The position numbers were made by a program, and so were the translations under genes. This document shows, piece after piece, positions 1 through 64,000 of a stretch of 64,000 bases of DNA; the stretch's first letter is position 1, and each line of letters starts with the position of its first letter. Source of the stretch: Bradyrhizobium icense. Lineage in GTDB: Bacteria > Pseudomonadota > Alphaproteobacteria > Rhizobiales > Xanthobacteraceae. The notes under the pieces were generated by a model, which saw only the letters and a list, made by a program, of their open reading frames with translations, was not told the origin of the DNA and searched no databases. The stretch lies in NCBI RefSeq assembly GCF_001693385.1, contig NZ_CP016428.1, positions 2,418,001 through 2,482,000 of the forward strand, in the 5' to 3' direction.

Positions 1-749
1 GACTGGCCGGGCCTTATTGTGTGACCGGGCACGAGGACAGCTTTACCAAGGGGCTGCATATCGTCGCCGATGACAACGCGGTCTATCGCATCGACGGCAA
101 CGCGCCGATCAAGATATCCCCACCCGATCTGGACGCGCTAATTGAGGCGGTTGCCGACAAGACCACAATTGAGATGTGCTCCTATATCTCCCGCGGGCAC
201 GCCTTCATTCAGGTCAAGTGTGCGGCATGGACGTGGACCTTCAATATCAACAACGGCAAATGGCACGAGCGGCCGAGCTATCTGATCGTCAATAGCCGGA
301 TCACCCAGACCTATTACGCCTTCGGCAAATGGCTGTGCGGTGATGACCTGACCGGCAACGTGCAGCAGATCACCAGCGCGTCGCACAAGGAGATCGACAA
401 TCCGCTGGTTTGCGAAGTCTGGTCTGCACCATTGCAGGACTTCCCACGGCGGTCGAGGGGCATTTCGGCGTTCTTCGACTTTGCGGTAGGCGTGGGCGAT
501 GCGGCCGGCGAAGACCCTATCGCGACTGATCCAGGCGTCGAGATTTCCTATTCGACGGACGGGGGGCAGACATTTTCGATCCCGCGGATCCGCAAGCTTG
601 GCCGGCAGTCGATCGGCACGGCGCGCATCCGCGTCAACCAGATCAAGGCGGCGGGACCACAAGGCTACATCTGGAAGGTCCGCATGTCCGATCCGGTCCA
701 TTTCGGGCTGATGGGCGGCGAAATGACCGGAGAGCCGAGAGCCGCATGA
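1..749 (+). CDS. Tail-accessory / packaged-DNA stabilization protein, P22 gp10-like (5' end missing)
   Basis: The reading frame is open through the left edge of the window, so this is the C-terminal part of a longer protein. A GTG at 21 is an internal codon rather than a convincing start. The visible 240-odd residues are beta-rich and resemble phage hub/stabilization proteins of the P22 gp10 type, which sit below the portal and close the packaged head. The motif ISYSTDGGQTFS and the ending (WKVRMSDPVHFGLMGGEM) support this. It overlaps the next gene by ATGA, so the two are translationally coupled. The family assignment comes from recognition of the sequence style, not from a search. Confidence 0.6.
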   Translation, partial: LAGPYCVTGHEDSFTKGLHIVADDNAVYRIDGNAPIKISPPDLDALIEAVADKTTIEMCSYISRGHAFIQVKCAAWTWTFNINNGKWHERPSYLIVNSRITQTYYAFGKWLCGDDLTGNVQQITSASHKEIDNPLVCEVWSAPLQDFPRRSRGISAFFDFAVGVGDAAGEDPIATDPGVEISYSTDGGQTFSIPRIRKLGRQSIGTARIRVNQIKAAGPQGYIWKVRMSDPVHFGLMGGEMTGEPRAA

Positions 750-937
750 AAAAGCCTGTCGAACCCGATTTCCAATGGATCAGGCCGGATGGGAAGCCGA
801 CGCAGTATTTTCTTGAGCTGATCCAGGACATGCATGCGCGGACCCACACCATGTCCGTTTCGAAAACTGAGCCGGCGAACGGCGAAGTCCTGATCTACAA
901 CTCGACCACCCGGCAATACGAGCCCGGAGCAAACTGA
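746..937 (+). CDS. Small phage protein of unknown function
   Basis: A 63-residue acidic protein lies between the gp10-like gene and the first ejection-type gene. It begins inside the ATGA overlap with the preceding gene, and its own stop overlaps the ATG at 937. The tight packing shows it is translated as part of the structural operon. The sequence (MKKPVEPDFQWIRPDGKPT at the start) has no membrane segment or known motif that I recognise. Its position suggests a minor virion or assembly component, which is inference only. Confidence 0.6.
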   Translation: MKKPVEPDFQWIRPDGKPTQYFLELIQDMHARTHTMSVSKTEPANGEVLIYNSTTRQYEPGAN

Positions 938-1617
938 TGGGCATCTTTGACATTTTTACGGGCGATAGCGCTGGAGAGGCCGCTCACCAAAACCGGCTTA
1001 TGCTTGCGCAGAACAAGCGCGAGGGGACTGATATCCTTCGGCAGGGCGAAGCAAGCTCCCTTGCGTCCCTCGATAAGGCCGGCGGTTACTATGCGCCGCT
1101 GGCCTCGAAATACGGCGCCGCGACGACGCTGGGGCTTGATGCATTGAACGTGAACGGTCCTGAAGGGGCAGCGCGTGCGCGCGCCGCATTTCAGGCCAGT
1201 CCCGGTTATGATTGGATGGTCGACCAGTCGCTGGAAGGCATTGCGCGCAAGGCGAATGCGCTCGGCGTCTCTGCCGGCGGCAATACACTGGCGGCGCTCT
1301 CTGATCGCGCCGGCAATCTAGCCAATCAGGAATATGGCTCATGGCTGGACCGTTTGCAGGGCTATGTCTCGCCTGAGATGGCTGCGGTATCGGGCCAAGC
1401 AGGCGCGGAAGCTGGCAAGGTGCCGGTTTATCAGGGCACGGCAAGCTCAATCGCCAACCTTGGCACGAACACGGCGAACGCGGTTGCAAACCAGAACACG
1501 CAACAGGCCAACGCTGAAATGCAGGGCTCGGCCAACCTTTGGGGGCTCGGGCTGAACCTTGCCAAGCTCGGTGCAAGCGCCTTTTCCGGCGGCACGTCGC
1601 TGCTCGGGGGTAAGTGA
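937..1617 (+). CDS. Phage DNA-transfer / ejection-type protein
   Basis: A 226-residue protein with the N-terminus MGIFDIFTGDSAGEAA, typical of internal or DNA-transfer proteins of short-tailed phages of Proteobacteria. The central part (FQASPGYDWMVDQSLEGIAR) is the recognisable block of this family. The last 60 residues are Gly/Ala/Asn-rich, with a hydrophobic tail that could insert into a membrane. It sits directly upstream of two much larger ejection-type genes, giving a three-gene set as in P22 (gp7/gp20/gp16). The individual equivalences are not established here. Start ATG overlaps the previous stop. Confidence 0.65.
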   Translation: MGIFDIFTGDSAGEAAHQNRLMLAQNKREGTDILRQGEASSLASLDKAGGYYAPLASKYGAATTLGLDALNVNGPEGAARARAAFQASPGYDWMVDQSLEGIARKANALGVSAGGNTLAALSDRAGNLANQEYGSWLDRLQGYVSPEMAAVSGQAGAEAGKVPVYQGTASSIANLGTNTANAVANQNTQQANAEMQGSANLWGLGLNLAKLGASAFSGGTSLLGGK

Positions 1618-3117
1618 ATGGCTGAACTCACGGTCCCTCGGGTTGACTTCTCATCGCTCGGCGAACTGCCAGCGCTGTGGAAGAAAGGTCAAAACGAGCA
1701 GAAGCTCGCTGATCTCGGCCGCGGCTTGGCTGATGGAACGATCGACTACAAGACCGCGGCAGCGCAGACCGCCGGAATGGGCGACATTACTCACACCCTC
1801 CAATTCCTCGCGCTGGCAGAGGCACGCAAAAAGCAGGAAGACGAGCTGGCCGCAAGCAATCAGTTTCGGCAGGGACTGCAGGGCATGTATGGCGCGCAGC
1901 CCGGGCCGGGCGTACCGATGCCAAGCGCCATACCTGTGCCCGGCGCGCGGCCGCGCGAGGCAATCGGCGGCTCCGATGCTATCCCGAGCGTAGCGCCGCG
2001 CGCGCCGATCCCATCCACGTCGAAGGTCTGGGGCGATGCGGAGGCCGAGGCGGCTGGCCTATATGAGCCCACCAAGCCGACCACGCTTGCAGCGCTGCCG
2101 GTGGCGCCCGTTCGGGCGGGGCCTGCCGCGCCGGCTGCACCGACCAGTGCCGGCCTTCCCACCGGTGTCACGCCGCGCGCGCTGCAACTCATTGAAGCAT
2201 CCAGCAGCCCGCGCCTACCGCAAGCCCAGCGCGAGCTGGCCAAAACTCTTTTGGCCTCCGAGCTCGACGCAGGCAAGGCCACTCCCGACATGAAAGAGTG
2301 GGCCTTTGCCAAGTCGCAGGACCCGAACACGCCCGACTACACGACGTGGGTGCGCGCGAACAAGGCCGCTGGCAAGACCGAGATTAACATCGACCAGAAG
2401 GGCGAAAGCGAATTCGAAAAGGAGATGAGCAAGGGTCAAGCCAAGCGCTGGAATGGCTATATTGCAGAAGGGCAGGCGGCCGAGCGGAAGCTGGTCGACA
2501 TCAACACCATGCGCGAAATTCACCGCCGCATGGGGTCTCAGGGCGCCGCCGCGAACATCAAGGAGGCCATCGGCCCTTATGCCGAAGCGCTTGGCATCAA
2601 CATCGGCGGGCTGTCCGACATCCAGGCCTATAGCCAAGTCATCCAGCGCCTTGCGCCGCAGCAGCGTGCCGAAGGCTCCGGCTCGACCTCCGATATCGAA
2701 TTCAAGGGCTTCCTGAAGTCGCTCCCGACACTGTCGCAGAACCCGGCGGCCCGGGAAATCGGCCTAAATACGATGGAAGCGCTCACGCGTGACGAGATGG
2801 CACGCGGCGAGATCGCGTCCCGGCTCGCGACCAGGGAAATTACGAGAAAGGATGCCGAACGGCAGTTGCGCGCGTTGCCCGATCCGATGCAGGGCTTTGT
2901 CGAGTGGCGCAAGGCCAATCCGGAGCTCTATGGCCAAGCTCTCAAGGGCAATGCGCCGCCGGCCGGCGCGCCGAGCAGCTTTGAGGACAGGTTCAACGCG
3001 GCCCGGCCGGGACAGACCAAGGCGCCGATCCGGGTTGCTTCGCCGGCCGAGGCGCGCAAGCTGCCATCAGGAACGGAAATCCTTCTGCCTGACGGGACAG
3101 TGGGGCGGGTGCCCTAA
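1618..3117 (+). CDS. Phage internal / ejection protein, middle member
   Basis: A 499-residue protein starting on the base after the preceding stop. Residues about 80-200 are Ala/Pro-rich and probably disordered. Residues about 260-450 are helical and contain the block LSDIQAYSQVIQRLAPQQRA followed by a glycine/serine linker, seen in large virion internal proteins of podoviruses. Such proteins are carried in the capsid and ejected with DNA to help cross the envelope. The stop overlaps the next ATG (TAATG). No catalytic motif was recognised, so a transglycosylase role cannot be claimed. Confidence 0.6.
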   Translation: MAELTVPRVDFSSLGELPALWKKGQNEQKLADLGRGLADGTIDYKTAAAQTAGMGDITHTLQFLALAEARKKQEDELAASNQFRQGLQGMYGAQPGPGVPMPSAIPVPGARPREAIGGSDAIPSVAPRAPIPSTSKVWGDAEAEAAGLYEPTKPTTLAALPVAPVRAGPAAPAAPTSAGLPTGVTPRALQLIEASSSPRLPQAQRELAKTLLASELDAGKATPDMKEWAFAKSQDPNTPDYTTWVRANKAAGKTEINIDQKGESEFEKEMSKGQAKRWNGYIAEGQAAERKLVDINTMREIHRRMGSQGAAANIKEAIGPYAEALGINIGGLSDIQAYSQVIQRLAPQQRAEGSGSTSDIEFKGFLKSLPTLSQNPAAREIGLNTMEALTRDEMARGEIASRLATREITRKDAERQLRALPDPMQGFVEWRKANPELYGQALKGNAPPAGAPSSFEDRFNAARPGQTKAPIRVASPAEARKLPSGTEILLPDGTVGRVP

Positions 3118-5153
3118 TGGCCGACGAGTGGGCAGAATTCCGGATGAAGTCGCCAGCGCCGCCGACCGGCGGCGATCCGTGGGCTGAGTTTCGCGCGCCG
3201 CAGGTCAGCGTTGCCGAAGACGTCGCGAAGTCGGCCGGCATCGGTGTGGTCAAGGGCGGCATCGGAACGATCGGCGCCGCCGGCGACGTGCGGGAATTGC
3301 TTTCGCATGGCGTCGACTATGCTGCACAGCAATTTGGCATCCCGGCCGAGCGCGCGCAGGCGTTTAAGGATGCGGTTTACGAGGGCGTCAGGCGCGCTCC
3401 GGGGCCCGGCAGGGTGCTGGCCGAGGCACCTAGCTCAGGGACGATCCAGAAAGCCGTCGAGGGCGTCACGGGCGATTTCTACAAGCCGAAGACGACGGCC
3501 GGCGAATATGCCCAGACCGCGGGTGAATTCCTGCCGGCGGCAGTGGGTGGCCCGGGCGGTGCTATCGCGCGCGGCGCGCGCGTGCTTGTCCCAGCCGTAA
3601 CAAGCGAAACGGCCGGGCAGGCGACCAAGGGTACTGCTGCCGAACCAGTGGCGCGTTTTCTCGGTGCCTTGGCCGGCGGCGGTGTGCAGGTGCTGGCCTC
3701 GCGCCCTGGCAGCGCCTCGCGGTCGATCGCCAATCAATTGCCAGAGGGCATCACCGAGCCGATGGTGGTGCAAGCCGATCGGCTGATGCAGGATGCGGCC
3801 GGGCGAGGGCTGCAGCTTTCGTGGCCGGAAGCGCTCAGCCAGGTTGCCGGGCGTCCCGTGCTGACGAACATGATGCGGCATCTGGAGGCTTCGCCCCAGA
3901 CTGAGGGCCAGATGGCCGCCTTCTTCGGCGACCGTCCTGCGGCGGTAGAAGGCGCGGTTCGGCAGGAGTTGGGCAACGTCGCTCCGGTCAACCGGAATCC
4001 TTCTGCGATCGGGCCCGCGGTCGGACGTGAGGCGGAAGGAACGCTGGAAGAGGTCCGGGGCGCGATCAACAACGCAGCGCGGCCATACTATGACAGCGCT
4101 TCGACAGTTCTACTGTCGCCGCAGGAAATGGAGCGGGTGCGGGCGCTGCCAGGTTACGCGGCGGCGCGCGACGCAGTCCGCAATGATCCGCAGCTCAATC
4201 GCTATGTGGCTGACCTCCCGGAAGAGAGCGTCGGCTTCCTGAACGAGGTCAAGAAGCAGCTTGATAACGCTGCGCAACACGCCGCCGAGCCGCTGAACAC
4301 GCAAGGCCGCAACATGCAGCGCGCTGCCGGCTTCGGCCAGGACGCCGCAGCGGTGCGCAACATCGCCTCCAACGTTCAAACCTCGACCGCCTATCCGACC
4401 GCGCTGGCGATCGAGTCCATGGGCCGTGAGCGTTTCCTGCAGCCGCTTCTCGACGGGCCGCTCGGTAAGATCGCTGGCCGCGACACGACCACGAAAAACG
4501 CCATTGAGGCGCTGTTCCCGCGCAACCCGCTTCCGAACAGCGAGCAGGAGATAGCAACGACCGTTTCGGCGCTGACCCGGCGCAACGAGCGCGCGGCGCG
4601 CGACCTGGTCCGGGCGCATGCCGAAAGCACCTTCAACGAGGCCGCGCGGGATCTCCAGACAGGGCCGAACCAGGCATCCGGCGCAAAATTCGCTGTCGCC
4701 ATCGCTGGCAATCCCCAGCAGCGCGTCAACCTGCAAGCCGCTGTCGAGGCCCTACCGAATGGACAGGAGCGTTGGCAAGGCTTCAATCGGCTTCTCGACG
4801 TGCTGGAGGCAACCGGGACGCGGCAGAACGTCGGCTCCCGTACGGCCTACAATCAGGAAATCAACAAGGCGCAGGGCGCCGGCGGCTTGGCTCGCGACGT
4901 GGGTCGCATCGGAGCCAATCCGACGCGGCTCCTGCAGCCGCTAGCCGACAAATACGACCAGTGGAAGCTAGGGCGCAATCTTGGGCAGCTCGCGACGATC
5001 CTGACCGATCCGAACGCGGCCGGCATGCTGCGGGCGATCGCCCGGGCTCCAAGGGATGGGCGGCGGTCGGCTGAGCTTGCCATTCGCCTTGTTACCTACG
5101 CGGAGGCGTCGAAGCCCGTTGAGAATAGAAGTCAGCAAAACGGTCGCCAATAA
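3117..5153 (+). CDS. Large phage internal / ejection protein
   Basis: A 678-residue protein, the last and longest of the three ejection-type genes. The N-terminal 150 residues hold glycine-rich hydrophobic stretches, for example around AGIGVVKGGIGTIGAAGDV. The rest is largely helical and rich in Ala, Arg and Gln. Blocks such as ESVGFLNEVKKQLDNAAQHA are typical of very long phage internal proteins. The expected role is delivery of phage DNA through the cell envelope. Start ATG overlaps the upstream stop. Its 3' end is overlapped on the other strand by a possible small membrane-protein gene. Confidence 0.6.
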   Translation: MADEWAEFRMKSPAPPTGGDPWAEFRAPQVSVAEDVAKSAGIGVVKGGIGTIGAAGDVRELLSHGVDYAAQQFGIPAERAQAFKDAVYEGVRRAPGPGRVLAEAPSSGTIQKAVEGVTGDFYKPKTTAGEYAQTAGEFLPAAVGGPGGAIARGARVLVPAVTSETAGQATKGTAAEPVARFLGALAGGGVQVLASRPGSASRSIANQLPEGITEPMVVQADRLMQDAAGRGLQLSWPEALSQVAGRPVLTNMMRHLEASPQTEGQMAAFFGDRPAAVEGAVRQELGNVAPVNRNPSAIGPAVGREAEGTLEEVRGAINNAARPYYDSASTVLLSPQEMERVRALPGYAAARDAVRNDPQLNRYVADLPEESVGFLNEVKKQLDNAAQHAAEPLNTQGRNMQRAAGFGQDAAAVRNIASNVQTSTAYPTALAIESMGRERFLQPLLDGPLGKIAGRDTTTKNAIEALFPRNPLPNSEQEIATTVSALTRRNERAARDLVRAHAESTFNEAARDLQTGPNQASGAKFAVAIAGNPQQRVNLQAAVEALPNGQERWQGFNRLLDVLEATGTRQNVGSRTAYNQEINKAQGAGGLARDVGRIGANPTRLLQPLADKYDQWKLGRNLGQLATILTDPNAAGMLRAIARAPRDGRRSAELAIRLVTYAEASKPVENRSQQNGRQ

Positions 5154-5270
5154 CGCCGCGATCATCGCAACAATGGCAGGGGCCATTCCCTGTCCGTTCA
5201 ACGTCACAGCGCAGAAATAGTAAACCGGCGTCGCCACGATGGCCTGAAACACCATCCATCTGATCTGCAT
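5100..5270 (-). CDS. Possible small two-helix membrane protein (antisense to end of ejection gene)
   Basis: The leftward frame starting at 5270 begins MQIRWMVFQAIVATPVYYF and encodes two hydrophobic segments (residues about 6-24 and 29-51) followed by a basic tail. That is the look of a small phage membrane protein, and it fills an otherwise empty 150-base gap. The open frame continues to 4968, but that part is antisense to the ejection gene and looks like shadow, so only the plausible portion is given here. The formal stop is at 4968. A weak GGGA lies upstream of the start. It may not be a real gene. Confidence 0.35.
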
Positions 5271-5286
5271 CGTCTACCGTTCCCAG

Positions 5287-5310
5287 CCCGCCGCCCGGCG
5301 GGTTTTTCTT
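5287..5310 (+). terminator. Rho-independent terminator after the ejection genes
   Basis: CCCGCC pairs with GGCGGG around a four-base loop, followed by TTTTTCTTTG. It lies between the ejection gene stop and the start of the tail fibre gene at 5322. The same stem/tract style recurs at 9949 and 12686. Confidence 0.8.
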
Positions 5311-5321
5311 TGAGGCTTGAA

Positions 5322-6335
5322 ATGCTGAAAAAACTGCTCATCGGGCTTGCCATTCTAGCCGGTCTGGCCGGCCCTGTCCAAGGCGCGGGCTCGATTTCCC
5401 TCAGTCTTTCCCAGCAGTTTGACAGCCTGGGCAACCCGCTGAACGGCGGACTGCTCTACACCTACGCCGCGGGCACGACGACGCCGCAGAGTGCCTATCA
5501 GGATTCCGCGCTCACCATCCCGTACCCGAACCCGATCACGCTGGACAGCGCCGGCCGGGTGCCGCAACTGTTCTTTGCTGACGGGTCAATCAAAGTCCGT
5601 CTCACCAATTCGGCGGGCGTCGTTCAGCTTGCCGCCGACGGCATTCTGGTGATCGGCGCGTCGTCTGGCGGCGGCGGCGGCTCTCCGGTTGATGCCACAA
5701 CGATCCTAGCTACAGGCGATCTCAAGGTCAGGTATGGCACCGGCGCGCTTACGGGCTTTGTCCGAGCCAATGGCCGTACGATCGGCAGCGCTACGTCAGG
5801 CGCGACCGAGCGCGCCAACGCCGACACGCAATCCCTGTTCGAATATCTCTGGGGCGAGGACAGCAACCTTACTGTGTCTGGTGGACGCGGGGCATCGGCA
5901 AATGCGGATTGGGTAGCGAACAAGACGATTGCGTTGCCGGATTGGCGTGGCCGAACGATCGCAGGCCTCGATGACATGGGCAATACCGCTGCTGGTGTTC
6001 TTACATCCTCCGGGGCTGGCTTTGGTGCTCAAGGGGGAACCCCAACTATTTTGGGGCAAGCCGGCGGCAGTCAAAGCCATTCACTCACGACGGTACACCT
6101 CCCACCATACACGCCATCAGGGTCGATCGCGAATGGTGCCATCTCCATAAGCGGGGGGTTTGGTGTCTTGTCAAACGGTAACGTGCCTGGCGGTGGCGGC
6201 AGCGCTGGTACCGTCGCAAATCTGACTGCTAGCCAGGCGGCTTCAACCTTCACCGGAACGGCGCAAGGCGGCACCAGCGCTCCTTACCCAATCGTCTCGC
6301 CGACGCGAGTCGCGACGATCTATATCAAACTTTAG
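5322..6335 (+). CDS. Phage tail fibre / tail-collar-like protein with N-terminal export signal
   Basis: A 337-residue protein from ATG 5322; a TTG 12 bases upstream is possible, but the ATG gives a clean signal peptide (MLKKLLIGLAILAGLAG, cut near VQGAG). Residues about 25-105 form a head-binding-like module with the repeat GGLLYTYAAGTTTPQ. After a glycine run comes a collar-like domain with LPDWRGRTIAGLDDMG, typical of phage tail fibre collars, and a Gly/Ser-rich tip. The expected role is host-surface recognition. A signal peptide on a virion protein is unusual because virions assemble in the cytoplasm. It opens the tail fibre block immediately after a terminator. Confidence 0.7.
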   Translation: MLKKLLIGLAILAGLAGPVQGAGSISLSLSQQFDSLGNPLNGGLLYTYAAGTTTPQSAYQDSALTIPYPNPITLDSAGRVPQLFFADGSIKVRLTNSAGVVQLAADGILVIGASSGGGGGSPVDATTILATGDLKVRYGTGALTGFVRANGRTIGSATSGATERANADTQSLFEYLWGEDSNLTVSGGRGASANADWVANKTIALPDWRGRTIAGLDDMGNTAAGVLTSSGAGFGAQGGTPTILGQAGGSQSHSLTTVHLPPYTPSGSIANGAISISGGFGVLSNGNVPGGGGSAGTVANLTASQAASTFTGTAQGGTSAPYPIVSPTRVATIYIKL

Positions 6336-6350
6336 CAAAGGGCAGCATAG

Positions 6351-6695
6351 ATGTACACGGGCTCCCTCGCTGCCGTCTCCAACAAGGAAGACTGGATTGC
6401 CGTCAGTCCTCTGATCGACGAAAACGGGGAAGAGGTCACGCTGACCGATGCAACTTTCGAAATGTTCATCTGCAAGCAGAACGATCCGAGCACTGCGGTC
6501 CTGACGGCCTCGACGGCCAACGGCAAGATCACGCTTCCGAGCTCTACGACCTTCCAGTGGGCGTTCACGCCTGACGATATGGATGACCTTTGCGCCGGCA
6601 CCTATGATGTGTTCCTGCGGGTTACGATCGACGATGTGGTGACGCAAATCCTGTCCTGCACTGTTCCGATCGTGGAAGGCGGGCCAACATCTTGA
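6351..6695 (+). CDS. Phage structural protein of unknown function
   Basis: A 114-residue, probably all-beta protein between two tail-associated genes. The pattern (DENGEEVTLTDATFEMFI, then DVFLRVTIDD) looks like a small immunoglobulin-like or baseplate-attachment fold, but I recognise no named family. It starts 15 bases after the fibre gene stop, and its stop overlaps the TTG start of the next gene (TTGA). The tight coupling suggests that it works with its neighbours, perhaps as a fibre adaptor. Confidence 0.6.
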   Translation: MYTGSLAAVSNKEDWIAVSPLIDENGEEVTLTDATFEMFICKQNDPSTAVLTASTANGKITLPSSTTFQWAFTPDDMDDLCAGTYDVFLRVTIDDVVTQILSCTVPIVEGGPTS

Positions 6696-7243
6696 GCCAG
6701 TCCTATCGCCTGAAGATTTCCCGACCAGCCTTGAAGATGCGGGTTGCGGCTCGCATCCCGGCGCAGTTGGTCGGCGGCAATGGCATTGCGATCAGCAAGG
6801 CAAATGGCGTCTACACATTCGACCTGGACTATACAGAGTATGCTGAGATTCTGTCGTTTGACCCGGCAACTAAAATGGTGCTGGTTTACGATGCCATAGC
6901 AGGTTACGCGCTGGTATCTCTTGCAAGCCTGCTGACGAATTCCGCCGCTGTTCGTATCGTGACAGAAGCCGGCGACATCACGGTCGCGAACGAAACCCAG
7001 CTTCTGATCATGAACCGGACGGCTGACGAGAGCCCGAGCAATATCAATCTTCCGGCCTCAGCCTCAAAGATCGGCAAGATCAAGGTGGTCGATTGGAAGG
7101 GCAACGCTGGATCGTTCCCGCACACGGTCAACCCGAACGGATCGGAAGAGTTTCAGGGCGGTCTCACATCGTGGTCGATTTCCAGTGATGGCGCATCGGC
7201 TGTGTTCGACCCGATTCCCACAGGACTAGGTTACGCTGTATGA
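6692..7243 (+). CDS. Tail-associated protein of unknown function
   Basis: A 183-residue protein beginning at a TTG inside a TTGA overlap with the upstream gene. The first 25 residues are basic (SQSYRLKISRPALKMRVAAR). The rest is beta-rich, with a block ADESPSNINLPASASKIGKI like those seen in short tail-fibre domains. The stop overlaps the ATG of the next fibre gene. The role is inferred from position in the tail block only. Confidence 0.55.
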   Translation: MSQSYRLKISRPALKMRVAARIPAQLVGGNGIAISKANGVYTFDLDYTEYAEILSFDPATKMVLVYDAIAGYALVSLASLLTNSAAVRIVTEAGDITVANETQLLIMNRTADESPSNINLPASASKIGKIKVVDWKGNAGSFPHTVNPNGSEEFQGGLTSWSISSDGASAVFDPIPTGLGYAV

Positions 7244-9033
7244 ATTATCTGCATAGGCTTCTCGCGGCGGCGTCAGTCGCCTTTTTCTTTGCCTCGGCTG
7301 CGCTGGCCCAGACCAGCGGCACGGTCACTAACCACGCCTTTGCGATCGGCAAGGGCGCGGGCCAGACCGGCTTTACGTCGCTCCTGTGTGCGGCAACAGA
7401 GATTGCGATCGGACAGACCGCAGCCAATCCGGCATGCGCGGCACTTTCTGGCGATGTGACCATGAACGCCTCCGGTGTGACGGCGATCGGCACGGCCAAG
7501 GTCACGAACGCCATGCTGGCCACGATGGCGGCCAACACGACGAAGTGCAACGCCACCGCCGGCCCTGCATCTCCGACCGATTGCAACGCATCCACGATGC
7601 GGACAAATATCGGCGTCGTCATCGGGACGGACGTGCAGGCGTTCGATGCTGACCTGGCCGCACTGGCTGCAAACTCAACGGACGGGCTTTGGGCGCATAC
7701 CGGCGCTGGCACAGGCGCGGCGCGTACACTTTCGGCCCCTGCGGCAGGCCTTACCATCACGAATCCGGCCGGCGTCGCTGGCAATCCTACCTTTGCACTT
7801 GCGAATGATCTGGCGGCCCTTGAGGGGCTGGCGAGTACCGGCATCGCGCGCCGCACGGGTTCGGATGCATGGTCGGTCGGAACGGCGGTTGCCAACTCCG
7901 AACTAGCGACAATGGCCGCCTATACGGTCAAAGGCAATGCGACGGGGTCAAGCGCTGCGCCAACTGACATATCAATTCCCGCGCTGACCCAGAAGGCGTC
8001 CCCCGTCGCTGCCGACAAGGTTATGATCGCGGATTCGGCTGCGTCAGATGCACTGAAATATGCCACGGTTTCGTCTCTTGCGTCTGCTGGCTCGGTTTCA
8101 TCGCTCAACGGCCAGACAGGTGCGCTGACTTTATGGAGCGCTCCGCAAGGGAGAATTACGCTCTCAACGGGCGTCGCCGTGATGACCTCTACGGTATCCG
8201 GTGCCACCACCGTTTATTACACGCCGAGCAATGGAAATATCGCTCCGATCTATGACGGCACGAATATTGTTCCAACTGTATTTTCTGAGGTCTCACAAAC
8301 AACGACGGATACGACGAAATCGCCTGCGGCCGTTGCGGCAGATTCCTGCTACGATATGTTTGCATGGTCAGATGCCGGGACGTTCAGAAATACCCGAGGC
8401 CCAGCTTGGACCAGCACCAGCGCGCGAAGCGCGGGGACCGCATTGACTTCTATCAACGGTCTTTTGCTGAACGCTGTTTCAATTACCAATGGGCCGGCTG
8501 CTGAACGCGGCACCTATACCGGAACGATCTGCTCCAACGGCAGCAGCACCATCGACATGATTTTTGGCGGATCTGTCTCTGGCGGAACGGCCGGCTATTT
8601 TGGCGTGTGGAATATGTACAACCGCGCTAAAAGCGTCGCAACCGTCATAGACAATGGTGCAAATTATACCTATACGTCAGGCACATTTAGGCAGGCGCGG
8701 GCGAGTGCTGGCAATCAGGTTACATTTACGACCGGATTGTCTCAGGATGCTTTAACGGTGATGGCTACAACGCGGCTTGATACGACGGCTGTGTCAGGTT
8801 CCTTTGGCTCAATTTGCATTGGATTGAATTCGACCAGCGCTTGCACCTCTCCGCGTACATTTGTCCGCACAGTCGCCGCGGTGATCAATATCGGGAGCAT
8901 GCTGCCACATTATCAGGCTTATCCTCCTATTGGTCGACACTTCGTTAGTTTGCTTGAAGCAAGCGACGGCACAAATGCAAACACATTTAACTCTGACTCC
9001 AACCAGCACTTAACAGTTTCAGTGTGGAACTAG
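7240..9033 (+). CDS. Large tail fibre-like protein with signal peptide
   Basis: A 597-residue protein with a clear N-terminal Sec-type signal (MNYLHRLLAAASVAFFFASA, cut after ALAQ). The body is low in charge and rich in Thr, Ser, Ala and Gly. It contains repeated fibre-shaft-like segments, for example DLAALAANSTDGLWAHTGAG and SSLNGQTGALTLWSAPQGRI, that resemble trimeric phage fibre shafts. The C-terminal 300 residues are a probable beta-rich receptor-binding region. It ends directly against the next gene. This is the second of three consecutive tail-block products with export signals. Confidence 0.6.
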   Translation: MNYLHRLLAAASVAFFFASAALAQTSGTVTNHAFAIGKGAGQTGFTSLLCAATEIAIGQTAANPACAALSGDVTMNASGVTAIGTAKVTNAMLATMAANTTKCNATAGPASPTDCNASTMRTNIGVVIGTDVQAFDADLAALAANSTDGLWAHTGAGTGAARTLSAPAAGLTITNPAGVAGNPTFALANDLAALEGLASTGIARRTGSDAWSVGTAVANSELATMAAYTVKGNATGSSAAPTDISIPALTQKASPVAADKVMIADSAASDALKYATVSSLASAGSVSSLNGQTGALTLWSAPQGRITLSTGVAVMTSTVSGATTVYYTPSNGNIAPIYDGTNIVPTVFSEVSQTTTDTTKSPAAVAADSCYDMFAWSDAGTFRNTRGPAWTSTSARSAGTALTSINGLLLNAVSITNGPAAERGTYTGTICSNGSSTIDMIFGGSVSGGTAGYFGVWNMYNRAKSVATVIDNGANYTYTSGTFRQARASAGNQVTFTTGLSQDALTVMATTRLDTTAVSGSFGSICIGLNSTSACTSPRTFVRTVAAVINIGSMLPHYQAYPPIGRHFVSLLEASDGTNANTFNSDSNQHLTVSVWN

Positions 9034-9924
9034 ATGACTATTACGCGACGCGCGGCCATCATGGCTAGTATAGCCGCTCCATTCGTTGTTCCTCGTCTCG
9101 GATTCGCCCAGCGATCCAGTCCGACATCTGCACCAGACCCCGGCACCTTCTTCAATGAATGGTCTTACGCTAACCAGCAGATCCACTTCAATGTGCATAA
9201 GTCGAAGACCGCGCGCGCCATAACCATTGCGAACGAGAGCACGCTGATAATGTTCGTGGCGGGGCAGTCGCTGGCATTGAGCATTATCACCGATACGTTC
9301 ACCCCCACCAACGGTTCGAAAATCGACAATTACTGCTGGTATGACGGCAAAAACTATGTCGCAGCTAATCCTCTGATCGGTGCCGGCGGCGATGAACATA
9401 ATTTCAACTTGAAAATCGCAGACGGCCTCATCAGCAACGGGAAATTCGCTCGGGTTATTCTCGTGCCCGTTGCGCTCTCAGGTGTGACTATCCAATACTA
9501 CGTCTCAGACGCGTACAAAGAGATCGTTGCCGCCGCGAAGAAACTGGCCGCTCAAGGGATCACCACGGCTACTCCCAACGTCAAGTTCTTAGTAAAGTGG
9601 AACCAGGGCGAGAGCGACACCAGAGACGGCACAACTCAACAGCAGTACACCGACCGTTTCAGCGCGCTGTACGGCCTAGTATCTCCGCACCTTCCCGGCG
9701 CAAAGTGGATGGTGGCAAAGGAGACGCGCTACATAGGCACCAATAGCGCGGCTATACAGGCAGCTCAAATGGCCCTCGTCAACGGGACGACGATTTTCGC
9801 TGGCGAGGATATGGACAGCATTCCAGACTCCAGCCGAAACCCCGACCAGACGCACCTTAACGCTACGGGCGGCAACAGCGCGGCCACGATGGGCATCGCT
9901 GCCATAAGTGCAATCACTTTCTAG
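9034..9924 (+). CDS. SGNH/SASA-type carbohydrate esterase with Tat-like signal, tail-associated
   Basis: A 296-residue protein. The N-terminus has a twin-arginine-like signal (MTITRRAAIMASIAAPF, cut near GFAQ). The hydrolase motifs are GQSLA with candidate nucleophile Ser79, the block WNQGESD at residues 189-195, and DQTH with Asp271 and His274. This set matches the sialate-O-acetylesterase/acetylxylan-esterase (DUF303/SASA) branch of SGNH hydrolases, which remove O-acetyl groups from surface sugars. It follows the fibre gene without a gap and precedes a terminator. In phage tails such enzymes deacetylate capsule or O-antigen. The export signal would also allow a secreted, non-virion role. 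Confidence 0.75.
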   Translation: MTITRRAAIMASIAAPFVVPRLGFAQRSSPTSAPDPGTFFNEWSYANQQIHFNVHKSKTARAITIANESTLIMFVAGQSLALSIITDTFTPTNGSKIDNYCWYDGKNYVAANPLIGAGGDEHNFNLKIADGLISNGKFARVILVPVALSGVTIQYYVSDAYKEIVAAAKKLAAQGITTATPNVKFLVKWNQGESDTRDGTTQQQYTDRFSALYGLVSPHLPGAKWMVAKETRYIGTNSAAIQAAQMALVNGTTIFAGEDMDSIPDSSRNPDQTHLNATGGNSAATMGIAAISAITF

Positions 9925-9948
9925 TCTCGCCAAAATCAAACCTGACAT

Positions 9949-9974
9949 GGCCGCCCAAGGGCGGCCTTTTCTTT
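9949..9974 (+). terminator. Rho-independent terminator after the tail fibre block
   Basis: GGCCGCCC and GGGCGGCC form a perfect 8-bp stem with an AA loop, followed by TTTTCTTT. It separates the esterase gene from the endolysin gene. Confidence 0.9.
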
Positions 9975-9999
9975 GCCAAAACCATAATCGAGCAACCCT

Positions 10000-10911
10000 A
10001 TGGTAGACACCAACGCCCTGAAAGCGGCGAACGCGAAGCGCTGGGCAAATGCCAAGCTGACGCGCGGGCCGGAATTCGTTCCGGTCGCGAAGCGGCTGGT
10101 CGCGACCAAGACGCGCTATCTGGCGGTTGAGCATGCAACAGGCGTTCCGTGGCCCTTCATCGCCGTGACGCATCAGCGCGAATCCTCGCAGAATTGGGAG
10201 CGCAGTCTCGCGCAGGGCGACCCTTGGAACCGGGTCTCCACTCACGTCCCGGCCGGCCGCGGGCCGTTCGGCTCATGGGAGGCCGCAGCAATCGACGCGC
10301 TGGTCAACTGCGGGCCTTACGCGGCGCGCAACAGAGACTGGTCGATCGCTGGCACCCTGACCAAGCTGGAGGAGTACAACGGCCTTGGATACATGCGCCG
10401 CGGCATGCCGTCGCCTTACGTGTGGTCTGGGACTGACCAGTATTCGCGCGGCAAATATGTTCGGGACGGCGTGTTCGATCCCAACGAAGTCGACAAGCAA
10501 CTCGGCTGCGCCGGCCTGATCCTGGCCATGATGAAGCTCGATCCATCCATCAGGTTCGAGGATGGGCCGACGTCGACGCCTGCCGGCGCGCTGCGGGATG
10601 GGGAATGGCTGCAGTCGTCGCTCAACAAGCTCGGCACCGACCCGCAGCTTGACGTTGATGGCATCGTCGGGCCAGCAACGCGCAACGCTGTCCGGGCCTT
10701 CCAACTTGCGCAGGGCCTTGCCGTCGACGGCATCGCCGGTCCGAACACCATTGCCGCGATCGAAGTGGCCTTGGCGAAAGGCAAACCGCTTCCCACGATC
10801 CCGGTCCCGCCTGAAATCACATTGCCGCCGCCGGGCACGAAAGCCCGTACCGATCTAGCCCCGACGTTTTGGGGGCGGGTGTTCGATCTTTTCAGACCGA
10901 AGGGGAATTGA
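10000..10911 (+). CDS. Endolysin: muramidase-like domain plus peptidoglycan-binding domain
   Basis: A 303-residue protein in two parts. Residues about 20-180 form a lysozyme-like domain with candidate catalytic Glu61 in HQRESS and the conserved run AQGDPWNRVSTHVPAGRGPF. Residues about 195-265 form a PG_binding_1-type domain (VDGIVGPATRNAVRAFQ). A proline-rich tail follows. There is no signal peptide, so release to the wall would need the holin-like proteins encoded next. The role is peptidoglycan hydrolysis at lysis. The glycosidase subfamily is not certain. Confidence 0.8.
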   Translation: MVDTNALKAANAKRWANAKLTRGPEFVPVAKRLVATKTRYLAVEHATGVPWPFIAVTHQRESSQNWERSLAQGDPWNRVSTHVPAGRGPFGSWEAAAIDALVNCGPYAARNRDWSIAGTLTKLEEYNGLGYMRRGMPSPYVWSGTDQYSRGKYVRDGVFDPNEVDKQLGCAGLILAMMKLDPSIRFEDGPTSTPAGALRDGEWLQSSLNKLGTDPQLDVDGIVGPATRNAVRAFQLAQGLAVDGIAGPNTIAAIEVALAKGKPLPTIPVPPEITLPPPGTKARTDLAPTFWGRVFDLFRPKGN

Positions 10912-11151
10912 ATGTTGAAGGAAGGCATTGCGCCGCTCGTTGTTTCGGTGATCGTCCTCACTGGATTTTCTGTTTTCTCGTTTCTCGCGATGAAGCCTGA
11001 GCTTGCAGGCGTCAAGGAATCGGTTGTTCTGTTCCTGCTCGGCGCGTGGTCGACAATGGCCGCCGGGGTGGTGTCGTACTGGGTCGGCAGCAGCGCCGGC
11101 AGCAAGCAGAAGGATGACACGATCAAGTCTATAGCAGAGCAGAAGCCATGA
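10912..11151 (+). CDS. Holin-like small membrane protein
   Basis: A 79-residue protein beginning right after the endolysin stop. It has two predicted membrane helices (residues about 6-26 and 38-58) and a charged tail, with YWVGSSAGSKQKDD at the cytoplasmic end as in many phage holin-like proteins. Its stop overlaps the next ATG (ATGA). Location beside the endolysin supports a lysis-timing role. Which of the adjacent membrane proteins is the true holin cannot be told from sequence. Confidence 0.65.
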   Translation: MLKEGIAPLVVSVIVLTGFSVFSFLAMKPELAGVKESVVLFLLGAWSTMAAGVVSYWVGSSAGSKQKDDTIKSIAEQKP

Positions 11152-11636
11152 TTGCAGCCATCGGCGCTATCGCTGGGTTTCTCTCCACGGTTGCCCCGCT
11201 GCTCGTTCAGTGGCTCACCTTGCGGGAGAATAATGCCCATGCCGTCGAGATGGAGAAACTCCGTCAGCAGGGCGAACGAGAGAAGGTCGCCGGGCAGGTG
11301 GACATTGCGAATGCTCAGGTGGATGCTCGACAAGCAGAGCATATTTATGATTTTGCAAGTGGCGCTAGTGGCTACCGTTTTGTGGACGCGATGGCCGTAT
11401 TTATCCGACCTTTTGTCACGCTGATGTTCTTCACGCTCTACCTGCTGATGAAGGTCGGGCTGTTCATCTACGCGGTTAATCAGGGCTACGACCTCGGCCA
11501 AGTCGTGAAACTACTCTGGGGCGAATCCGACGAAGCGGTCTTTGGTGCCATCATGGGATTCTGGTTTGGAAATCGAGTGATCATGCGAACGCAGGGGATG
11601 GCTGCGACGCAGGCAATTATGCAGAAAGGAAAATAG
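11148..11636 (+). CDS. Three-helix holin-like membrane protein (GTA_holin_3TM style)
   Basis: A 162-residue protein with an N-terminal hydrophobic segment, a charged coiled-coil-like stretch (ENNAHAVEMEKLRQQGEREK), then two further membrane helices around RPFVTLMFFTLYLLMKVGLF and AIMGFWFGNRVIMR. This resembles the 3TM holin family described from gene-transfer agents and related phages. It is coupled to the upstream holin-like gene by ATGA. The expected role is inner-membrane disruption or regulation of lysis. Confidence 0.6.
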   Translation: MIAAIGAIAGFLSTVAPLLVQWLTLRENNAHAVEMEKLRQQGEREKVAGQVDIANAQVDARQAEHIYDFASGASGYRFVDAMAVFIRPFVTLMFFTLYLLMKVGLFIYAVNQGYDLGQVVKLLWGESDEAVFGAIMGFWFGNRVIMRTQGMAATQAIMQKGK

Positions 11637-11637
11637 C

Positions 11638-11787
11638 ATGTTCTGGCTTGGTCTAGCTCTCGGCGTCGCAGGTGGCGGCGCGCTCATCTGGTTCTGCAAA
11701 GAGCCGCTGCTGCTCTGGTACAAAGGTGCCGAAGACCGCATCGGCGACCTCAACGACAAGATCAAGGCGATCAAGGCCAAGATATGA
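11638..11787 (+). CDS. 49-residue single-pass membrane protein in lysis block
   Basis: The frame begins ATG two bases after the preceding stop and encodes one glycine-rich membrane helix (FWLGLALGVAGGGALIWF) followed by a charged amphipathic tail (AEDRIGDLNDKIKAIKAKI). The placement, spacing and membrane topology argue for a real small gene. It could be an antiholin or part of a spanin-like pair, but no family was recognised. Confidence 0.6.
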   Translation: MFWLGLALGVAGGGALIWFCKEPLLLWYKGAEDRIGDLNDKIKAIKAKI

Positions 11788-11873
11788 GGAAGGCGGGCCA
11801 CCGCGGACGCTTGCGACGCCGCGATGACCCTAACCAAACCCCGAGCGTTAACAGGGGTCAGGCTGGGAAGTGA

Positions 11874-11898
11874 TCCTAGCGAACGGCGGTTGCTAGGA
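11874..11898 (+). promoter_or_regulatory. Hairpin enclosing the ribosome binding site of the next gene
   Basis: TCCTAGC (11874-11880) pairs perfectly with GCTAGGA (11892-11898). The AGGAG ribosome binding site for the ATG at 11904 occupies 11895-11899, so the stem would hide it. This could delay translation of the downstream membrane protein until the hairpin is opened. The structure is seen; regulation is inferred. Confidence 0.5.
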
Positions 11899-11903
11899 GA
11901 TTA

Positions 11904-12320
11904 ATGGGGATGACGACCTATCAATGGGTGACGCTGGGGCTCGGCGCTCTTGGGTTCCTTATCACATGGACCGGGATGTGGTTCGGAGCAGGCCGCTTCG
12001 TCGAACAGATGCGGGCCGAGTTCAAGAAACATATCGGCGATGAGCTAGATAAGATCATCGTGAAAATGGAAGCGATGGAAGCCAGATTCGATACCGATCA
12101 GAAAGCCCAGGATCACAATTTCGGAGAGGTTGGCGCAGCCATGCGACAGTATATCGCCGATATTGAGAAGAAGGTCCGCGAAGTCGAGATTTACGGTCGT
12201 GACAACTACGTGAAGATCCCGGATTTCGAAAAGGCAATCGACCGGATGGGCGAAACCATCAAGGGCGCGGTGACCGACCTGAAGGAAGACATGCGGCGCA
12301 TTCTGAGATCTCCGAATTGA
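11904..12320 (+). CDS. Membrane-anchored coiled-coil protein, possible i-spanin-like
   Basis: A 138-residue protein with one N-terminal membrane helix (residues about 5-27) and a long charged helical domain. That resembles the architecture of an inner-membrane spanin subunit, but homology to Rz was not recognised. Start ATG 11904 follows AGGAG with a short spacer; a second ATG at 11910 is also possible. Its stop overlaps the next start (TTGA), a small exported protein as in Rz/Rz1-type arrangements, although that partner lacks a clear lipobox. The assignment is inference from topology and place. Confidence 0.55.
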   Translation: MGMTTYQWVTLGLGALGFLITWTGMWFGAGRFVEQMRAEFKKHIGDELDKIIVKMEAMEARFDTDQKAQDHNFGEVGAAMRQYIADIEKKVREVEIYGRDNYVKIPDFEKAIDRMGETIKGAVTDLKEDMRRILRSPN

Positions 12321-12499
12321 TCGTTCTTGCCGTGGCGCTGGCGCTAACCGTCGCAGACCCGCCCGCGCCTCCCGTCGATTGCCACATGATCCGCGCGCAC
12401 ATTGCACAGCATGGCAAGCTGGCCGCCTACGCGTGGGCCATTGCCAACGGCTACAGCCCGAAGGATATCGCGAGAATAAGGAAGGTTTGCGGTGTTTAG
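12317..12499 (+). CDS. Small exported protein in lysis block
   Basis: A 60-residue protein starting at a TTG that overlaps the upstream stop. The first 12 residues (MIVLAVALALTV) are hydrophobic and the mature part contains two cysteines (VDCHMIRAHI and IRKVCGV). The block AYAWAIANGYSPKDIARIRK recurs in short proteins of rhizobial genomes and phages. It may act with the coiled-coil membrane protein in disruption of the outer envelope, but no lipoprotein box is present, so a classical o-spanin is not supported. Confidence 0.5.
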   Translation: MIVLAVALALTVADPPAPPVDCHMIRAHIAQHGKLAAYAWAIANGYSPKDIARIRKVCGV

Positions 12500-12611
12500 C
12501 CAGAGGCCGGAAGACAAGCAGCTTCGCGCCGTGCTGACGATGGTCGGCGGAGCAATTCTGGCCGGCGGCGTCGCGCTATTCGGCTTTCTTCGCTTGTTTG
12601 GGATCATCTGA
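12492..12611 (+). CDS. 39-residue membrane peptide
   Basis: The GTG at 12492 lies just inside the end of the previous gene. The frame encodes a hydrophilic start (MFSQRPEDKQL) and one membrane helix (VGGAILAGGVALFGFLRLFG) before TGA. Overlap and topology fit the series of small membrane genes in this block. No ribosome binding site is distinct, so confidence is moderate. Confidence 0.45.
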   Translation: MFSQRPEDKQLRAVLTMVGGAILAGGVALFGFLRLFGII

Positions 12612-12685
12612 ATTCGGCGCGAGCCGTACACCCGCCCGAGAGGGCTGCAGGGACACCCTCCTGACCCTGTATTCGCCTCCCAACT

Positions 12686-12713
12686 GCCCGCCCTAACCGG
12701 CGGGCTTTTTCTT
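12686..12713 (+). terminator. Rho-independent terminator after the lysis block
   Basis: GCCCGCC and GGCGGGC form a 7-bp stem around CTAACC, followed by TTTTTCTTT. It separates the lysis block from the second structural block. Confidence 0.9.
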
Positions 12714-12742
12714 TGCCGCACTCTTTGAGAAGGAACGCAAGT

Positions 12743-12874
12743 ATGAGGCTTGGCGGACTTGGACGCGACTTTGGAAAGTTGGGCGCCAACGGAAAAGCAA
12801 CCGCTGCCGGCGGCGGCGCAGGAACTACAGGACAGCCGATCGGCCTCCTGCTCGCACTAACCCACGCATCATAA
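12743..12874 (+). CDS. 43-residue glycine-rich phage protein
   Basis: The ATG at 12743 follows GAAGGAA at good spacing, and the frame runs 43 codons to TAA. The product begins MRLGGLGRDFGKLGANGK and is rich in Gly and Ala. It precedes a structural gene by 12 bases. The good ribosome binding site and position support translation. The role is unknown. Confidence 0.5.
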   Translation: MRLGGLGRDFGKLGANGKATAAGGGAGTTGQPIGLLLALTHAS

Positions 12875-12886
12875 GGACAAACCACT

Positions 12887-13672
12887 ATGGCTGATACCGC
12901 TGTAGCAATTACTGCCGGATCGGGAACGAACATTGATACCCGAACCGAAGGCACCAACGGAAACCATCGGCAGGTCGTCGTCATCGGCGATCCGGCAACG
13001 AATGCTGGCGTTGCGACTGTCACTGACGGGGCGCCCGCTGCATCTGATTACGGCCTCGTAGTCGCGATCCATCCCGACAGTGTGAACGCCAACGGCCGCG
13101 CGGCTGCTGCTTCTTCGGCCCCTGTGGCCTTGTCCAACGAGGACAAGACGGCCCTGGTTGACGACGCTGCTTTCACCGCCGGCACCTCCAATGTCAACGT
13201 TGCCGGCTTCGTTGCGGACGAATCCTCGACCGACAGCGTAGACGAGGGCGATGCAGGCGCGGCGCGCATGACGCTGGACCGCAAGATCATCATGACGCCG
13301 CAACCCCATACCTCGGGTGGCCTCTCAATCTTCCGTTCGCTCGATCTGGACGAGACCGCGGAGGACGTGAAGACCACTGCAGGCTGTCTCTACAAGCTCC
13401 GTATCACGAACCGAACGACTTCGGCACGATTTGTGAAGCTATACAACGCGACCGCAGCGAACGTCACGGTGGGTACCACAACGCCGGTCGATACCATCGT
13501 CGTTCCAGGTGGCGGCAGCGCCGATTTGGCTACCGTCCTTACCGAGAACTTCGGCGGCCTCGGCCTGACGTTCGGCACCGCGCTTTCAATGGCGGCCACG
13601 ACCGGCCTTGCCGACAACGACACGGGCGCCCCTGGCGCAAACGATGTCGTTGTTACCGCTTATTACAAGTAA
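12887..13672 (+). CDS. Phage structural protein, probable surface or tail decoration
   Basis: A 261-residue acidic protein with a repetitive Thr/Ala/Val/Gly composition. The run TEGTNGNHRQVVVIGDPAT near the N-terminus is a block I associate with tail or baseplate-associated proteins of rhizobial phages. The C-terminal half looks like a beta sandwich (CLYKLRITNRTTSARFVKLY then VPGGGSADLATVL). It is preceded by AAGGACA and has no signal peptide. It opens the second structural block, downstream of lysis, and probably supports the large enzyme encoded at 14521. Confidence 0.5.
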   Translation: MADTAVAITAGSGTNIDTRTEGTNGNHRQVVVIGDPATNAGVATVTDGAPAASDYGLVVAIHPDSVNANGRAAAASSAPVALSNEDKTALVDDAAFTAGTSNVNVAGFVADESSTDSVDEGDAGAARMTLDRKIIMTPQPHTSGGLSIFRSLDLDETAEDVKTTAGCLYKLRITNRTTSARFVKLYNATAANVTVGTTTPVDTIVVPGGGSADLATVLTENFGGLGLTFGTALSMAATTGLADNDTGAPGANDVVVTAYYK

Positions 13673-13681
13673 GGACAGAAC

Positions 13682-14524
13682 ATGGCCTCTCGATTTTGGG
13701 TTGGCGGCACGGGGACGTGGAACGACTCTAGTACCGCAAATTGGTCAGCGACCTCCGGTGGAGCGAGCGGCGCAAGCGTTCCGTCTTCCGCCGATACGGT
13801 CACGTTTGATGGATCGAGCGGAGGCGGCACTGTAACAGTAGCGGCAACAATCAACGCATCGAACACGATCCAATCGCTAGTTTGCGGTGCGTTCACCGGT
13901 ACACTGGACTTTGCCACGAACAACCCCAACATCACCTTTAATCTATCGTCCTCTCCGAATTTCAGTATTTCAGGGACTGGCACTCGCACAATCAATCTGG
14001 GCTCTGGTACGTTCACTCTCGTTGGCAACAACGGTAGCGTTTTTGACGCGGCCACCACCACGAACCTGACGTTCAACGCTGGCACCTCGACCATTCAAAT
14101 AAACAACCCGGCGAACGGCAACTCCGCAACATTTGCCGGTGGCGGGTTGACTTACAACATCGTCACATTCGGTGCCCGCTCCGGTGGGTCTCAGATATCT
14201 ATCAGCGGCAATAATACCTTTGCCGCTTTGAACTTGAACCCTCCAACATTCCTGACGTTTGGTAACGGATCGGCACAAGGGGTCACGGCCCCGCTGGCAT
14301 GGAACGGCAGCTCATCGGCGCAATTCAACATTTCCAGCGGCGCTGACACCAAGGCAACGATCAACTGTGCCGTTGGGTCAGTTATATCTTGGGCTTTGAT
14401 CCGTGGTATGGCCTTCGCCGGAACTACAGTTCCTGCAACAAATTCATTTGACCTGAAGAACAATTCTGGTGTGACAATTACGGCGCCCGGAGGCACCGCC
14501 GCCGCTAAGGTAATCGGCGGATGA
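13682..14524 (+). CDS. Repetitive beta-rich surface protein (tail-associated)
   Basis: A 280-residue protein starting [19 protein letters not shown], a short block that also begins many phage and autotransporter-type beta-helix proteins. The rest consists of short Ser/Thr/Asn/Gly-rich strands with few charges ([20 protein letters not shown]), fitting a beta-solenoid. There is no signal peptide. Its stop overlaps the next ATG by ATGA, coupling it to the 1018-residue tail protein. It probably forms part of a fibre or spike. No enzyme motif is visible. Confidence 0.55.
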
Positions 14525-17500
14525 CGGTAGGGCTTCTGAGTTTCGCCGCCTCGACTTCGCGCTTCAATGGGGGGCGTTCAGAGGTCAACTTCAACTTCTT
14601 ACAGGGCGGCGGTGAGTTTCCTTTCATCAACAAGATGAAAGAATCACAGTTGTGGAATTGGGGCGACAACTCGACGGCTGTCGCGTTGACGCCGGACCTT
14701 TTCGACGATGATGGCTATTGGGCGACGGCAAACGTTACGTTACCTCGCAGCGGCCTGCGGACTGGCAACCTCTACATCCCCTCGCAGACTGAATATCCGG
14801 GCAACTATGCTCTAATATGGGATGGTCTCGGAACGCTGACCGCCTCTATTGCGTCCGGCGGAGGCTCGCTGACCACTGTAAGCGGAAGCTTGTCGAATCT
14901 TGGTGGCGGCGCGGGTCGATATGAATTTTCACTAACCACGGCCACTCGGCTGACCATTGGCCACACTGTCAATGGCGCGACGCGGGTTACCAACATCCGA
15001 CTGGTGCACGTCGACGAAGAAGACGCTTACAATGCCGGTGAGGTCTTCAGTGCCAAGTTCAAGGCACGTCTCCAAGAGGCAAATTTTGGCGCTCTCAGGT
15101 TCTTGAACTGGCAAGCCGCGAACATCACGAATGTCTCAACTTGGGATACGGCGAGCAGGCCGGAAACATACTATAGTTACAACTCCTCGCAGTTCAGAGC
15201 TGATTTGCTCTGCAATCTTGCGGGGTCGGGGATAACGACTAATTCCGGCGCTGACTATGCAGTGGCTGCTCCGTCGAACTGGTCTGGTCTAGTCGACAAA
15301 ACGACTGTGCACGCTGTCTTTAATGAGCCGTCGCCGGGGCAGTCTGACCCAACCGGAGTTACGTTTGCTGGCGGCGGATCTCCCAATATCACATGGGACA
15401 CTGATGTCACCGCTTCTATCTCGGGTACCACTCTCACCATCACAGCGCAGGTAGGATCGAGCAATACCGCTGCCGGTATTGCGTCTATTGGAATGGGAGT
15501 GAGCGGGCCAGGCGTCACCGCCGGAACCAGGATCATCGGCCTCGGCACGGGGATCGGTGGTACCGGAACGTACACCCTCAACAATTCAATGACTGTTGCG
15601 TCACAAACCCTGACGCTTGGTCATGGGTTGGTTGATGGTAACCGCTGCATATTTCAAATATCCGGCGGGTCTCTGCCGACGGGCATCGTTGCTAGCCCAA
15701 CTTTCCCCCTGACGATGTACTACGTCACGGTAGTCGACGATTTCACGATTAACGTTTCGTCCACTCTCGGCGGCTCGGCTATAAACTTCGCCACCTCAGG
15801 AACTGGTACCCCTTTAGCTTACACCGTTCCGACGTTAAATGTCGGTTCGACAAGAGGCGTGCCGATCGTGAGTGAGTACGCGACGTACATCAACCGTGGC
15901 GGTAATTCGTATCCAGTTGGCGGGTCCGTAAAAAGCCTTGCCACATTGGTCTACGATGCCACCCTTGACGGGTGGATTAAACAGGGCGGAACGCTCGGCG
16001 CCGGGGGTATTCAGAATGCGGTTCCAATTTCTATCTGCCTTCGAATATGCAAGGAGATGGGCGCGCATCCGTGGTTCACGTCGCCGCCGCTTGCTTGCAC
16101 GCCAATGTCGGACTGGCACACCGAGCTTGCAACCTATGTAAGGGCGAATTCGCCATCGTGGATGATTCCTCGATACGAGGGGCCGAACGAAACTTGGAAT
16201 ACGGCCGGCGGCTTTTATCAAACGTCCTACGCGAATTCCATTAGCCAAGTCTATGGATGGGGCAGCTCCGACTATAATAACTGGTACGGCAAGGCAACTT
16301 CAACGATCGGACAGGCCATCAATGCGGTCTATGGGGGCGATCCGCTCGCCGGAACGCTTTATCGTGTTGTCGCGGGTGTACAAACATCGACCGGCCTATC
16401 TGGCACTACGTCTAGCAATCCGAGGCTGGCATCAACGAAATACCTCGGCACCACGCCGCAGGCTGGGTATTCGTCGAGCGTTGGTGTCGCGGAGGCGTGG
16501 CGGTGGGTGACAACCGTATCTCCGGCGCATTATACCGCGCCCGGCGCGCTCGGTCAGTGCAATGAAGTGAGGTTTGCTTACAATCATTATGTTGGCGACG
16601 CCGCGGCAAAAGCCGCGGCAACTGCGGCTTATATGTCAAGTTTGGTTGGTGGCGGTCCTTGCACATTTACTAACGGCTCAAAGACGATCTCCTGCCCCGG
16701 ACATGGGCTTTCAGTCAATCAACTGGTGTTTATGACTACCGGCGGCACCTTGCCGACCAATTTCTCCAATGGTGAATTGTACTACGTCGGCGCTTCCAAC
16801 TTCACCGCAGATTCATTGGAATTGGCGACGACGGTCGGGGGAACTACTATCACAGCCGGGTCAGCAGGATCTGGCACACACGCCTTGACGCCGGGCATTT
16901 ATACGCAACCGTATTATAGTCGCGTCTTTAAGAACTGGGCGGATTGGGCTGCCGGATTCGGCATTCAGTATTTGGAGCCTTACGAGGGGGGGTACGGTGA
17001 GGGAGGGCAAGCATTTGACAGCACAAACAGCGTGACCTCGGTCATCACTGGCGCGACGAATGCGGCAAATTGTGTGTTCACCATTTCAACGACGAATAAT
17101 CAATCGATCCGGGCGGTCCAACAGCGGAATGCGCTCGGCAATGTGGCGACCGTTGCCGGCATGTTCTTGCGGTTGTCCGGTCTTACTGGCAATTTTTCTG
17201 GTTTCAATAATCAGGTAGTCACTGTTGCATCGGTGTCGGCGGACGGTACCCAGATCACCACCGACCTTGACACTAGCGGCGTCGGTGCATTTTCCGGCGG
17301 CGGGACATTCACCTACTTCTTGAATCTCGCGGCATCAATCCCGATGTCAACGGCGTTGATCGCGATGAGATACGACGCCCGATTTACACCGGCTCTGGAA
17401 GACTACACTGCGGACTTTTATAACTCCGTGGTGGGGATTAGTTCCGGAAGCGTCCAGGGAGGGTTCCCGTCGCAATACCTGTTCGCCGGCGCTCAGCTTT

Positions 17501-17577
17501 GGGGCTCTCTTATCCCGGATATCTATACGACTGTGGAGCATCCGCAATTCGAGGCGATCAAACAGTTCAATGCCTAG
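14521..17577 (+). CDS. Very large tail spike with glycosidase-like domain and inserted phage modules
   Basis: A 1018-residue protein. The core resembles a TIM-barrel glycosidase: [10 protein letters not shown] places Glu557 where clan-A enzymes keep the acid/base residue of an Asn-Glu pair, and LEPYEGG offers Glu819 or Glu822 as a possible nucleophile. Into this core are inserted a G-V-GT-I/GTGTYTL module (about 319-367) and two related HGL...YYV modules (about 368-430 and 728-785) that recur in phage tail proteins. The likely job is cleavage of a surface polysaccharide. Catalysis is inferred from motifs only. It ends head-on against a methyltransferase gene with a shared CCTAGG stop. Confidence 0.6.
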
Positions 17578-18344
17578 GCCAAAACATACCAGTCATCCCA
17601 CAGGCTGATACTTTCGAACATCCGCTTGTAGCCCAGTGACGTTAGCAGGGAAAAAATTTGCTGCCGCTGGGGTCCGTAATTATGTTCGACGGTGATCACT
17701 CGAAACGATCGTTTCGAGAAATCGAAAGCGCTAAGGATCGGAAGTTCTGTGCCCTCCGTATCGATTGACAAATAGTCAATCTCCTTCGGAGAATTGTGTT
17801 CGATCAATAAATCGTTCAGCGAGACCGTCTCAACTGGGTACTCAATAGCGCCGTCTCGGCCCCGCTCGTCCAATCCGCGCGCGGATGAGATGGTTGAAAA
17901 AACCGTCTCCGGAGATTCGGAAAATTGCAGCGTTTCGCCGGTTTTGGTCCAGACGCACCTCAGATCAACACTGCAAGCTCTATTCGCTTGTAACGCTGCA
18001 TGCGTACCACGCGACGGCTCGGCGACAATACCGCGCCATCCGTACCCACGTTCCAGCAGCACGGAGTTGCTTAGAAACTCCCCGTCGGCAGCGCCAAACT
18101 CCACAAAATAACCACTGCGCTTTTCGCCGAGGATGGACAGAACGAATAGGTCTTGAAATATCTGGGATCGAGAGACTGACAGATTTCTCATGACGAAGCG
18201 GAGAAACCTTCGCAGATCGTCATCGTGGTTGGCGTCCTTGCGAAGCTGGTTTAGCAGCTCCAAACCGCGCATCTCATGCGTCGGCTGCGTTCTCTTGATC
18301 TCGTAGCCCAGGTTGGAAACCGCTCTCTTTAATAAGTTTTTCAT
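17574..18344 (-). CDS. FkbM-family methyltransferase (prophage cargo)
   Basis: A 256-residue protein with the FkbM-type SAM-binding block [20 protein letters not shown] (about residues 78-97), then RGIVAEPS, and [15 protein letters not shown] near residue 190. The start [18 protein letters not shown] is also typical of this family, which O-methylates sugars of polysaccharides and other small molecules. The ATG at 18344 follows AGGCAGAG. It is the last gene of the leftward prophage run and is not a virion gene, so it looks like a lysogenic-conversion gene. It may modify the cell surface that the tail enzymes attack. The substrate is unknown. Confidence 0.85.
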
Positions 18345-18456
18345 TCTCTGCCTGATTTTTTAAAGCGCGCCGAAAAACCAACGTGGCGCCCACAATGCAA
18401 ATTGCTACCCCGGGGAGCGTGAAATAAGCGAAGTGTTCTAAAACGAAAGATTGCAT
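18274..18456 (-). CDS. Small single-pass membrane protein
   Basis: From ATG 18456 the frame encodes 60 residues with one membrane helix (YFTLPGVAICIVGATLVF) and a charged tail. A start 60 bases upstream would add a Gly/Arg-rich segment and is less likely. Its last 71 bases overlap the start of the methyltransferase gene, so the two may be co-translated. It could anchor or assist the methyltransferase, which is inference from overlap only. Confidence 0.5.
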   Translation of the reverse strand: MQSFVLEHFAYFTLPGVAICIVGATLVFRRALKNQAENEKLIKESGFQPGLRDQENAADA

Positions 18457-18552
18457 CCCCGCCAACCTACCCCACCTTCCCACCCCCGCCAATCCCCTTG
18501 ACAAAATTGGGGACAATGACCAGCGGAGGGGGAGGCGACACCTGTTCGGTTA

Positions 18553-18567
18553 TTAACCATCCTTTAA
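18553..18567. promoter_or_regulatory. TTAA-N7-TTAA motif inside the prophage (CtrA-type)
   Basis: TTAA at 18553-18556 and TTAA at 18564-18567 are separated by seven bases, matching the full CtrA consensus of alphaproteobacteria. It covers the end of the upstream small gene and lies about 100 bases before the membrane protein/methyltransferase pair. A chance match is possible because part is coding. Confidence 0.35.
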
Positions 18568-18828
18568 CGCGGCATCTATCATCCAGCCCCAATAGAACGC
18601 GGCGGCCTCCTGCTCCTTATGCCCCTCGAATTGATCGACCATCGCTTGCGTGGGCTTCCGCATCGCCTCAATAGCAGCGCGAGCAACCGGCATAAGCTCC
18701 CAGAATGAATTACTGTCCTCGTCGGCAATCATCAAGACGGGTTTTTCATCAAAAGTTGCGCCAGACCGAGACTGCGAAACAATCGCTACAGCAATTGCCC
18801 TGGCCACTCTCTCAATCATCTCGCTCAT
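18553..18828 (-). CDS. Small phage protein of unknown function (rhizobial phage type)
   Basis: A 91-residue protein beginning MSEMIERVARAIAVAIV and continuing ARAAIEAMRKPTQAMVDQFE, a pattern found in many small early proteins of rhizobial phages. Start ATG 18828 is preceded by GGAGG. It overlaps the upstream gene by 17 bases. No function is known to me. Confidence 0.65.
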   Translation of the reverse strand: MSEMIERVARAIAVAIVSQSRSGATFDEKPVLMIADEDSNSFWELMPVARAAIEAMRKPTQAMVDQFEGHKEQEAAAFYWGWMIDAALKDG

Positions 18829-19021
18829 GGTGAAGCATCCTCCGCTTTCTGATGACCGATAGCCGGCGGGGTGCGAGCAGGCGGTTCGCAGACTGACGCA
18901 GCTTAACCACCTTTTTCATCAATTTTTCGGCTTCTTTTGCAAGCCTGTCCGCTTCCTTGAATTGCGCCTCCGCGAACGCCTCTCGCTTGTCTGCGGTAAC
19001 GAATTGATGAATCTTTGCCAT
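18812..19021 (-). CDS. Small basic helical phage protein
   Basis: A 69-residue, highly charged protein with a predicted long helix (AQFKEADRLAKEAEKLMKK) and a basic C-terminus. The ATG at 19021 follows AGGGA. It overlaps the downstream gene. No family was recognised. Confidence 0.55.
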   Translation of the reverse strand: MAKIHQFVTADKREAFAEAQFKEADRLAKEAEKLMKKVVKLRQSANRLLAPRRLSVIRKRRMLHHERDD

Positions 19022-19045
19022 CGGCTGTCCCTGTTTAGAACACGT

Positions 19046-19240
19046 CTACAAGGCGTCTCGGGTTTCGCGCTCGATATAGTCCAGCAGCTCACGCTGAGCT
19101 TTAATGAACCTGTCGGCGTCTCCTTGGCGGATCGGTTTGTCTCGATATTCCTGCAGATCGAGAGAGTCGCCGGCCCATTCGGCCGCTCGCTTCGCTATCC
19201 TGGCTGCGAATTTCGCAAAATCAGCGTTGGTCATCGGCAT
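19046..19240 (-). CDS. Small phage protein of unknown function
   Basis: A 64-residue helical protein starting at ATG 19240 (MPMTNADFAKFAARIAKR), preceded by AGGA. A longer frame reaches 19288, but that would overlap the well-supported small gene ending at 19257, so the shorter start is preferred. It is rich in Arg, Glu and Ala. The function is unknown. Confidence 0.55.
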   Translation of the reverse strand: MPMTNADFAKFAARIAKRAAEWAGDSLDLQEYRDKPIRQGDADRFIKAQRELLDYIERETRDAL

Positions 19241-19256
19241 ATCGGCAATTCCTGTT

Positions 19257-19427
19257 TTATGATTGCGGTGGAGCCCGATCCACAACAATAACCTTATCTC
19301 CGCTCTTGATCCTCACCGCGACGTCCTGTGGAGGCCCGTCATTTACGATAATTTGCTTATCTGCGGGCGGCGTTGCCCAGCCATCTACGGATACCGTAAC
19401 TTCAAAGACCGGCTTCTTCTCGTCCAT
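19257..19427 (-). CDS. 56-residue phage protein of unknown function
   Basis: The frame starts at ATG 19427, six bases after a strong AGGGAGG, and runs to TAA at 19257. The product (MDEKKPVFEVTVSVDGWATP...) looks like a small beta domain. It fills the gap between two other small genes of the leftward run and explains their spacing. An ATG two codons upstream is too close to the ribosome binding site. Confidence 0.6.
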   Translation of the reverse strand: MDEKKPVFEVTVSVDGWATPPADKQIIVNDGPPQDVAVRIKSGDKVIVVDRAPPQS

Positions 19428-19442
19428 AGTCATCCTCCCTGT

Positions 19443-19679
19443 TTACGACTGCGTAGAAGCCGGCTCGGGGCGGATCAAGACCTCATGCCCGAGGTGCTTC
19501 AGGATAGCCGAGTAAACATCGGAATCCGAATAGTGCGCTCCACCTAAGCAATGCGCCACCGGGCTCATATCGACCGCTAACGCCCCGTCTACATACACCC
19601 GAGCGCCTTCGGCATATGACGTGCCGCAAGTCTCGCAGTTGTCGTAGCTGTCATGCAGCCATTCAATTTCAATCTTCAT
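19443..19679 (-). CDS. Small phage protein with a CxxC motif
   Basis: A 78-residue acidic protein. The block DNCETCGTSYAEGARVYVDG contains a Cys-x-x-Cys pair that could bind zinc, with a further Cys and His in AHCLGGAHY. Start ATG 19679 is preceded by AGGA. It belongs to the leftward early run. The function is unknown. Confidence 0.6.
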   Translation of the reverse strand: MKIEIEWLHDSYDNCETCGTSYAEGARVYVDGALAVDMSPVAHCLGGAHYSDSDVYSAILKHLGHEVLIRPEPASTQS

Positions 19680-19691
19680 GGCATTTCCTGC

Positions 19692-19871
19692 TCAAGAGTG
19701 GGGAGGCGGATCGCCGTAAATATCCGGCCGGTCGAATGCGTCTCGAATTTCGTTGTAGGCCCGCTCTGCTGCCCACCAATCGCGCCGCGAAATGGCCGCG
19801 CCTAGAGCTTGGATGCGAAGCTGCTCCCGCCGCTTGGCATCATCGCGCCATTGCAGATGTTGTTCGTTCAT
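19692..19871 (-). CDS. 59-residue phage protein of unknown function
   Basis: ATG 19871 lies seven bases after a near-perfect GGAGGT, which decides the start over a longer frame from 19898. The product (MNEQHLQWRDDAKRREQL...) is helical and rich in Arg, Ala and Trp. No family was recognised. Confidence 0.6.
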   Translation of the reverse strand: MNEQHLQWRDDAKRREQLRIQALGAAISRRDWWAAERAYNEIRDAFDRPDIYGDPPPHS

Positions 19872-19885
19872 TTCCCGCACCTCCA

Positions 19886-20182
19886 TCAATTGCCGCAACA
19901 GAAGTCACAGCACGATTGATCCGGCTTGCAGTAGGGGCGATCCGGATCAGACTCGGTGGGGCCTCCGCGCCGATCTGGCACGCCCTTAACGGGTGGTATT
20001 ACGGCCTCAGCCTTCTGATACCACTTAGCCTCTTCGGTAGGGCTCACGCACTTGAAGCTGAAATACGGATTGCCGTGATGCTCCTGCATCATGCGCAAGG
20101 CCGTGATGCTGACGGCAAGATCTCGCTGACGTTCGGCAATCATTTCGTGTGGGTAGATTTTGCCGTCAAATTCCGCTTCCAT
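19886..20182 (-). CDS. 98-residue phage protein with Cys-rich C-terminus
   Basis: ATG 20182 follows GGAGGAGAA and is preferred over an upstream GTG at 20206. The N-terminal part is helical (HEMIAERQRDLAVSITALRM). The last 20 residues include Cys clusters (YCKPDQSCCDFCCGN) that could bind a metal. It belongs to the leftward early run. The function is unknown. Confidence 0.6.
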   Translation of the reverse strand: MEAEFDGKIYPHEMIAERQRDLAVSITALRMMQEHHGNPYFSFKCVSPTEEAKWYQKAEAVIPPVKGVPDRRGGPTESDPDRPYCKPDQSCCDFCCGN

Positions 20183-20249
20183 TTCTCCTCCACGATGTTC
20201 GGTCACGGTTCTAGGGGCTGCTCAAAGGGCGCGTCCCATCGCCATCTCC

Positions 20250-20450
20250 TCAGATGGACGGCCTGACCAGCAGTTGCCGGGGCGTCGGTGATCCGTCCGG
20301 GTTAAAGCCGCGCTTTGCCAGCCAAGCCTCTGCGCCCTTGCGGGTCTTGAAGGTCTTGGACTCCGAGAATGTGAGGGCAGTGAATTTGCCGTGAAGTTCG
20401 AAAATGCCCCGGCTAATCGTTTCGTTGTTTCCCTGGTCTTGAATGTGCAT
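20250..20450 (-). CDS. First gene of the leftward early run, small protein
   Basis: A 66-residue protein from ATG 20450, preceded by GGGAGACGG at good spacing. A longer frame from 20507 is unlikely because the leftward promoter (20479-20507) would lie inside it. It contains KFTALTFSESKTFKTRKGAE, which looks like a small DNA- or RNA-associated beta domain, but no family was recognised. As the first product after the divergent promoter it may be an early regulator. Confidence 0.6.
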   Translation of the reverse strand: MHIQDQGNNETISRGIFELHGKFTALTFSESKTFKTRKGAEAWLAKRGFNPDGSPTPRQLLVRPSI

Positions 20451-20473
20451 GTCCCGTCTCCCGTGATCTGATA

Positions 20474-20502
20474 TTGCAGTTATAAGCGATATCGGATATA
20501 GT
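20474..20502 (+). promoter_or_regulatory. Rightward sigma-70 promoter of the regulator gene
   Basis: TTGCAG (20474-20479) and TATAGT (20497-20502) are separated by 17 bases. It overlaps the leftward promoter almost entirely, so the two compete for polymerase. It would drive the ribbon-helix-helix gene at 20540. Confidence 0.65.
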
Positions 20503-20507
20503 GTCAA
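20479..20507 (-). promoter_or_regulatory. Leftward sigma-70 promoter
   Basis: On the minus strand TTGACA (20507-20502) and TATAAC (20484-20479) are separated by exactly 17 bases. Predicted transcription starts near 20472 and reads the ten-gene leftward run ending with the methyltransferase. Confidence 0.8.
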
Positions 20508-20520
20508 TAAGCGATATCGC
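20482..20520. promoter_or_regulatory. Operator: two 13-bp direct repeats with palindromic core
   Basis: ATAAGCGATATCG occurs at 20482-20494 and again at 20507-20519, 25 bases apart. GCGATATCGC at 20511-20520 is a perfect palindrome and the first copy is nearly one. They cover the -10 of the leftward promoter and the start region of the rightward one. This is the arrangement expected for binding of a ribbon-helix-helix dimer pair. Confidence 0.75.
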
Positions 20521-20539
20521 TTTTAGGGAGAGAATTTTC

Positions 20540-20695
20540 ATGGGGCGCCCGCCAATGCAGGTTAAGGCAACCGTTGTTCGGCTTTCAATAGAGGCATTGG
20601 AGCGGATTGACGCGCTCGCCGGGCCGAACCGGCGCGCCGAATTCATCCGGGAAGCGGTCGAACGGGAACTAAAACGGCGGGAGCGCCAAACTTAG
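20540..20695 (+). CDS. Ribbon-helix-helix (CopG/Arc-type) transcription regulator
   Basis: A 51-residue protein from ATG 20540, preceded by AGGGAG. The strand QVKATVVRLS followed by helices EALERIDALAG and RAEFIREAVERELKRRE is the classic ribbon-helix-helix pattern. It lies directly downstream of an operator with two repeats and a divergent promoter pair. The likely role is control of the leftward early genes and of itself, as the lysogeny switch or as a moron-gene repressor. It is the only rightward gene here. No toxin partner is visible beside it. Confidence 0.85.
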   Translation: MGRPPMQVKATVVRLSIEALERIDALAGPNRRAEFIREAVERELKRRERQT

Positions 20696-20708
20696 CTGCG
20701 GTCATCGG

Positions 20709-20909
20709 TCAGGATCGCTTGCGTATCGACAGCGCGTCCAGTCCCGCCATCGTCTCTTCGTGAAATGGGATATTGTGGTGCGGCTCGTCGGGGGCTGCTT
20801 TGGCAGCCTGCCACCAGCGCCAAGCTCGGTCCTTGTCGGATTCCTTTTCCAGGAGCCAAGGGCGCGCGTTCCAAGCTTTCAGGAAGGCGTCTGAATAGTT
20901 CTCTCCCAT
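20709..20909 (-). CDS. Small phage protein of unknown function
   Basis: A 66-residue protein beginning MGENYSDAFLKAWNARPWLL, rich in Trp and charged residues. ATG 20909 is preceded by AGAGGGAACATAAG, a leader duplicated before the next gene upstream. Its end lies 13 bases beyond the stop of the convergent regulator gene. The function is unknown. Confidence 0.55.
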   Translation of the reverse strand: MGENYSDAFLKAWNARPWLLEKESDKDRAWRWWQAAKAAPDEPHHNIPFHEETMAGLDALSIRKRS

Positions 20910-20927
20910 CTTATGTTCCCTCTCTAG

Positions 20928-21143
20928 TCAAAATCGCTGTGACTCTGATAGTTCGTCCAGCGCGTTCGCTACGCATGGGTAGTGTTCTAGAAGCTTCGCG
21001 GCGTGTTCCACCAGATCTTTGGTGATGATGAGGTAGCCGGCGGCATTGAGATAGCCGATTACGGCGTCTGCAGTTTGACTGCAGCGGCCAAGATTGGTTT
21101 CTTCGATCAGGCAGGATTCTATAACCTCGGATGCGTTGGGCAT
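20928..21143 (-). CDS. Small phage protein of unknown function
   Basis: A 71-residue protein from ATG 21143 (MPNASEVIESCLIEETNLGR). The longer frame to 21206 would overlap the neighbouring gene and lacks a ribosome binding site. The ATG follows the same AGGGAACATAAG leader as the gene at 20909. It is acidic and helical. The function is unknown. Confidence 0.55.
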   Translation of the reverse strand: MPNASEVIESCLIEETNLGRCSQTADAVIGYLNAAGYLIITKDLVEHAAKLLEHYPCVANALDELSESQRF

Positions 21144-21157
21144 CTTATGTTCCCTTT

Positions 21158-21433
21158 CTACTGACGAACGGGGACGGCCACCCGCGGCTTCCACGCCGGC
21201 AGCCATGCGAGGGCCGGGTCGAGTTCGGCCAGCTCACGGGCGGCGCGTCGGATCTCGGGCGTCATTGGGCGCCGGTCGTCGATCGTCCGGATGATGTCGG
21301 AGGCTCGGTTGGAGAAGGGCAAGCCGTCCCGACCCGGATGCCTGATGCGGTAGCTGTGCAGCCACGATCGCAGATCAGACAGCGAACGCGGGCGTGCTGT
21401 AGGCGTGTCAGTTTTCAAATCTGTTCTATCCAT
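21158..21433 (-). CDS. Small phage protein, last gene of the prophage side
   Basis: A 91-residue protein from ATG 21433, five bases after AGGAG. Longer frames reach 21994, but they run through a poor non-coding region. It contains DLRSWLHSYRIRHPGRDGLP, which could be a DNA-binding helix pair, though no family was recognised. It starts a short leftward run of three genes, and its upstream region is the probable prophage end. Confidence 0.55.
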   Translation of the reverse strand: MDRTDLKTDTPTARPRSLSDLRSWLHSYRIRHPGRDGLPFSNRASDIIRTIDDRRPMTPEIRRAARELAELDPALAWLPAWKPRVAVPVRQ

Positions 21434-21871
21434 GTTCGCTCCTGTTCTTCCGTGAACGGAAGGGTAATTGGCAAAAATCGTAGCAAAATCAATACGGGTG
21501 GGAACGTATAAACACCCCCCGGACGGGTCTTTCATTTTCGGCGCATGTTTTTGGACGAGGCGTTGCGTGTGGCACCGTGACGGCTTGCCGCCTGCAAGTT
21601 TTCCGACTCGTTCTACGCCATGCGCAATTTTCCCGTGTATCTTCTCAAATGAAATGATCGAGGCACGCTGCGCAACACGGCCATGCTGTTGTGCGGCTTG
21701 ATCGTAAACAGAGCTGATCGCGCCCCGTATTTGTGCGGGTTTCTTCGATGGCTCGCGCCCCGCAGCTTGACGCACTGGACAACGAAAAAGTTTTCCACAG
21801 AATATCCCTGTCACATCCCACTGATTCGTCTCGGTTGCGTCTGCGTCCGTCTCTCTCTTACGGGCTGATTT
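21434..21871. other. Gene-free interval at prophage/chromosome junction
   Basis: About 440 bases contain no convincing gene on either strand. The prophage right end should be here. I saw no tRNA and no attachment-site core, which could not be recognised without the left end. A single TTTTCCACA at 21791 resembles a DnaA box but is alone. Confidence 0.6.
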
Positions 21872-22417
21872 ATGGCACATCCTGCAGACGTGGCACGTGG
21901 CCGCAACATTGTTGCGCGCTGGTGCAACCTTGCCGAGCAACGGCTGGAATATCTCACCGAACTGTTCGAGACCGGGCGCTGGCGCCGCTTTCACACCGAA
22001 CGCGAATTCCTCGAAAACATCCAGGAAGCCAAGGCCGCCGTTGCAACCTGGCGTGACCTGTTGAGCCGCGAAGCTTCACTCGACAACACGCAGATCGACC
22101 TGGCCTGGCTTGGCCGCCGTCGAACGACGCCGCTGCCGCTGACGCCGCTACCGCGCGATGAGGGCTATCGAAAGCCGGTCGTGCACCTTCAGCCGCAACT
22201 GCAGTCGCCACCGATTGTCGCCGAGCCGCCGCCGATTGCGGCCGCGCCGCTGCGCGATATTCCCGCGGATGTTCTGGTCGCGCTGGAAAGCCAGCTCGCC
22301 GTGGCGGACGAGGCGCCGTCCGTGCCGGATGTGCTGGCACTGGACGAGATGTCGTTTCCGGCGCTCGATCTCGACGCGATGAAGGAACGCTATCCGCTGC
22401 TGCGCAACGCGCTGTAG
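21872..22417 (+). CDS. TIGR03809-family conserved protein
   Basis: A 181-residue protein whose first 85 residues (GRNIVARWCNLAEQRLEYLT, then FHTEREFLENIQEAKAAV) match the conserved part of the TIGR03809 family of Bradyrhizobium and Rhodopseudomonas. The rest is proline-rich and ends with a conserved acidic segment. The biochemical role is unknown. It is convergent with the TIGR03808 gene that commonly lies beside it, and its helical N-terminal part might bind a partner. The ATG lacks a strong ribosome binding site. First clearly chromosomal gene after the prophage. Confidence 0.75.
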   Translation: MAHPADVARGRNIVARWCNLAEQRLEYLTELFETGRWRRFHTEREFLENIQEAKAAVATWRDLLSREASLDNTQIDLAWLGRRRTTPLPLTPLPRDEGYRKPVVHLQPQLQSPPIVAEPPPIAAAPLRDIPADVLVALESQLAVADEAPSVPDVLALDEMSFPALDLDAMKERYPLLRNAL

Positions 22418-22435
22418 GTGGGCGAGGAGGGCGAA

Positions 22436-23806
22436 CTAGCGCCGCACCGCGTTGCCTCCCACCACCACCTGCGCGTAACGCTGCGCGCCTTCGGCTGACA
22501 GATCGGTCGTAATTGTGCGGGCGTGATCGAGCCCGACCACGGCGCCGCGCGGGGTTTCCGAAATCATGTTGTTGTTGACCAGAGCCGTGCCGGCGCCCGG
22601 CAGCACCGATACGCCGACGCCGACGAAGGCGTTGCGGATCACGTTGCCGGTGATTGCGACGTCGCGGAGATACTTGCCCCAGCCGGCAATGATGCCGAAA
22701 GACGGTGCGTTCTCGATCACGTTGCCGGTGACTGTCGAATCTGCCTCGACATAGATGCCGATCCCGGCGTCGTCGTCGGGCGCGGTGCCGATCGGCCGCT
22801 TCGGCAAGAGATTGCGGATAATGTTGCCCTGGACGACGGCGATGCGTCCGCCCTCGTTGAAATTGCAGACGGAGACGCCGACGGCGGCGCCATCCACCGT
22901 GTTGTTGGCGATGACGGCGCCTTCGAACGCAAATTCCGAATAGAGCGCGACCTCGCGGACATTGCTGACGCTGTTGTCGGTGATGTGAATATTCGATGCC
23001 GAATTGCCGCGCACGGCCGAATAGTCGCAATTCTTGATGCGGTTGCCGCGCACGATCACATTGCCGGCGCGGAAGGCGTTGATGGCGTTGCCATACTGCC
23101 CGGAGCCGCCGGGCCCGGCCTTGATATCCTCGATGCGGTTATCGAGGACCAGCGTGCCGTCGTCGCCGATCGCGGTGCGCAGGATTTCGATGCCGTTGTC
23201 ATTGGTATCGGTGATGGTGTTACGGGACACGATCAGGCCGAGCGCGTCGAAGGATACGACGGCAGTGGTCGCGATTTTCGTGAAGATGTTACCGGAAATA
23301 TCGCCCGAGACCTGTTCGAGCCAGATGCCGTTGCCGCCGCTGCCTGATATTTCGCAGTCGGCGATGCGGACGTCGCGACCGCCGAGGCAGTGCACCAGGC
23401 CGCGGCGCGTTGGCAGCGGAATGCGACCGCCGTCAAAGGTGATGCCCGTCAGGCCGACGCTGTTGGCGCCTTCGCTCTGCAGCATCGAGGCGCCACCGGT
23501 GAACAGCAGCTTGGTCGCGCCGCGGATGCCGACCAGTTGTGTGCCTTTCGAAAGCCGCAGCATGCCGATGCGATAGATCCCCGGCGGCAGCGCCAGTGGC
23601 ACCTGCGCGCGCGCCGCCTCGTCGATCGCGCGTTGCAGTTTCTCGGTCTGATCGTCGGCGCTGCCGGGACGCACGCCATATTGCGTGACGTCGCGGCCGA
23701 GCGTGGAGGTGAGGGGCGCTGCGCGCGCAGCGTCAGGCGACATCGCCAGCGCACCGGCTGCACCGGCGGCGGACGCTCCAATGAGATGGCGGCGGTTCAT
23801 GTCCAT
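22436..23806 (-). CDS. TIGR03808-family Tat-exported parallel beta-helix protein
   Basis: A 456-residue protein from ATG 23806. The N-terminus MDMNRRHLIGASAAGAAGA is a twin-arginine signal with cleavage near ARAAP. The body is a series of short repeats of the type NIIRN/NTVDG/GNVIENA, forming a right-handed beta-helix like pectate-lyase and C5-epimerase folds. The family is described as a Tat-translocated repetitive protein of unknown function. It probably acts in the periplasm on a polysaccharide, which is inferred from fold. Codons further upstream are open but non-coding in style. Confidence 0.85.
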   Translation of the reverse strand: MDMNRRHLIGASAAGAAGALAMSPDAARAAPLTSTLGRDVTQYGVRPGSADDQTEKLQRAIDEAARAQVPLALPPGIYRIGMLRLSKGTQLVGIRGATKLLFTGGASMLQSEGANSVGLTGITFDGGRIPLPTRRGLVHCLGGRDVRIADCEISGSGGNGIWLEQVSGDISGNIFTKIATTAVVSFDALGLIVSRNTITDTNDNGIEILRTAIGDDGTLVLDNRIEDIKAGPGGSGQYGNAINAFRAGNVIVRGNRIKNCDYSAVRGNSASNIHITDNSVSNVREVALYSEFAFEGAVIANNTVDGAAVGVSVCNFNEGGRIAVVQGNIIRNLLPKRPIGTAPDDDAGIGIYVEADSTVTGNVIENAPSFGIIAGWGKYLRDVAITGNVIRNAFVGVGVSVLPGAGTALVNNNMISETPRGAVVGLDHARTITTDLSAEGAQRYAQVVVGGNAVRR

Positions 23807-23943
23807 GGTGAATGGCCCTCGCGCAATGCAAGTTGCATTCGCGCCTTCGTAGGTATCGCGAAAATGCGACCGGGCACGGTGAAGACCGGCAAGAGAGGCG
23901 GCGATTATTCGGGGTAGGGTTAATGTTGGGTACGGCCAAAATT

Positions 23944-24033
23944 CGTAGGGTGGGCAAAGGCGCGCTAGCGCCGTGCCCACCATTGGATCCGCGGGGAATA
24001 ATGGTGGGCACGCTGCGCTTTGCCCACCCTACG
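23944..24033. repeat. Bradyrhizobium-type palindromic repeat, copy 1
   Basis: CGTAGGGTGGGCAAAG at the left and CTTTGCCCACCCTACG at the right form the outer stem of a 90-base palindrome, with GTGCCCACCATT/AATGGTGGGCAC as the inner stem. A near-identical element lies at 42313-42398. It overlaps the 3' end of the pcp-like gene by a few bases. Confidence 0.85.
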
Positions 24034-24670
24034 CTCTCCGGGCCAGCCGCACCATTTCCAGCAGCATCGCTTCGCCGGCATCGACCAGCTCTTCCAGCGT
24101 GATCCGCGGGAAACCTTTGCGTCTGACCGCGCCGCTGCGCGCCAGCGGCGGGATGTGGATGAAGGCGACGAGGCGGGGACCGTTGGCCGCATTGACGGTC
24201 TCGATCGCGCGCCAGCTCAGGTAGTTGCAGAGGTAGCTGCCGGCATCGCGCGAGGCGCGGGCATCGAGGCCGGTGGTCTTGGCCGCACGCAGTAATTTGG
24301 CCGTATACGGACCGAACCTTTGCGCATCGGCGCCGTCGGCGATCGATCCTTTGCGAGCGCGGGTCTGCGCCGCGTCGGGCCACAGCATGGTGACGGCATT
24401 GCGGGCACGGGTTTCGATCCGCAGATACGGCGTGCGAGAAGCGAGGCCGAACATCAACAGCGCATGCGGCCGATGCTTTTGCAGCGTCAGCGGCAATTCG
24501 CGGTCGACCGCGTTGTAAGTGACGGGAAAGATGTGGCTGGACAGCTCGATGTCGGCCAAGGCCGGGCGACGCAGCCGCGTGAGCCGCGCCACCAGCGGCT
24601 GCGTCGGATTGTAGGGCGCGCCGGGAAATGGACCAAAGCCGGTGATGAGAATGCGAAGCTTGTCGCTCAC
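24029..24670 (-). CDS. pcp: Pyroglutamyl-peptidase I family (peptidase C15)
   Basis: A 213-residue protein starting at GTG 24670, inside a GTGA overlap with the meaB stop. The N-terminal ITGFGPFPGAPYNPTQ is the family signature. The catalytic triad is complete: Glu86 in RTPYLRIE, Cys148 in GSYLCNYLSW and His172 in FIHIPPL, close to the known E81/C144/H168 spacing. Length fits the family (about 215). The reaction is removal of N-terminal pyroglutamate from peptides in the cytoplasm. Coupling to meaB is odd and may only reflect local operon structure. Confidence 0.85.
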   Translation of the reverse strand: MSDKLRILITGFGPFPGAPYNPTQPLVARLTRLRRPALADIELSSHIFPVTYNAVDRELPLTLQKHRPHALLMFGLASRTPYLRIETRARNAVTMLWPDAAQTRARKGSIADGADAQRFGPYTAKLLRAAKTTGLDARASRDAGSYLCNYLSWRAIETVNAANGPRLVAFIHIPPLARSGAVRRKGFPRITLEELVDAGEAMLLEMVRLARRA

Positions 24671-25659
24671 CGCAGCCACTCCGCGATCTGCTCGGCGGCG
24701 ACCGCCGGCGTGATACGGCCGTCGGCGACCTCGGCCTCGGTCTTCTTTACCTTGGCGCGGATCGTGGCATCGGAGCGGAGCCGCGCCATCATCCGCTGCT
24801 CCAGCATCGACCACATCCATTTCACCTGCTGCTCGCGCCGCCGCGCAGCGAACTCGCCCGAGGCGTTCATGGCGGTGCGGTGGTCGAGAATCTTCTGCCA
24901 CAACGTGTCCATGCCGGTGCCGGTCAGCGCCGAATAGGTCACGACCGGCGGATGCCAATGCTCCGAGCGCGGGCTCAAAATATGCAGCGCGGAACGATAA
25001 TCGGCCGCCGCCAGATTGGCGCGCTTGACGTTGTCGCCGTCGGCCTTGTTGATCGCGATCATGTCGGCGAGTTCGACCAGCCCTTTCTTGATTCCCTGCA
25101 ATTCGTCGCCGGCGCCGGGCAGCATCAGAGCAAGAAAGAAATCGGTCATGTCGCAGACCGCGGTTTCGGATTGGCCGATGCCGACGGTCTCCACCAGCAC
25201 CACGTCGAAGCCGGCGGCCTCGCACAGCAGCATCGCCTCGCGGGTCTTGGCGGCGACGCCGCCGAGCGTGCCCGACGACGGCGAGGGGCGGACGAAGGCG
25301 CTGTCGGAATTGGCGACCCGCGCCATCCGCGTCTTGTCGCCGAGAATCGAGCCGCCGGTGCGCGCCGAGGAGGGGTCCACCGCGAGCACCGCGACCTTGT
25401 GGCCGCGCTCGATCAGGAACATGCCGAGCGCATCGATCGTGGTGGATTTTCCCACGCCGGGCGAGCCGGTAATGCCGACGCGGACCGCCTTGCCGGTGTC
25501 TGATAACAGCGCCTGCACCAGATCGCGTGCCGCGGCCTGATGGTCGGAACGCCTGCTTTCGATCAGGGTAATCGCACGCGCCAGCGCCGCGCGGTGGCCG
25601 GAGCGGAGTTCTTTGGCGAGTTTCCCGACATCGGGGGAAGGATTCTTCGGCAGGGTCAT
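24667..25659 (-). CDS. meaB: MeaB/ArgK-type GTPase, methylmalonyl-CoA mutase chaperone
   Basis: A 330-residue G3E-type GTPase with Walker A GITGSPGVGKST (about residues 62-73), the switch motif VETVGIGQSE and a nucleotide-base motif INKADGDN. MeaB gates adenosylcobalamin delivery to methylmalonyl-CoA mutase and protects it from inactivation. Both mutase subunits are encoded at 30284-34824 on the same strand. ATG 25659 gives the family start MTLPKNPSPDVGKLAKEL. An extended frame upstream is antisense noise. The stop overlaps the pcp start. Confidence 0.93.
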   Translation of the reverse strand: MTLPKNPSPDVGKLAKELRSGHRAALARAITLIESRRSDHQAAARDLVQALLSDTGKAVRVGITGSPGVGKSTTIDALGMFLIERGHKVAVLAVDPSSARTGGSILGDKTRMARVANSDSAFVRPSPSSGTLGGVAAKTREAMLLCEAAGFDVVLVETVGIGQSETAVCDMTDFFLALMLPGAGDELQGIKKGLVELADMIAINKADGDNVKRANLAAADYRSALHILSPRSEHWHPPVVTYSALTGTGMDTLWQKILDHRTAMNASGEFAARRREQQVKWMWSMLEQRMMARLRSDATIRAKVKKTEAEVADGRITPAVAAEQIAEWLR

Positions 25660-25712
25660 GGCTTGGTTTACAACGCCCGCGCCATGCAGGCGAGGGGGCC
25701 CTGCGCAGTCCT

Positions 25713-27227
25713 TCAGGGCGCCGAATTGGCGGGGACCGGCGCCCGCTTGAGCTTCCGCCAGACCCAGACCAGCACCGGCCAGATCAGCGCGCCGATCGCC
25801 ATGGCGGCGAGGATCGCGGCGATCGGCCGCTCGAAGAACGGCAGCACACTGCCGTCGGACTTGATCAGCGAGGTGACGAAACTCTGCTCGATCATGGTGC
25901 CCATGACGATGCCGAGCACCATCGCGGCGACCGGATAGCCGTTTTCTTCCATGACATAGCCGATGACCCCGAAGGTCGCGACGATAACCACGCCGAATAT
26001 GTTGTTGCCGATGGCGAAGGAGCCGACCGCGCAGCACAGCATGATGACCGGCATGACGGTGGAACGCGGCGCGCGCAGCACGTTGCTTGCGAGCCGGATC
26101 ATGACGATGCCGAGCGGGATCATGATGATGTTGGCGATGATGAACATCAGGTAGATCGCATACATGCTCGACGCTTTTTCGGTGAACAGCGTCGGGCCGG
26201 GGTTGAGCCCCTTCATGTAGAGCACGCCGATCGCAATCGCCGCGATGGTGTCGCCGGGAATGCCGAACAGCAGCGAGGGCACCCAGCCCGAGGCGATGCT
26301 GGCGTTGTTGCTGGCGCCAGCTTCGACCACGCCCTCGACGTGGCCGGTTCCGAACTTCTCCGGTTCCTTCGAAAAGCGCTTGGACATGGCGTAGCTGACC
26401 CAGGCGGCCATGTCGGCGCCGGCGCCCGGCAGCACGCCGATAATGATGCCGACGATGTTTCCGCGCGTCATCTGCCGGTTGTACTTTTTGGTGAGCTTCC
26501 ACTGGCCCGCCATGATGCTTCCAAATTTACGCCGCGGGATCGGTGGCGGCTCCGGTGTCAGCATCGCCCGCATGACCTGCGCCACCGCGAAGACGCCGAC
26601 CAATGCCGGGATCGGCTCGATGCCGCCAAACAGGTCGGTTATTCCAAATGTGAAGCGGGGGACGCCGCCGGGGTTTTCGATGCCGATGCAGGCGACAAGC
26701 AGACCGATGAACATGCTGGCGATCGCCTTCACCGGGGAAGAGCGCGCGACCAGCGTGGCGCACATCAGGCCGAGGAACGCGAGCCAGAAATATTCGAAGG
26801 TCGAGAACGACAGTGCGATTTCGGCGAGCGGCGGCGCCAGGATCATCAGCGAGAGCGTGCCCGCGATGCCGCCCACAGCGGAGAACCAGACGCCGGCCCC
26901 GAGCGCGAGTTCGGCTTCGCCCTTGCGCGTCATCGCATAGGCTTCGTCTGCGTAAGCCGCCGAGGCGGGGGTGCCGGGAATGCGCAGCAGCGCGCCGGGG
27001 ATATCACCGGCGAAGATCGCCATCGTGGATGCGGCGACGATGGTGGCGATCGCCGCGATCGGCGACAGATAGAAGGTGACGGGGACCAGAAGCGCGGTCG
27101 CCATGGTCGCGGATAGCCCCGGCAGCGATCCGATGACGAGGCCATAGACCGACGCCGCGAGTATCGCGATGATGACTTCCCAGGTGGTGATGAGCGCGAA
27201 GGCTTGCGTGAGGGTATTGAGCATCAA
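25713..27227 (-). CDS. tctA: Tripartite tricarboxylate transporter, large permease TctA
   Basis: A 504-residue protein with about 12 membrane segments. The family blocks GSLPGLSATMATALLVPVTF near the N-terminus and IGVLPGAGADMAAWVSYAMS in the middle are the TctA signatures. Together with TctB and the periplasmic TctC encoded just upstream it forms a secondary transporter, driven by ion gradient, for carboxylates. The true substrate is unknown, since TctC proteins vary widely. The start at 27227 lies next to the tctB stop. Either of the first two Met codons could be used. Confidence 0.93.
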   Translation of the reverse strand: MMLNTLTQAFALITTWEVIIAILAASVYGLVIGSLPGLSATMATALLVPVTFYLSPIAAIATIVAASTMAIFAGDIPGALLRIPGTPASAAYADEAYAMTRKGEAELALGAGVWFSAVGGIAGTLSLMILAPPLAEIALSFSTFEYFWLAFLGLMCATLVARSSPVKAIASMFIGLLVACIGIENPGGVPRFTFGITDLFGGIEPIPALVGVFAVAQVMRAMLTPEPPPIPRRKFGSIMAGQWKLTKKYNRQMTRGNIVGIIIGVLPGAGADMAAWVSYAMSKRFSKEPEKFGTGHVEGVVEAGASNNASIASGWVPSLLFGIPGDTIAAIAIGVLYMKGLNPGPTLFTEKASSMYAIYLMFIIANIIMIPLGIVMIRLASNVLRAPRSTVMPVIMLCCAVGSFAIGNNIFGVVIVATFGVIGYVMEENGYPVAAMVLGIVMGTMIEQSFVTSLIKSDGSVLPFFERPIAAILAAMAIGALIWPVLVWVWRKLKRAPVPANSAP

Positions 27228-27713
27228 TCACCAGGGCATCGGCAAAACGCCGGGCGGCAGCGGCACGCGCAGCAATTTTGAGAAAATCAGGTGGATGCCG
27301 ATCGGCGCAAGCAGCGCGAGCGGCAACGCAACCTTCCAGCGGGCGCCGAGCGCGGTCGAGGTCACGTAGACGATCGTCGCTGCCGTGAGGATGAAGCCGA
27401 GCCGCTCGGCGACCGCGACGTAGAACAGCAACAGCGCCGGCGGGAGCAGGACGCGCAGACCATAGAGCTTTCCGGTCGGTGGCGGCGGCTGGCCGCCCTC
27501 GACCGGAATGAGGTGCTCTTCCTCTTCAAAGCTGCGGCCGATCCCGAATGCAATCGCGAGCCCGCACAGCGCAAGGCCCGTTCCGATCACGAGCGGAAAG
27601 ACGTTGGGCCCGACCGGCTGGCCGGGCACCGGCGGCAACTGCCAGCCGCCATAGGCGGCAGCCGCGCCGAGGCCAACGAGAAACAATCCCGTGACGCGAT
27701 CGGGTAGACGCAT
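27228..27713 (-). CDS. tctB: Tripartite tricarboxylate transporter, small subunit TctB
   Basis: A 161-residue membrane protein with four predicted helices and the usual layout: two N-terminal helices (RVTGLFLVGLGAAAAYGGW, FPLVIGTGLALCGLAIAFGI), a hydrophilic loop, and two C-terminal helices. TctB sequences are poorly conserved, so its place between tctC and tctA is the main evidence. The stop is adjacent to the tctA start. Confidence 0.88.
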   Translation of the reverse strand: MRLPDRVTGLFLVGLGAAAAYGGWQLPPVPGQPVGPNVFPLVIGTGLALCGLAIAFGIGRSFEEEEHLIPVEGGQPPPPTGKLYGLRVLLPPALLLFYVAVAERLGFILTAATIVYVTSTALGARWKVALPLALLAPIGIHLIFSKLLRVPLPPGVLPMPW

Positions 27714-27755
27714 GAACTGGCTCCGCGGATATCGGGCGATGTCAGCCGATCAGGA

Positions 27756-28751
27756 TCAGGCCTTGGAGAGGCCGGCGGCTTTCATCGCCACGCCCATCTG
27801 GGCGTCGCCCTTCTCCATGAATGCGGCGAATTGGGCCGCATCGCCCCATACCGTTCCAAAGCCGCGATTGCTCATGAAGTCCTTGAACTCCTTGGAGTCG
27901 TAGACCTTCTTCAGCGACGCTGTGAGTTTTGTCGCCACATCAGCGGGCAGGCCCTTGGGACCGGCAATACCGCGCCACGCGCCCGTCGAATAGTCGATGC
28001 CCATCGCTTCCTTCAGCGTCGGCACGTCCGGGAATGCGGGGTTGCGGGCCGTAGCCATGACGGCGAGGCTGCGCGCTTTGCCGGCCTCGATGATCGCGCG
28101 GGCTTCCGGCACCGAGCAGGTGGTGAGGTCGAGACCGCCGGCAGCCAGATCCTGCATCGCGGGCGCGGCGCCGTTCGACGGCACCCAGGCCACGTGATTG
28201 GGGGCAAGTCCCATCGCCTGCATCCAGCCGACCAGCGCGAGATGCCAGATGCCGCCCTGACCGGTGCCGGAGGCCTTGAACTTGCCGGCGGGGGCGGCCT
28301 TGATCGCATCCGCCAGTTCCTTCACGGTCTTGTAGGGTGAGGTGGAACTGACCTGGATGCCGGGCGGATCCTCGTTCATCAGCGCCAGCGGCGTGTAGCT
28401 CTTGGGCGCCAGTTCGGTGAGCCCCTGCCAGTGCATCATCGAGATTTCCACCGTCAGCATGCCGATGGTGTAGCCGTCGGGCTGTGCGGTCGCGATCGCG
28501 GAATGGCCGACCACGCCGGAGCCGCCGGTGCGGTTGACCACGTTGAAGGGCTGGCCGAGATCCTTTTCCAACAGCGCCGCGACAATGCGCGCGGTTGCGT
28601 CGGTGCCGCCGCCGGCACCCCAGGGCACGATCACGGTCACGGGACGAGCCGGATATGCCTGCGCCAAAGCCGGCTTGAAACCAAAGGCCGCGACGGCCGC
28701 CGCAGCAGCAGACGAAGCCGCGAAGGCGCGGCGGGTAATCTTTTTGGACAT
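27756..28751 (-). CDS. tctC: Tripartite tricarboxylate transporter substrate-binding protein TctC (Bug family)
   Basis: A 331-residue exported protein. The N-terminus has a twin-arginine-like signal (SKKITRRAFAASSAAAAA, cut near ALAQ). The mature part begins YPARPVTVIVPWGAGGGTDA, a Bug-family hallmark, and continues with NRTGGSGVVGHSAIATAQPD. The protein binds a carboxylate ligand in the periplasm and hands it to TctAB. It is first in the tctCBA order, 42 bases before tctB. The ligand cannot be read from sequence. Confidence 0.93.
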   Translation of the reverse strand: MSKKITRRAFAASSAAAAAVAAFGFKPALAQAYPARPVTVIVPWGAGGGTDATARIVAALLEKDLGQPFNVVNRTGGSGVVGHSAIATAQPDGYTIGMLTVEISMMHWQGLTELAPKSYTPLALMNEDPPGIQVSSTSPYKTVKELADAIKAAPAGKFKASGTGQGGIWHLALVGWMQAMGLAPNHVAWVPSNGAAPAMQDLAAGGLDLTTCSVPEARAIIEAGKARSLAVMATARNPAFPDVPTLKEAMGIDYSTGAWRGIAGPKGLPADVATKLTASLKKVYDSKEFKDFMSNRGFGTVWGDAAQFAAFMEKGDAQMGVAMKAAGLSKA

Positions 28752-28972
28752 GGTGATCCTCCCTGCGGCGCCGTGAGGTCAGGCGCTCTTGTAATGTCCG
28801 CATTGTAGGCGGCTTTGCGCTCCGCTCGCAAGGCACTGGTCGTGAAGCGGTTTCATCACCGGTTGGACATCTCGCCACAGCCGGAAATCGGGTGGCGGCG
28901 GCCGGGCTACTCGAAATAGATATCCATGTGCGGCCCAGTCATCGCGCCGCGATCGATTGCGGAGAGAGAGCC

Positions 28973-29443
28973 ATGACGACAGCCTATTACAGCACCGTGC
29001 TGAACCATCCCCTGGAAACCGTGTGGGCCCTGATCCGCGATTTCAACAATTACCCGGCCTATATCGATGGGGTGAGCGAAAGCATGATCGAGGATGACAA
29101 GGGCGGCGACGAAGTCGGCGCAGTCAGGCGCTTCTGCTATCTCGGCAACTGGATCAGGCAGCGACTCGCCGGCCACTCCGATGAAGCGCATTCGTTGACC
29201 TATGCGGGCCTCGAGCCGTTCCCGTTTCCGTCCGGGTTGGCGCAGGACGCGACCGGGCCGACGCGCTATGAGGGAACGATGCACCTGCTTCCGATCGTCG
29301 AGGGCAACCGGACCCTCATCGAATGGTCCGTGAAACTCGACACCGCGCCGCGGGACGCGGATCGCTGGCAAGCACTGTTCGAGTCATGGATTCCGGATTG
29401 GACGCATTCGCTCGAACGGGCGCTCGGCCGGCTTGCTGCTTGA
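28973..29443 (+). CDS. SRPBCC-family (START-like) protein
   Basis: A 156-residue protein from ATG 28973, following GGAGAGAGAG. The start TAYYSTVLNHPLETVWALIR and the later RYEGTMHLLPIVEGNRTLIE fit the polyketide-cyclase/dehydrase-like SRPBCC fold, which binds hydrophobic ligands in a deep pocket. The biological ligand is unknown. It is a single gene on the opposite strand to its neighbours. Codons upstream to 28892 are open but lack a ribosome binding site. Confidence 0.8.
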   Translation: MTTAYYSTVLNHPLETVWALIRDFNNYPAYIDGVSESMIEDDKGGDEVGAVRRFCYLGNWIRQRLAGHSDEAHSLTYAGLEPFPFPSGLAQDATGPTRYEGTMHLLPIVEGNRTLIEWSVKLDTAPRDADRWQALFESWIPDWTHSLERALGRLAA

Positions 29444-29450
29444 TACGCCG

Positions 29451-30248
29451 TCATTGCGGCCGGTCTTCGTCTTCCTTCGGACGGGCGCCGCCGAAAATCC
29501 TGGCGCCCTCCGGCGTCAGATAAGGCTTCAAGCTCTCCCACGGCACGAAGGCGACATACTCGCCTTCGGCATAGGAGCCGACCGCATAAGGTGCGTAGTA
29601 AAAGTTCAAACCGGAGCTCTTGCCTTCCTCGGTCGATGGCGCCAGTGCGACGGGCCCGATCTTGAGAAGCTTTGGCTCGATGTCTTCGATGGCGCTAGCA
29701 TCCGTGCCTTCCGCGCCGCGTTTCTTTTTCTCGGCCATGAGAGAGGAAATGACGCCTTGCCGCATCGCTTTCAGCGTCGGGCCGTTGTCGGCCGTTTCGG
29801 TGAAGAACGGACGAATGCTGATGCGTTTTCCGGCTGACTTGTCCCACAGGATCGTGTCGGACGAGCTGTTGGGATGGGCGCCGCCCGTATATTCGTAATC
29901 GGCCCTGATGATGCTGACATAGCGGCCGTCGACCACCGAGCGGGTCTCGTATTTCCGTTCATACGACCACGCGTTGCGGAACAGGTCCGGATCCTGCTTG
30001 CGTCCCTTGTCGGCATCGACGCGGTTCTTCTGCGCCCACGCTTTTCCCTCCGCCAGGCAGTTCGCCGCCAGCGCCGGCTCGGCCTTGATCCTCGCGTCGA
30101 GGACGACGCTGGCTTCGACCCATTTGTTCTTGATGGAAAAGTCCGGCTTGGGCTCGGCTGCAGATGCCATGCCCAGCGTTGCAGTACAGGCGATGGCGCC
30201 CGCCAAACCGATTGTCCGGGTGAGTGTGAGGAGTGCAATGCCGCGCAA
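29451..30248 (-). CDS. Exported DUF3298/RsiV-like protein
   Basis: A 265-residue protein with a signal peptide (about residues 1-31, cut near ASAAEP). The block YEYTGGAHPNSSSDTILWD is the marker of the DUF3298/RsiV fold, here preceded by the usual N-terminal domain. In Bacillus RsiV this fold binds lysozyme. In proteobacteria the role is not defined. It lies 35 bases after the mutB stop and could be co-transcribed with it. Convergent with the SRPBCC gene. Confidence 0.75.
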   Translation of the reverse strand: MRGIALLTLTRTIGLAGAIACTATLGMASAAEPKPDFSIKNKWVEASVVLDARIKAEPALAANCLAEGKAWAQKNRVDADKGRKQDPDLFRNAWSYERKYETRSVVDGRYVSIIRADYEYTGGAHPNSSSDTILWDKSAGKRISIRPFFTETADNGPTLKAMRQGVISSLMAEKKKRGAEGTDASAIEDIEPKLLKIGPVALAPSTEEGKSSGLNFYYAPYAVGSYAEGEYVAFVPWESLKPYLTPEGARIFGGARPKEDEDRPQ

Positions 30249-30283
30249 GGGCGATCCTTGGAAAAGCTTGAAGCGGCGGAGAG

Positions 30284-32440
30284 CTACTCCGCCGCCTCGC
30301 TATGGCCGAGCCGGGCGTTGAGCTTGTGGATCAGCTCTTCGGCGGCATCCGAGATCACGGTGCCGGGCGGGAAGATCGCCTCCGCACCGGCCGCATAGAG
30401 CGCGTCATAATCCTGCGGCGGGACCACGCCGCCGATGATGATCATGATGTCTTCGCGGCCGTGCTTCTTCAGCGCAGCCTTGAGCTCAGGCACCGCGGTG
30501 AGGTGGGCGGCCGCCAGTGACGAGACGCCGAGGATATGGACGTCGTTCTCCACTGCCTGCCGCGCCGCCTCGTCGGCGGTGGCGAACAATGGCCCGATAT
30601 CGACGTCGAAGCCGACATCGGCAAAGGCCGATGCGATCACCTTCTGGCCGCGGTCGTGGCCGTCCTGGCCGATCTTGGCGACGAGGATGCGGGGCCGGCG
30701 GCCCTCGGCAGTCTCGAACGCATCGATCAGCGCCTGCACTTTTTCGACCCGGTTGGACATGGCGGACGCCTCCCGCTTGTAGACGCCGGTGATGGATTTG
30801 ATCTCGGCGCGGTGACGTCCGAATACCCTCTCCATCGCGTCCGAAATTTCGCCGACGGTGGCTTTCGCCCGCGCCGCGTCGATCGCCAGCGCCAGCAAAT
30901 TGCCATTGCCTTCGCCGGCGCTGCGCGTCAGCGCCGCCAGCGCAGAATCGACTTCCTTCTGGTCGCGCTCGGAGCGCAGCCGCTTGAGCTTGTCGATCTG
31001 CAGGCGCCGTACGGTGGAGTTTTCGACCTTGAGCACGTCGATCGGCGCTTCGTTAACGGGTTTGTACTTGTTGACGCCGATCACGGCCTGCTTGCCGGCA
31101 TCGATTCGCGCCTGCGTCTTGGCGGAAGCTTCCTCGATGCGCAGCTTCGGCACCCCGGCCTCGATCGCTTTGGCCATGCCGCCAAGCGCCTCGACTTCCT
31201 GGATATGGCCCCAGGCTTTTTCCGCGAGATCGCGGGTCAGGCGTTCGACATAGTAGGAGCCGCCCCAGGGATCGATGATGCGGTTGGTACCGCTTTCCTG
31301 CTGCAAGAATAATTGCGTGTTGCGGGCAATGCGGGCGGAGAAATCCGTCGGCAGCGCCAACGCCTCGTCGAGCGCGTTGGTGTGCAGCGACTGGGTATGG
31401 CCTTGCGTTGCCGCCATCGCCTCGATCGTGGTGCGCATCACGTTGTTGAAGACGTCCTGCGCGGTCAGCGACCAGCCGGAGGTCTGGCAATGCGTGCGCA
31501 GCGAGAGCGAGCGCGGGTCCTTCGGGTTGAACTGCTTCAACAGTTTTGCCCAGAGCAGCCGCGCGGCGCGCATCTTGGCGACTTCCATGAAGAAGTTCAT
31601 GCCGATCGCCCAGAAGAACGACAGCCGCGGCGCGAAGCGGTCGACGTCGAGGCCGGCGGCAAGTCCGGCGCGCAGATATTCGACGCCGTCGGCCAGCGTA
31701 TAGGCAAGCTCGAGGTCTTGCGTCGCCCCGGCTTCCTGCATGTGATAGCCGGAGATCGAGATCGAATTGTACTTCGGCATCCGCTGCGAAGTGTATGCAA
31801 AAATGTCGGAGATGATCCGCATCGAGGGCGCCGGCGGATAGATATAAGTGTTGCGCACCATGAATTCTTTCAGAATGTCGTTCTGAATGGTGCCCGACAG
31901 CTTTTCCGGTGGAACGCCCTGTTCCTCGGCGGCCGCCACGAACAGCGCGAGGATCGGAAGCACCGCGCCGTTCATGGTCATCGACACGCTCATCTGGTCG
32001 AGCGGGATGCCCGCAAACAGCGTGCGCATGTCGTAGATGGAATCGATCGCAACGCCGGCCATGCCGACGTCGCCGGAGACGCGCGGATGATCGCTATCGT
32101 AGCCGCGGTGGGTGGCGAGGTCGAAGGCGACCGACAGGCCCTTCTGGCCGGCGGCGAGGTTGCGGCGGTAGAATGCGTTGGAATCTTCCGCCGTGGAGAA
32201 GCCGGCATATTGCCTGATCGTCCAGGGCTGGTTGACATACATGGTCGGGTAGGGGCCGCGCAAATAGGGCGCGACGCCCGGCCAGGTCTCCAGGAAGTCG
32301 ATGCCTTCGAGATCCGCCTCGCTGTAGGCCGGCTTTACCGGGATGCCCTCGGGCGTCAGCCACGGCTCGGCGCTGCCAGCGGGCTGTGCGGGCGAGGTGG
32401 GTTCAAAGGCGATATTCGCAAAGTTCGGTATGCGGCTCAT
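30284..32440 (-). CDS. mutB: Methylmalonyl-CoA mutase, large (catalytic) subunit
   Basis: A 718-residue protein. Residues about 30-520 form the CoA-binding TIM barrel with [20 protein letters not shown] and [20 protein letters not shown]. The C-terminal cobalamin domain has DGHDRG at about 593-598, whose His595 is the expected axial cobalt ligand. It converts (R)-methylmalonyl-CoA to succinyl-CoA in propionate and branched amino-acid breakdown. The ATG at 32440 is preferred over one at 32449 because a strong -10 element lies just upstream and would give a leaderless message starting there. Works with MutA and the MeaB chaperone. Confidence 0.95.
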
Positions 32441-32447
32441 GTTACCC

Positions 32448-32456
32448 ATTATACCA
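32448..32456 (-). promoter_or_regulatory. Extended -10 promoter directly before mutB
   Basis: The minus strand reads TGGTATAAT (32456-32448), a perfect TATAAT with the TGn extension. The last T is seven bases before the A of the mutB ATG, so transcription should begin at or next to the start codon. No good -35 is visible. Confidence 0.55.
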
Positions 32457-32482
32457 TATCTGGCTGGCCGAGATCGCCACCC

Positions 32483-32950
32483 CTAATCATGGTCCGGATG
32501 CTGGTGGCTGGTGATGGTCGCCATCTTTTCCGGTCCGTAATTCTGCTGCGTGGTCTGGCTCGGCAAATTGGCGATGCCGACCACCCAGCCGAGCCGGGAT
32601 TCGGTTCCATATTGCCGGGTCGGCACCACCAGGTCGGGGCGGTCGAACGTGCCGGTCATGATCTCGATCCGGGGGCCGCCGATCAGCCGGTAGGTCAGGG
32701 GCGTGCCGCAGGCCGGGCAAAAATCGCGCTCGGCGATGGAAGAAGACTGAAACGTCGCCGGCTTGCCGCGCGTCCAGGTGAAATGCTCATGCTCGATATC
32801 GGCAAGCGAGGCGAAGGGCGCGCCTGACGCTTTCTGGCACATCCGGCAATGGCAGATGCTGACCTTGGGCGGCACCTTCGACACCGCAAAGCGGATGGCG
32901 CCGCACTGGCAGCCGCCGGTCAGGACCGTCTTGTGGTTGTTGTCCGTCAT
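32483..32950 (-). CDS. GFA-family protein (Mss4-like zinc fold)
   Basis: A 155-residue protein starting at ATG 32950 in an ATGA overlap with the mutA stop. The Cys motifs GGCQCGAIRF, CHCRMCQKASG and FCPACGTPL match the glutathione-dependent-formaldehyde-activating family, which binds zinc and sometimes glutathione adducts. Most members lack a proven activity. It is wedged between the two mutase subunit genes, so it is co-transcribed with mutA. Confidence 0.88.
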   Translation of the reverse strand: MTDNNHKTVLTGGCQCGAIRFAVSKVPPKVSICHCRMCQKASGAPFASLADIEHEHFTWTRGKPATFQSSSIAERDFCPACGTPLTYRLIGGPRIEIMTGTFDRPDLVVPTRQYGTESRLGWVVGIANLPSQTTQQNYGPEKMATITSHQHPDHD

Positions 32951-34824
32951 GCTCGCTCCATCCGCCGCCAGGCTTCCTGCAGCGTCGCCAGCGCATCGCC
33001 GCCGGCAAAGATGAAATCGCCGACGCCGGCCGAGCGCAATGCGGCCTCCCGCTCGCCGGGATGCCCTGCCAGATAGATATGCTTCGCGCCGGCCGCTTGA
33101 AGGGCCTTGGCGGCGGGCGCCGCGTGTTCCGCATAGACCTTGTCGGACGAGCACAGGCACGCGATTGCCGCGCCGGACGCCTTGAATGCGGCGGAGAGTG
33201 CGGCCGGGTCGGCAAAACCTTGCGTATCCAGCGCCTCGATGCCGCCGGTCTCGAAGAAGCTCTTGGCGAAGGTGGCGCGGGCGGTGAAGTTGGCGGGCGT
33301 GCCGAGATTGGCGAGGAAGATTGTTGGCCGCGCGCCCGATGTCTTGAGTCTTTCGTCCGATCTGTCGCGCAGCGCCTCGAACGGCGCAGCCAGCCGCATC
33401 GGCGGCAGGGGATCGAATTTGAACTTCACCTCGCCATAGGGCGGCAGCGCGATCGGCGTCGCCTCGAGCACGGCGATCTCATCCTCATGCAGATTCGGAA
33501 ATACGCTGGCGCCGGTCAGTACATCGCGCCGCTTGGCGATGTTGAGCTCGCGCGCGGCCCGCGTCGCGGCGACCTTGCGCTGGATCAGGTTCTGCTCGAG
33601 CGCTGCGAAGATGCCGCCGGCCTTTTCGATCTCCTGAAACAGTGACCATGCGGCTTCGCAAAGCTGCCCCGTCAACGTTTCGATGCCGCCGGAGCCTGCC
33701 GCGGGATCGCTCACCTTGGCGAGGTTGGACTCTTCCAGCAGTACCAGTTGCGTGTTGCGCGCCACGCGCCGCGCGAACGGATCGGGCAATCCCAACGCCA
33801 GCGTGTGCGGCAATACCGTTATGGCATTGGCGCCGCCAAGGCCGGCGGAGAAGGTCGCCATCGTCGCGCGCAACATGTTCACGTAGGCGTCGCGCTGCGT
33901 CAGCATGCGCCAGGCGGTATCGGCTGCAATGAACAGCGGTTTCGGCGTCAGACCACATGCCTGTTCGATCCGCGCCCACAACCGCCGCAGCGCCCGGAAT
34001 TTCGCCAGCGTCAAAAACTGGTCGGCGTCTGCGGCAAGCCGCGCATAGACCATGCCTTGCGCGTCTTCGAGCGCGATGCCAGCCTGCTCGGTCGCACGCA
34101 GATAGGCGACGCCTGAGGCGAGCACGAAAGCCAATTCCTGCGCTTCCGATCCTCCGGCATCGTGGATCACCCGTCCATCGGCGGCCGCGAACGGGCTCTT
34201 GAAGCCCATCGCAGCAAGACCCTTGATCGCGCTGGTGACCGCGGGAACGATTTCGTCCCAGCTATAGGGACTGGAGCCCGACACCGCACAGGATCCGACC
34301 GGGTCGAGGCCGAAGCGGATGTCGCAGGCCGCGGGATTAAGCCCTTTGCGTTTGATGTATTCGGCGACGTGAATGGCTGCCATTCGCGACTGCGGCCCGA
34401 TCTGAAGCTCGATACCGATGCCGGCATCGAGATAGATACCGTCGAGAACCGCTTCGACGGCTTCTGCCGAAGGATCCAATCCAAAGCCGTGGGCGCCATT
34501 GGCGCCGGCGAACACCAGTGTCAGCCCCGTCGCGCCGTTTTCGAGATCGTGCAGTGCCTGCGCGTTGGCCGCTTTGGCGTCGGGATGATCGATCCGCTGC
34601 ATGATCTGCCAGGGCGCGGCGGCGGCACGGCCGGCGACCGGTGCGGCGCTTCGGGTGCGGCGATAGATCGGATCGATTTTCAACCCATCGGACGTCTTGC
34701 TGACCAGTTTCTCGAACGGCGCGCCCTTCAGCACCCCATCGACCAGCTTGCGCCAGTCCTCAAAGGTCGCCTGCGGAAATTCCGCGGCCAATGTCAGCTC
34801 GTCGTTATTGGTCATCCGGCCCAT
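32947..34824 (-). CDS. mutA: Methylmalonyl-CoA mutase, small (non-catalytic) subunit
   Basis: A 625-residue protein from ATG 34824, which follows AGGGA; an internal ATG at 34815 (MTNNDELTLAAEFPQ) is the alternative. The barrel part (DPIYRRTR, then SGSSPYSWDEI) is homologous to the large subunit. The C-terminal flavodoxin-like domain lacks the Asp-x-His-x-x-Gly cobalamin motif (CLCSSDKVYAEHAAPAAKAL), as expected for the small subunit. It stabilises the MutB heterodimer and does not bind B12. Coupled to the GFA-family gene by ATGA. Confidence 0.93.
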   Translation of the reverse strand: MGRMTNNDELTLAAEFPQATFEDWRKLVDGVLKGAPFEKLVSKTSDGLKIDPIYRRTRSAAPVAGRAAAAPWQIMQRIDHPDAKAANAQALHDLENGATGLTLVFAGANGAHGFGLDPSAEAVEAVLDGIYLDAGIGIELQIGPQSRMAAIHVAEYIKRKGLNPAACDIRFGLDPVGSCAVSGSSPYSWDEIVPAVTSAIKGLAAMGFKSPFAAADGRVIHDAGGSEAQELAFVLASGVAYLRATEQAGIALEDAQGMVYARLAADADQFLTLAKFRALRRLWARIEQACGLTPKPLFIAADTAWRMLTQRDAYVNMLRATMATFSAGLGGANAITVLPHTLALGLPDPFARRVARNTQLVLLEESNLAKVSDPAAGSGGIETLTGQLCEAAWSLFQEIEKAGGIFAALEQNLIQRKVAATRAARELNIAKRRDVLTGASVFPNLHEDEIAVLEATPIALPPYGEVKFKFDPLPPMRLAAPFEALRDRSDERLKTSGARPTIFLANLGTPANFTARATFAKSFFETGGIEALDTQGFADPAALSAAFKASGAAIACLCSSDKVYAEHAAPAAKALQAAGAKHIYLAGHPGEREAALRSAGVGDFIFAGGDALATLQEAWRRMERA

Positions 34825-34908
34825 TATTCCCTGGTCGTCTCTTGATTTGGCCGGAAATTGCCACGGGGCGGCCGCCAAGCCAAACGGTTGTTTTGGGTTC
34901 TTTCGGGG

Positions 34909-35400
34909 TCAATTGAGGTCGGGCAACCGCTGGATACCCTCGGTTGAAAGCTGCGCCAGCGCATCACGAACGCGGCGTCCCGCAATGATACGATCGGGCG
35001 CGATCTCGGCCAGCGGCACCAGCACGAAGGCGCGTTCGAAAACCCGCGGATGCGGCAGCGTGAGTTCCGGCTTGTCGAGCTTGACGTTGTCATAGGCGAT
35101 CAGGTCGAGGTCGAGGGTCCGCGGACCCCAGCGCACCTCATGGGCGCGGTCGCGGCCGAATTTCTTCTCGATCTTGTGCAGCGTAAACAGCAGCGCATGC
35201 GGATCGAGGCTGGTTTCGATCTCGATGCAGGCGTTGATGAAGGGCGCCTGGTGTTCCTCGCCCCAGGGCGGGGTGATGTAATCAGAGGAACGGGCGAGCA
35301 GGGCGGCCTGGGTCATGCCGCAAATATTGGAGATGGCCTTTTTGAATGTCGCGCGGACGTCGCCGACATTGCCGCCGAGCGCGATCAGGACATCGGCCAT
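34909..35400 (-). CDS. folK: 2-amino-4-hydroxy-6-hydroxymethyldihydropteridine pyrophosphokinase
   Basis: A 163-residue HPPK. The start MADVLIALGGNVGD holds the conserved LGGNxGD loop, SSDYITPPWG and INACIEIETSL follow, and RWGPRTLDLDLIAYDN is the catalytic block with the magnesium-binding Asp pair. It transfers pyrophosphate from ATP to 6-hydroxymethyl-dihydropterin in folate synthesis. The start lies just past the folB stop, giving the order folP-folB-folK. Confidence 0.95.
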   Translation of the reverse strand: MADVLIALGGNVGDVRATFKKAISNICGMTQAALLARSSDYITPPWGEEHQAPFINACIEIETSLDPHALLFTLHKIEKKFGRDRAHEVRWGPRTLDLDLIAYDNVKLDKPELTLPHPRVFERAFVLVPLAEIAPDRIIAGRRVRDALAQLSTEGIQRLPDLN

Positions 35401-35401
35401 G

Positions 35402-35773
35402 TCAGGGCGATGGCCGCTTGCGCATGAGTACGACGCCGACATCCTCAAATATCTCGGCGATCGGCGCATGCGGCTTGTGGACTGTGACCTTGACCGCATG
35501 GACGCGTGGGAACGCCGCGAAGATCGCGTCCGAGACGGCGCCGGCGGCACGCTCCAAGAGCTTGTAATTGGTGTTCGTGAACGCGGCAGTCGCGGTCTCG
35601 ACCACGCTGGCATAAGACACCGTGTCGGACAGGCGATCGGAGTGCGAGGATTCCGACAGGTCGATGGAGAGTTCGAGATCGATCACGAACCGTTGCCCGA
35701 CTTTGGTCTCGTGCTCCATGACGCCGTGGCGGGCATGGATCACGACGCCGGTGATGAATATCGTATCGCTCAT
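35402..35773 (-). CDS. folB: Dihydroneopterin aldolase
   Basis: A 123-residue protein with the FolB pattern: IFITGVVIHARHGVMEHE at the N-terminus (active-site loop), QRFVIDLELSIDLSESSHSD, and the C-terminal VHKPHAPIAEIFEDVGV that includes the conserved Lys-Pro. It cleaves 7,8-dihydroneopterin to 6-hydroxymethyl-dihydropterin. Its start overlaps the folP stop (ATGA) and it is followed directly by folK. Confidence 0.95.
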   Translation of the reverse strand: MSDTIFITGVVIHARHGVMEHETKVGQRFVIDLELSIDLSESSHSDRLSDTVSYASVVETATAAFTNTNYKLLERAAGAVSDAIFAAFPRVHAVKVTVHKPHAPIAEIFEDVGVVLMRKRPSP

Positions 35774-36627
35774 TGCCGTTCCCTGATTGCCGCCGCCACG
35801 CGCAGCGCCTGTACGGTTTCGGCGACATCATGCGCCCGGATGATCCGCGCCCCGTTTTGGGCCGCCAGCAGATGGGCTGCAATCGAGCCGCCGAGGCGCT
35901 GATGCGGTTCCGACGGCGTCACCGTGCTGATGAAACGCTTGCGTGAGGCGCCGACCAATAGCGGCAGCCCGAACGACTGCAACTCGGTTAGCCGCGCCAG
36001 TGCGGCCATGCTCTGCTCGGGCGTCTTGCCGAAGCCGATGCCGGGGTCGAGCACGATCCTGTCGGATGAAATTCCAGCCCTTGCGGCAATGTCGAGCGAA
36101 CGCGCAAAGAAAGCGGCGATATCCTGCATGATGTCGATCGCGGGATCGGCGCGCTCGCGATTATGCATGATGATGACGGGCACGCCACGCTCCGCGACCA
36201 GCCCGGCCATGCCGGAATCCCGCTGCAGCCCCCAGACGTCGTTGGCGATGGCGGCGCCTTGATCGAGCGCCCAGGCAACGACGGCCGATTTCATGCTGTC
36301 GATCGACACGGGAACGCCGAGCGCGACGACGTCGGCCAGCACCGGCTGCAGGCGCTTCAATTCTTCTTCCGCCGACACCGGTTCCGATCCGTAGGGTCGG
36401 GTGGATTCCGCGCCGATGTCGATGATATCGGCGCCCTCGGCGATCATCCGCCGGGCCTGGGCCAGCGCGCGCTCGGGGACCGCGAATTGACCGCCGTCCG
36501 AGAAGGAATCCGGCGTCACATTCAATACGCCCATCACCGCCGGATAGGGCCGGGAGAGCAGCGCAGGCAGCACCGGATGTCCGGCCGGACCGGTTGCGGC
36601 GGTTGGTCTGGACATGGCTGCGATCAT
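35770..36627 (-). CDS. folP: Dihydropteroate synthase
   Basis: A 285-residue TIM-barrel enzyme. The DHPS signature GVLNVTPDSFSDGG lies near residue 33, IIDIGAESTRP near 68, and LDPGIGFGKTPEQ, then VGASRKRFI further on. It joins p-aminobenzoate to the pterin pyrophosphate and is the sulfonamide target. It heads the folP-folB-folK set. An ATG 15 bases downstream is also possible. No special regulation is visible. Confidence 0.95.
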   Translation of the reverse strand: MIAAMSRPTAATGPAGHPVLPALLSRPYPAVMGVLNVTPDSFSDGGQFAVPERALAQARRMIAEGADIIDIGAESTRPYGSEPVSAEEELKRLQPVLADVVALGVPVSIDSMKSAVVAWALDQGAAIANDVWGLQRDSGMAGLVAERGVPVIIMHNRERADPAIDIMQDIAAFFARSLDIAARAGISSDRIVLDPGIGFGKTPEQSMAALARLTELQSFGLPLLVGASRKRFISTVTPSEPHQRLGGSIAAHLLAAQNGARIIRAHDVAETVQALRVAAAIRERQ

Positions 36628-36707
36628 GCGGTCGCTTTGCGCGGTCCGCGCCGGGGAGTCAAGGCAATGATAGCGCGGCCGGCCTGGCCGGCTTCAGCAT
36701 CTGATCT

Positions 36708-37115
36708 TCAATAGCTGATTTTGGGCGGAAGCTTGCGCGCCTGCTCGATCAGTTGCTCGACCGATCGCTCCGAGGGCAGAACGCGCACCAGTTTGCGCTT
36801 TGTGTTCACGTCTTTCATGTTCTGGGCGAGCCGCGTCGGATTGCGGAGTGCGAGTTCACGCACCGTGGTGACGCCGGCCGCGCGCACCAGGCCCACCTTG
36901 GCCTTGCCCATCCCGGGAATTCGCATGTAGTCGGAAAAATTGGCCCATTCGAGCAGTTGCTGTTCGCTGATCCCGGTCTTCGCCGCGAGCGCCTTGCGTC
37001 CTTTCACCGTGCGGGCGGCTTCCAGCAGCGCATCCGTGGTGCGAATGCCCAGCGATTTCAATTTCGAGGCAGAGTAGGCGGTCAGGCCTTCGATCTGGGA
37101 AAGGGGGTAAGTCAT
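36708..37115 (-). CDS. DUF4332-family helix-hairpin-helix protein
   Basis: A 135-residue protein from ATG 37115 (MTYPLSQIEGLTAYSASKLK). It contains two helix-hairpin-helix-like units: IEGLTAYSASKLKSLGIRTT and IPGMGKAKVGLVRAAGVTTV, typical of DUF4332 proteins, which resemble DNA-binding or polymerase-associated HhH modules. The exact role is unknown. The longer frame to 37169 has no ribosome binding site. A GGGGG tract precedes the chosen ATG. Confidence 0.75.
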   Translation of the reverse strand: MTYPLSQIEGLTAYSASKLKSLGIRTTDALLEAARTVKGRKALAAKTGISEQQLLEWANFSDYMRIPGMGKAKVGLVRAAGVTTVRELALRNPTRLAQNMKDVNTKRKLVRVLPSERSVEQLIEQARKLPPKISY

Positions 37116-37168
37116 GATACCAGATGAAAAAAGAATGTGCCCGGGTCGAATGTGCTCACCAACGCGCA

Positions 37169-37534
37169 CTATGCGAACTGGCTGAGACCCGGCGTCCCTG
37201 AAATGATTTCGCCCATTTGATCCGCTCCGATTTTGTCGCGGCCGAACCCGAAAAGTTCACGCGCCACGCTTTGAATCTCACTCATGCCCAGCCCAAGCGC
37301 CATCAGCCTGGTGCCGACCGCCATCAAGCCTCCACCCATCAGCTGCGCGAATCCGCCGTTGCTGCTGGAAGCAGCAATCGCAGCCTCGGCGCCCGGAATT
37401 TGGTCGATCAGAGCCTGAACTTTGTCGGAGGGCCCCTCGTTACGGAGAAAACCCAGAACGATGCCGATGGTTTTTTCAGCGACAGCGCTATCGATACCGG
37501 CCTTGGAGGCCAGTCGCCCTACCAGTTCGTCCAT
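37169..37534 (-). CDS. DUF2267-like small protein
   Basis: A 121-residue helical protein beginning MDELVGRLASKAGIDSAVAE and containing FLRNEGPSDKVQALIDQIPG, the pattern I associate with DUF2267 proteins of rhizobia. The middle holds a glycine-rich helix (GGFAQLMGGGLMAVGTRLMA). No catalytic residues are evident. It lies just upstream of the DUF4332 gene on the same strand and may be co-transcribed. Confidence 0.55.
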   Translation of the reverse strand: MDELVGRLASKAGIDSAVAEKTIGIVLGFLRNEGPSDKVQALIDQIPGAEAAIAASSSNGGFAQLMGGGLMAVGTRLMALGLGMSEIQSVARELFGFGRDKIGADQMGEIISGTPGLSQFA

Positions 37535-37863
37535 ATTTGCCCCGTCCCCAAACCGGTTTTTGCCGGTCGTCTACTTCCAAATTGATCTTGAGCGCCTGCG
37601 ATCTGAATTACAAGCGATCCGGGGACATCAAGGCGCTTTTGATTCTGCGAGTGTTGCAGCAATGCAAGAGTGAACGCCGGATTCACGCTGACTTGTTGCG
37701 CTGCGTTGTCGATTTTTCTGCCGAAGGTCGGAAAAAAGGATGAGATGCGCGAAAGACGAAGCGGGCGAACGCTCACGTATGGTCCGCCAATGGTTTCAAT
37801 CGGCGGGCAGGATGCGGTATGATTGCCTCCAAATCTCCCCGATGGGCACGAAGAGGCGATCCG
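37535..37863. other. Divergent intergenic region
   Basis: About 330 bases between the DUF2267-like gene and the HerA-like ATPase gene. No gene, repeat or convincing promoter pair was recognised. A short open frame to the right is poor in coding signal. Confidence 0.5.
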
Positions 37864-39492
37864 ATGGTGACCTCCGATAACAAGACGACCGATACCGATG
37901 AGAGGGTTTTTATCGGAAAGGGCGAACAGACGGCTTGGCTGACACTCGCGCTTGCCAATCGGCATGGCCTCGTCACCGGAGCAACCGGCACCGGCAAGAC
38001 CGTGTCGCTACAGGTGATGGCGGAGGGCTTTGCCCGCGCCGGTGTTCCGGTGTTCGCGGCCGATATCAAGGGCGATCTATCCGGTATCTCCGAAATTGGC
38101 GAGGCCAAGGATTTCATCCTGAAACGAGCTGGAGAAATGGGTCTCAATTTCCAGCCCGACCAGTTCTCGACCGTGTTTTGGGACGTGTTCGGCGAGCAGG
38201 GTCATCCGGTGCGCGCTACAGTCACGGAAATGGGACCGCTATTGCTGTCGCGAATGCTCGACCTGAACGACGTGCAGGAAGGCGTCCTCAACGTCGCGTT
38301 CCGCGTGGCGGACGAAAGCGGCCTCACTCTGATCGACATGAAGGATCTGCGGTCACTGCTGGATGCGATCGTTCCCAATGGCCGCAAGAAGGGGCCGGAT
38401 GACGAGGAAGATCCGTTTGCCGAGATCCGGAAGGTCGCGCAAAGCTACGGCAATGTCAGCAAGGCAACCGTCGGGACCATTCAGCGCCAGCTTCTGGTGT
38501 TGGAAAACCAGGGCGGAACGAAATTCTTCGGCGAGCCGGCGCTGTTGCTGAAGGATTTCATGAAGACCGACAGCGACGGCCGGGGAATGGTCAATATTCT
38601 GGTCGCCGACAAGCTGATGCAGAATCCGAGGCTCTACGCGACGTTTCTGTTATGGATGCTGTCGGAGCTGTTCGAGGAACTGCCGGAAGCCGGCGACCTG
38701 CCGAAGCCGAAACTGGTGTTCTTCTTCGACGAGGCGCATCTGTTGTTCAACGATGCGCCGAAGGCATTGCTCGACAAAATCGAGCAGGTGGTCCGCCTGA
38801 TCCGTTCCAAGGGCGTCGGCGTCTATTTCGTCACGCAAAATCCGATCGACGTGCCGGACAAGGTGCTGGCTCAGTTGGGTAACCGCGTGCAGCACGCGCT
38901 ACGCGCCTTTACGCCGCGCGACCAGAAGGCGGTAAATGCCGCGGCGCAGACCTTCCGGCCCAACCCGAAGCTCGACACCGCACGCGTCATCATGGAACTC
39001 GGCAAGGGCGAAGCGTTGGTGTCGTTCCTCGAAGGCGGCGGCACGCCGACCATGGTAGAGCGCGTCATGATCCGGCCGCCGACGGCACGGATCGGGCCGA
39101 TCACGCCGGAAGAGCGCAAAGCGATCATGAGCAAGAGCCCGGTCAAAGGCAAATACGACACTGCGGTCGATGCCGAATCCGCCTATGAGATGCTGCAGAA
39201 GCGCGTGGCTACGACGGCGGCGCCTGCAGAAGGGCAAGATGGTGGCGCTGGCGGCGGTGGCGGAATTCTCGGCCAGATCGGTTCGATCGTCGGCACGATC
39301 TTCGGCACCAACGTCAAGCGCGGCAGGCTGACGACCGGCCAGGTGATTGCACGAGACGTTACGCGGTCCGTTACCAACAGGGTGGTCGGTGGGATCGTAG
39401 CCGATCTCGGCAAATCCGTTGGTGGATCGCTCGGCGGCTCAGTCGGTCGCGCGCTGGTGCGCGGTGCGCTTGGCGGCTTGCTGCGGCGATAG
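37864..39492 (+). CDS. HerA-like / DUF853 P-loop ATPase
   Basis: A 542-residue protein from ATG 37864; an ATG at 37819 would add 15 residues. Walker A is GATGTGKT followed by [29 protein letters not shown] and [13 protein letters not shown] (Walker B) follow, then [20 protein letters not shown]. These are the DUF853 (HerA-CTD) signatures. The last 60 residues are glycine-rich. HerA-type ATPases act on DNA ends or transport. For this bacterial branch no function is proven. Confidence 0.85.
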
Positions 39493-39569
39493 GACTTTTT
39501 CGAGCGAAGGTGGCAGTCGGTTCGCGTGAAGAACTGCGACGTAATCTCCTCTGAATCCGGAACGAGCGT

Positions 39570-40892
39570 GTGCTGAGATATCCGTCGCTACGAAGGCCGC
39601 TCGATATCCTGTTTCTGGTCTGTTGCATCGCCCTGACCGCCGATGTCCTCGTCCCGGAAATCTGGGGCAACGGCAAGACCAAGGACTATCCGCTCTGGTT
39701 CTGGGCGGGTCAGCAGGTGCTGCAAGGCAGGAATCTCTACCCGGACGACCCCGCTACCTATTTCGAGTTCATCTATCCGCCGCTGTCGGCGGTGCTGCTC
39801 GCGATCCCGACCTGGTTCGGCAAGATCCCGCTGTATCTCATCCTGTCGTTTCTCAACATCGTCGCATGGTGGATGACGGCGCAATTCTCGCACGCGATGG
39901 CGGGATCGGGGAAGAAGCCCGGTCCTTGGCTGGAAGCGCTGCCGGGCTTTGTCACCGTCACCTTCGTGTTCGACATGTTCGACCTCGGCCAACCGAACTT
40001 GCTGCTGCTGGCGCTGCTGCTCTACGGGTTCTGGCTGTTGCGGGACCACCGCGGCTGGATGGCGGGAAGCATGTTCGCGCTCGCTACCGCCATCAAGGTG
40101 TTTCCGGTGGCGGTGTTGCCTTATCTGCTGTGGCGAAGACAGTGGGCGGCAGCCGCGAGCATGCTGGTTTTCATAGGCCTGTTTCTGTTCGTGCTGCCGG
40201 CGCCGTTTCGCGGCTTCCAGCACAATTTCACGGAGCTGAGGACCTGGTACCAGGGCATGGTGGGTTCCAGTTCGGAGAAGGGGTTCGGACAGCGCGACGA
40301 GCAGAACTGGTCGTGGGTCAACCAGTCGATCATCGCGGTGACACACCGGCTGACGCGGCCGGTGAACTACAACCAGGACAATCCGGCCAAACCCGTGCGC
40401 ACGATGAACATCATCGACGTCGATTTCAGGACGGCGAACTGGATCGTACTGGCGATCTCGCTCACAATCGGGCTCGGCTATCTCGCTATCATGCCGCCGG
40501 CGTCGCGCCGCACGGAACGTTCGGATGCGGAAGAGATCGGTATCTTGTTTTGCCTGATCACAGTCGCTTCGCCGCTGGCCCGCCAGTACTACTTTTTGTG
40601 GCTGTTCTTTCCGATCACCGTTTTGGTCCACCGCGCCGCTTATGATCCGCGCCCGCGGGTCAAAACCGGAACCTGGGCACTACTTGCCATCGCGGGCGGC
40701 TTGCTGTGCCTGTCGCTGCCGCTGTTTCCGGTTGATCTGCAGGCCTATGGCAACAATCTCGCCGCCACCATCGTGCTTGTCGCTGGGTTGGTCTGGCACA
40801 TATTGCATCCGCCAGCCGCGGATGTTGCCTTGCCTCAGGCCGCGGGCAAGCTACAACTTGACGTTAATAAGAAGGCTCACAGCCAGGGATAG
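39570..40892 (+). CDS. Membrane glycosyltransferase of GT87 (DUF2029) type
   Basis: A 440-residue protein with about 10 membrane helices, starting at a GTG. The first loop DYPLWFWAGQQVLQGRNLYP and the following FEFIYPPLSAVLLAIPTWFG match the DUF2029/GT87 family, whose members use polyprenyl-phosphate sugars to add mannose or related residues outside the membrane. The acidic residues in the first loop are the probable active site. The acceptor is unknown. Six bases before the peptidase start. Confidence 0.8.
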   Translation: MLRYPSLRRPLDILFLVCCIALTADVLVPEIWGNGKTKDYPLWFWAGQQVLQGRNLYPDDPATYFEFIYPPLSAVLLAIPTWFGKIPLYLILSFLNIVAWWMTAQFSHAMAGSGKKPGPWLEALPGFVTVTFVFDMFDLGQPNLLLLALLLYGFWLLRDHRGWMAGSMFALATAIKVFPVAVLPYLLWRRQWAAAASMLVFIGLFLFVLPAPFRGFQHNFTELRTWYQGMVGSSSEKGFGQRDEQNWSWVNQSIIAVTHRLTRPVNYNQDNPAKPVRTMNIIDVDFRTANWIVLAISLTIGLGYLAIMPPASRRTERSDAEEIGILFCLITVASPLARQYYFLWLFFPITVLVHRAAYDPRPRVKTGTWALLAIAGGLLCLSLPLFPVDLQAYGNNLAATIVLVAGLVWHILHPPAADVALPQAAGKLQLDVNKKAHSQG

Positions 40893-40898
40893 TCAGTC

Positions 40899-42302
40899 AT
40901 GCCCAACGCCAATATCCAGCCGGTTCTCGACCATATCGACGCCGATTTCGACAACAGCCTCGAACGGCTGTTCGCGTTGTTGCGGATCAAGTCGATCTCG
41001 GCCGATCCGGCCTTCGCCGGCGATTGCAAGGCCGCCGCCGATCATCTGGCGAAGGATATCGCGACGCTCGGCTTCAAGGCCGAGGTGAGGCCCACGGCGG
41101 GACATCCGGCGATCGTTGCCAAGGCCAATGGGGGCGGGGCGAGCCGGCCTCACGTGCTGTTTTATGGGCACTACGATGTGCAGCCGGTCGATCCGCTCAG
41201 TCTGTGGCACCGCCCGCCGTTCGAGCCTGTCGTCACCGACCATGCCGATGGCCGCAAGATCATCGTCGCGCGCGGTGCGGAGGACGACAAGGGCCAGTTG
41301 ATGACTTTCGTCGAGGCCTGCCGCGCCTGGAAGAAGGTCACGGGGACGCTGCCGGTCGACATCACCATCATCATCGAGGGTGAAGAGGAAATCGGATCGA
41401 AGAACTTCGTGCCGTTCCTGGAAGCGAACAAGAGCGACCTCAAGGCCGACTTCGCACTGGTCTGCGACACCGGCATGTGGGACCAGAACACGCCGGCAAT
41501 CACGACCTCGCTGCGCGGCCTCGTCTATGACGAGGTCAAGATCAAGGCCGCCAATCGCGACCTGCATTCCGGCATCTTCGGCGGCGGCGCGCGTAATCCG
41601 ATCCGGGTGCTGACCAATATTCTGGGCGGTCTGCATGACGAGAACGGTCACATCACGATTCCTGGCTTCTACGACGGCGTGAAGGACTTGCCGCCGGACA
41701 TCCTGGCGCAGTGGAAGAATCTGAACCTCACGCCGGAATCCTTCCTGAAGCCGATCGGCCTCTCCATTCCCGCCGGTGAGAAGGATCGCCTGCTGATCGA
41801 GCAGGTTTCCTCGCGCCCGACCTGCGACATCAACGGCATTATCGGCGGCTATACCGGCGAGGGCTCAAAGACGGTAATCCCGGCGGAAGCCTCCGCAAAA
41901 GTTTCGTTCCGTCTGGTGGAGGGACAAGACCCGGAAAAGATCCGGAAAGCTTTCCGAGATTACGTTCGGGCGCGCGTGCCTGCCGACTGCAAGGCCGAAT
42001 TCACCGACCACTCCAACGCGCCGGCGATTGCGCTCGACTGGAACATGAAGCCGCTGGCCGCCGCCAAGCGCGCGCTGACGGACGAGTGGGGCAAGGAGGC
42101 GCTCCTGATCGGCTCGGGTGCGTCGATTCCGATCGTGGCGGATTTCAAGCGCACGCTTGGCCTCGACACCGTGCTGGTCGGCTTCGGCCTCGACGACGAC
42201 AACATCCATTCGCCGAACGAGAAGTACGACCTGAAGAGCTATCATAAGGGTATCCGTTCCTGGGCGCGGATTTTGGGAGCGTTCGCGGAGGGAGCAAAGT
42301 AG
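40899..42302 (+). CDS. M20-family zinc peptidase (dipeptidase-like)
   Basis: A 467-residue enzyme with the M20 metal-site motifs: GHYDVQP with His91 and Asp93, RGAEDDKGQ at about 126-133, EGEEEIGS at about 160-167, and a C-terminal HSPNEK. The dimerisation domain carries HSGIFGG. The architecture and length fit the M20/M25/M40 dipeptidase group near CNDP-type enzymes. It hydrolyses short peptides or amidated amino acids in the cytoplasm. The substrate is not predictable. Followed by a palindromic repeat. Confidence 0.9.
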   Translation: MPNANIQPVLDHIDADFDNSLERLFALLRIKSISADPAFAGDCKAAADHLAKDIATLGFKAEVRPTAGHPAIVAKANGGGASRPHVLFYGHYDVQPVDPLSLWHRPPFEPVVTDHADGRKIIVARGAEDDKGQLMTFVEACRAWKKVTGTLPVDITIIIEGEEEIGSKNFVPFLEANKSDLKADFALVCDTGMWDQNTPAITTSLRGLVYDEVKIKAANRDLHSGIFGGGARNPIRVLTNILGGLHDENGHITIPGFYDGVKDLPPDILAQWKNLNLTPESFLKPIGLSIPAGEKDRLLIEQVSSRPTCDINGIIGGYTGEGSKTVIPAEASAKVSFRLVEGQDPEKIRKAFRDYVRARVPADCKAEFTDHSNAPAIALDWNMKPLAAAKRALTDEWGKEALLIGSGASIPIVADFKRTLGLDTVLVGFGLDDDNIHSPNEKYDLKSYHKGIRSWARILGAFAEGAK

Positions 42303-42312
42303 CGCGGGAGCG

Positions 42313-42398
42313 GTAGGGTGGGCAAGGCGGAGCGTGCCCACCATTCTCTCCGCGGAATTGGTTTGAATGGTGGGCACGCTCCGCTTTGCCCACCCTAC
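42313..42398. repeat. Bradyrhizobium-type palindromic repeat, copy 2
   Basis: GTAGGGTGGGCAAGGCGGAG at the left end, with CTTTGCCCACCCTAC at the right end, and the inner GTGCCCACCATT/AATGGTGGGCAC pair make the same palindrome as at 23944-24033. The middle differs, so these are two independent members of one family. Confidence 0.85.
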
Positions 42399-42407
42399 GA
42401 TACGCCC

Positions 42408-42441
42408 AAATAAAAACGCCGCCCGGGATTGGACGGCGTTT
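42408..42441 (-). terminator. Terminator for the leftward epimerase gene
   Basis: AAACGCCG and CGGCGTTT form an 8-bp stem. On the minus strand it is followed by TTTTTATTT. It would stop transcription coming from the gene at 43504. Confidence 0.75.
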
Positions 42442-42520
42442 GATTCCGAGACGTGTAGAGGGTGTGTAGCAATAGTTTAGCGCATCTGCGCGGCTTGTCC
42501 ACCGGATATCTCTCGCGCGC

Positions 42521-43504
42521 TCACTCCACCGGGTAGGGTCCCTCGCGAAAGACGCGGTCGTGATAGCCCTTGCTGCCGACCTCGCGCGCGAGCGGACTGC
42601 GGATGTCCTCGTCGGCCTGCAGCCGCGCAATCAGCGCGCGGAAATCATGGCGGGGTTGCCAGCCGAGTCCGGCACGTGCGCGGTCGTTGACGTAGACGCG
42701 ATCGATGCCTGGAATCATCGTCCAGCCGCGGCGTGCAAATTCGACCTCGAATTCCGGAACGTAACGGCGGACCACACGCGGCGCGTCGTTGCGCAGGTCC
42801 GCCATGTCGTGTCGCGTAAACGGCGTGGTGGCGCTGATGATATATTTCGCGAAGCTGGCCGATGGCGCGTGACGGGCCGCCAAGAGATGCGCGCTGACCA
42901 CGTCTTCGATATCGACGCGGCGATAGAGGAACTCGTTGGTCTTGATGTTGGCGTCGGTGTAGGCCTCGCGTGTCGCGCGATTGTCGTCCTCTTCGGGAAA
43001 GAAGCGCGAGGTGCGCAGCACGATGGTGCGAAGCGCGTGATTGCGCGCAAAGATATGACACAGATCCTCCGCGGCCGCCTTGGTGACGCCATAGATATTT
43101 TTCGGCACGGCAGTGACATCTTCGGTGATCCAGACTGCCGGCTCGCCCGGCGGCGGCACCAGCGCATCGCCGAACACGCTCGTGGTGCTGGTGTAGACAA
43201 ATGCCGTGACGCCGGCTGCGGTGGCTTCTTCGAGGAGATTGAGCGTGCCGGTGACATTGACGTCGACGAAATCCTGGCGACTGTGGGTAGCTACATGCGG
43301 CTTGTGCAGCGTCGCGGCGTGCAGCACGGTCATGACGCCTTTCATGCAGCGGCGTACGAAGGCGCGATCGGCGATTGAGCCGACGTGGTGTGTAAATCCG
43401 CCGGGCAGCACGTCGATGCCAAGGGCCTCGTGCCGCCGTGCCTGCAGCGTGCGCATCAGCGCCTCGCCGAGATGGCCGGAACTGCCGGTCACCAGTACCT
43501 TCAC
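42521..43504 (-). CDS. NAD-dependent epimerase/dehydratase (extended SDR)
   Basis: A 327-residue protein starting at GTG 43504. The cofactor loop is VTGSSGHLGEAL. YTSTTSVFGDA gives the catalytic-Ser strand, and NIYGVTKAAAEDL holds the Tyr-x-x-x-Lys active site. The usual product is modification of a nucleotide sugar or related substrate, but the substrate is unknown. It lies 32 bases downstream of the class II aldolase gene and ends before a terminator, so the two form one small operon. Confidence 0.85.
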   Translation of the reverse strand: MKVLVTGSSGHLGEALMRTLQARRHEALGIDVLPGGFTHHVGSIADRAFVRRCMKGVMTVLHAATLHKPHVATHSRQDFVDVNVTGTLNLLEEATAAGVTAFVYTSTTSVFGDALVPPPGEPAVWITEDVTAVPKNIYGVTKAAAEDLCHIFARNHALRTIVLRTSRFFPEEDDNRATREAYTDANIKTNEFLYRRVDIEDVVSAHLLAARHAPSASFAKYIISATTPFTRHDMADLRNDAPRVVRRYVPEFEVEFARRGWTMIPGIDRVYVNDRARAGLGWQPRHDFRALIARLQADEDIRSPLAREVGSKGYHDRVFREGPYPVE

Positions 43505-43536
43505 GCCGCTATAAGCCTTTCGCGCGTTCGCCGGGT

Positions 43537-44316
43537 TCAGGTCTTGTAGCTCGGATCGATTCGATCGAGCTTGCGCAACAGCGGCGGCCACACCAGCTCG
43601 GTCGAGCGCCGTTCCGCGAAATCGGCATTGGCGAACAGCCGCTCGTTCTTGTCTATCACGGCCTGCTCGATCGGGTAGGCGGTGGGGCCCAGCATACGCG
43701 TGCGCACCTGCATCGTGCAGGCGCGCTCCAGATGGTACATGCGCTCGAAGGCGGAGGCGACCGAACGGCCGACGGTGAGCGTGCCGTGGTTGCGCAGCAG
43801 CATGTGGTTCTTGTTGCCGAGGTCCTTCTGCAGCCGCGGACGTTCGTCGTGGTCCAGCGCGACGCCTTCGTAATCGTGGTAAGCGAGGTCGTGGGTGACG
43901 AACTGTGCGGTCTGGTTCATCGGCAGCAGGCCTTCCATGCAACTCGCCACCGCCGTTCCGTCGGGCGTGTGCAGATGAAGCACGCAGCCGGCATCCTCGC
44001 GCACCTCGTGGATCGCCGAATGGATGGTGAAGCCGGCCGGGTTGATGCTGTATTCGCTCTCGCTGAGCTGATTGCCATGCAGATCGACCTTCACCAGGCT
44101 CGACGCCGTGATTTCCTCAAACATCAATCCGTACGGGTTGATCAGGAAGTGATGGTCGGGGCCGGGCACGCGCGCCGAGATGTGGGTGTCGACCAGATCG
44201 TCCCAGCCATAGAGCGCAACGAGGCGATAGCAGGCGGCGAGATTGACGCGCTGGTTCCACTCGGCGTCGCTCATGCCGGACGGGATTTCCTTCAGGCGAG
44301 CTTCGGCTGGCGACAT
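43537..44316 (-). CDS. Class II aldolase/adducin-family protein
   Basis: A 259-residue protein with the zinc-site motif VLHLHTPDGTAV and LLRNHGTLTVG further on, as in L-fuculose-phosphate aldolase and adducin-type proteins. The N-terminal WNQRVNLAACYRLVALYGWD and HISARVPGPDHHFLINPYG are typical of this branch. Many bacterial members act on small hydroxy-acid phosphates, but the reaction here is unknown. Upstream gene of a pair with the epimerase. Confidence 0.85.
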   Translation of the reverse strand: MSPAEARLKEIPSGMSDAEWNQRVNLAACYRLVALYGWDDLVDTHISARVPGPDHHFLINPYGLMFEEITASSLVKVDLHGNQLSESEYSINPAGFTIHSAIHEVREDAGCVLHLHTPDGTAVASCMEGLLPMNQTAQFVTHDLAYHDYEGVALDHDERPRLQKDLGNKNHMLLRNHGTLTVGRSVASAFERMYHLERACTMQVRTRMLGPTAYPIEQAVIDKNERLFANADFAERRSTELVWPPLLRKLDRIDPSYKT

Positions 44317-44420
44317 GGCGTAGCTGCTCCCGAAAATTGTTGATTTCGAGCGCGAGCTTAGCCCGGTGCCGGAGGGCCAGCAAGGCAGGCATCACGGGTA
44401 GCAGTTATGCTCTTGCCGAC

Positions 44421-46070
44421 TTAAGGCGCCGGAATCGCCAGTAGCGTCGGTATGGGACGGCCGCGGATATCGTAGACGCGCGCGAACACGACATCGTCAC
44501 GCTTGATCTCCACCATGACCGGCGCGGTGAGGCCCTTGCAGTAGAATTCGCCCAGTGTCATCGCGAAATCGGCGGACTGGCTGTCCCAGCCGATCGTGAA
44601 GTCGGGACCGAGCGCCACCTGCGCCGGGCGCTGCGGGCCGCACACCGCGACCTTCCACTTGCGCCCCAGTGGAGGAAATTCCTGCCGTTCGACCAGCTCC
44701 TCGCGCAGACCGTCGGAAGCCTGCTTCAGCGCCAGCCCCCAGTAATCCAGCATAAACATCTTGTCGGCGCCGCGAACGGTACCGGCAATGTGATTGAAGT
44801 GGGTGTACTCGTAAGGGTGCAGGCGGATCATCTCGCTGAGCGGCAACAGCAGGCCGAACGTGAACACCGCCAGTGCGGCCGGTTGCCAGCGGCGGTGATT
44901 GTTCTTCAGCCAATTCATGCCCCAGGCGAACGATACGCCGGCAAGCACGGCCATCGGCGGGATAACGAACACGAAATGCCGGATGCCGTTGTAGAGCGCC
45001 GGCCGTTTCACCATCGCGATCACCAGCGGCAGGCTGGCCGCCAGCGTCAGCATCAGGAAGATGGTCTTGCGGCGGGCTGACACATCCGTGCGCGACAGCG
45101 ACACGAAGGTGCCGACAGCACCGGCGAGCAGAAGCGCGAGCAATATTTCGGGAAGCTGCAGCGCGAACAGCGTCGGCAGGTAGGACCACGGCATGTCCGG
45201 CACCGACACCAGCGCCCCGTCGAACATTTCCTTCCACGGTTTCTCGAAGAAATGCGAGAAATAGGTCAGCGCCTTGAAGGGATGATCCGGTTCCATGATC
45301 GACCACGGCCACACCAGGCCCATGATCAGATATCCGAGCACGAGGCCTGGCAGCAGCACGTATGCGACATGGGCGAAGCGGTGGATCGCCTCGCGCGAGC
45401 CTTGCGTGCGAACGTCCTCGATCAACAACGGGACGAAGCCCACCATCGCATAGACCACCGCCAGCCCGCCGAGAATCCGGCAACCGATCGAGAGGCCGGC
45501 GCCGAGACCGATGATCAGGATGGTCCGCGGCGAGGGCGCGGGATACTCCTCGGCAAGGCGCACCAGACCCAGGATCAGGATCACCATCGAGACGGCGAAC
45601 GGCGCGTCCTTCGGGTTCATGAACATGTGCCCGTAGAAGGTGGGACACAGCGCGAGCAGCAGCAGCGTCGCGAGCCCGGCCAGCGGGCCGCCGACATGCC
45701 GCCCCAGCCGCCAGGTCACGGCAAGACCGATCAGGCCGACGACGGCGCCGAGCAGGCGGCGCGTTTCAAACAGTTCGAGCGGGATAACTTTGTGCAGCAG
45801 CGCCGCCGCCATGTCGAAGCCGCCGCCATACATGTAGAGATTGGCGAACGACAGCGCGCCGGTGTCCTTGAAACCGGAACCGTACATCCGCAGTAGCAGA
45901 TCGGCATATTCGGCGTGCGTGTAGTCGTCCCAGCCCAGCCCATAGTCGCGGAAGGTCAGGCCAGCGACGAGGGCGACAACGGCCAGCACGAAGATGGCAA
46001 GGTCGTCACAGGCCCTCTCCACCGAGCGCCGCGCAGGCGTATCGAGGGCAGAAGTCGTAATGGATGACAT
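44421..46070 (-). CDS. Membrane glycosyltransferase, GT39/ArnT-like
   Basis: A 549-residue protein with about 11 membrane helices. The first periplasmic loop RDYGLGWDDYTHAEYADLLL carries the acidic pair typical of GT-C enzymes, and the loop NPKDAPFAVSMVILILGLV follows. The C-terminal 100 residues form a soluble domain. GT39-type enzymes transfer a sugar from a polyprenyl carrier to a protein or lipid. The target here is unknown. Convergent with the downstream aldolase region and preceded by a 340-base intergenic region. Confidence 0.78.
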   Translation of the reverse strand: MSSITTSALDTPARRSVERACDDLAIFVLAVVALVAGLTFRDYGLGWDDYTHAEYADLLLRMYGSGFKDTGALSFANLYMYGGGFDMAAALLHKVIPLELFETRRLLGAVVGLIGLAVTWRLGRHVGGPLAGLATLLLLALCPTFYGHMFMNPKDAPFAVSMVILILGLVRLAEEYPAPSPRTILIIGLGAGLSIGCRILGGLAVVYAMVGFVPLLIEDVRTQGSREAIHRFAHVAYVLLPGLVLGYLIMGLVWPWSIMEPDHPFKALTYFSHFFEKPWKEMFDGALVSVPDMPWSYLPTLFALQLPEILLALLLAGAVGTFVSLSRTDVSARRKTIFLMLTLAASLPLVIAMVKRPALYNGIRHFVFVIPPMAVLAGVSFAWGMNWLKNNHRRWQPAALAVFTFGLLLPLSEMIRLHPYEYTHFNHIAGTVRGADKMFMLDYWGLALKQASDGLREELVERQEFPPLGRKWKVAVCGPQRPAQVALGPDFTIGWDSQSADFAMTLGEFYCKGLTAPVMVEIKRDDVVFARVYDIRGRPIPTLLAIPAP

Positions 46071-46412
46071 GGCGATTGGTAACCCAGCGTCCCTATGGCC
46101 CAGCTTGGATATTCTTGAGCCTCATTCCCCGGGTACCCATATAGCGCAGTTCCATTACCAAGTAATTGGGAATTGTGGCGTAAATCCCTGATGCAATGCA
46201 ACAAAAAGGCAGTAATTGGTAGACGGTGAAATTACGGGCGCCGGAGTGAACGGCGCCTGAATGGCGCGAAGCACCCGCACCCGGAATCCTGCAATCGAAC
46301 AACACCATGCGGAACCTGTATGCAATTGGCGGGTGGCGATGCACACAATATGACGGTATCGTGGCGTGGGGCGGCTTGCGAGCGTTTCGGGCGCGGCTGA
46401 GGGATTAGTTCA
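46071..46412. other. Divergent intergenic region
   Basis: About 340 bases between the GT39-like gene and the membrane protein gene at 46413. It contains TAATTGG twice and GGCGCCG paired with CGGCGCC at 46229-46249. No gene was recognised. These may be regulatory but nothing is certain. Confidence 0.4.
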
Positions 46413-47276
46413 ATGATGATTGTCATGTTGGTCGCCGGGATCGGCCTCGTTTTGGCGGGGCTGCTGGCGATCGGCTTCGGGATCCCGATCAAGGAATTCA
46501 GCACCGGCAACACGCTGATCATCGCCGGCGTGATCGGCGTTTGCACCGGCGCGATCATGCTTGCGCTCTGGATAGCGGTCCGGGAGCTGAAGAACATTGC
46601 GCAGCGGCTTGGCGCCGGCGTGCCTGAAGCGCGCGGCGAGACCGCCACGCGGGATTCTACTCCCTTCGGCGGCGGTACTCCGGCCGCCGAACCGCCCGCT
46701 GGTCTCGGACCATTCTCTCCAACGGCACCGCCGCCTTTCGCGCCAGCGGCGCCGCCGCCGTGGCAGAACGAGGCTGTCCTGCGGGACCACCCGATCCCGG
46801 AGCCGACACACCCCGAACCGCCAGCGTCGGCCGCGAAACCGAAGCGCAATTTGTTGTTTTCCTCGACGTCGCGAAGGGAACGCGAGCGCGCGCAGGCGCG
46901 AGGCAGCGAGCCGCTGCCGCCGGACCTTTTGTCATCGGAGCTCCGTTCCACTCCGCCCACCGTGCCACCGGTCGAGCCGGCCGAACCGCCACGGGGGTCC
47001 TTCGAGGATGCCTGGCCGAGAGCGGAGCGCGCAAAATCCAGCGAGACCCCGCTGCAGCGCCGCGGCGGCCGCACGCCCCCGGCGCCCGCGGAAGCCAATG
47101 GTGGACCGCCGCGCACGGAGGATCAGCCGGCTGTGACGGTGCTGAAGTCCGGCGTCGTCGATGGCATGGCCTATTCCCTCTACTCCGACGGTTCGATCGA
47201 GGCCCAGATGCCGGAGGGCATGATGCGCTTTGCCTCGATCGACGAACTGCGCGCGCATCTCGATCAGCGGTCCTGA
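46413..47276 (+). CDS. Two-helix membrane protein with proline-rich cytoplasmic region
   Basis: A 287-residue protein. Two N-terminal membrane helices (about 3-22 and 33-56) are followed by a long Pro/Ala/Arg-rich region. A short conserved C-terminal domain (SGVVDGMAYSLYSDGSIEAQ, then RFASIDELRAHLDQR) completes it. I do not recognise a named family, but this pattern is common in Bradyrhizobium. It might tether a partner to the membrane. Its stop lies at the start of a small hairpin. Confidence 0.65.
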   Translation: MMIVMLVAGIGLVLAGLLAIGFGIPIKEFSTGNTLIIAGVIGVCTGAIMLALWIAVRELKNIAQRLGAGVPEARGETATRDSTPFGGGTPAAEPPAGLGPFSPTAPPPFAPAAPPPWQNEAVLRDHPIPEPTHPEPPASAAKPKRNLLFSSTSRRERERAQARGSEPLPPDLLSSELRSTPPTVPPVEPAEPPRGSFEDAWPRAERAKSSETPLQRRGGRTPPAPAEANGGPPRTEDQPAVTVLKSGVVDGMAYSLYSDGSIEAQMPEGMMRFASIDELRAHLDQRS

Positions 47277-47365
47277 ACCGGCAATACTTGCCGGAAGACG
47301 ACTTTTGGAAATAAAGCGGCGCCGTTCTTGTCAATTTCCCCGCACTTCCTTCATATACGTCCAGT

Positions 47366-47391
47366 TGTATAGGATGCCGCCGATGTATAGG
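47366..47391. promoter_or_regulatory. Duplicated TGTATAGG upstream of mucR
   Basis: TGTATAGG occurs at 47366-47373 and 47384-47391 in the short region before mucR. MucR-type proteins commonly control their own gene, so this might be its operator. The repeat is seen; the role is inferred. Confidence 0.3.
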
Positions 47392-47447
47392 CGCGGTGGA
47401 TACTGTCCGAACCGCACAGATGCATCGTGATCCCAGAAGGTTGAGCC

Positions 47448-47861
47448 ATGACCGATCCCGCAGGCAAGACGCCCGTCGAACTGACCGCCAATATCGTATC
47501 GGCCTATCTCAGCAACAATCCGACCCAGGCCTCGGAAATCCCGAACCTGATCAGCCAGGTTCATGCCGCGCTGATGCGGGTGTCGAGCGGCCGCCCGGAA
47601 ACTCCGCTTGAGCCGGCAAAGCCGGCCGTGTCGGTGAAGAAGTCGATGACGCCGGAATATCTGGTGTGTCTGGAGGACGGCAAACGATTCAAGTCGCTGA
47701 AGCGCCATCTGCGAACGCAGTACAACATGACGCCGGAGCAATACCGCGACAAATGGGGGCTGCCGCCGGATTATCCCATGGTGGCGCCGAATTACGCGGT
47801 GGCGCGCTCGCAACTTGCCAAGAAGATGGGCCTTGGCCAGCAGGCGCGGAAGCGGAAGTAG
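47448..47861 (+). CDS. mucR: MucR/Ros-type transcriptional regulator
   Basis: A 137-residue regulator. The N-terminal part (ELTANIVSAYLSNNPTQASE) mediates oligomerisation. The C-terminal zinc-finger-like domain is YLVCLEDGKRFKSLKRHLRT with Cys74 and His87, followed by MTPEQYRDKWGLPPDYPMVA. As in many rhizobial MucR proteins, the classical first Cys pair is incomplete. MucR controls exopolysaccharide, motility and cell-cycle genes by binding AT-rich DNA. The ATG follows AGAAGG. Convergent with sufE. Confidence 0.95.
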   Translation: MTDPAGKTPVELTANIVSAYLSNNPTQASEIPNLISQVHAALMRVSSGRPETPLEPAKPAVSVKKSMTPEYLVCLEDGKRFKSLKRHLRTQYNMTPEQYRDKWGLPPDYPMVAPNYAVARSQLAKKMGLGQQARKRK

Positions 47862-47881
47862 GCTCCCCGCAATGACGGTGA

Positions 47882-48310
47882 TTACGAAGCCGCGGCGAGC
47901 GCCTCGCGCGCGTCGGAGCGGATGCGCTCCACCATGGAGCGCAGGCCGTTGGAACGCTGCGGCGTCAGGTGCTCGCGGAATCCGAATTCGTCGAAGACGG
48001 CAAGTGCATCGGTCGAAAGGATCTGCTGCGGCGTGCGGCCGGAATAGAGCGTGAGCAGGATCGCGATCAGGCCGCGCACGATGTGGGCGTCGCTGTCGCC
48101 CAAATATTTCAGCCGCGGTTCGCTGTTGCCGCCGCGGTCGATCTGCCTGGAAAGCCAGACCTGGCTGACGCAGCCGTTGACCTTGTTCTCTGCGGAATGC
48201 TCGGCCTCCGGCATCGGGTCGAGCGTGCGGCCGAGTTCGATGACGTACCGGTAGCGGTCGTCCCACTCGTCAAGCAGTTCGAAATTGTCCCTGATTTCGT
48301 CGATCGTCAT
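47882..48310 (-). CDS. sufE: Fe-S assembly sulfur acceptor SufE
   Basis: A 142-residue protein from ATG 48310. The SufE marker NKVNGCVSQVWL carries the sulfur-accepting Cys47, and IVRGLIAILLTLYSGRTPQQ follows. SufE takes persulfide from the SufS desulfurase during iron-sulfur cluster assembly. It is encoded alone here, away from the suf operon, as is common in this group. Start codons further upstream are not conserved in style. Confidence 0.95.
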   Translation of the reverse strand: MTIDEIRDNFELLDEWDDRYRYVIELGRTLDPMPEAEHSAENKVNGCVSQVWLSRQIDRGGNSEPRLKYLGDSDAHIVRGLIAILLTLYSGRTPQQILSTDALAVFDEFGFREHLTPQRSNGLRSMVERIRSDAREALAAAS

Positions 48311-48405
48311 CTTGGCCCGCGTCCGTTTTCGCAAGGTCTTATAGCAAGGTCTTATATAGGATGCGGATTGAACGAAAGCGACGGAAACGGAACCGGTTCC
48401 CCGGC

Positions 48406-48855
48406 CTATTTTGAGGCCAACGGCATCCGCGGCAGCCGCCAGTCGATCGCCATATCGTCCTCCGTCAGAGCATCAGTGGGCGAGGCGGCCGCGATCACGG
48501 CCTCGGCGTCGCCGGCGGTGCCGATCGAGCTGGTATGGTCGGGCTTCTTGTCGTGGACGATGGGACGATCGGGCTTCTTGTCGGTATCGGGCTTCTTGTC
48601 GGTGATGATCTTGTACAACTGGCGGGCGCCGTCCTGGGCGCGCTGGCCGAGCGCGGTCGCGGCCTGGCCGCCGACCTCGCAAGCCGCCGGCTGACGCTTG
48701 CAGAATTGCCCCACGTCGGAGACGGCGGCGGTCGCAGCCGATACGGCCTCGGACGCGCCGATCTGCGGCACGTTGTCCGATTCAGGCGTCTTTTCCCTCG
48801 GCAACAGCACGAGCACGAGCCCGAGCCAGAATGCCATGCGAAGCAGAAAAAACAT
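48406..48855 (-). CDS. DUF5330-type membrane-anchored protein
   Basis: A 149-residue protein from ATG 48855. One N-terminal hydrophobic segment (MFFLLRMAFWLGLVLVLL) serves as an anchor or uncleaved signal, and VGQFCKRQPAACEVGGQAA is the conserved DUF5330 block with two Cys. The C-terminal half is a Lys/Asp-rich region with repeated DKKPD. Its location should be periplasmic. The function is unknown. Confidence 0.75.
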   Translation of the reverse strand: MFFLLRMAFWLGLVLVLLPREKTPESDNVPQIGASEAVSAATAAVSDVGQFCKRQPAACEVGGQAATALGQRAQDGARQLYKIITDKKPDTDKKPDRPIVHDKKPDHTSSIGTAGDAEAVIAAASPTDALTEDDMAIDWRLPRMPLASK

Positions 48856-49278
48856 CTCGCGACCCCGGTCGTCTCTTATGGTTGTGTTGCGGTTAAGTCC
48901 GCTGGCTTTGTTTCTGACTAACAGCCCTCGATAAATCGCAAGTGTTTGCATTGAGGTAAAATCGCCGAAAATTTTCTGAAAACCGCAACGATTCGATTCG
49001 GCGTAAATATTCGATTGACGACCACCATCGCGCGAAAAGTCCGCGCCGCTCGCGCATCTACCATTTCGAAACCATAGATCGATCGCGCTGGAAACCTGTC
49101 GTTCACCATCCGCGTCGAATGCGCGTCACGCGAGGCGCGAAATTCCCGCGAAAACAGGCCGTCGGGCGTTGGCCCTCCGCGCCTTAGCGTTCGCTTAAGT
49201 TCACTCTGACACGGTGGCGCAAAGATAAGGGGGCGTTCCGGCGCGTCTGTCTGACGAACAAGCCGAAGCGCGAGAGCC
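48856..49278. other. Divergent intergenic region before the DivJ-like kinase
   Basis: About 420 bases with no convincing gene. It separates the leftward DUF5330 gene from the rightward kinase. It holds single TTAA half-sites at 48894 and 49195 but no complete CtrA-type box. Confidence 0.45.
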
Positions 49279-51082
<1,804 letters not shown>

Positions 51083-51099
<17 letters not shown>

Positions 51100-51805
51100 C
51101 GACGATGACGAGATGCCGCGCCGCCGCCGTCGCGGCGCGAAAGCGGTTGCGATCGAAGCGGAGGAAGAGCGCGGCCTCGTGATGCGCATTCTCCTGCACA
51201 GTCCGAAGGACATGATCGCGGGCCTGCTCGCGGCTGCCGCGATCTGCGCCATTGTCGCCAATGCGCTGTTCCTGCAGGCCGGCCGCCATCCCTCGCCGAT
51301 GTTCGGCTCGGTCGTGACGCTGCCGGCGCCGCAAGCGGCCGTCGTGAGCCCGCTGCCGCGTCCGCGCCCGGTCGAAATAACCGCAAGGCCGGTCGAGTCG
51401 GATCCGCCGGAAATCAGGCCGGTCGAGGTGCGGAGCGTCGATCCCAGACACGTCGAAATCAAGAGTGCCGATCCCAAGGGCACGGAGCCCAAAAATGCCG
51501 ACCCGATGACCAATCTGGTGGTCAAGTCGACCGGTGCGCCCGCCGCGGCCCCTGCCAATGCGTTGCGTCCGCCGGCGCCGATTCCGACGAGTGGGCAAAG
51601 CGCCGGCGCGCGCCGCGTGGCGGCGGTACAGCGCGCGCTGACGCAATATGGCTACGGCCAGTTGAAGCCGACCGGCGCGGTCGGTGCGGACACCCAGGCT
51701 GCGATCTCGAAATTCGAGCGCGATCGCAAGCTGCCGGTGACCGGCCAGATGTCCGATCGCCTGGTGCGTGAACTCACCGCCATGATCGGGCGCCCGATCG
51801 ACTAG
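51083..51805 (+). CDS. Membrane-anchored peptidoglycan-binding-domain protein
   Basis: A 240-residue protein beginning at a GTG inside the end of the kinase gene. A basic cytoplasmic N-terminus (RRRRRGAKAVAIE) precedes one membrane helix (MIAGLLAAAAICAIVANALF), then a Pro/Val-rich periplasmic linker with VEV/VEI repeats. The C-terminus is a PG_binding_1-like domain (RRVAAVQRALTQYGYGQLKP). It may bind the cell wall and link it to the adjacent kinase, which is inference. Confidence 0.75.
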
Positions 51806-51838
51806 CTTCCGCCCGGTCGCTGGCCTATCGTCGATCCC

Positions 51839-52183
51839 ATGCGATTGAAATCATCCATCTGGGTGGCCGCTTACCTGCGCCGCTGCCAGAATGAGGGAAT
51901 ATTTGGCGCCATCCGCAAGCGCGGGGCGGAGGAGGCGGGGGCGGTGTTCGTCAAGGTGGCGCTGCTCGACGGCAACGCCATGCTGTATGCGCCTGCGCCG
52001 CAGACTGTCTATGACGAGAGCCGCCCGGCCGAGCGGTTGTTTGCGCCGGCCTCGCCGCAGCCGGTGCCGGAGCAATCGGTGGAAGAACGGCTCGCCAAGG
52101 AACTCCGTTTCGATCCCGACGCCTGGATCGTCGAGACCGAAGACCGCGCAGGGCGGCATTTTCTGGATCTGGCGAAAGCTTAG
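51839..52183 (+). CDS. DUF1491-family protein
   Basis: A 114-residue protein whose N-terminal IWVAAYLRRCQNEGIFGAIR and later GAVFVKVALLDGNAMLYAPA are the markers of DUF1491, an alphaproteobacterial family of unknown function. The C-terminal part has RFDPDAWIVETEDRAGRHFL. It is probably cytoplasmic. Its stop overlaps the stop region of the convergent DUF2336 gene. Confidence 0.85.
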   Translation: MRLKSSIWVAAYLRRCQNEGIFGAIRKRGAEEAGAVFVKVALLDGNAMLYAPAPQTVYDESRPAERLFAPASPQPVPEQSVEERLAKELRFDPDAWIVETEDRAGRHFLDLAKA

Positions 52184-53157
52184 CGCTTCGAGCCGTCGGT
52201 GCCGGTGCGGACTGCCGGGGCGGTTCCTGGCTGCACCGCGGGACGGGTTTGCGAACCCGTCGCACGCGCGCGGTGCCGTTCGTCGTCGTACAGCGCGGTG
52301 CGATATTTGGCGCGGGTAACAGCCATGGTCGAGCCGCGCCACGCGGCCAGCATGACGAGCGCTGATCGTTCGCTCAAACGGTCGTAAAGTCGCGACAAGC
52401 GATAGACGCTGTGCACGGACGAGCCGAATTCCGGATTGAGGAACAGCAGCACGCGCTGGAAGATCGCGCTCGGCATGTCGAGCGCCTTCGCCGCGCAGGC
52501 CAGCGGCTCGCCGCCGGGATCATTGACGACTTGTGTCGCGATCCGCTGCGGCAGGATCAGGGCCTCGCCAAGTTCGAGCGCGAAGTTTTCGGCATCCTCG
52601 GCGAAGGCCGCCATCTCCAGAATATGAAGCGCGCGCGCCGCGCGGGCCGCGGGAATGCGCGCCGAGGCTTTTAGCGGCGTATCGGAGAGATTGTGCAGGA
52701 TCAGCGCACGCTCGCTGGGGCCGGCCGCGAAGAACATGTCGCTTATTTCGGCGGCATCGTTGGGTCGCATTGCGAGACTGGCCGCCATCCGCAACTGCGC
52801 TTCGGTCGGCGGTTTCACCGTCGGCGCGTCGGCCGGAGCCGCGGCAATCGAAGCCGCAAGCGGCAACGGTTCGCCGGGGTGCGCACGCCGCAGGCCGAGC
52901 CTGTCCATGATCTCGGCCGGCGTTGCCGGATAGATCGCGAGCCGTGCCCGCACCGCGGCGCGGGTGGCGTCGTCGACCTGACCGATCAGGCGGGACGTCA
53001 GTTCGACGAACTGCCGCTCCTCGTCGGCGGAATGGGCGCTGGTCTGAACATAAAGATCAGTCAGCACGCGCAGCAAGGTCGGGCGGATATCGACGCCCTC
53101 GCGGCGCGAGAGCGTCATCAGCCCGTCGAATCCCGGAAACAATGGAGCTGCGGTCAT
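52180..53157 (-). CDS. DUF2336-family protein
   Basis: A 325-residue helical protein. The DUF2336 region covers about residues 15-285, with FVELTSRLIGQVDDATRAAV and FALELGEALILPQRIATQVV as recognisable blocks. It resembles HEAT-like repeats with repeated alpha hairpins. No catalytic motif is present. The upstream region carries two perfect TTAA-N7-TTAA boxes, so CtrA control is likely. The C-terminal 40 residues are basic and low complexity. Confidence 0.8.
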   Translation of the reverse strand: MTAAPLFPGFDGLMTLSRREGVDIRPTLLRVLTDLYVQTSAHSADEERQFVELTSRLIGQVDDATRAAVRARLAIYPATPAEIMDRLGLRRAHPGEPLPLAASIAAAPADAPTVKPPTEAQLRMAASLAMRPNDAAEISDMFFAAGPSERALILHNLSDTPLKASARIPAARAARALHILEMAAFAEDAENFALELGEALILPQRIATQVVNDPGGEPLACAAKALDMPSAIFQRVLLFLNPEFGSSVHSVYRLSRLYDRLSERSALVMLAAWRGSTMAVTRAKYRTALYDDERHRARATGSQTRPAVQPGTAPAVRTGTDGSKR

Positions 53158-53209
53158 GTCAGGTGTACGCGACTTCGATAATCCTTCGCGTAAGCCTACG
53201 CAGGGCGTT

Positions 53210-53224
53210 TTAAGAGTTGGTTAA
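53210..53224. promoter_or_regulatory. CtrA-type box 1 (TTAA-N7-TTAA)
   Basis: TTAAGAGTTGGTTAA, a perfect match to the full CtrA site, lies 53 bases upstream of the DUF2336 start. Cell-cycle control of that gene is inferred. Confidence 0.75.
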
Positions 53225-53310
53225 GGAAAACAGCCTCTGAAGAAATCCGATAAAATGTGAGCTTTCGGTAGGGGATGCGCCAAAAACCGTAACTCTACCG
53301 CCTGCACAAA

Positions 53311-53325
53311 TTAAGATGCCGTTAA
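53311..53325. promoter_or_regulatory. CtrA-type box 2 (TTAA-N7-TTAA)
   Basis: TTAAGATGCCGTTAA, also perfect, lies 70 bases upstream of the small gene at 53396 and about 150 bases from the DUF2336 start. Each divergent gene therefore has its own nearest box. Confidence 0.75.
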
Positions 53326-53395
53326 CCACGTTCTGTTCTGAATAATGACATGTCGCCGGCCAAGTCGTGACCGCGGCGACCAGAGAGAACGGAAT

Positions 53396-53596
53396 ATGGG
53401 CACCATCATTGAATTTCCGGCGGATGCGGCTTCGCGACGGCTGGGCTCAACCATGGATGGCGCTCCACGCGATGGCCTGGGAACCGTGCTGATCCTTCCC
53501 GTTGTCCGCATCGAACGCCAAGCCGGCGGAACCGGCGACGGACGCGGGCCGGAAGAGGGGACGGCGCCCGGTCGCCGTCGCCGGCGGCGCCCCTAA
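53396..53596 (+). CDS. Small protein of the MGTIIEFP type
   Basis: A 66-residue protein from ATG 53396 beginning MGTIIEFPADAASRRLG and ending in a run of arginines. Small proteins with this start occur in many Bradyrhizobium genomes. I know no function. A conserved N-terminal peptide and basic tail suggest an adaptor. Preceded by a perfect CtrA-type box, and followed closely by the lipoprotein gene. Confidence 0.6.
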   Translation: MGTIIEFPADAASRRLGSTMDGAPRDGLGTVLILPVVRIERQAGGTGDGRGPEEGTAPGRRRRRRP

Positions 53597-53613
53597 AACG
53601 ACGGAAGTTTGAA

Positions 53614-54387
53614 ATGCCGGAGCTGTGCCTCCCGATCCGGACCACCGGGCTTCGGTCACTCCCGGCTCTTATGCTGTTCGTGGCAAGTGCTGTGCTTGGC
53701 GGTTGCAGCGGCGGCGATTTCGGCCGCACCCGCGCGGACATGCGCAACGACGACATGCACCGCTGGCTGGGGGCCGAGGCCACCGCAAGCGTCGGCCTCA
53801 AGCCTTCACACTTCCAGCTCACCGAAAACGAACGCCAGCTTCGCGATCTCGCCTATCCCCTGATCGAGCCGCCGCATTCGCGGCCCGCCTGGAAGAGCGT
53901 GTTCGGCGATTACCAGCCGCTGCCTTCGCCATGGCGGCAGAAGGTGGTGTTCGACCGCACCACCTACGGACGCGCCTTGATCGACGAGCCGCACCGCTCG
54001 CACACCTCGCGCTATCAGCAGTTGATCGAGGACGTTCGCAACGACATCACGAGGTTCGAGCCGTTTTTTGCCTCCGCCATCCGCGTCATCGAACTCGACC
54101 GCAAGCGCAGCGCCAGCCTGAGGATGGTGTCGGAACTGTCGCCGCGCGAACAGGCGGACGCGATCGCGCGCATGGAAGAGAACACGCTTATCGTGCAATG
54201 GGTCCAGCAATGCCTGGAGCGGCGTATCTCGTCGTATCGCTGGGCGCTCGAGCGACTGGTGATCCATGCGCCCGACGGGATCGCCGCCGACGCCGACCGC
54301 CTGATCGGCGAACTCGCCGCGCAAACCGCCAACCCGCCGGTTGCCGCCCAGCCGGTGATCGGGCGTGCGGTGACGGTGAAGGGTTAG
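53614..54387 (+). CDS. Predicted lipoprotein of unknown function
   Basis: A 257-residue protein with a signal and lipobox (FVASAVLGGC, lipidation at about Cys31). The mature region has SHFQLTENERQLRDLAYPLI and a long helical stretch (FEPFFASAIRVIELDRKRSA). No named family was recognised, but it looks conserved in this genus. It should sit in the inner or outer membrane facing the periplasm. It is the last core gene before the IS elements. Confidence 0.7.
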   Translation: MPELCLPIRTTGLRSLPALMLFVASAVLGGCSGGDFGRTRADMRNDDMHRWLGAEATASVGLKPSHFQLTENERQLRDLAYPLIEPPHSRPAWKSVFGDYQPLPSPWRQKVVFDRTTYGRALIDEPHRSHTSRYQQLIEDVRNDITRFEPFFASAIRVIELDRKRSASLRMVSELSPREQADAIARMEENTLIVQWVQQCLERRISSYRWALERLVIHAPDGIAADADRLIGELAAQTANPPVAAQPVIGRAVTVKG

Positions 54388-54432
54388 GCCGGGGCGTTAC
54401 TCATGACTCTGAAAAGAGCCATGTACTTGGCG

Positions 54433-54461
54433 ATGTCCGGATTACGCTCAGAAGCGGACAT
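54433..54461. repeat. Short palindrome next to IS insertion
   Basis: ATGTCCG (54433-54439) and CGGACAT (54455-54461) are inverted. This looks like a small dispersed intergenic palindrome of Bradyrhizobium type and lies about 30 bases from the IS end. Confidence 0.4.
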
Positions 54462-54490
54462 CTGGGCAGGTCTTCAGCGAGTCTGCTAAG

Positions 54491-56005
54491 GGCCGATTCT
54501 GTTGAAAAAGGCGGCTGTTGCGACGCAGAGATATCAGTGATTCAGTCTGTCTAAATTGGCAGGACTGAAGATCATGATGGGACACCGGCAAGTCGAACAG
54601 GCTGCGTTGTTCTATGAGTTCTCGCTCGAAAGGCATGTCCCGGCCGACCACCTGCTCCGATCAATCGATAGGTTCGTAGAGCTTGAGGAGCTGCGACGGG
54701 AACTGGCGCCGTTCTACAGCAACATCGGACGGCCTTCGATCGATCCCGAGCTGATGATCAGGATGCTCCTAATCGGCTATTGCTTCGGCATACGATCGGA
54801 GCGGCGCCTCTGCGATGAAGTCCACCTCAATCTGGCGTACCGCTGGTTTTGTCGGCTGGGTCTGGACGGGGCTGTCCCCGATCACTCGACGTTCTCGAAG
54901 AACAGGCACGGTCGCTTCCGTGAGAGCGATCTCTTCCGTCGTGTATTCGAGATCGTCTTGCGCCGCTGTATCCGGGAGCGGCTGGTCGGTGGCGAAGGGT
55001 TCGCAGTCGACGCGAGCCTGATCAAGGCGGATGCCAATCGACAGAAGGGAATCGAAGGCGACAAGGGACTTCCACCGGAGGCGGCATGCCGGGCGATAGA
55101 TGAGTATCTGGCTGTCCTCGATGATGCCGCCTTCGGAGCAGCGACCGAGGTCACGCCGAAGTTCGTGTCGCCCTCGGACCCGGCGGCGCGTTGGACGGGG
55201 GCGCACGGCGGTCAAGCCTTCTTCGCCTACTCGACGAACTACCTGGTCGACATCGATAACGCGATCATCGTTGATGTCGAGGCGACCACGGCAATCCGCC
55301 AGGCGGAAGTGTTGGCCGCCAAGCGCATGATCCAACGTTCGCTCGAACGGTTCGACCTCTATCCAAGCCGGCTTCTCGGGGACAGCGCCTATGGCTCGGC
55401 CGAGATGCTTGGGTGGCTGTTCTACGACCATGGGATCGAGCCGCACGTGACCGTCTTTGACAAGTCGGCCCGCACGGACGGGACCTTCTCGCGCGAGGAC
55501 TTCATCTATGACCATGCCGGGGACGTCTATCGTTGCCCCGGTGGCAAAACCCTCACCACCACAGGGACGCCAGTGAACGATGAGGCGACGATCCTCTACC
55601 GTGCGAGCAAGCACGATTGTCAAGCATGCTCTCTGAGAAGCAGGTGTTGCCCCAACACTCCGGCCCGGAAAGTGCCGCGCTCGGTCTACGAGGGCGCTCG
55701 CGACTTGGCGCGCGAGATCGCAAGATCATGGGAGGGCCGCACTTCGCGCCGGCTCCGGAAGAAGATCGAGATGCTGTTCGCGCACCTCAAGCGCATTCTC
55801 AAGCTCGACCGGCTGCGGCTAAGGGGCCCGAACGGCGCGCGTGACGAGTTCACCCTCGCTGCCACCGCTCAGAACCTCCGTAAGATGGCCAAGCTGATCC
55901 CGATGCCCGCGCTGACGCCCGCGTGAGGTCAACCACCCCAGCTCGTCCGCGGAACAGTGGGTGCTCACGACGAAACTACTGCCGACTTTTTCAACAGAAT
56001 CGGCC
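54491..56005 (+). mobile_element. IS1182-like insertion sequence, element A (1515 bp)
   Basis: Terminal inverted repeats of 25 bp are visible: GGCCGATTCTGTTGAAAAAG plus GCGGC at the left (54491-54515) and the same with TCGGC at the right (55981-56005 reversed), one mismatch. The element carries a single transposase. No clear target duplication was seen in the flanks. It is intact. Confidence 0.9.
54574..55926 (+). CDS. Transposase of element A (IS1182 family, DDE type)
   Basis: A 450-residue transposase from ATG 54574; AGGA lies upstream. The N-terminal DUF772-type region holds FYSNIGRPSIDPELMIRMLL and RLCDEVHLNLAYRWFCRLGL. The catalytic core includes FAVDASLIKADA (first Asp), LLGDSAYGSAEML (second Asp), and CSLRSRCCPNTPARKVPRSV near the C-terminus before the final Glu region (KKIEMLFAHLKRILKLDRLR). 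It cuts and pastes the element. The reading frame is unbroken. Confidence 0.93.
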   Translation: MMGHRQVEQAALFYEFSLERHVPADHLLRSIDRFVELEELRRELAPFYSNIGRPSIDPELMIRMLLIGYCFGIRSERRLCDEVHLNLAYRWFCRLGLDGAVPDHSTFSKNRHGRFRESDLFRRVFEIVLRRCIRERLVGGEGFAVDASLIKADANRQKGIEGDKGLPPEAACRAIDEYLAVLDDAAFGAATEVTPKFVSPSDPAARWTGAHGGQAFFAYSTNYLVDIDNAIIVDVEATTAIRQAEVLAAKRMIQRSLERFDLYPSRLLGDSAYGSAEMLGWLFYDHGIEPHVTVFDKSARTDGTFSREDFIYDHAGDVYRCPGGKTLTTTGTPVNDEATILYRASKHDCQACSLRSRCCPNTPARKVPRSVYEGARDLAREIARSWEGRTSRRLRKKIEMLFAHLKRILKLDRLRLRGPNGARDEFTLAATAQNLRKMAKLIPMPALTPA

Positions 56006-56149
56006 AGAAGGTGACATCACGCCCTTGATTCGACAGGGCTGCGAATTGCCCGTCGAGACAGTCGTTTTGCTGTTGATTTTGGCTGCAACATTTAGTTGTG
56101 TCGCGCGCAGAGTTGGATTCCGCGTTTCGATGAGAGCTGATGCAGGGCC

Positions 56150-56455
56150 ATGCGAGTCTTCTGGATTGGAGTTGGATCGATCACAGCTTTGACCCTAGCT
56201 GTGGTTTACGTCGCTAAAGAGCGCTGCAAGGACCGATGGGCGACCTATAATCTGGAAGCGATTTGGAGCTATGAAACCGGATGCTCGGTAAGGATTGGCG
56301 GCGGCCTCGTGCGAGAGGAATACGTCAGCTTTGATCGGAGAAATCTGACGGCGCCGCCAGCCGGCGGCTTCGCAAAGCCGGCCGAGGCCTTGGCACGTCC
56401 AGACTGGGTGATTCTCGGACCGAGCAATGTTGCCGGTCAGAAAAACGCGCGCTAG
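56150..56455 (+). CDS. Small exported or membrane protein between two IS elements
   Basis: A 101-residue protein with an N-terminal hydrophobic segment (FWIGVGSITALTLAVVYVA) and a mature part with Cys residues (KERCKDRW, YETGCSVRIGGG). I recognise no family. The open frame is clean and begins with ATG, but it lies in 460 bases between two insertion sequences, so it may be the remnant of the disrupted locus. Confidence 0.5.
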   Translation: MRVFWIGVGSITALTLAVVYVAKERCKDRWATYNLEAIWSYETGCSVRIGGGLVREEYVSFDRRNLTAPPAGGFAKPAEALARPDWVILGPSNVAGQKNAR

Positions 56456-56468
56456 GTCGGCTTCGGGT

Positions 56469-58032
56469 CTTGGCCGTGTAAAAACGCCGGTCCCTAGGCA
56501 GTCGAGCGGAAGCCATGACCGGCTTGGTGTCAGGCCGCGATCGCAGCCATCAGCGGCTTGATCCCGACGATGTTCATGACCCGTGTCAGATTGTAGGCCA
56601 GGATGGAGAGCGCCATTTCGGCCGCCACTTTCGGAAGCGTTTTGGTCAGGAAGTGTGTCGCTCCCATGCGGGCTTTCATGGTGCCGAACGGATGCTCGAC
56701 TGTTTCGCGACGCTGACGCATGGCGTGCGGGTTTGCATCAAGGCGATGCTGCACAGCATCGAGCAGATGCTCATGCTCCCATCGCGTAATCCGCCGTTCT
56801 GACCCAGGCGTGCATTGGGTCTTGATCGAACAGCTTTGACAGGCCGTGGTCCAGTAGCGCCGCAGCACCTTGCCGTCTTCTTCATTCATATAGCGATATG
56901 ACAGCCGCTCCCCGGCCGGGCAGCGATAAGCGTCCTCCTCTGGCAAATAGGCAAAGTCCTGCTTACCGAAGCGTCCGTCTGCCTTAGCGCCGGACGTTAG
57001 CGGTTTGGGCAGAGTTACCGTGATGCCTGCTTCGTGGCACGCGAGAATCTCTGGGCTGTTGAAGTAGCCGCGATCGGCCACAGCTTCGAGCGTCTCAGTC
57101 TTGAGGACGGCCTTCGCCTGCTTGGCCATATTGGCCAGTTGCGCCCGATCTGAGCCGCTATTCGTCACCTCGTGCGCCACAATCAGATGGTGCTCGGTAT
57201 CCACGGCAACCTGCACATTGTAGCCGACAACGCCGGAGCCCCGGCCACTCGTCGCCATCGAACGGCTGTCGGGGTCGGTCAGCGAGATTTGCTGGTCCGG
57301 CGAAGCAAGCATTTGCTTCTCGTAAACCGCAAGCTTGCCCATTTCCTCCTTGAGCTTCGTCAGCTTCTCGGTGAGCCTTGTTACCTTTGCGGCCAGCGCC
57401 TCACTCGGCTCCTGTCGATCGGCCGTGTCAAGCTGGCTCAGATAGCGGGCGACGCTCTCCTCCAGTTGAGCACGCCGCCGTTGCACCTTCGCCTTTGTGA
57501 AGTTCCTGTCCCGGTTGTTCACGGCCTTGAACTTGCTGCCATCGATGGCGACGCTCGCCGTCGCAAGAAGCCCCATTTCGCGGCAGAGTTCGACGAAGCG
57601 CGCGCAGACCTTGCGAAGCGCCAAGCCGTTGTCCTTGCGGAAGTCCGCAATGGTCTTGTGATCGGGAGCGAGCCGGCCCAGCAGCCACATCACCTCGACA
57701 TTGCGTCCGGCTTCTCGTTCGAGCCGGCGGCTCGACTGCACCCGGTTTAGGTAGCCGTAAATGTAAAGCTTAAGCAGAACCGAGGGATGGTACGACGGCC
57801 GACCGGTGGCCGCCGGCTCCACACCCTCAAAGCCCATCTCAGCCAAACCGAGCGCATCGACAAATACGTCGATCACGCGAACTGGGTTGCTCTCGTCAAT
57901 GAAGTCATCGAGGCATTCGGGCAGCAGCGTCCGCTGCCGACGATCCGCCTCTTCAACGAAGCGCCTCATCGATTCCCCCAAAAGAATCACAGGAGAATCA
58001 TAACAGCAGCCCAGTGTTTTCACACAGCCAGG
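56469..58032 (-). mobile_element. IS1182-type insertion sequence, element B copy 1 (about 1564 bp)
   Basis: The ends CTTGGCCGTGTAAAAAC (56469-56485) and its imperfect inverse GTTTTCACACAGCCAGG (58016-58032) are the terminal repeats. The same left end and first 427 bases recur at 63574. The only gene is the leftward transposase. The left flank GGGT recurs at the right junction, but it overlaps the inverted repeat by 2 bp, so a target duplication cannot be claimed. Confidence 0.85.
56530..57969 (-). CDS. Transposase of element B (IS1182 family)
   Basis: A 479-residue transposase from ATG 57969, which follows GGGGGAA; the longer frame reaches 58068 outside the element. The N-terminal part (RTLLPECLDDFIDESNPVRV) and YHPSVLLKLYIYGYLNRVQS are typical of IS1182-group enzymes. 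The core has VAIDGSKFKAV (first Asp), AVADRGYFNSPEIL (second Asp) and ETVEHPFGTMKARMG (Glu). A coiled coil (LTEKLTKLKEEMGKLAVYEK) lies between. Intact. Confidence 0.93.
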   Translation of the reverse strand: MRRFVEEADRRQRTLLPECLDDFIDESNPVRVIDVFVDALGLAEMGFEGVEPAATGRPSYHPSVLLKLYIYGYLNRVQSSRRLEREAGRNVEVMWLLGRLAPDHKTIADFRKDNGLALRKVCARFVELCREMGLLATASVAIDGSKFKAVNNRDRNFTKAKVQRRRAQLEESVARYLSQLDTADRQEPSEALAAKVTRLTEKLTKLKEEMGKLAVYEKQMLASPDQQISLTDPDSRSMATSGRGSGVVGYNVQVAVDTEHHLIVAHEVTNSGSDRAQLANMAKQAKAVLKTETLEAVADRGYFNSPEILACHEAGITVTLPKPLTSGAKADGRFGKQDFAYLPEEDAYRCPAGERLSYRYMNEEDGKVLRRYWTTACQSCSIKTQCTPGSERRITRWEHEHLLDAVQHRLDANPHAMRQRRETVEHPFGTMKARMGATHFLTKTLPKVAAEMALSILAYNLTRVMNIVGIKPLMAAIAA

Positions 58033-58142
58033 GTCAGGAGCGACGGCCAGGTGATCCAATCGGAGCAAACTACATCTTCAATCGTCCGAAAGCCGACGCG
58101 GCTTCAGCAATCTACGACACTGTGGCCCGCCTCACTAACTGA
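58033..58142 (+). pseudogene. Remnant of a gene cut by element B
   Basis: Immediately right of the IS end a frame without a start reads GDPIGANYIFNRPKADAASA and ends at TGA 58142. It has no start codon, and the reading style is coding, so it is the C-terminal scrap of a gene whose front is lost. I do not recognise the protein. Confidence 0.4.
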
Positions 58143-58153
58143 GGAGGATCACC

Positions 58154-58789
58154 ATGACCGAAGCTTCAAGCATCGTCGCAGCCACCTCTGGGCGTGTCCC
58201 TTGGAACAAGGGCAAGATCATCGGCGCGAAGCCGCCACTCCGTCCTAAGCATGTCTGGTCTATCCGGACAAAGCTCCAGGTCGAAGGTCGCGTCCGCGAT
58301 CTTGCTCTGTTCAACCTCGCTATCGACAGCAAGCTTCGCGGTTGCGACGTCGTGGCACTCAAGCTCGATGACATCGCACCGAGCGGCTATGCGGTTGACC
58401 GGGCTACCGTTCGGCAGAGGAAGACGGGCCGCCCGGTTAGGTTCGAACTGACCGAGGCAACGCGGCAAGCCATCGACGAGTATGTGAAGGCTACCGGCAA
58501 GAAGCGGGGCGACTATCTGTTCACCGGTCGCGGTGGCCTAAACCGCAGCCTCACGACTCGGCAATACGCGCGTCTTCTCGCCGAGTGGATTGCCAATGTC
58601 GGTTTGGACCCGCACTTGTTCGGAACGCATTCGCTCCGGCGAACCAAGGCGACCCTGATCTACCGTCGCACGGGCAACTTGCGCGCCGTCCAACGCCTGC
58701 TGGGGCACACCAAGATCGAGAGCACCGTGCGATACCTCGGGATTGAGGTCGACGACGCGCTCGCAATAGCAGAACAGATTGACGTCTGA
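58154..58789 (+). CDS. Tyrosine recombinase, catalytic domain only
   Basis: A 211-residue protein with all tyrosine-recombinase residues: Arg62 in SKLRGCD, Lys90 in RQRKTGRPV, His159-x-x-Arg162 in GTHSLRRTK, His185 in LLGHTKIES and Tyr194 in VRYLG. The usual N-terminal arm/core-binding domain is missing; only about 45 residues precede the catalytic domain. Such short integrases are frequent in rhizobial mobile DNA. GAGGAGG lies before ATG 58154. It is probably active on an unknown site. Confidence 0.9.
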   Translation: MTEASSIVAATSGRVPWNKGKIIGAKPPLRPKHVWSIRTKLQVEGRVRDLALFNLAIDSKLRGCDVVALKLDDIAPSGYAVDRATVRQRKTGRPVRFELTEATRQAIDEYVKATGKKRGDYLFTGRGGLNRSLTTRQYARLLAEWIANVGLDPHLFGTHSLRRTKATLIYRRTGNLRAVQRLLGHTKIESTVRYLGIEVDDALAIAEQIDV

Positions 58790-59047
58790 ACTACAGGGGC
58801 GGAGCGGACAAACTCCGCCCCCTCGAATTGGGCAGCTCGGGGCCATTTGCAGTCAAGTCCGCAGAGCGATGGTCCGATCGTAGGTGTCTGCGGGACAACA
58901 GTATCATCCGCTGTCTTGACCTGTGCGGCCCAGACTAAGCTGGAGCGGGCGAGGAACTTCGCCAAAGTTCGCGTGTTGAGAGTTAACGTAGCGGAACACC
59001 CCGACTGGCGGGCGAGGCTGGCGCGTCGGTCGTTGCGGAGGAAAATC

Positions 59048-59695
59048 ATGACCAACGTACCCGCGTGGCACGCCAAGGGTGACTGGTTCGACGTCTGCAG
59101 GTGCAATGTCCCTTGCCCCTGCTCGTGGGCCGAGCCGCCCGACGACGATTACTGCGAAGGCGTCCTTGTGTGGCACATCCGCCAGGGCCGGTATGGCGAC
59201 GTGCCACTCGACGGTCTCAACGTGGTGGGTCTGGGCACATTCAAGGGGAATGTCTGGGCGGGCACTCATTCGGAGCCCAGATTGGGCGTCCTGCTGGACG
59301 ATCGTGCGGACGATCGACAACGCGAGGCGCTCAAGACGATCTTCGGCGGACAGGCCGGTGGCTGGCCCGCTCGTTTCAACGAAATCTTCGGCGCCGAGAT
59401 GGTTGGCCTCGAGTTTGCGCCGATCACAGTGGAGATCGCCAACGACATGAGCTCTTGGCGCGCCGAGGTCCCCGGCCGCGTACGCGCAGCCGCCAACGCG
59501 CTGTCAGGCCCGACAAGCGAAGGCAAGCCGCCGCGGATGGAGAACCTCCCGGGCGCCGAGACGGGACCCGGACAGATCGGCACTCAGGGCAAGGCCACGG
59601 CAGACGCGGTCGATGCCTTCGTTTTCAAATGGGAGCGCGTCGGCAAGTCGAGCAAGCACATCACGTTCGACTGGAGCGGTCCCGACGCTTCATGA
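59048..59695 (+). CDS. DUF1326-family protein
   Basis: A 215-residue protein from ATG 59048, preceded by GGAGGAAAA. The DUF1326 signature is at the start: GDWFDVCRCNVPCPCSWAEP, whose four Cys in CRCxxxCPC could hold a metal. VWHIRQGRYGDVPLDGLNVV follows. The family is uncharacterised and is typically encoded beside DUF2182, as here (42 bases downstream). The frame open back to 58847 has no good start. Confidence 0.88.
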   Translation: MTNVPAWHAKGDWFDVCRCNVPCPCSWAEPPDDDYCEGVLVWHIRQGRYGDVPLDGLNVVGLGTFKGNVWAGTHSEPRLGVLLDDRADDRQREALKTIFGGQAGGWPARFNEIFGAEMVGLEFAPITVEIANDMSSWRAEVPGRVRAAANALSGPTSEGKPPRMENLPGAETGPGQIGTQGKATADAVDAFVFKWERVGKSSKHITFDWSGPDAS

Positions 59696-59737
59696 CGCAT
59701 CAGGCAGAAGCAAACCGCTCGCCGTATCGACAGCACA

Positions 59738-60517
59738 ATGACTCCGAGGCTCAATCCCTCCCTCGCGCGTCAGCGCGCCATCATCCTGTCGAGTCTTATC
59801 GCGATCACCGTCCTCGCTTGGATATGGGTTGCGCGTCAGGCTGACGACGGGATGCCGATGAGGATGCATGGCCTCGGCCTGACCATGGGAATGGGCGCGG
59901 CGGCCTTCCTCGCGATGTGGGTGGTCATGATGGTCGGGATGATGTTTCCGGCGTCCGCGCCCATGATCGTGACATTCGCGGCAATCCAGGCGCGAAGGCG
60001 GATGGCGCAGCGTCCCTACGTGCCGGTGTGTGTGTTCACTGCATCCTACATGGCGGTCTGGGTGGCCTTCGGTGTCGGAGCGCTGGCCCTTGCCGCGGCA
60101 ATGGACGCCCTCGCTGAGCGGTTCGACTGGATCATGTCGAACTGGCATCGGATAGCTGGTGGAATGCTCGTCGCAGCCGGCATGTACCAGTTCACGTCGC
60201 TCAAGGACACGTGTTTGCGGAAGTGCCGAACGCCCGCGGGCTTCCTGCTGGAGCACTGGCGGGACGGGTGGTCAGGCTCCTTCACCATGGGCCTTCGCCA
60301 CGGACTCTACTGTGCAGGCTGCTGCTGGCTGCTTTTCGTGATTCTCATCCCGCTCGGCATCATGAACCTGGTCGCGATGGGCGCCGTAACGGCTCTGGTA
60401 TTCGCCGAAAAGACGTTGCCTCGAGGTGACCGGATCGGCCGCGCTGCCGGGGTGGGATTGATGGCATACGGCGGGCTCGTGCTCGTCTATCCCGAATTGC
60501 TGCCTGGGGCGATGTGA
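59738..60517 (+). CDS. DUF2182-family integral membrane protein
   Basis: A 259-residue protein with about seven membrane helices. The methionine-rich signature MWVVMMVGMMFPASAPMIVT lies near residue 60, and CLRKCRTPAGF and LYCAGCCWLL supply conserved Cys. DUF2182 proteins are predicted metal-binding membrane proteins and often annotated near copper chaperones. The Met and Cys clusters make metal handling plausible, but it is unproven. Coupled by position to DUF1326. Confidence 0.88.
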   Translation: MTPRLNPSLARQRAIILSSLIAITVLAWIWVARQADDGMPMRMHGLGLTMGMGAAAFLAMWVVMMVGMMFPASAPMIVTFAAIQARRRMAQRPYVPVCVFTASYMAVWVAFGVGALALAAAMDALAERFDWIMSNWHRIAGGMLVAAGMYQFTSLKDTCLRKCRTPAGFLLEHWRDGWSGSFTMGLRHGLYCAGCCWLLFVILIPLGIMNLVAMGAVTALVFAEKTLPRGDRIGRAAGVGLMAYGGLVLVYPELLPGAM

Positions 60518-60840
60518 GCAGGTCATCCGTTAGCCGCCGCCGACGGTTGGCAGCTGGTCTACTGGATGCTTTGTTGCTTGGACCAATCGATGTTGCGCGC
60601 TCGCACCGGGTCCGGTTGGTCAGGAGCGGCGGTTCGGGTCAGCGCATTTCTTCGTCTGGTCTGCCTTTGACAGCCGACATGTCGCCGAGCGGCTCTTAGT
60701 GCAGCTTAGGGCCAGAGGACTAAACCGCTCGCGCGGTAGGGCGCTGCGGCTGGCGACACAGCCAAGAGGATAGCGCAACGGGGCGTCCTGTCTTGAGATC
60801 GAGGTGTTTCGACAACCTCACTCAAGACAGGAGCACCCCC
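60518..60840. other. Intergenic region ending in a strong hairpin
   Basis: About 320 bases without a gene. The last 54 bases hold the hairpin described separately. The remainder shows no repeat or promoter that I can defend. Confidence 0.4.
60787..60831. repeat. Long hairpin directly before the broken recombinase
   Basis: CCTGTCTTGAG (60787-60797) pairs with CTCAAGACAGG (60821-60831), and GAGGT/ACCTC pair inside it, giving 16 base pairs. There is no T-run, so it is not a normal terminator. It may be a recombination site or an end of the element that carried the recombinase. Confidence 0.7.
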
Positions 60841-61332
60841 ATGACCGACGAGGCCATGAGCCCATTGCGGCGGCGCATGATCGAACACATGACGATCCGC
60901 AAGTTAGCGCCAAAGACCCAACATGACTACGTGCAAAGGATCAAGAACTTCGCGGCGTTTCTCGGGCGATCACCGGATACGGCGAGCTTCGAGGACGTTC
61001 GCCGCTACCAGTTGCATCTGGCGGCGAGCGGTGTTGGCGTGCCGACCCTCAACCAGACCGTCTCGACGTTGAGGTTCTTCTTCCGGGTCACGCTCAGGCG
61101 CCACGAGATCGTCGAGCTCGAGCACACCCATGTCATCCACGAACCGCGCAAGCTGCCGGTGGTGCTCAGCGCCGAGGAGGTGGCGCGGCTGCTCGATGCC
61201 GCACCCGGGCTCAAATACAAGGCGGCGCTGAGCGTGGCCTATGGTGCCGGCCTGCGCGCCACCGAAGTGGTCTCGCTCAAGGTCTCCGACATCGACAGCA
61301 AGCGTATGATCATCCGCGTCGAGCAGGGCAAA
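60841..61332 (+). pseudogene. Xer/IntI-like tyrosine recombinase, truncated
   Basis: ATG 60841 starts a good recombinase N-terminus: RRRMIEHMTIRKLAPKTQHD is the SAM-like core-binding domain, and VLSAEEVARLLDAAPGLKYK then AYGAGLRATEVVSLKVSDID bring the first catalytic Arg. After MIIRVEQGKG the sequence stops matching any recombinase, and the HxxR and Tyr parts are missing. The open frame continues by chance to 61683 in unrelated sequence. Relatives are recombinases that accompany IS91-like elements. So about half the protein is lost. Confidence 0.8.
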
Positions 61333-61590
61333 GGCGGCCAGGAGCACTCAAATCCCCATAGCGCCTGCCGCACCGCCTCACGTCCCTCAAGCGCGGTTTC
61401 CTCCCTTGGAGGCTTTCGGACGCCGGCCGCCGAGCACGCGGCGCCATCTCTCAAGCGGCCGGCATCCGAAACCCTTCACAATAGCCGACATCGGGCGGGA
61501 CCGCTCCGACAGTTAATTATCGCGGGCAATACCCAGACCGTTAGGTCCGCGTTCTCTGTGACAGGCTCGCTAGACGCTCGAAACGGCGAA

Positions 61591-61998
61591 CTAGCCTCCC
61601 GCGCCGATTACGCCGGTCGCGTTGATCTCCACCTTGAGCGGCGGACTGGCCTTGGGCGAGCCAACGCGCTTTACCTCGATTAGGGTTGAGCAAGGAAAGT
61701 CGCCGGTGAAGAACTCCCGGCGCGCACGCCACACATCGGTGTTTTCATCGAGATTGGTGACGTACACAGTGATAGACATGATGTCATTCATCTTGCCGCC
61801 CGCGGCCTCAAGCAAGTCCTTGAACTTCTGGAAGATCGACTTGGCCTGAATGTACATGTCGTCGCCTGGATGCTCCCCGTTCGGCCCCGAGCCGGTCATC
61901 CCCGCGATGTGGAAATATCCATTTACCACTTTCATGTTGGACCAAGTCTGCGGCGGCGCCTCGGCCACAGTGGGCGAGCGGATCGTTTTCATGCTCAA
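61591..61998 (-). CDS. RidA-family (YjgF/YER057c/UK114) protein
   Basis: A 135-residue protein. TTG 61998 is preferred because AAGGAG lies seven bases before it; the ATG two codons later has poor spacing. The RidA fold pattern is NGYFHIAGMTGSGPNGEHPG, DIMSITVYVTNLDENTDVWR and the C-terminal ASPPLKVEINATGVI; the last block normally holds the conserved Arg/Glu pocket of imine deaminases, and here RVGSPKASPPLKVEINAT keeps the Glu. It is a stand-alone gene in accessory DNA. The substrate is unknown. Confidence 0.85.
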   Translation of the reverse strand: MSMKTIRSPTVAEAPPQTWSNMKVVNGYFHIAGMTGSGPNGEHPGDDMYIQAKSIFQKFKDLLEAAGGKMNDIMSITVYVTNLDENTDVWRARREFFTGDFPCSTLIEVKRVGSPKASPPLKVEINATGVIGAGG

Positions 61999-62049
61999 GG
62001 GTGGTCTCCTTCTGTGGAGTGGGCTCGAAGCAGGCGAGGATGCGGTGTC

Positions 62050-62262
62050 ATGTGGACCTCCTCGCCCAAGCAGTTTGTGGCGGTTGTCCTCTCAACTCGC
62101 AACGCGCAAGCGGATCGTACCACGCGCATTGCGATTGTGAACGGGCCAGAGTTTGGGTACGAGTTGATTGAAGGCGGCATGGCGCTTCGGGTCAAAAGCG
62201 ACGGTTTGGCCGGACCACAGCGACTTCCAGTCTGCCCCGGTGAACGGACATTCTCAGGATAG
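62050..62262 (+). CDS. Possible small protein of unknown function
   Basis: From ATG 62050 the frame gives 70 residues (MWTSSPKQFVAVVLSTRNAQ...) with a plausible globular composition and the run TTRIAIVNGPEFGYELIEGG. No ribosome binding site is clear. It is offered as possible because the region is otherwise empty and the composition is better than in neighbouring frames. Confidence 0.3.
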   Translation: MWTSSPKQFVAVVLSTRNAQADRTTRIAIVNGPEFGYELIEGGMALRVKSDGLAGPQRLPVCPGERTFSG

Positions 62263-62718
62263 TCGGGCGTGTCTCAAAGGTGTGCTACGCAGCGGGATGC
62301 CTAACGGCTGGCTCATTCACCAAGAGCCTGCTTCGCAACCCCTTTAGGCGGTTTGGCTACGGCCTCAACTTTCAGCCTTCCCAAAGGTCACTTTCCACAC
62401 CTAGAGCTTCAGTGCGGTTCGTAGTCACGCTTCAATGGCTACGAAGGCCACCGGTCCATCCGGGTAACCCACCTGTAAGGCGGTGACTTGCGCGTGGCGG
62501 CCGTTTGATCAAATGATTGCACGAATGGGGGGCGGTTGGTGGGCCGCCCGTGCAGGGAGTAATCCTTAAAGGGTAGGAACGCGTTTTGGAAATTCCGCGT
62601 TGATCAGATACGGCGGTGAACACCCGCCGCAGGGTCCCCGTCCCTTGCGCGCTCCGCAACCCTTTAGGGACCGATCTCCAACCGCGCCGCGCGAGCGGAG
62701 CGGAGTGGCAGGGCGGCA
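62263..62718. other. Gene-free accessory interval
   Basis: About 450 bases with no convincing gene. A short near-repeat is present: CTTCGCAACCCCTTTAGG at 62330-62347 and CTCCGCAACCCTTTAGGG near 62652. Its meaning is unclear. The rest holds nothing that I recognise. Confidence 0.4.
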
Positions 62719-63366
62719 ATGCGATATCTCAAACTGGCAATCCTGGTTTTGGCATATGCGCTGATATCATCGCCCGCGCTTGCGCAAACCTGTTGCCCGG
62801 CCGGCTGCGCGCCAGAGGCCGATCGGTGCGTGACCAAGGGTCCGCTGTGGACCAGATGCATTCCCATCGCCTGTGCCGAGGGTTCTCGAACGCCTTCCGT
62901 CGGGGCTTCTGGCCCTACGGCCAAGTACCGAAAGAGCGCGGTGCGCGCCCGCCCGCCGCGCACAACACGTACTTACGTGCCCCCACGTCAGATCCCCCCG
63001 CATTGCCCATTGATAAATCCAACCAGAGCACAGGTCGACGAGGCGACTAATCAATGCGTGAACGCGTTGACCCGAAGTGCGCAGTTGCGGGAATGCGTTT
63101 TCGAGGACGATGCCGGTAGGGCCGAAGACAAAAGAACTGGCCTTAGCTGCCCTGATCGTCAAGCTGCGCTGGCTAGGCAGTGTCTAAGACGCTGCGCCAA
63201 CTACGCATCCGATACGACCCACTTAGTGTGCACCGGCAGCTATCCGAACACCGTCTGGCATATCTCCTTTGGAGATATCCTCGGCGACACCGGCAATTCC
63301 GCGCGCGTAGACCTCTGCGGGCCTCCGCTAAGAAGCATCTTCGCGAAAAAGCCGCCACCGGGTTGA
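62719..63366 (+). CDS. Secreted cysteine-rich protein of unknown function
   Basis: A 215-residue protein with a clean signal peptide (MRYLKLAILVLAYALISSPA, cut after ALAQ). The mature part has many Cys (TCCPAGCAPEADRCVTKG, then PDRQAALARQCLRRCANYAS) that probably form disulfides. A basic proline-rich middle separates the two Cys regions. No family was recognised. It lies alone, 200 bases before the second element B. It could be an exported effector-like or envelope protein, which is speculation. Confidence 0.6.
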   Translation: MRYLKLAILVLAYALISSPALAQTCCPAGCAPEADRCVTKGPLWTRCIPIACAEGSRTPSVGASGPTAKYRKSAVRARPPRTTRTYVPPRQIPPHCPLINPTRAQVDEATNQCVNALTRSAQLRECVFEDDAGRAEDKRTGLSCPDRQAALARQCLRRCANYASDTTHLVCTGSYPNTVWHISFGDILGDTGNSARVDLCGPPLRSIFAKKPPPG

Positions 63367-63573
63367 GTGTGATGTCGGAACGTGCAGGGCAACGACCTAG
63401 TCTATGTGGCAAGGTCGACGATGGCTTGGACAAGAAGTCCGCCGCTACTTGCGTCAGCGCCTGAGCCGCTGATCGGCAAAACCGCTACAATGGGCAGATT
63501 AGCTCGGGAGTTGGGCCGTACTCGATCACCACCGAGGCGGTCCGTTTACTGGCGGCTCATGTCTGCTCAGGAT

Positions 63574-64000
63574 CTTGGCCGTGTAAAAACGCCGGTCCCT
63601 AGGCAGTCGAGCGGAAGCCATGACCGGCTTGGTGTCAGGCCGCGATCGCAGCCATCAGCGGCTTGATCCCGACGATGTTCATGACCCGTGTCAGATTGTA
63701 GGCCAGGATGGAGAGCGCCATTTCGGCCGCCACTTTCGGAAGCGTTTTGGTCAGGAAGTGTGTCGCTCCCATGCGGGCTTTCATGGTGCCGAACGGATGC
63801 TCGACTGTTTCGCGACGCTGACGCATGGCGTGCGGGTTTGCATCAAGGCGATGCTGCACAGCATCGAGCAGATGCTCATGCTCCCATCGCGTAATCCGCC
63901 GTTCTGACCCAGGCGTGCATTGGGTCTTGATCGAACAGCTTTGACAGGCCGTGGTCCAGTAGCGCCGCAGCACCTTGCCGTCTTCTTCATTCATATAGCG
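63574..64000 (-). mobile_element. Element B copy 2, truncated by the window edge
   Basis: CTTGGCCGTGTAAAAAC at 63574 begins a sequence identical in layout to that at 56469, offset by 7105 bases, and continues to the end of the window in the same orientation. Confidence 0.9.
63635..64000 (-). CDS. Transposase of element B copy 2 (C-terminal part only in window)
   Basis: The last roughly 120 codons of the IS1182-type transposase are present, with the same TAA/TGA end position relative to the IS as in copy 1 and with the final Glu block ETVEHPFGTMKARMG. Its protein sequence matches copy 1 over this length, so the duplication is recent. The N-terminal part lies beyond the right edge. Confidence 0.9.
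   Translation of the reverse strand, partial: RYMNEEDGKVLRRYWTTACQSCSIKTQCTPGSERRITRWEHEHLLDAVQHRLDANPHAMRQRRETVEHPFGTMKARMGATHFLTKTLPKVAAEMALSILAYNLTRVMNIVGIKPLMAAIAA

Follow-up and report, generated by a model that had tools for sequence, protein, structure and literature searches.

Two conserved candidate CtrA sites between divergent genes for a DUF2336 protein and an uncharacterised small protein in Bradyrhizobium icense

Do the two perfect TTAA-N7-TTAA boxes that lie between a DUF2336 gene and the divergently oriented gene of a small protein beginning with MGTIIEFP (MGT in what follows) mark promoters under the control of CtrA, and which gene does each of them serve? The preliminary description of this DNA (the window, a stretch of 64,000 nucleotides from Bradyrhizobium icense) had placed both boxes in 238 bases between the two genes, and they are found exactly there, in a gap of 238 nt (53158–53395). 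Both have the form of a CtrA full site. The gap has a G+C content of 50% compared with 62% for the window, all four of its TTAA tetramers are part of the two boxes, and it contains no CcrM site (GANTC). We consider it very probable that CtrA activates two divergent promoters in this gap, one for DUF2336 and the other for MGT and a lipoprotein gene; binding, sign and timing we infer from the sequence. Phosphorylated CtrA would occupy both boxes, of which box 1 would cover the -35 region for DUF2336 and box 2 that of the MGT-lipoprotein promoter, and RNA polymerase would be recruited to both promoters when phosphorylated CtrA is abundant, which would be in predivisional cells if Bradyrhizobium is like Caulobacter. 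In some relatives, a single box in a gap of about 130–150 nt would serve both promoters. The features of the locus are listed in Table 1.

Table 1. Features of the DUF2336-MGT locus and of a related gene pair elsewhere in the genome (positions are those of the window unless a locus is named)
Feature	Position	Strand	Remarks
Candidate CtrA site TTAGCGTTCGCTTAA	49184..49198	.	80-95 nt upstream of the divJ-like gene
DivJ-like membrane histidine kinase gene	49279..51099	+	Best NCBIfam model DivJ, 258.9 bits
DUF2336 protein gene, 325 aa	52180..53157	-	PF10098, 46.5 bits (cut-off 34.6)
Predicted -10 hexamer TAGGCT, DUF2336 promoter	53193..53198	-	Conserved bases, lowered Fitch counts; predicted start ~53186
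Box 1, predicted CtrA full site TTAAGAGTTGGTTAA	53210..53224	.	Predicted to serve DUF2336
Box 2, predicted CtrA full site TTAAGATGCCGTTAA, then CCA	53311..53325	.	Predicted to serve the MGT-lipoprotein operon
Predicted -10 region, MGT promoter	53337..53343	+	Conserved bases; predicted start ~53352; weaker than the DUF2336 one
MGTIIEFP small protein gene, 66 aa	53396..53596	+	MGxIIxFP N-terminus, ILPVxRIER core, arginine-rich C-terminus
Predicted lipoprotein gene, 257 aa, lipobox LGGC	53614..54387	+	Apparently co-operonic with MGT
Lytic transglycosylase-DUF2336 gene pair with a perfect box before it	L228:1474-4064 (G000:C1:3495973 onward)

The DUF2336 protein passes the Pfam gathering cut-off, with a match confined to profile positions 119–261 of 262, the C-terminal part of the domain. 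A sequence-profile search for relatives of solved structure gave four matches, none of them meaningful (best E-value 0.17), and no paper containing the terms DUF2336, PF10098 or COG5330 was found among 5.39 million open-licence papers. The features given for MGT come from an alignment of 32 sequences; the protein has 1811 homologues, no Pfam or NCBIfam family was found for it, and none of the 120 homologues listed carries a Pfam domain. Close behind MGT, in 130 of 135 loci, lies the lipoprotein gene, whose product was recognised by eye from a hydrophobic N-terminus followed by LGGC; the cysteine of this lipobox (Cys31) is invariant in 51 aligned sequences, and no Pfam family scored above its cut-off. 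MGT thus apparently heads an operon with the lipoprotein gene, a transcript predicted from gene order. Downstream of the latter, two open reading frames (54556–55926 and 56530–58068) resemble IS transposases by eye.

Upstream, some 4 kb from the divergent promoter pair, lies a gene for a membrane histidine kinase. DivJ was the best of 89 families for this protein, with nearly the full model covered, and the score is below the model cut-off (NF050805, 1000), so we refer to the kinase as DivJ-like. It is followed by genes for a peptidoglycan-binding protein and a DUF1491 protein. This neighbourhood recurs in the second set of loci described below: among its 80 members, the kinase gene was found in 61, the peptidoglycan-binding protein gene in 63, DUF1491 in 75, and MGT and the lipoprotein gene in 76 each. 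The distance to the kinase gene varies, as it lies within 5.5 kb in just 38 of the 69 loci that have more than 4 kb on that side. A TTAG-N7-TTAA site is found at -92 to -102 of the kinase start in all 53 loci whose sequence includes that start; this candidate is less clear-cut than boxes 1 and 2 because its spacer is conserved too. In Sinorhizobium meliloti, divJ is a direct target of CtrA (PMC4433202).

Counts of sites give moderate evidence against a chance origin of the two boxes. The window contains three perfect sites, a number reached in none of 100 dinucleotide shuffles. The third, TTAACCATCCTTTAA at 18553–18567, is 208 nt from the closest start picked by our script. When the gap itself was shuffled in the same manner 20,000 times, at least one site appeared in 122 shuffles and at least two in a single one. 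The 8.32-Mb genome has 45 distinct TTAA-N7-TTAA sites, as against 49 for a reversed control pattern; the motif is therefore not over-represented genome-wide, which we count against CtrA control. Boxes 1 and 2 form the only pair less than 1 kb apart among the 45, and 0.02–0.24 pairs as close as these two would be expected if the sites were placed anywhere or within an assumed intergenic fraction of 10–15%. Forty-two of the 45 fall outside the open reading frames picked by a simple script. The earlier statement that chance occurrence of both boxes is very unlikely thus draws moderate support from these counts and rests on the comparison with relatives, where the support is strong.

We compared 150 loci, including that of the window (L016): 70 from genomes of the same family and a second set of 80. 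In the family set, 112 of 149 genomes had a DUF2336 match (the present genome included), and 70 loci were read, the best 30 and then 40 more. The second set comprises the best 80 of 114 loci, 71 of them from Bradyrhizobium or Tardiphaga and the remainder from other metagenome-assembled genomes. At least four places are counted twice among the 150 (L018 = L104, L021 = L152, L022 = L150 and L026 = L160) and most loci belong to close relatives, a kinship that is addressed by a tree-based count of changes. MGT was found in 135 of the 150 loci; among the 15 others, 12 had at most 1.5 kb of flanking sequence on the MGT side and L163 had 2.4 kb, while in L095 and L141 no MGT gene was present within 6 kb. 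In these two loci, a box or boxes still stand beside DUF2336.

Upstream of DUF2336, 128 of the 150 loci have a perfect box and 149 a box with no more than one mismatch; the sole locus with two is probably L072, where a TTAG-type box lies just outside the scanned stretch. Within the family, TTA[AG]-N7-TTAA was found in all 70 loci. The best 30, the window's own among them, all have a perfect box with its near end about 46–56 nt upstream of the DUF2336 start. All 48 loci at 50% identity or more have a perfect box; in the 22 most distant loci, the box is of the TTAG type in 21 and perfect in one (L085), a shift that speaks against CtrA. The second set has a perfect box in 79 of 80 loci and one mismatch in L156. 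Absence of the boxes from relatives had been named in the preliminary description as the outcome that would overturn its claim, and the comparison gave the opposite result. The spacing is specific: over the 110 nt preceding DUF2336, two TTAA tetramers are separated by 7 nt in 128 of 150 loci, by 13 nt in 35, by 12 nt in 12, and by any other distance from 0 to 20 nt in at most four. On a tree of DUF2336 proteins, Fitch parsimony assigned 0, 0, 0, 0, 2, 0, 0 and 1 changes to the eight TTAA columns, 8–28 to the columns of the spacer and a median of 40 to the flanks. The anchoring pattern itself keeps the counts low to some extent at the anchor columns; it does not force the near-fixed distance of the box from the start codon and the -10 element. 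Fifty distinct spacers occur among the 128 loci with at least 50% identity, and at random positions in the same loci a perfect box turned up in 2 of 20,000 trials. The pattern is that of a site kept by selection.

Box 2 is conserved in much the same manner. For each of the 135 loci with MGT, we took the best box that ends 25–100 nt ahead of the MGT start: 106 of these boxes are perfect, 25 have a single mismatch, one has two and three have three, so that 131 loci have at most one. In one clade (9 of the 135 loci), box 2 reads TTTACACCCCGTTAA, which we count against a CtrA site. In 12 loci (L020, L021, L022, L032, L054, L131, L139, L140, L144, L150, L152 and L165), DUF2336 and MGT are 0.55–2.1 kb apart; these represent 10 distinct places (L021 = L152, L022 = L150) and fewer independent events. 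There, DUF2336 has a perfect box 48–71 nt upstream, and on the MGT side a box starts 76–87 nt upstream, of the TTAG type in L165 and perfect elsewhere; in L021 and L152, the MGT start was called too far in, which places the box at -48. As each gene keeps its own box where the two are far apart, we assign box 1 to DUF2336 and box 2 to MGT. In L139 and L140, with the genes about 2 kb apart, a box-2-like site stands on either side, as though inserted DNA had brought a short duplication with it. On the MGT side, 130 loci could be anchored (L065, L071, L073, L075 and L084 had no box suitable for this). A single box is common to both genes in 32 of them, with gaps of 127–232 nt and median distances of 74 nt from box to MGT and 51 nt from DUF2336 to box; the other 98 have a box for each gene, with medians of 69.5 and 52 nt. 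The distances agree between the two arrangements, as expected for one element that is either shared or split. Bradyrhizobium has the two promoters at a greater distance from one another, with a separate box for each.

Conserved bases at a fixed distance from the boxes predict the positions of the -10 elements. On the DUF2336 strand, counted from the start of the box, the T at +26, the A at +27 and the T at +31 are conserved in 94, 92 and 92%, respectively, of the 48 loci of the family with at least 50% identity. In the 22 distant loci, the element is less clear, with just T at +26 and A at +28 in 73%, which counts against the proposed promoter. For MGT, 95% of the 130 loci have T at +28 and 97% have A at +30 on its strand, and the boxes run on as TTAACCAnG; TTAACCAT is a published ungapped variant of the CtrA site (PMC6180460). 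The MGT -10 element of the window itself is weak (CTGAAT), a further point against. Placing the conserved A at -11 would put the first (5') base of the box at about -38 for DUF2336 and at about -41 for MGT, counted from predicted transcription starts, so that each box is predicted to overlie the -35 region, upstream of the -10. In Caulobacter, the 5' base of a full site is most commonly near -35, and at -39 in ctrA P2, and a full site in such a position accompanies activation in predivisional cells (PMC4287350). The geometry of box, -10 element and start codon fits CtrA activation as described in that organism.

The genome encodes a CtrA with 84% identity over 226 residues to Caulobacter CtrA, the next best regulator having 38%. 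In the DNA-binding region, this protein and that of Caulobacter are almost identical, and one stretch of 50 residues is the same in both. Together with the conservation of the boxes and a geometry fitting activation, this supports the link to the alphaproteobacterial cell cycle that had been proposed for the two genes, and both very probably belong to the cell-cycle programme. Other perfect sites were found beside fliO (L185), upstream of minC (L193) and upstream of a gene for an AMIN-domain amidase (L177). Two results from the rest of the genome weigh on the other side: strict patterns gave no box within 500 nt upstream of ctrA, and a Pfam search with 20 of the 55 genes that follow the 42 non-coding sites matched 14, most without a recognisable identity as a CtrA target. 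DUF2336 has eight matches in the genome, one of which is encoded directly behind a lytic transglycosylase gene with a perfect upstream box. When this pair was followed through 30 loci read from 75 matching genomes (the present one included), a TTAA- or TTAG-type box was found within 300 nt of the transglycosylase start in 25 and a DUF2336 gene nearby on the same strand in 27. Lists of CtrA targets have been published for Caulobacter (PMC4287350) and Sinorhizobium (PMC4433202); we found no CtrA binding study for Bradyrhizobium in the open-licence literature, and the main text of a comparative survey of CtrA regulons from 2010 does not mention the genus (PMC2877005).

At a wider taxonomic range, MGT matched 80 of 249 genomes from the order (the present one included, and some weakly) and one of 289 genomes across the class, the present one. 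In 22 further loci from the order (L206–L227), DUF2336 was read as divergent from MGT in 11, and nine have a box no more than 130 nt from the start of MGT (seven of the TTAG type and two perfect), a yield that tells against CtrA; misplaced starts preclude a judgement for L219 and for L222, which is one of the 11. Six loci of one family with a divergent MGT-DUF2336 pair (L206, L207, L209, L211, L214 and L217) have no box within 400 nt, which is likewise counted against.

Among other explanations, the strongest is that CtrA binds and yet acts as a repressor, either at both promoters or at one of them, with or without activation of the other, which we regard as unlikely. From a single site in Caulobacter, CtrA represses flgBp and activates fliOp (PMC6180460), and it represses minCD in S. 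meliloti (PMC4433202). Half sites over the -10 accompany repression in Caulobacter (PMC4287350), and 47 of the 150 loci have a further TTAA 12–13 nt from box 1, near the expected -10 of MGT. This extra TTAA is missing from the window, however, and the predicted positions of both full sites correspond to the activating position in Caulobacter.

That a different regulator recognises the palindrome would be conceivable for boxes known from sequence alone in a genome where 11 further response-regulator-like proteins align to CtrA over at least 200 residues. We give this little credence, since TTAA-N7-TTAA is the published CtrA full site (PMC6180460, PMC4287350), just one protein comes close to CtrA, with a DNA-binding region almost identical to that of Caulobacter, and the same type of site occurs at minC and fliO. 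Coincidence in AT-rich intergenic DNA could appeal to a genome count no higher than that of the reversed control, to the location of nearly all sites outside the picked reading frames and to a gap that is AT-richer than the window, but the relatives keep both boxes, their spacing and their position while the spacer turns over. On this conservation we reject chance, which appears next to impossible. Activation of both promoters by CtrA remains the reading that we prefer.

A similar arrangement has been described in Rhodobacter sphaeroides, where CtrA sites likewise lie near the -35 of divergent promoters, with one shared site in fliF2p-fliL2p and two sites in flgB2p-fliI2p; one-site and two-site architectures thus both exist, the arrangement differs between species, and the promoters have an invariant A at -11 that matches the conserved A found here (PMC6180460). 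In contrast to the pair described here, those are flagellar genes, and the two-site pair has a 6-bp spacing and 47 bp between the transcription starts (PMC6180460); in Bradyrhizobium, both sites have the perfect N7 spacing, are 101 nt apart and flank uncharacterised genes. Full-site promoters of Caulobacter such as ctrA P2 have the same TTAA-N7-TTAA with the 5' base close to -39 (PMC4287350), whereas the Bradyrhizobium sites are predicted from conservation only and form a divergent pair in another order. The direct CtrA regulon of S. meliloti includes divJ and minCD, and the divJ-like gene and minC carry candidate boxes here too; the passages describing that regulon name no DUF2336 or MGTIIEFP gene (PMC4433202).

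Three of the present observations go beyond the preliminary description, namely the apparent operon of MGT with the lipoprotein gene, the divJ-like kinase with a candidate box of its own, and the single shared box of some relatives. Since the divJ-like kinase gene also has a conserved site of this kind, the cluster is probably connected to the DivJ-DivK-CckA-CtrA circuit. The divergent linkage of the genes, their conserved co-regulation and their position next to the divJ-like gene suggest that the products form one module at division or at the pole, which perhaps feeds back on the CtrA pathway. The broader proposal that the DUF2336 protein, the MGT protein and the lipoprotein make up an unrecognised module across many families of the order, acting together at division or the pole and feeding back on the adjacent DivJ-CtrA circuit, with a divergent promoter that evolved between one shared and two private boxes, is tentative, and we think it somewhat improbable as a whole. 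The genes would be new targets of a known regulator and members of a well-known type of regulon, and the proteins themselves would be the interesting part. The locus brings together three conserved candidate CtrA targets, DUF2336, the family of 66-residue proteins and the lipoprotein, next to a divJ-like kinase, and its one-box, two-box and far-apart alleles may offer natural material on how one transcription-factor site becomes two.
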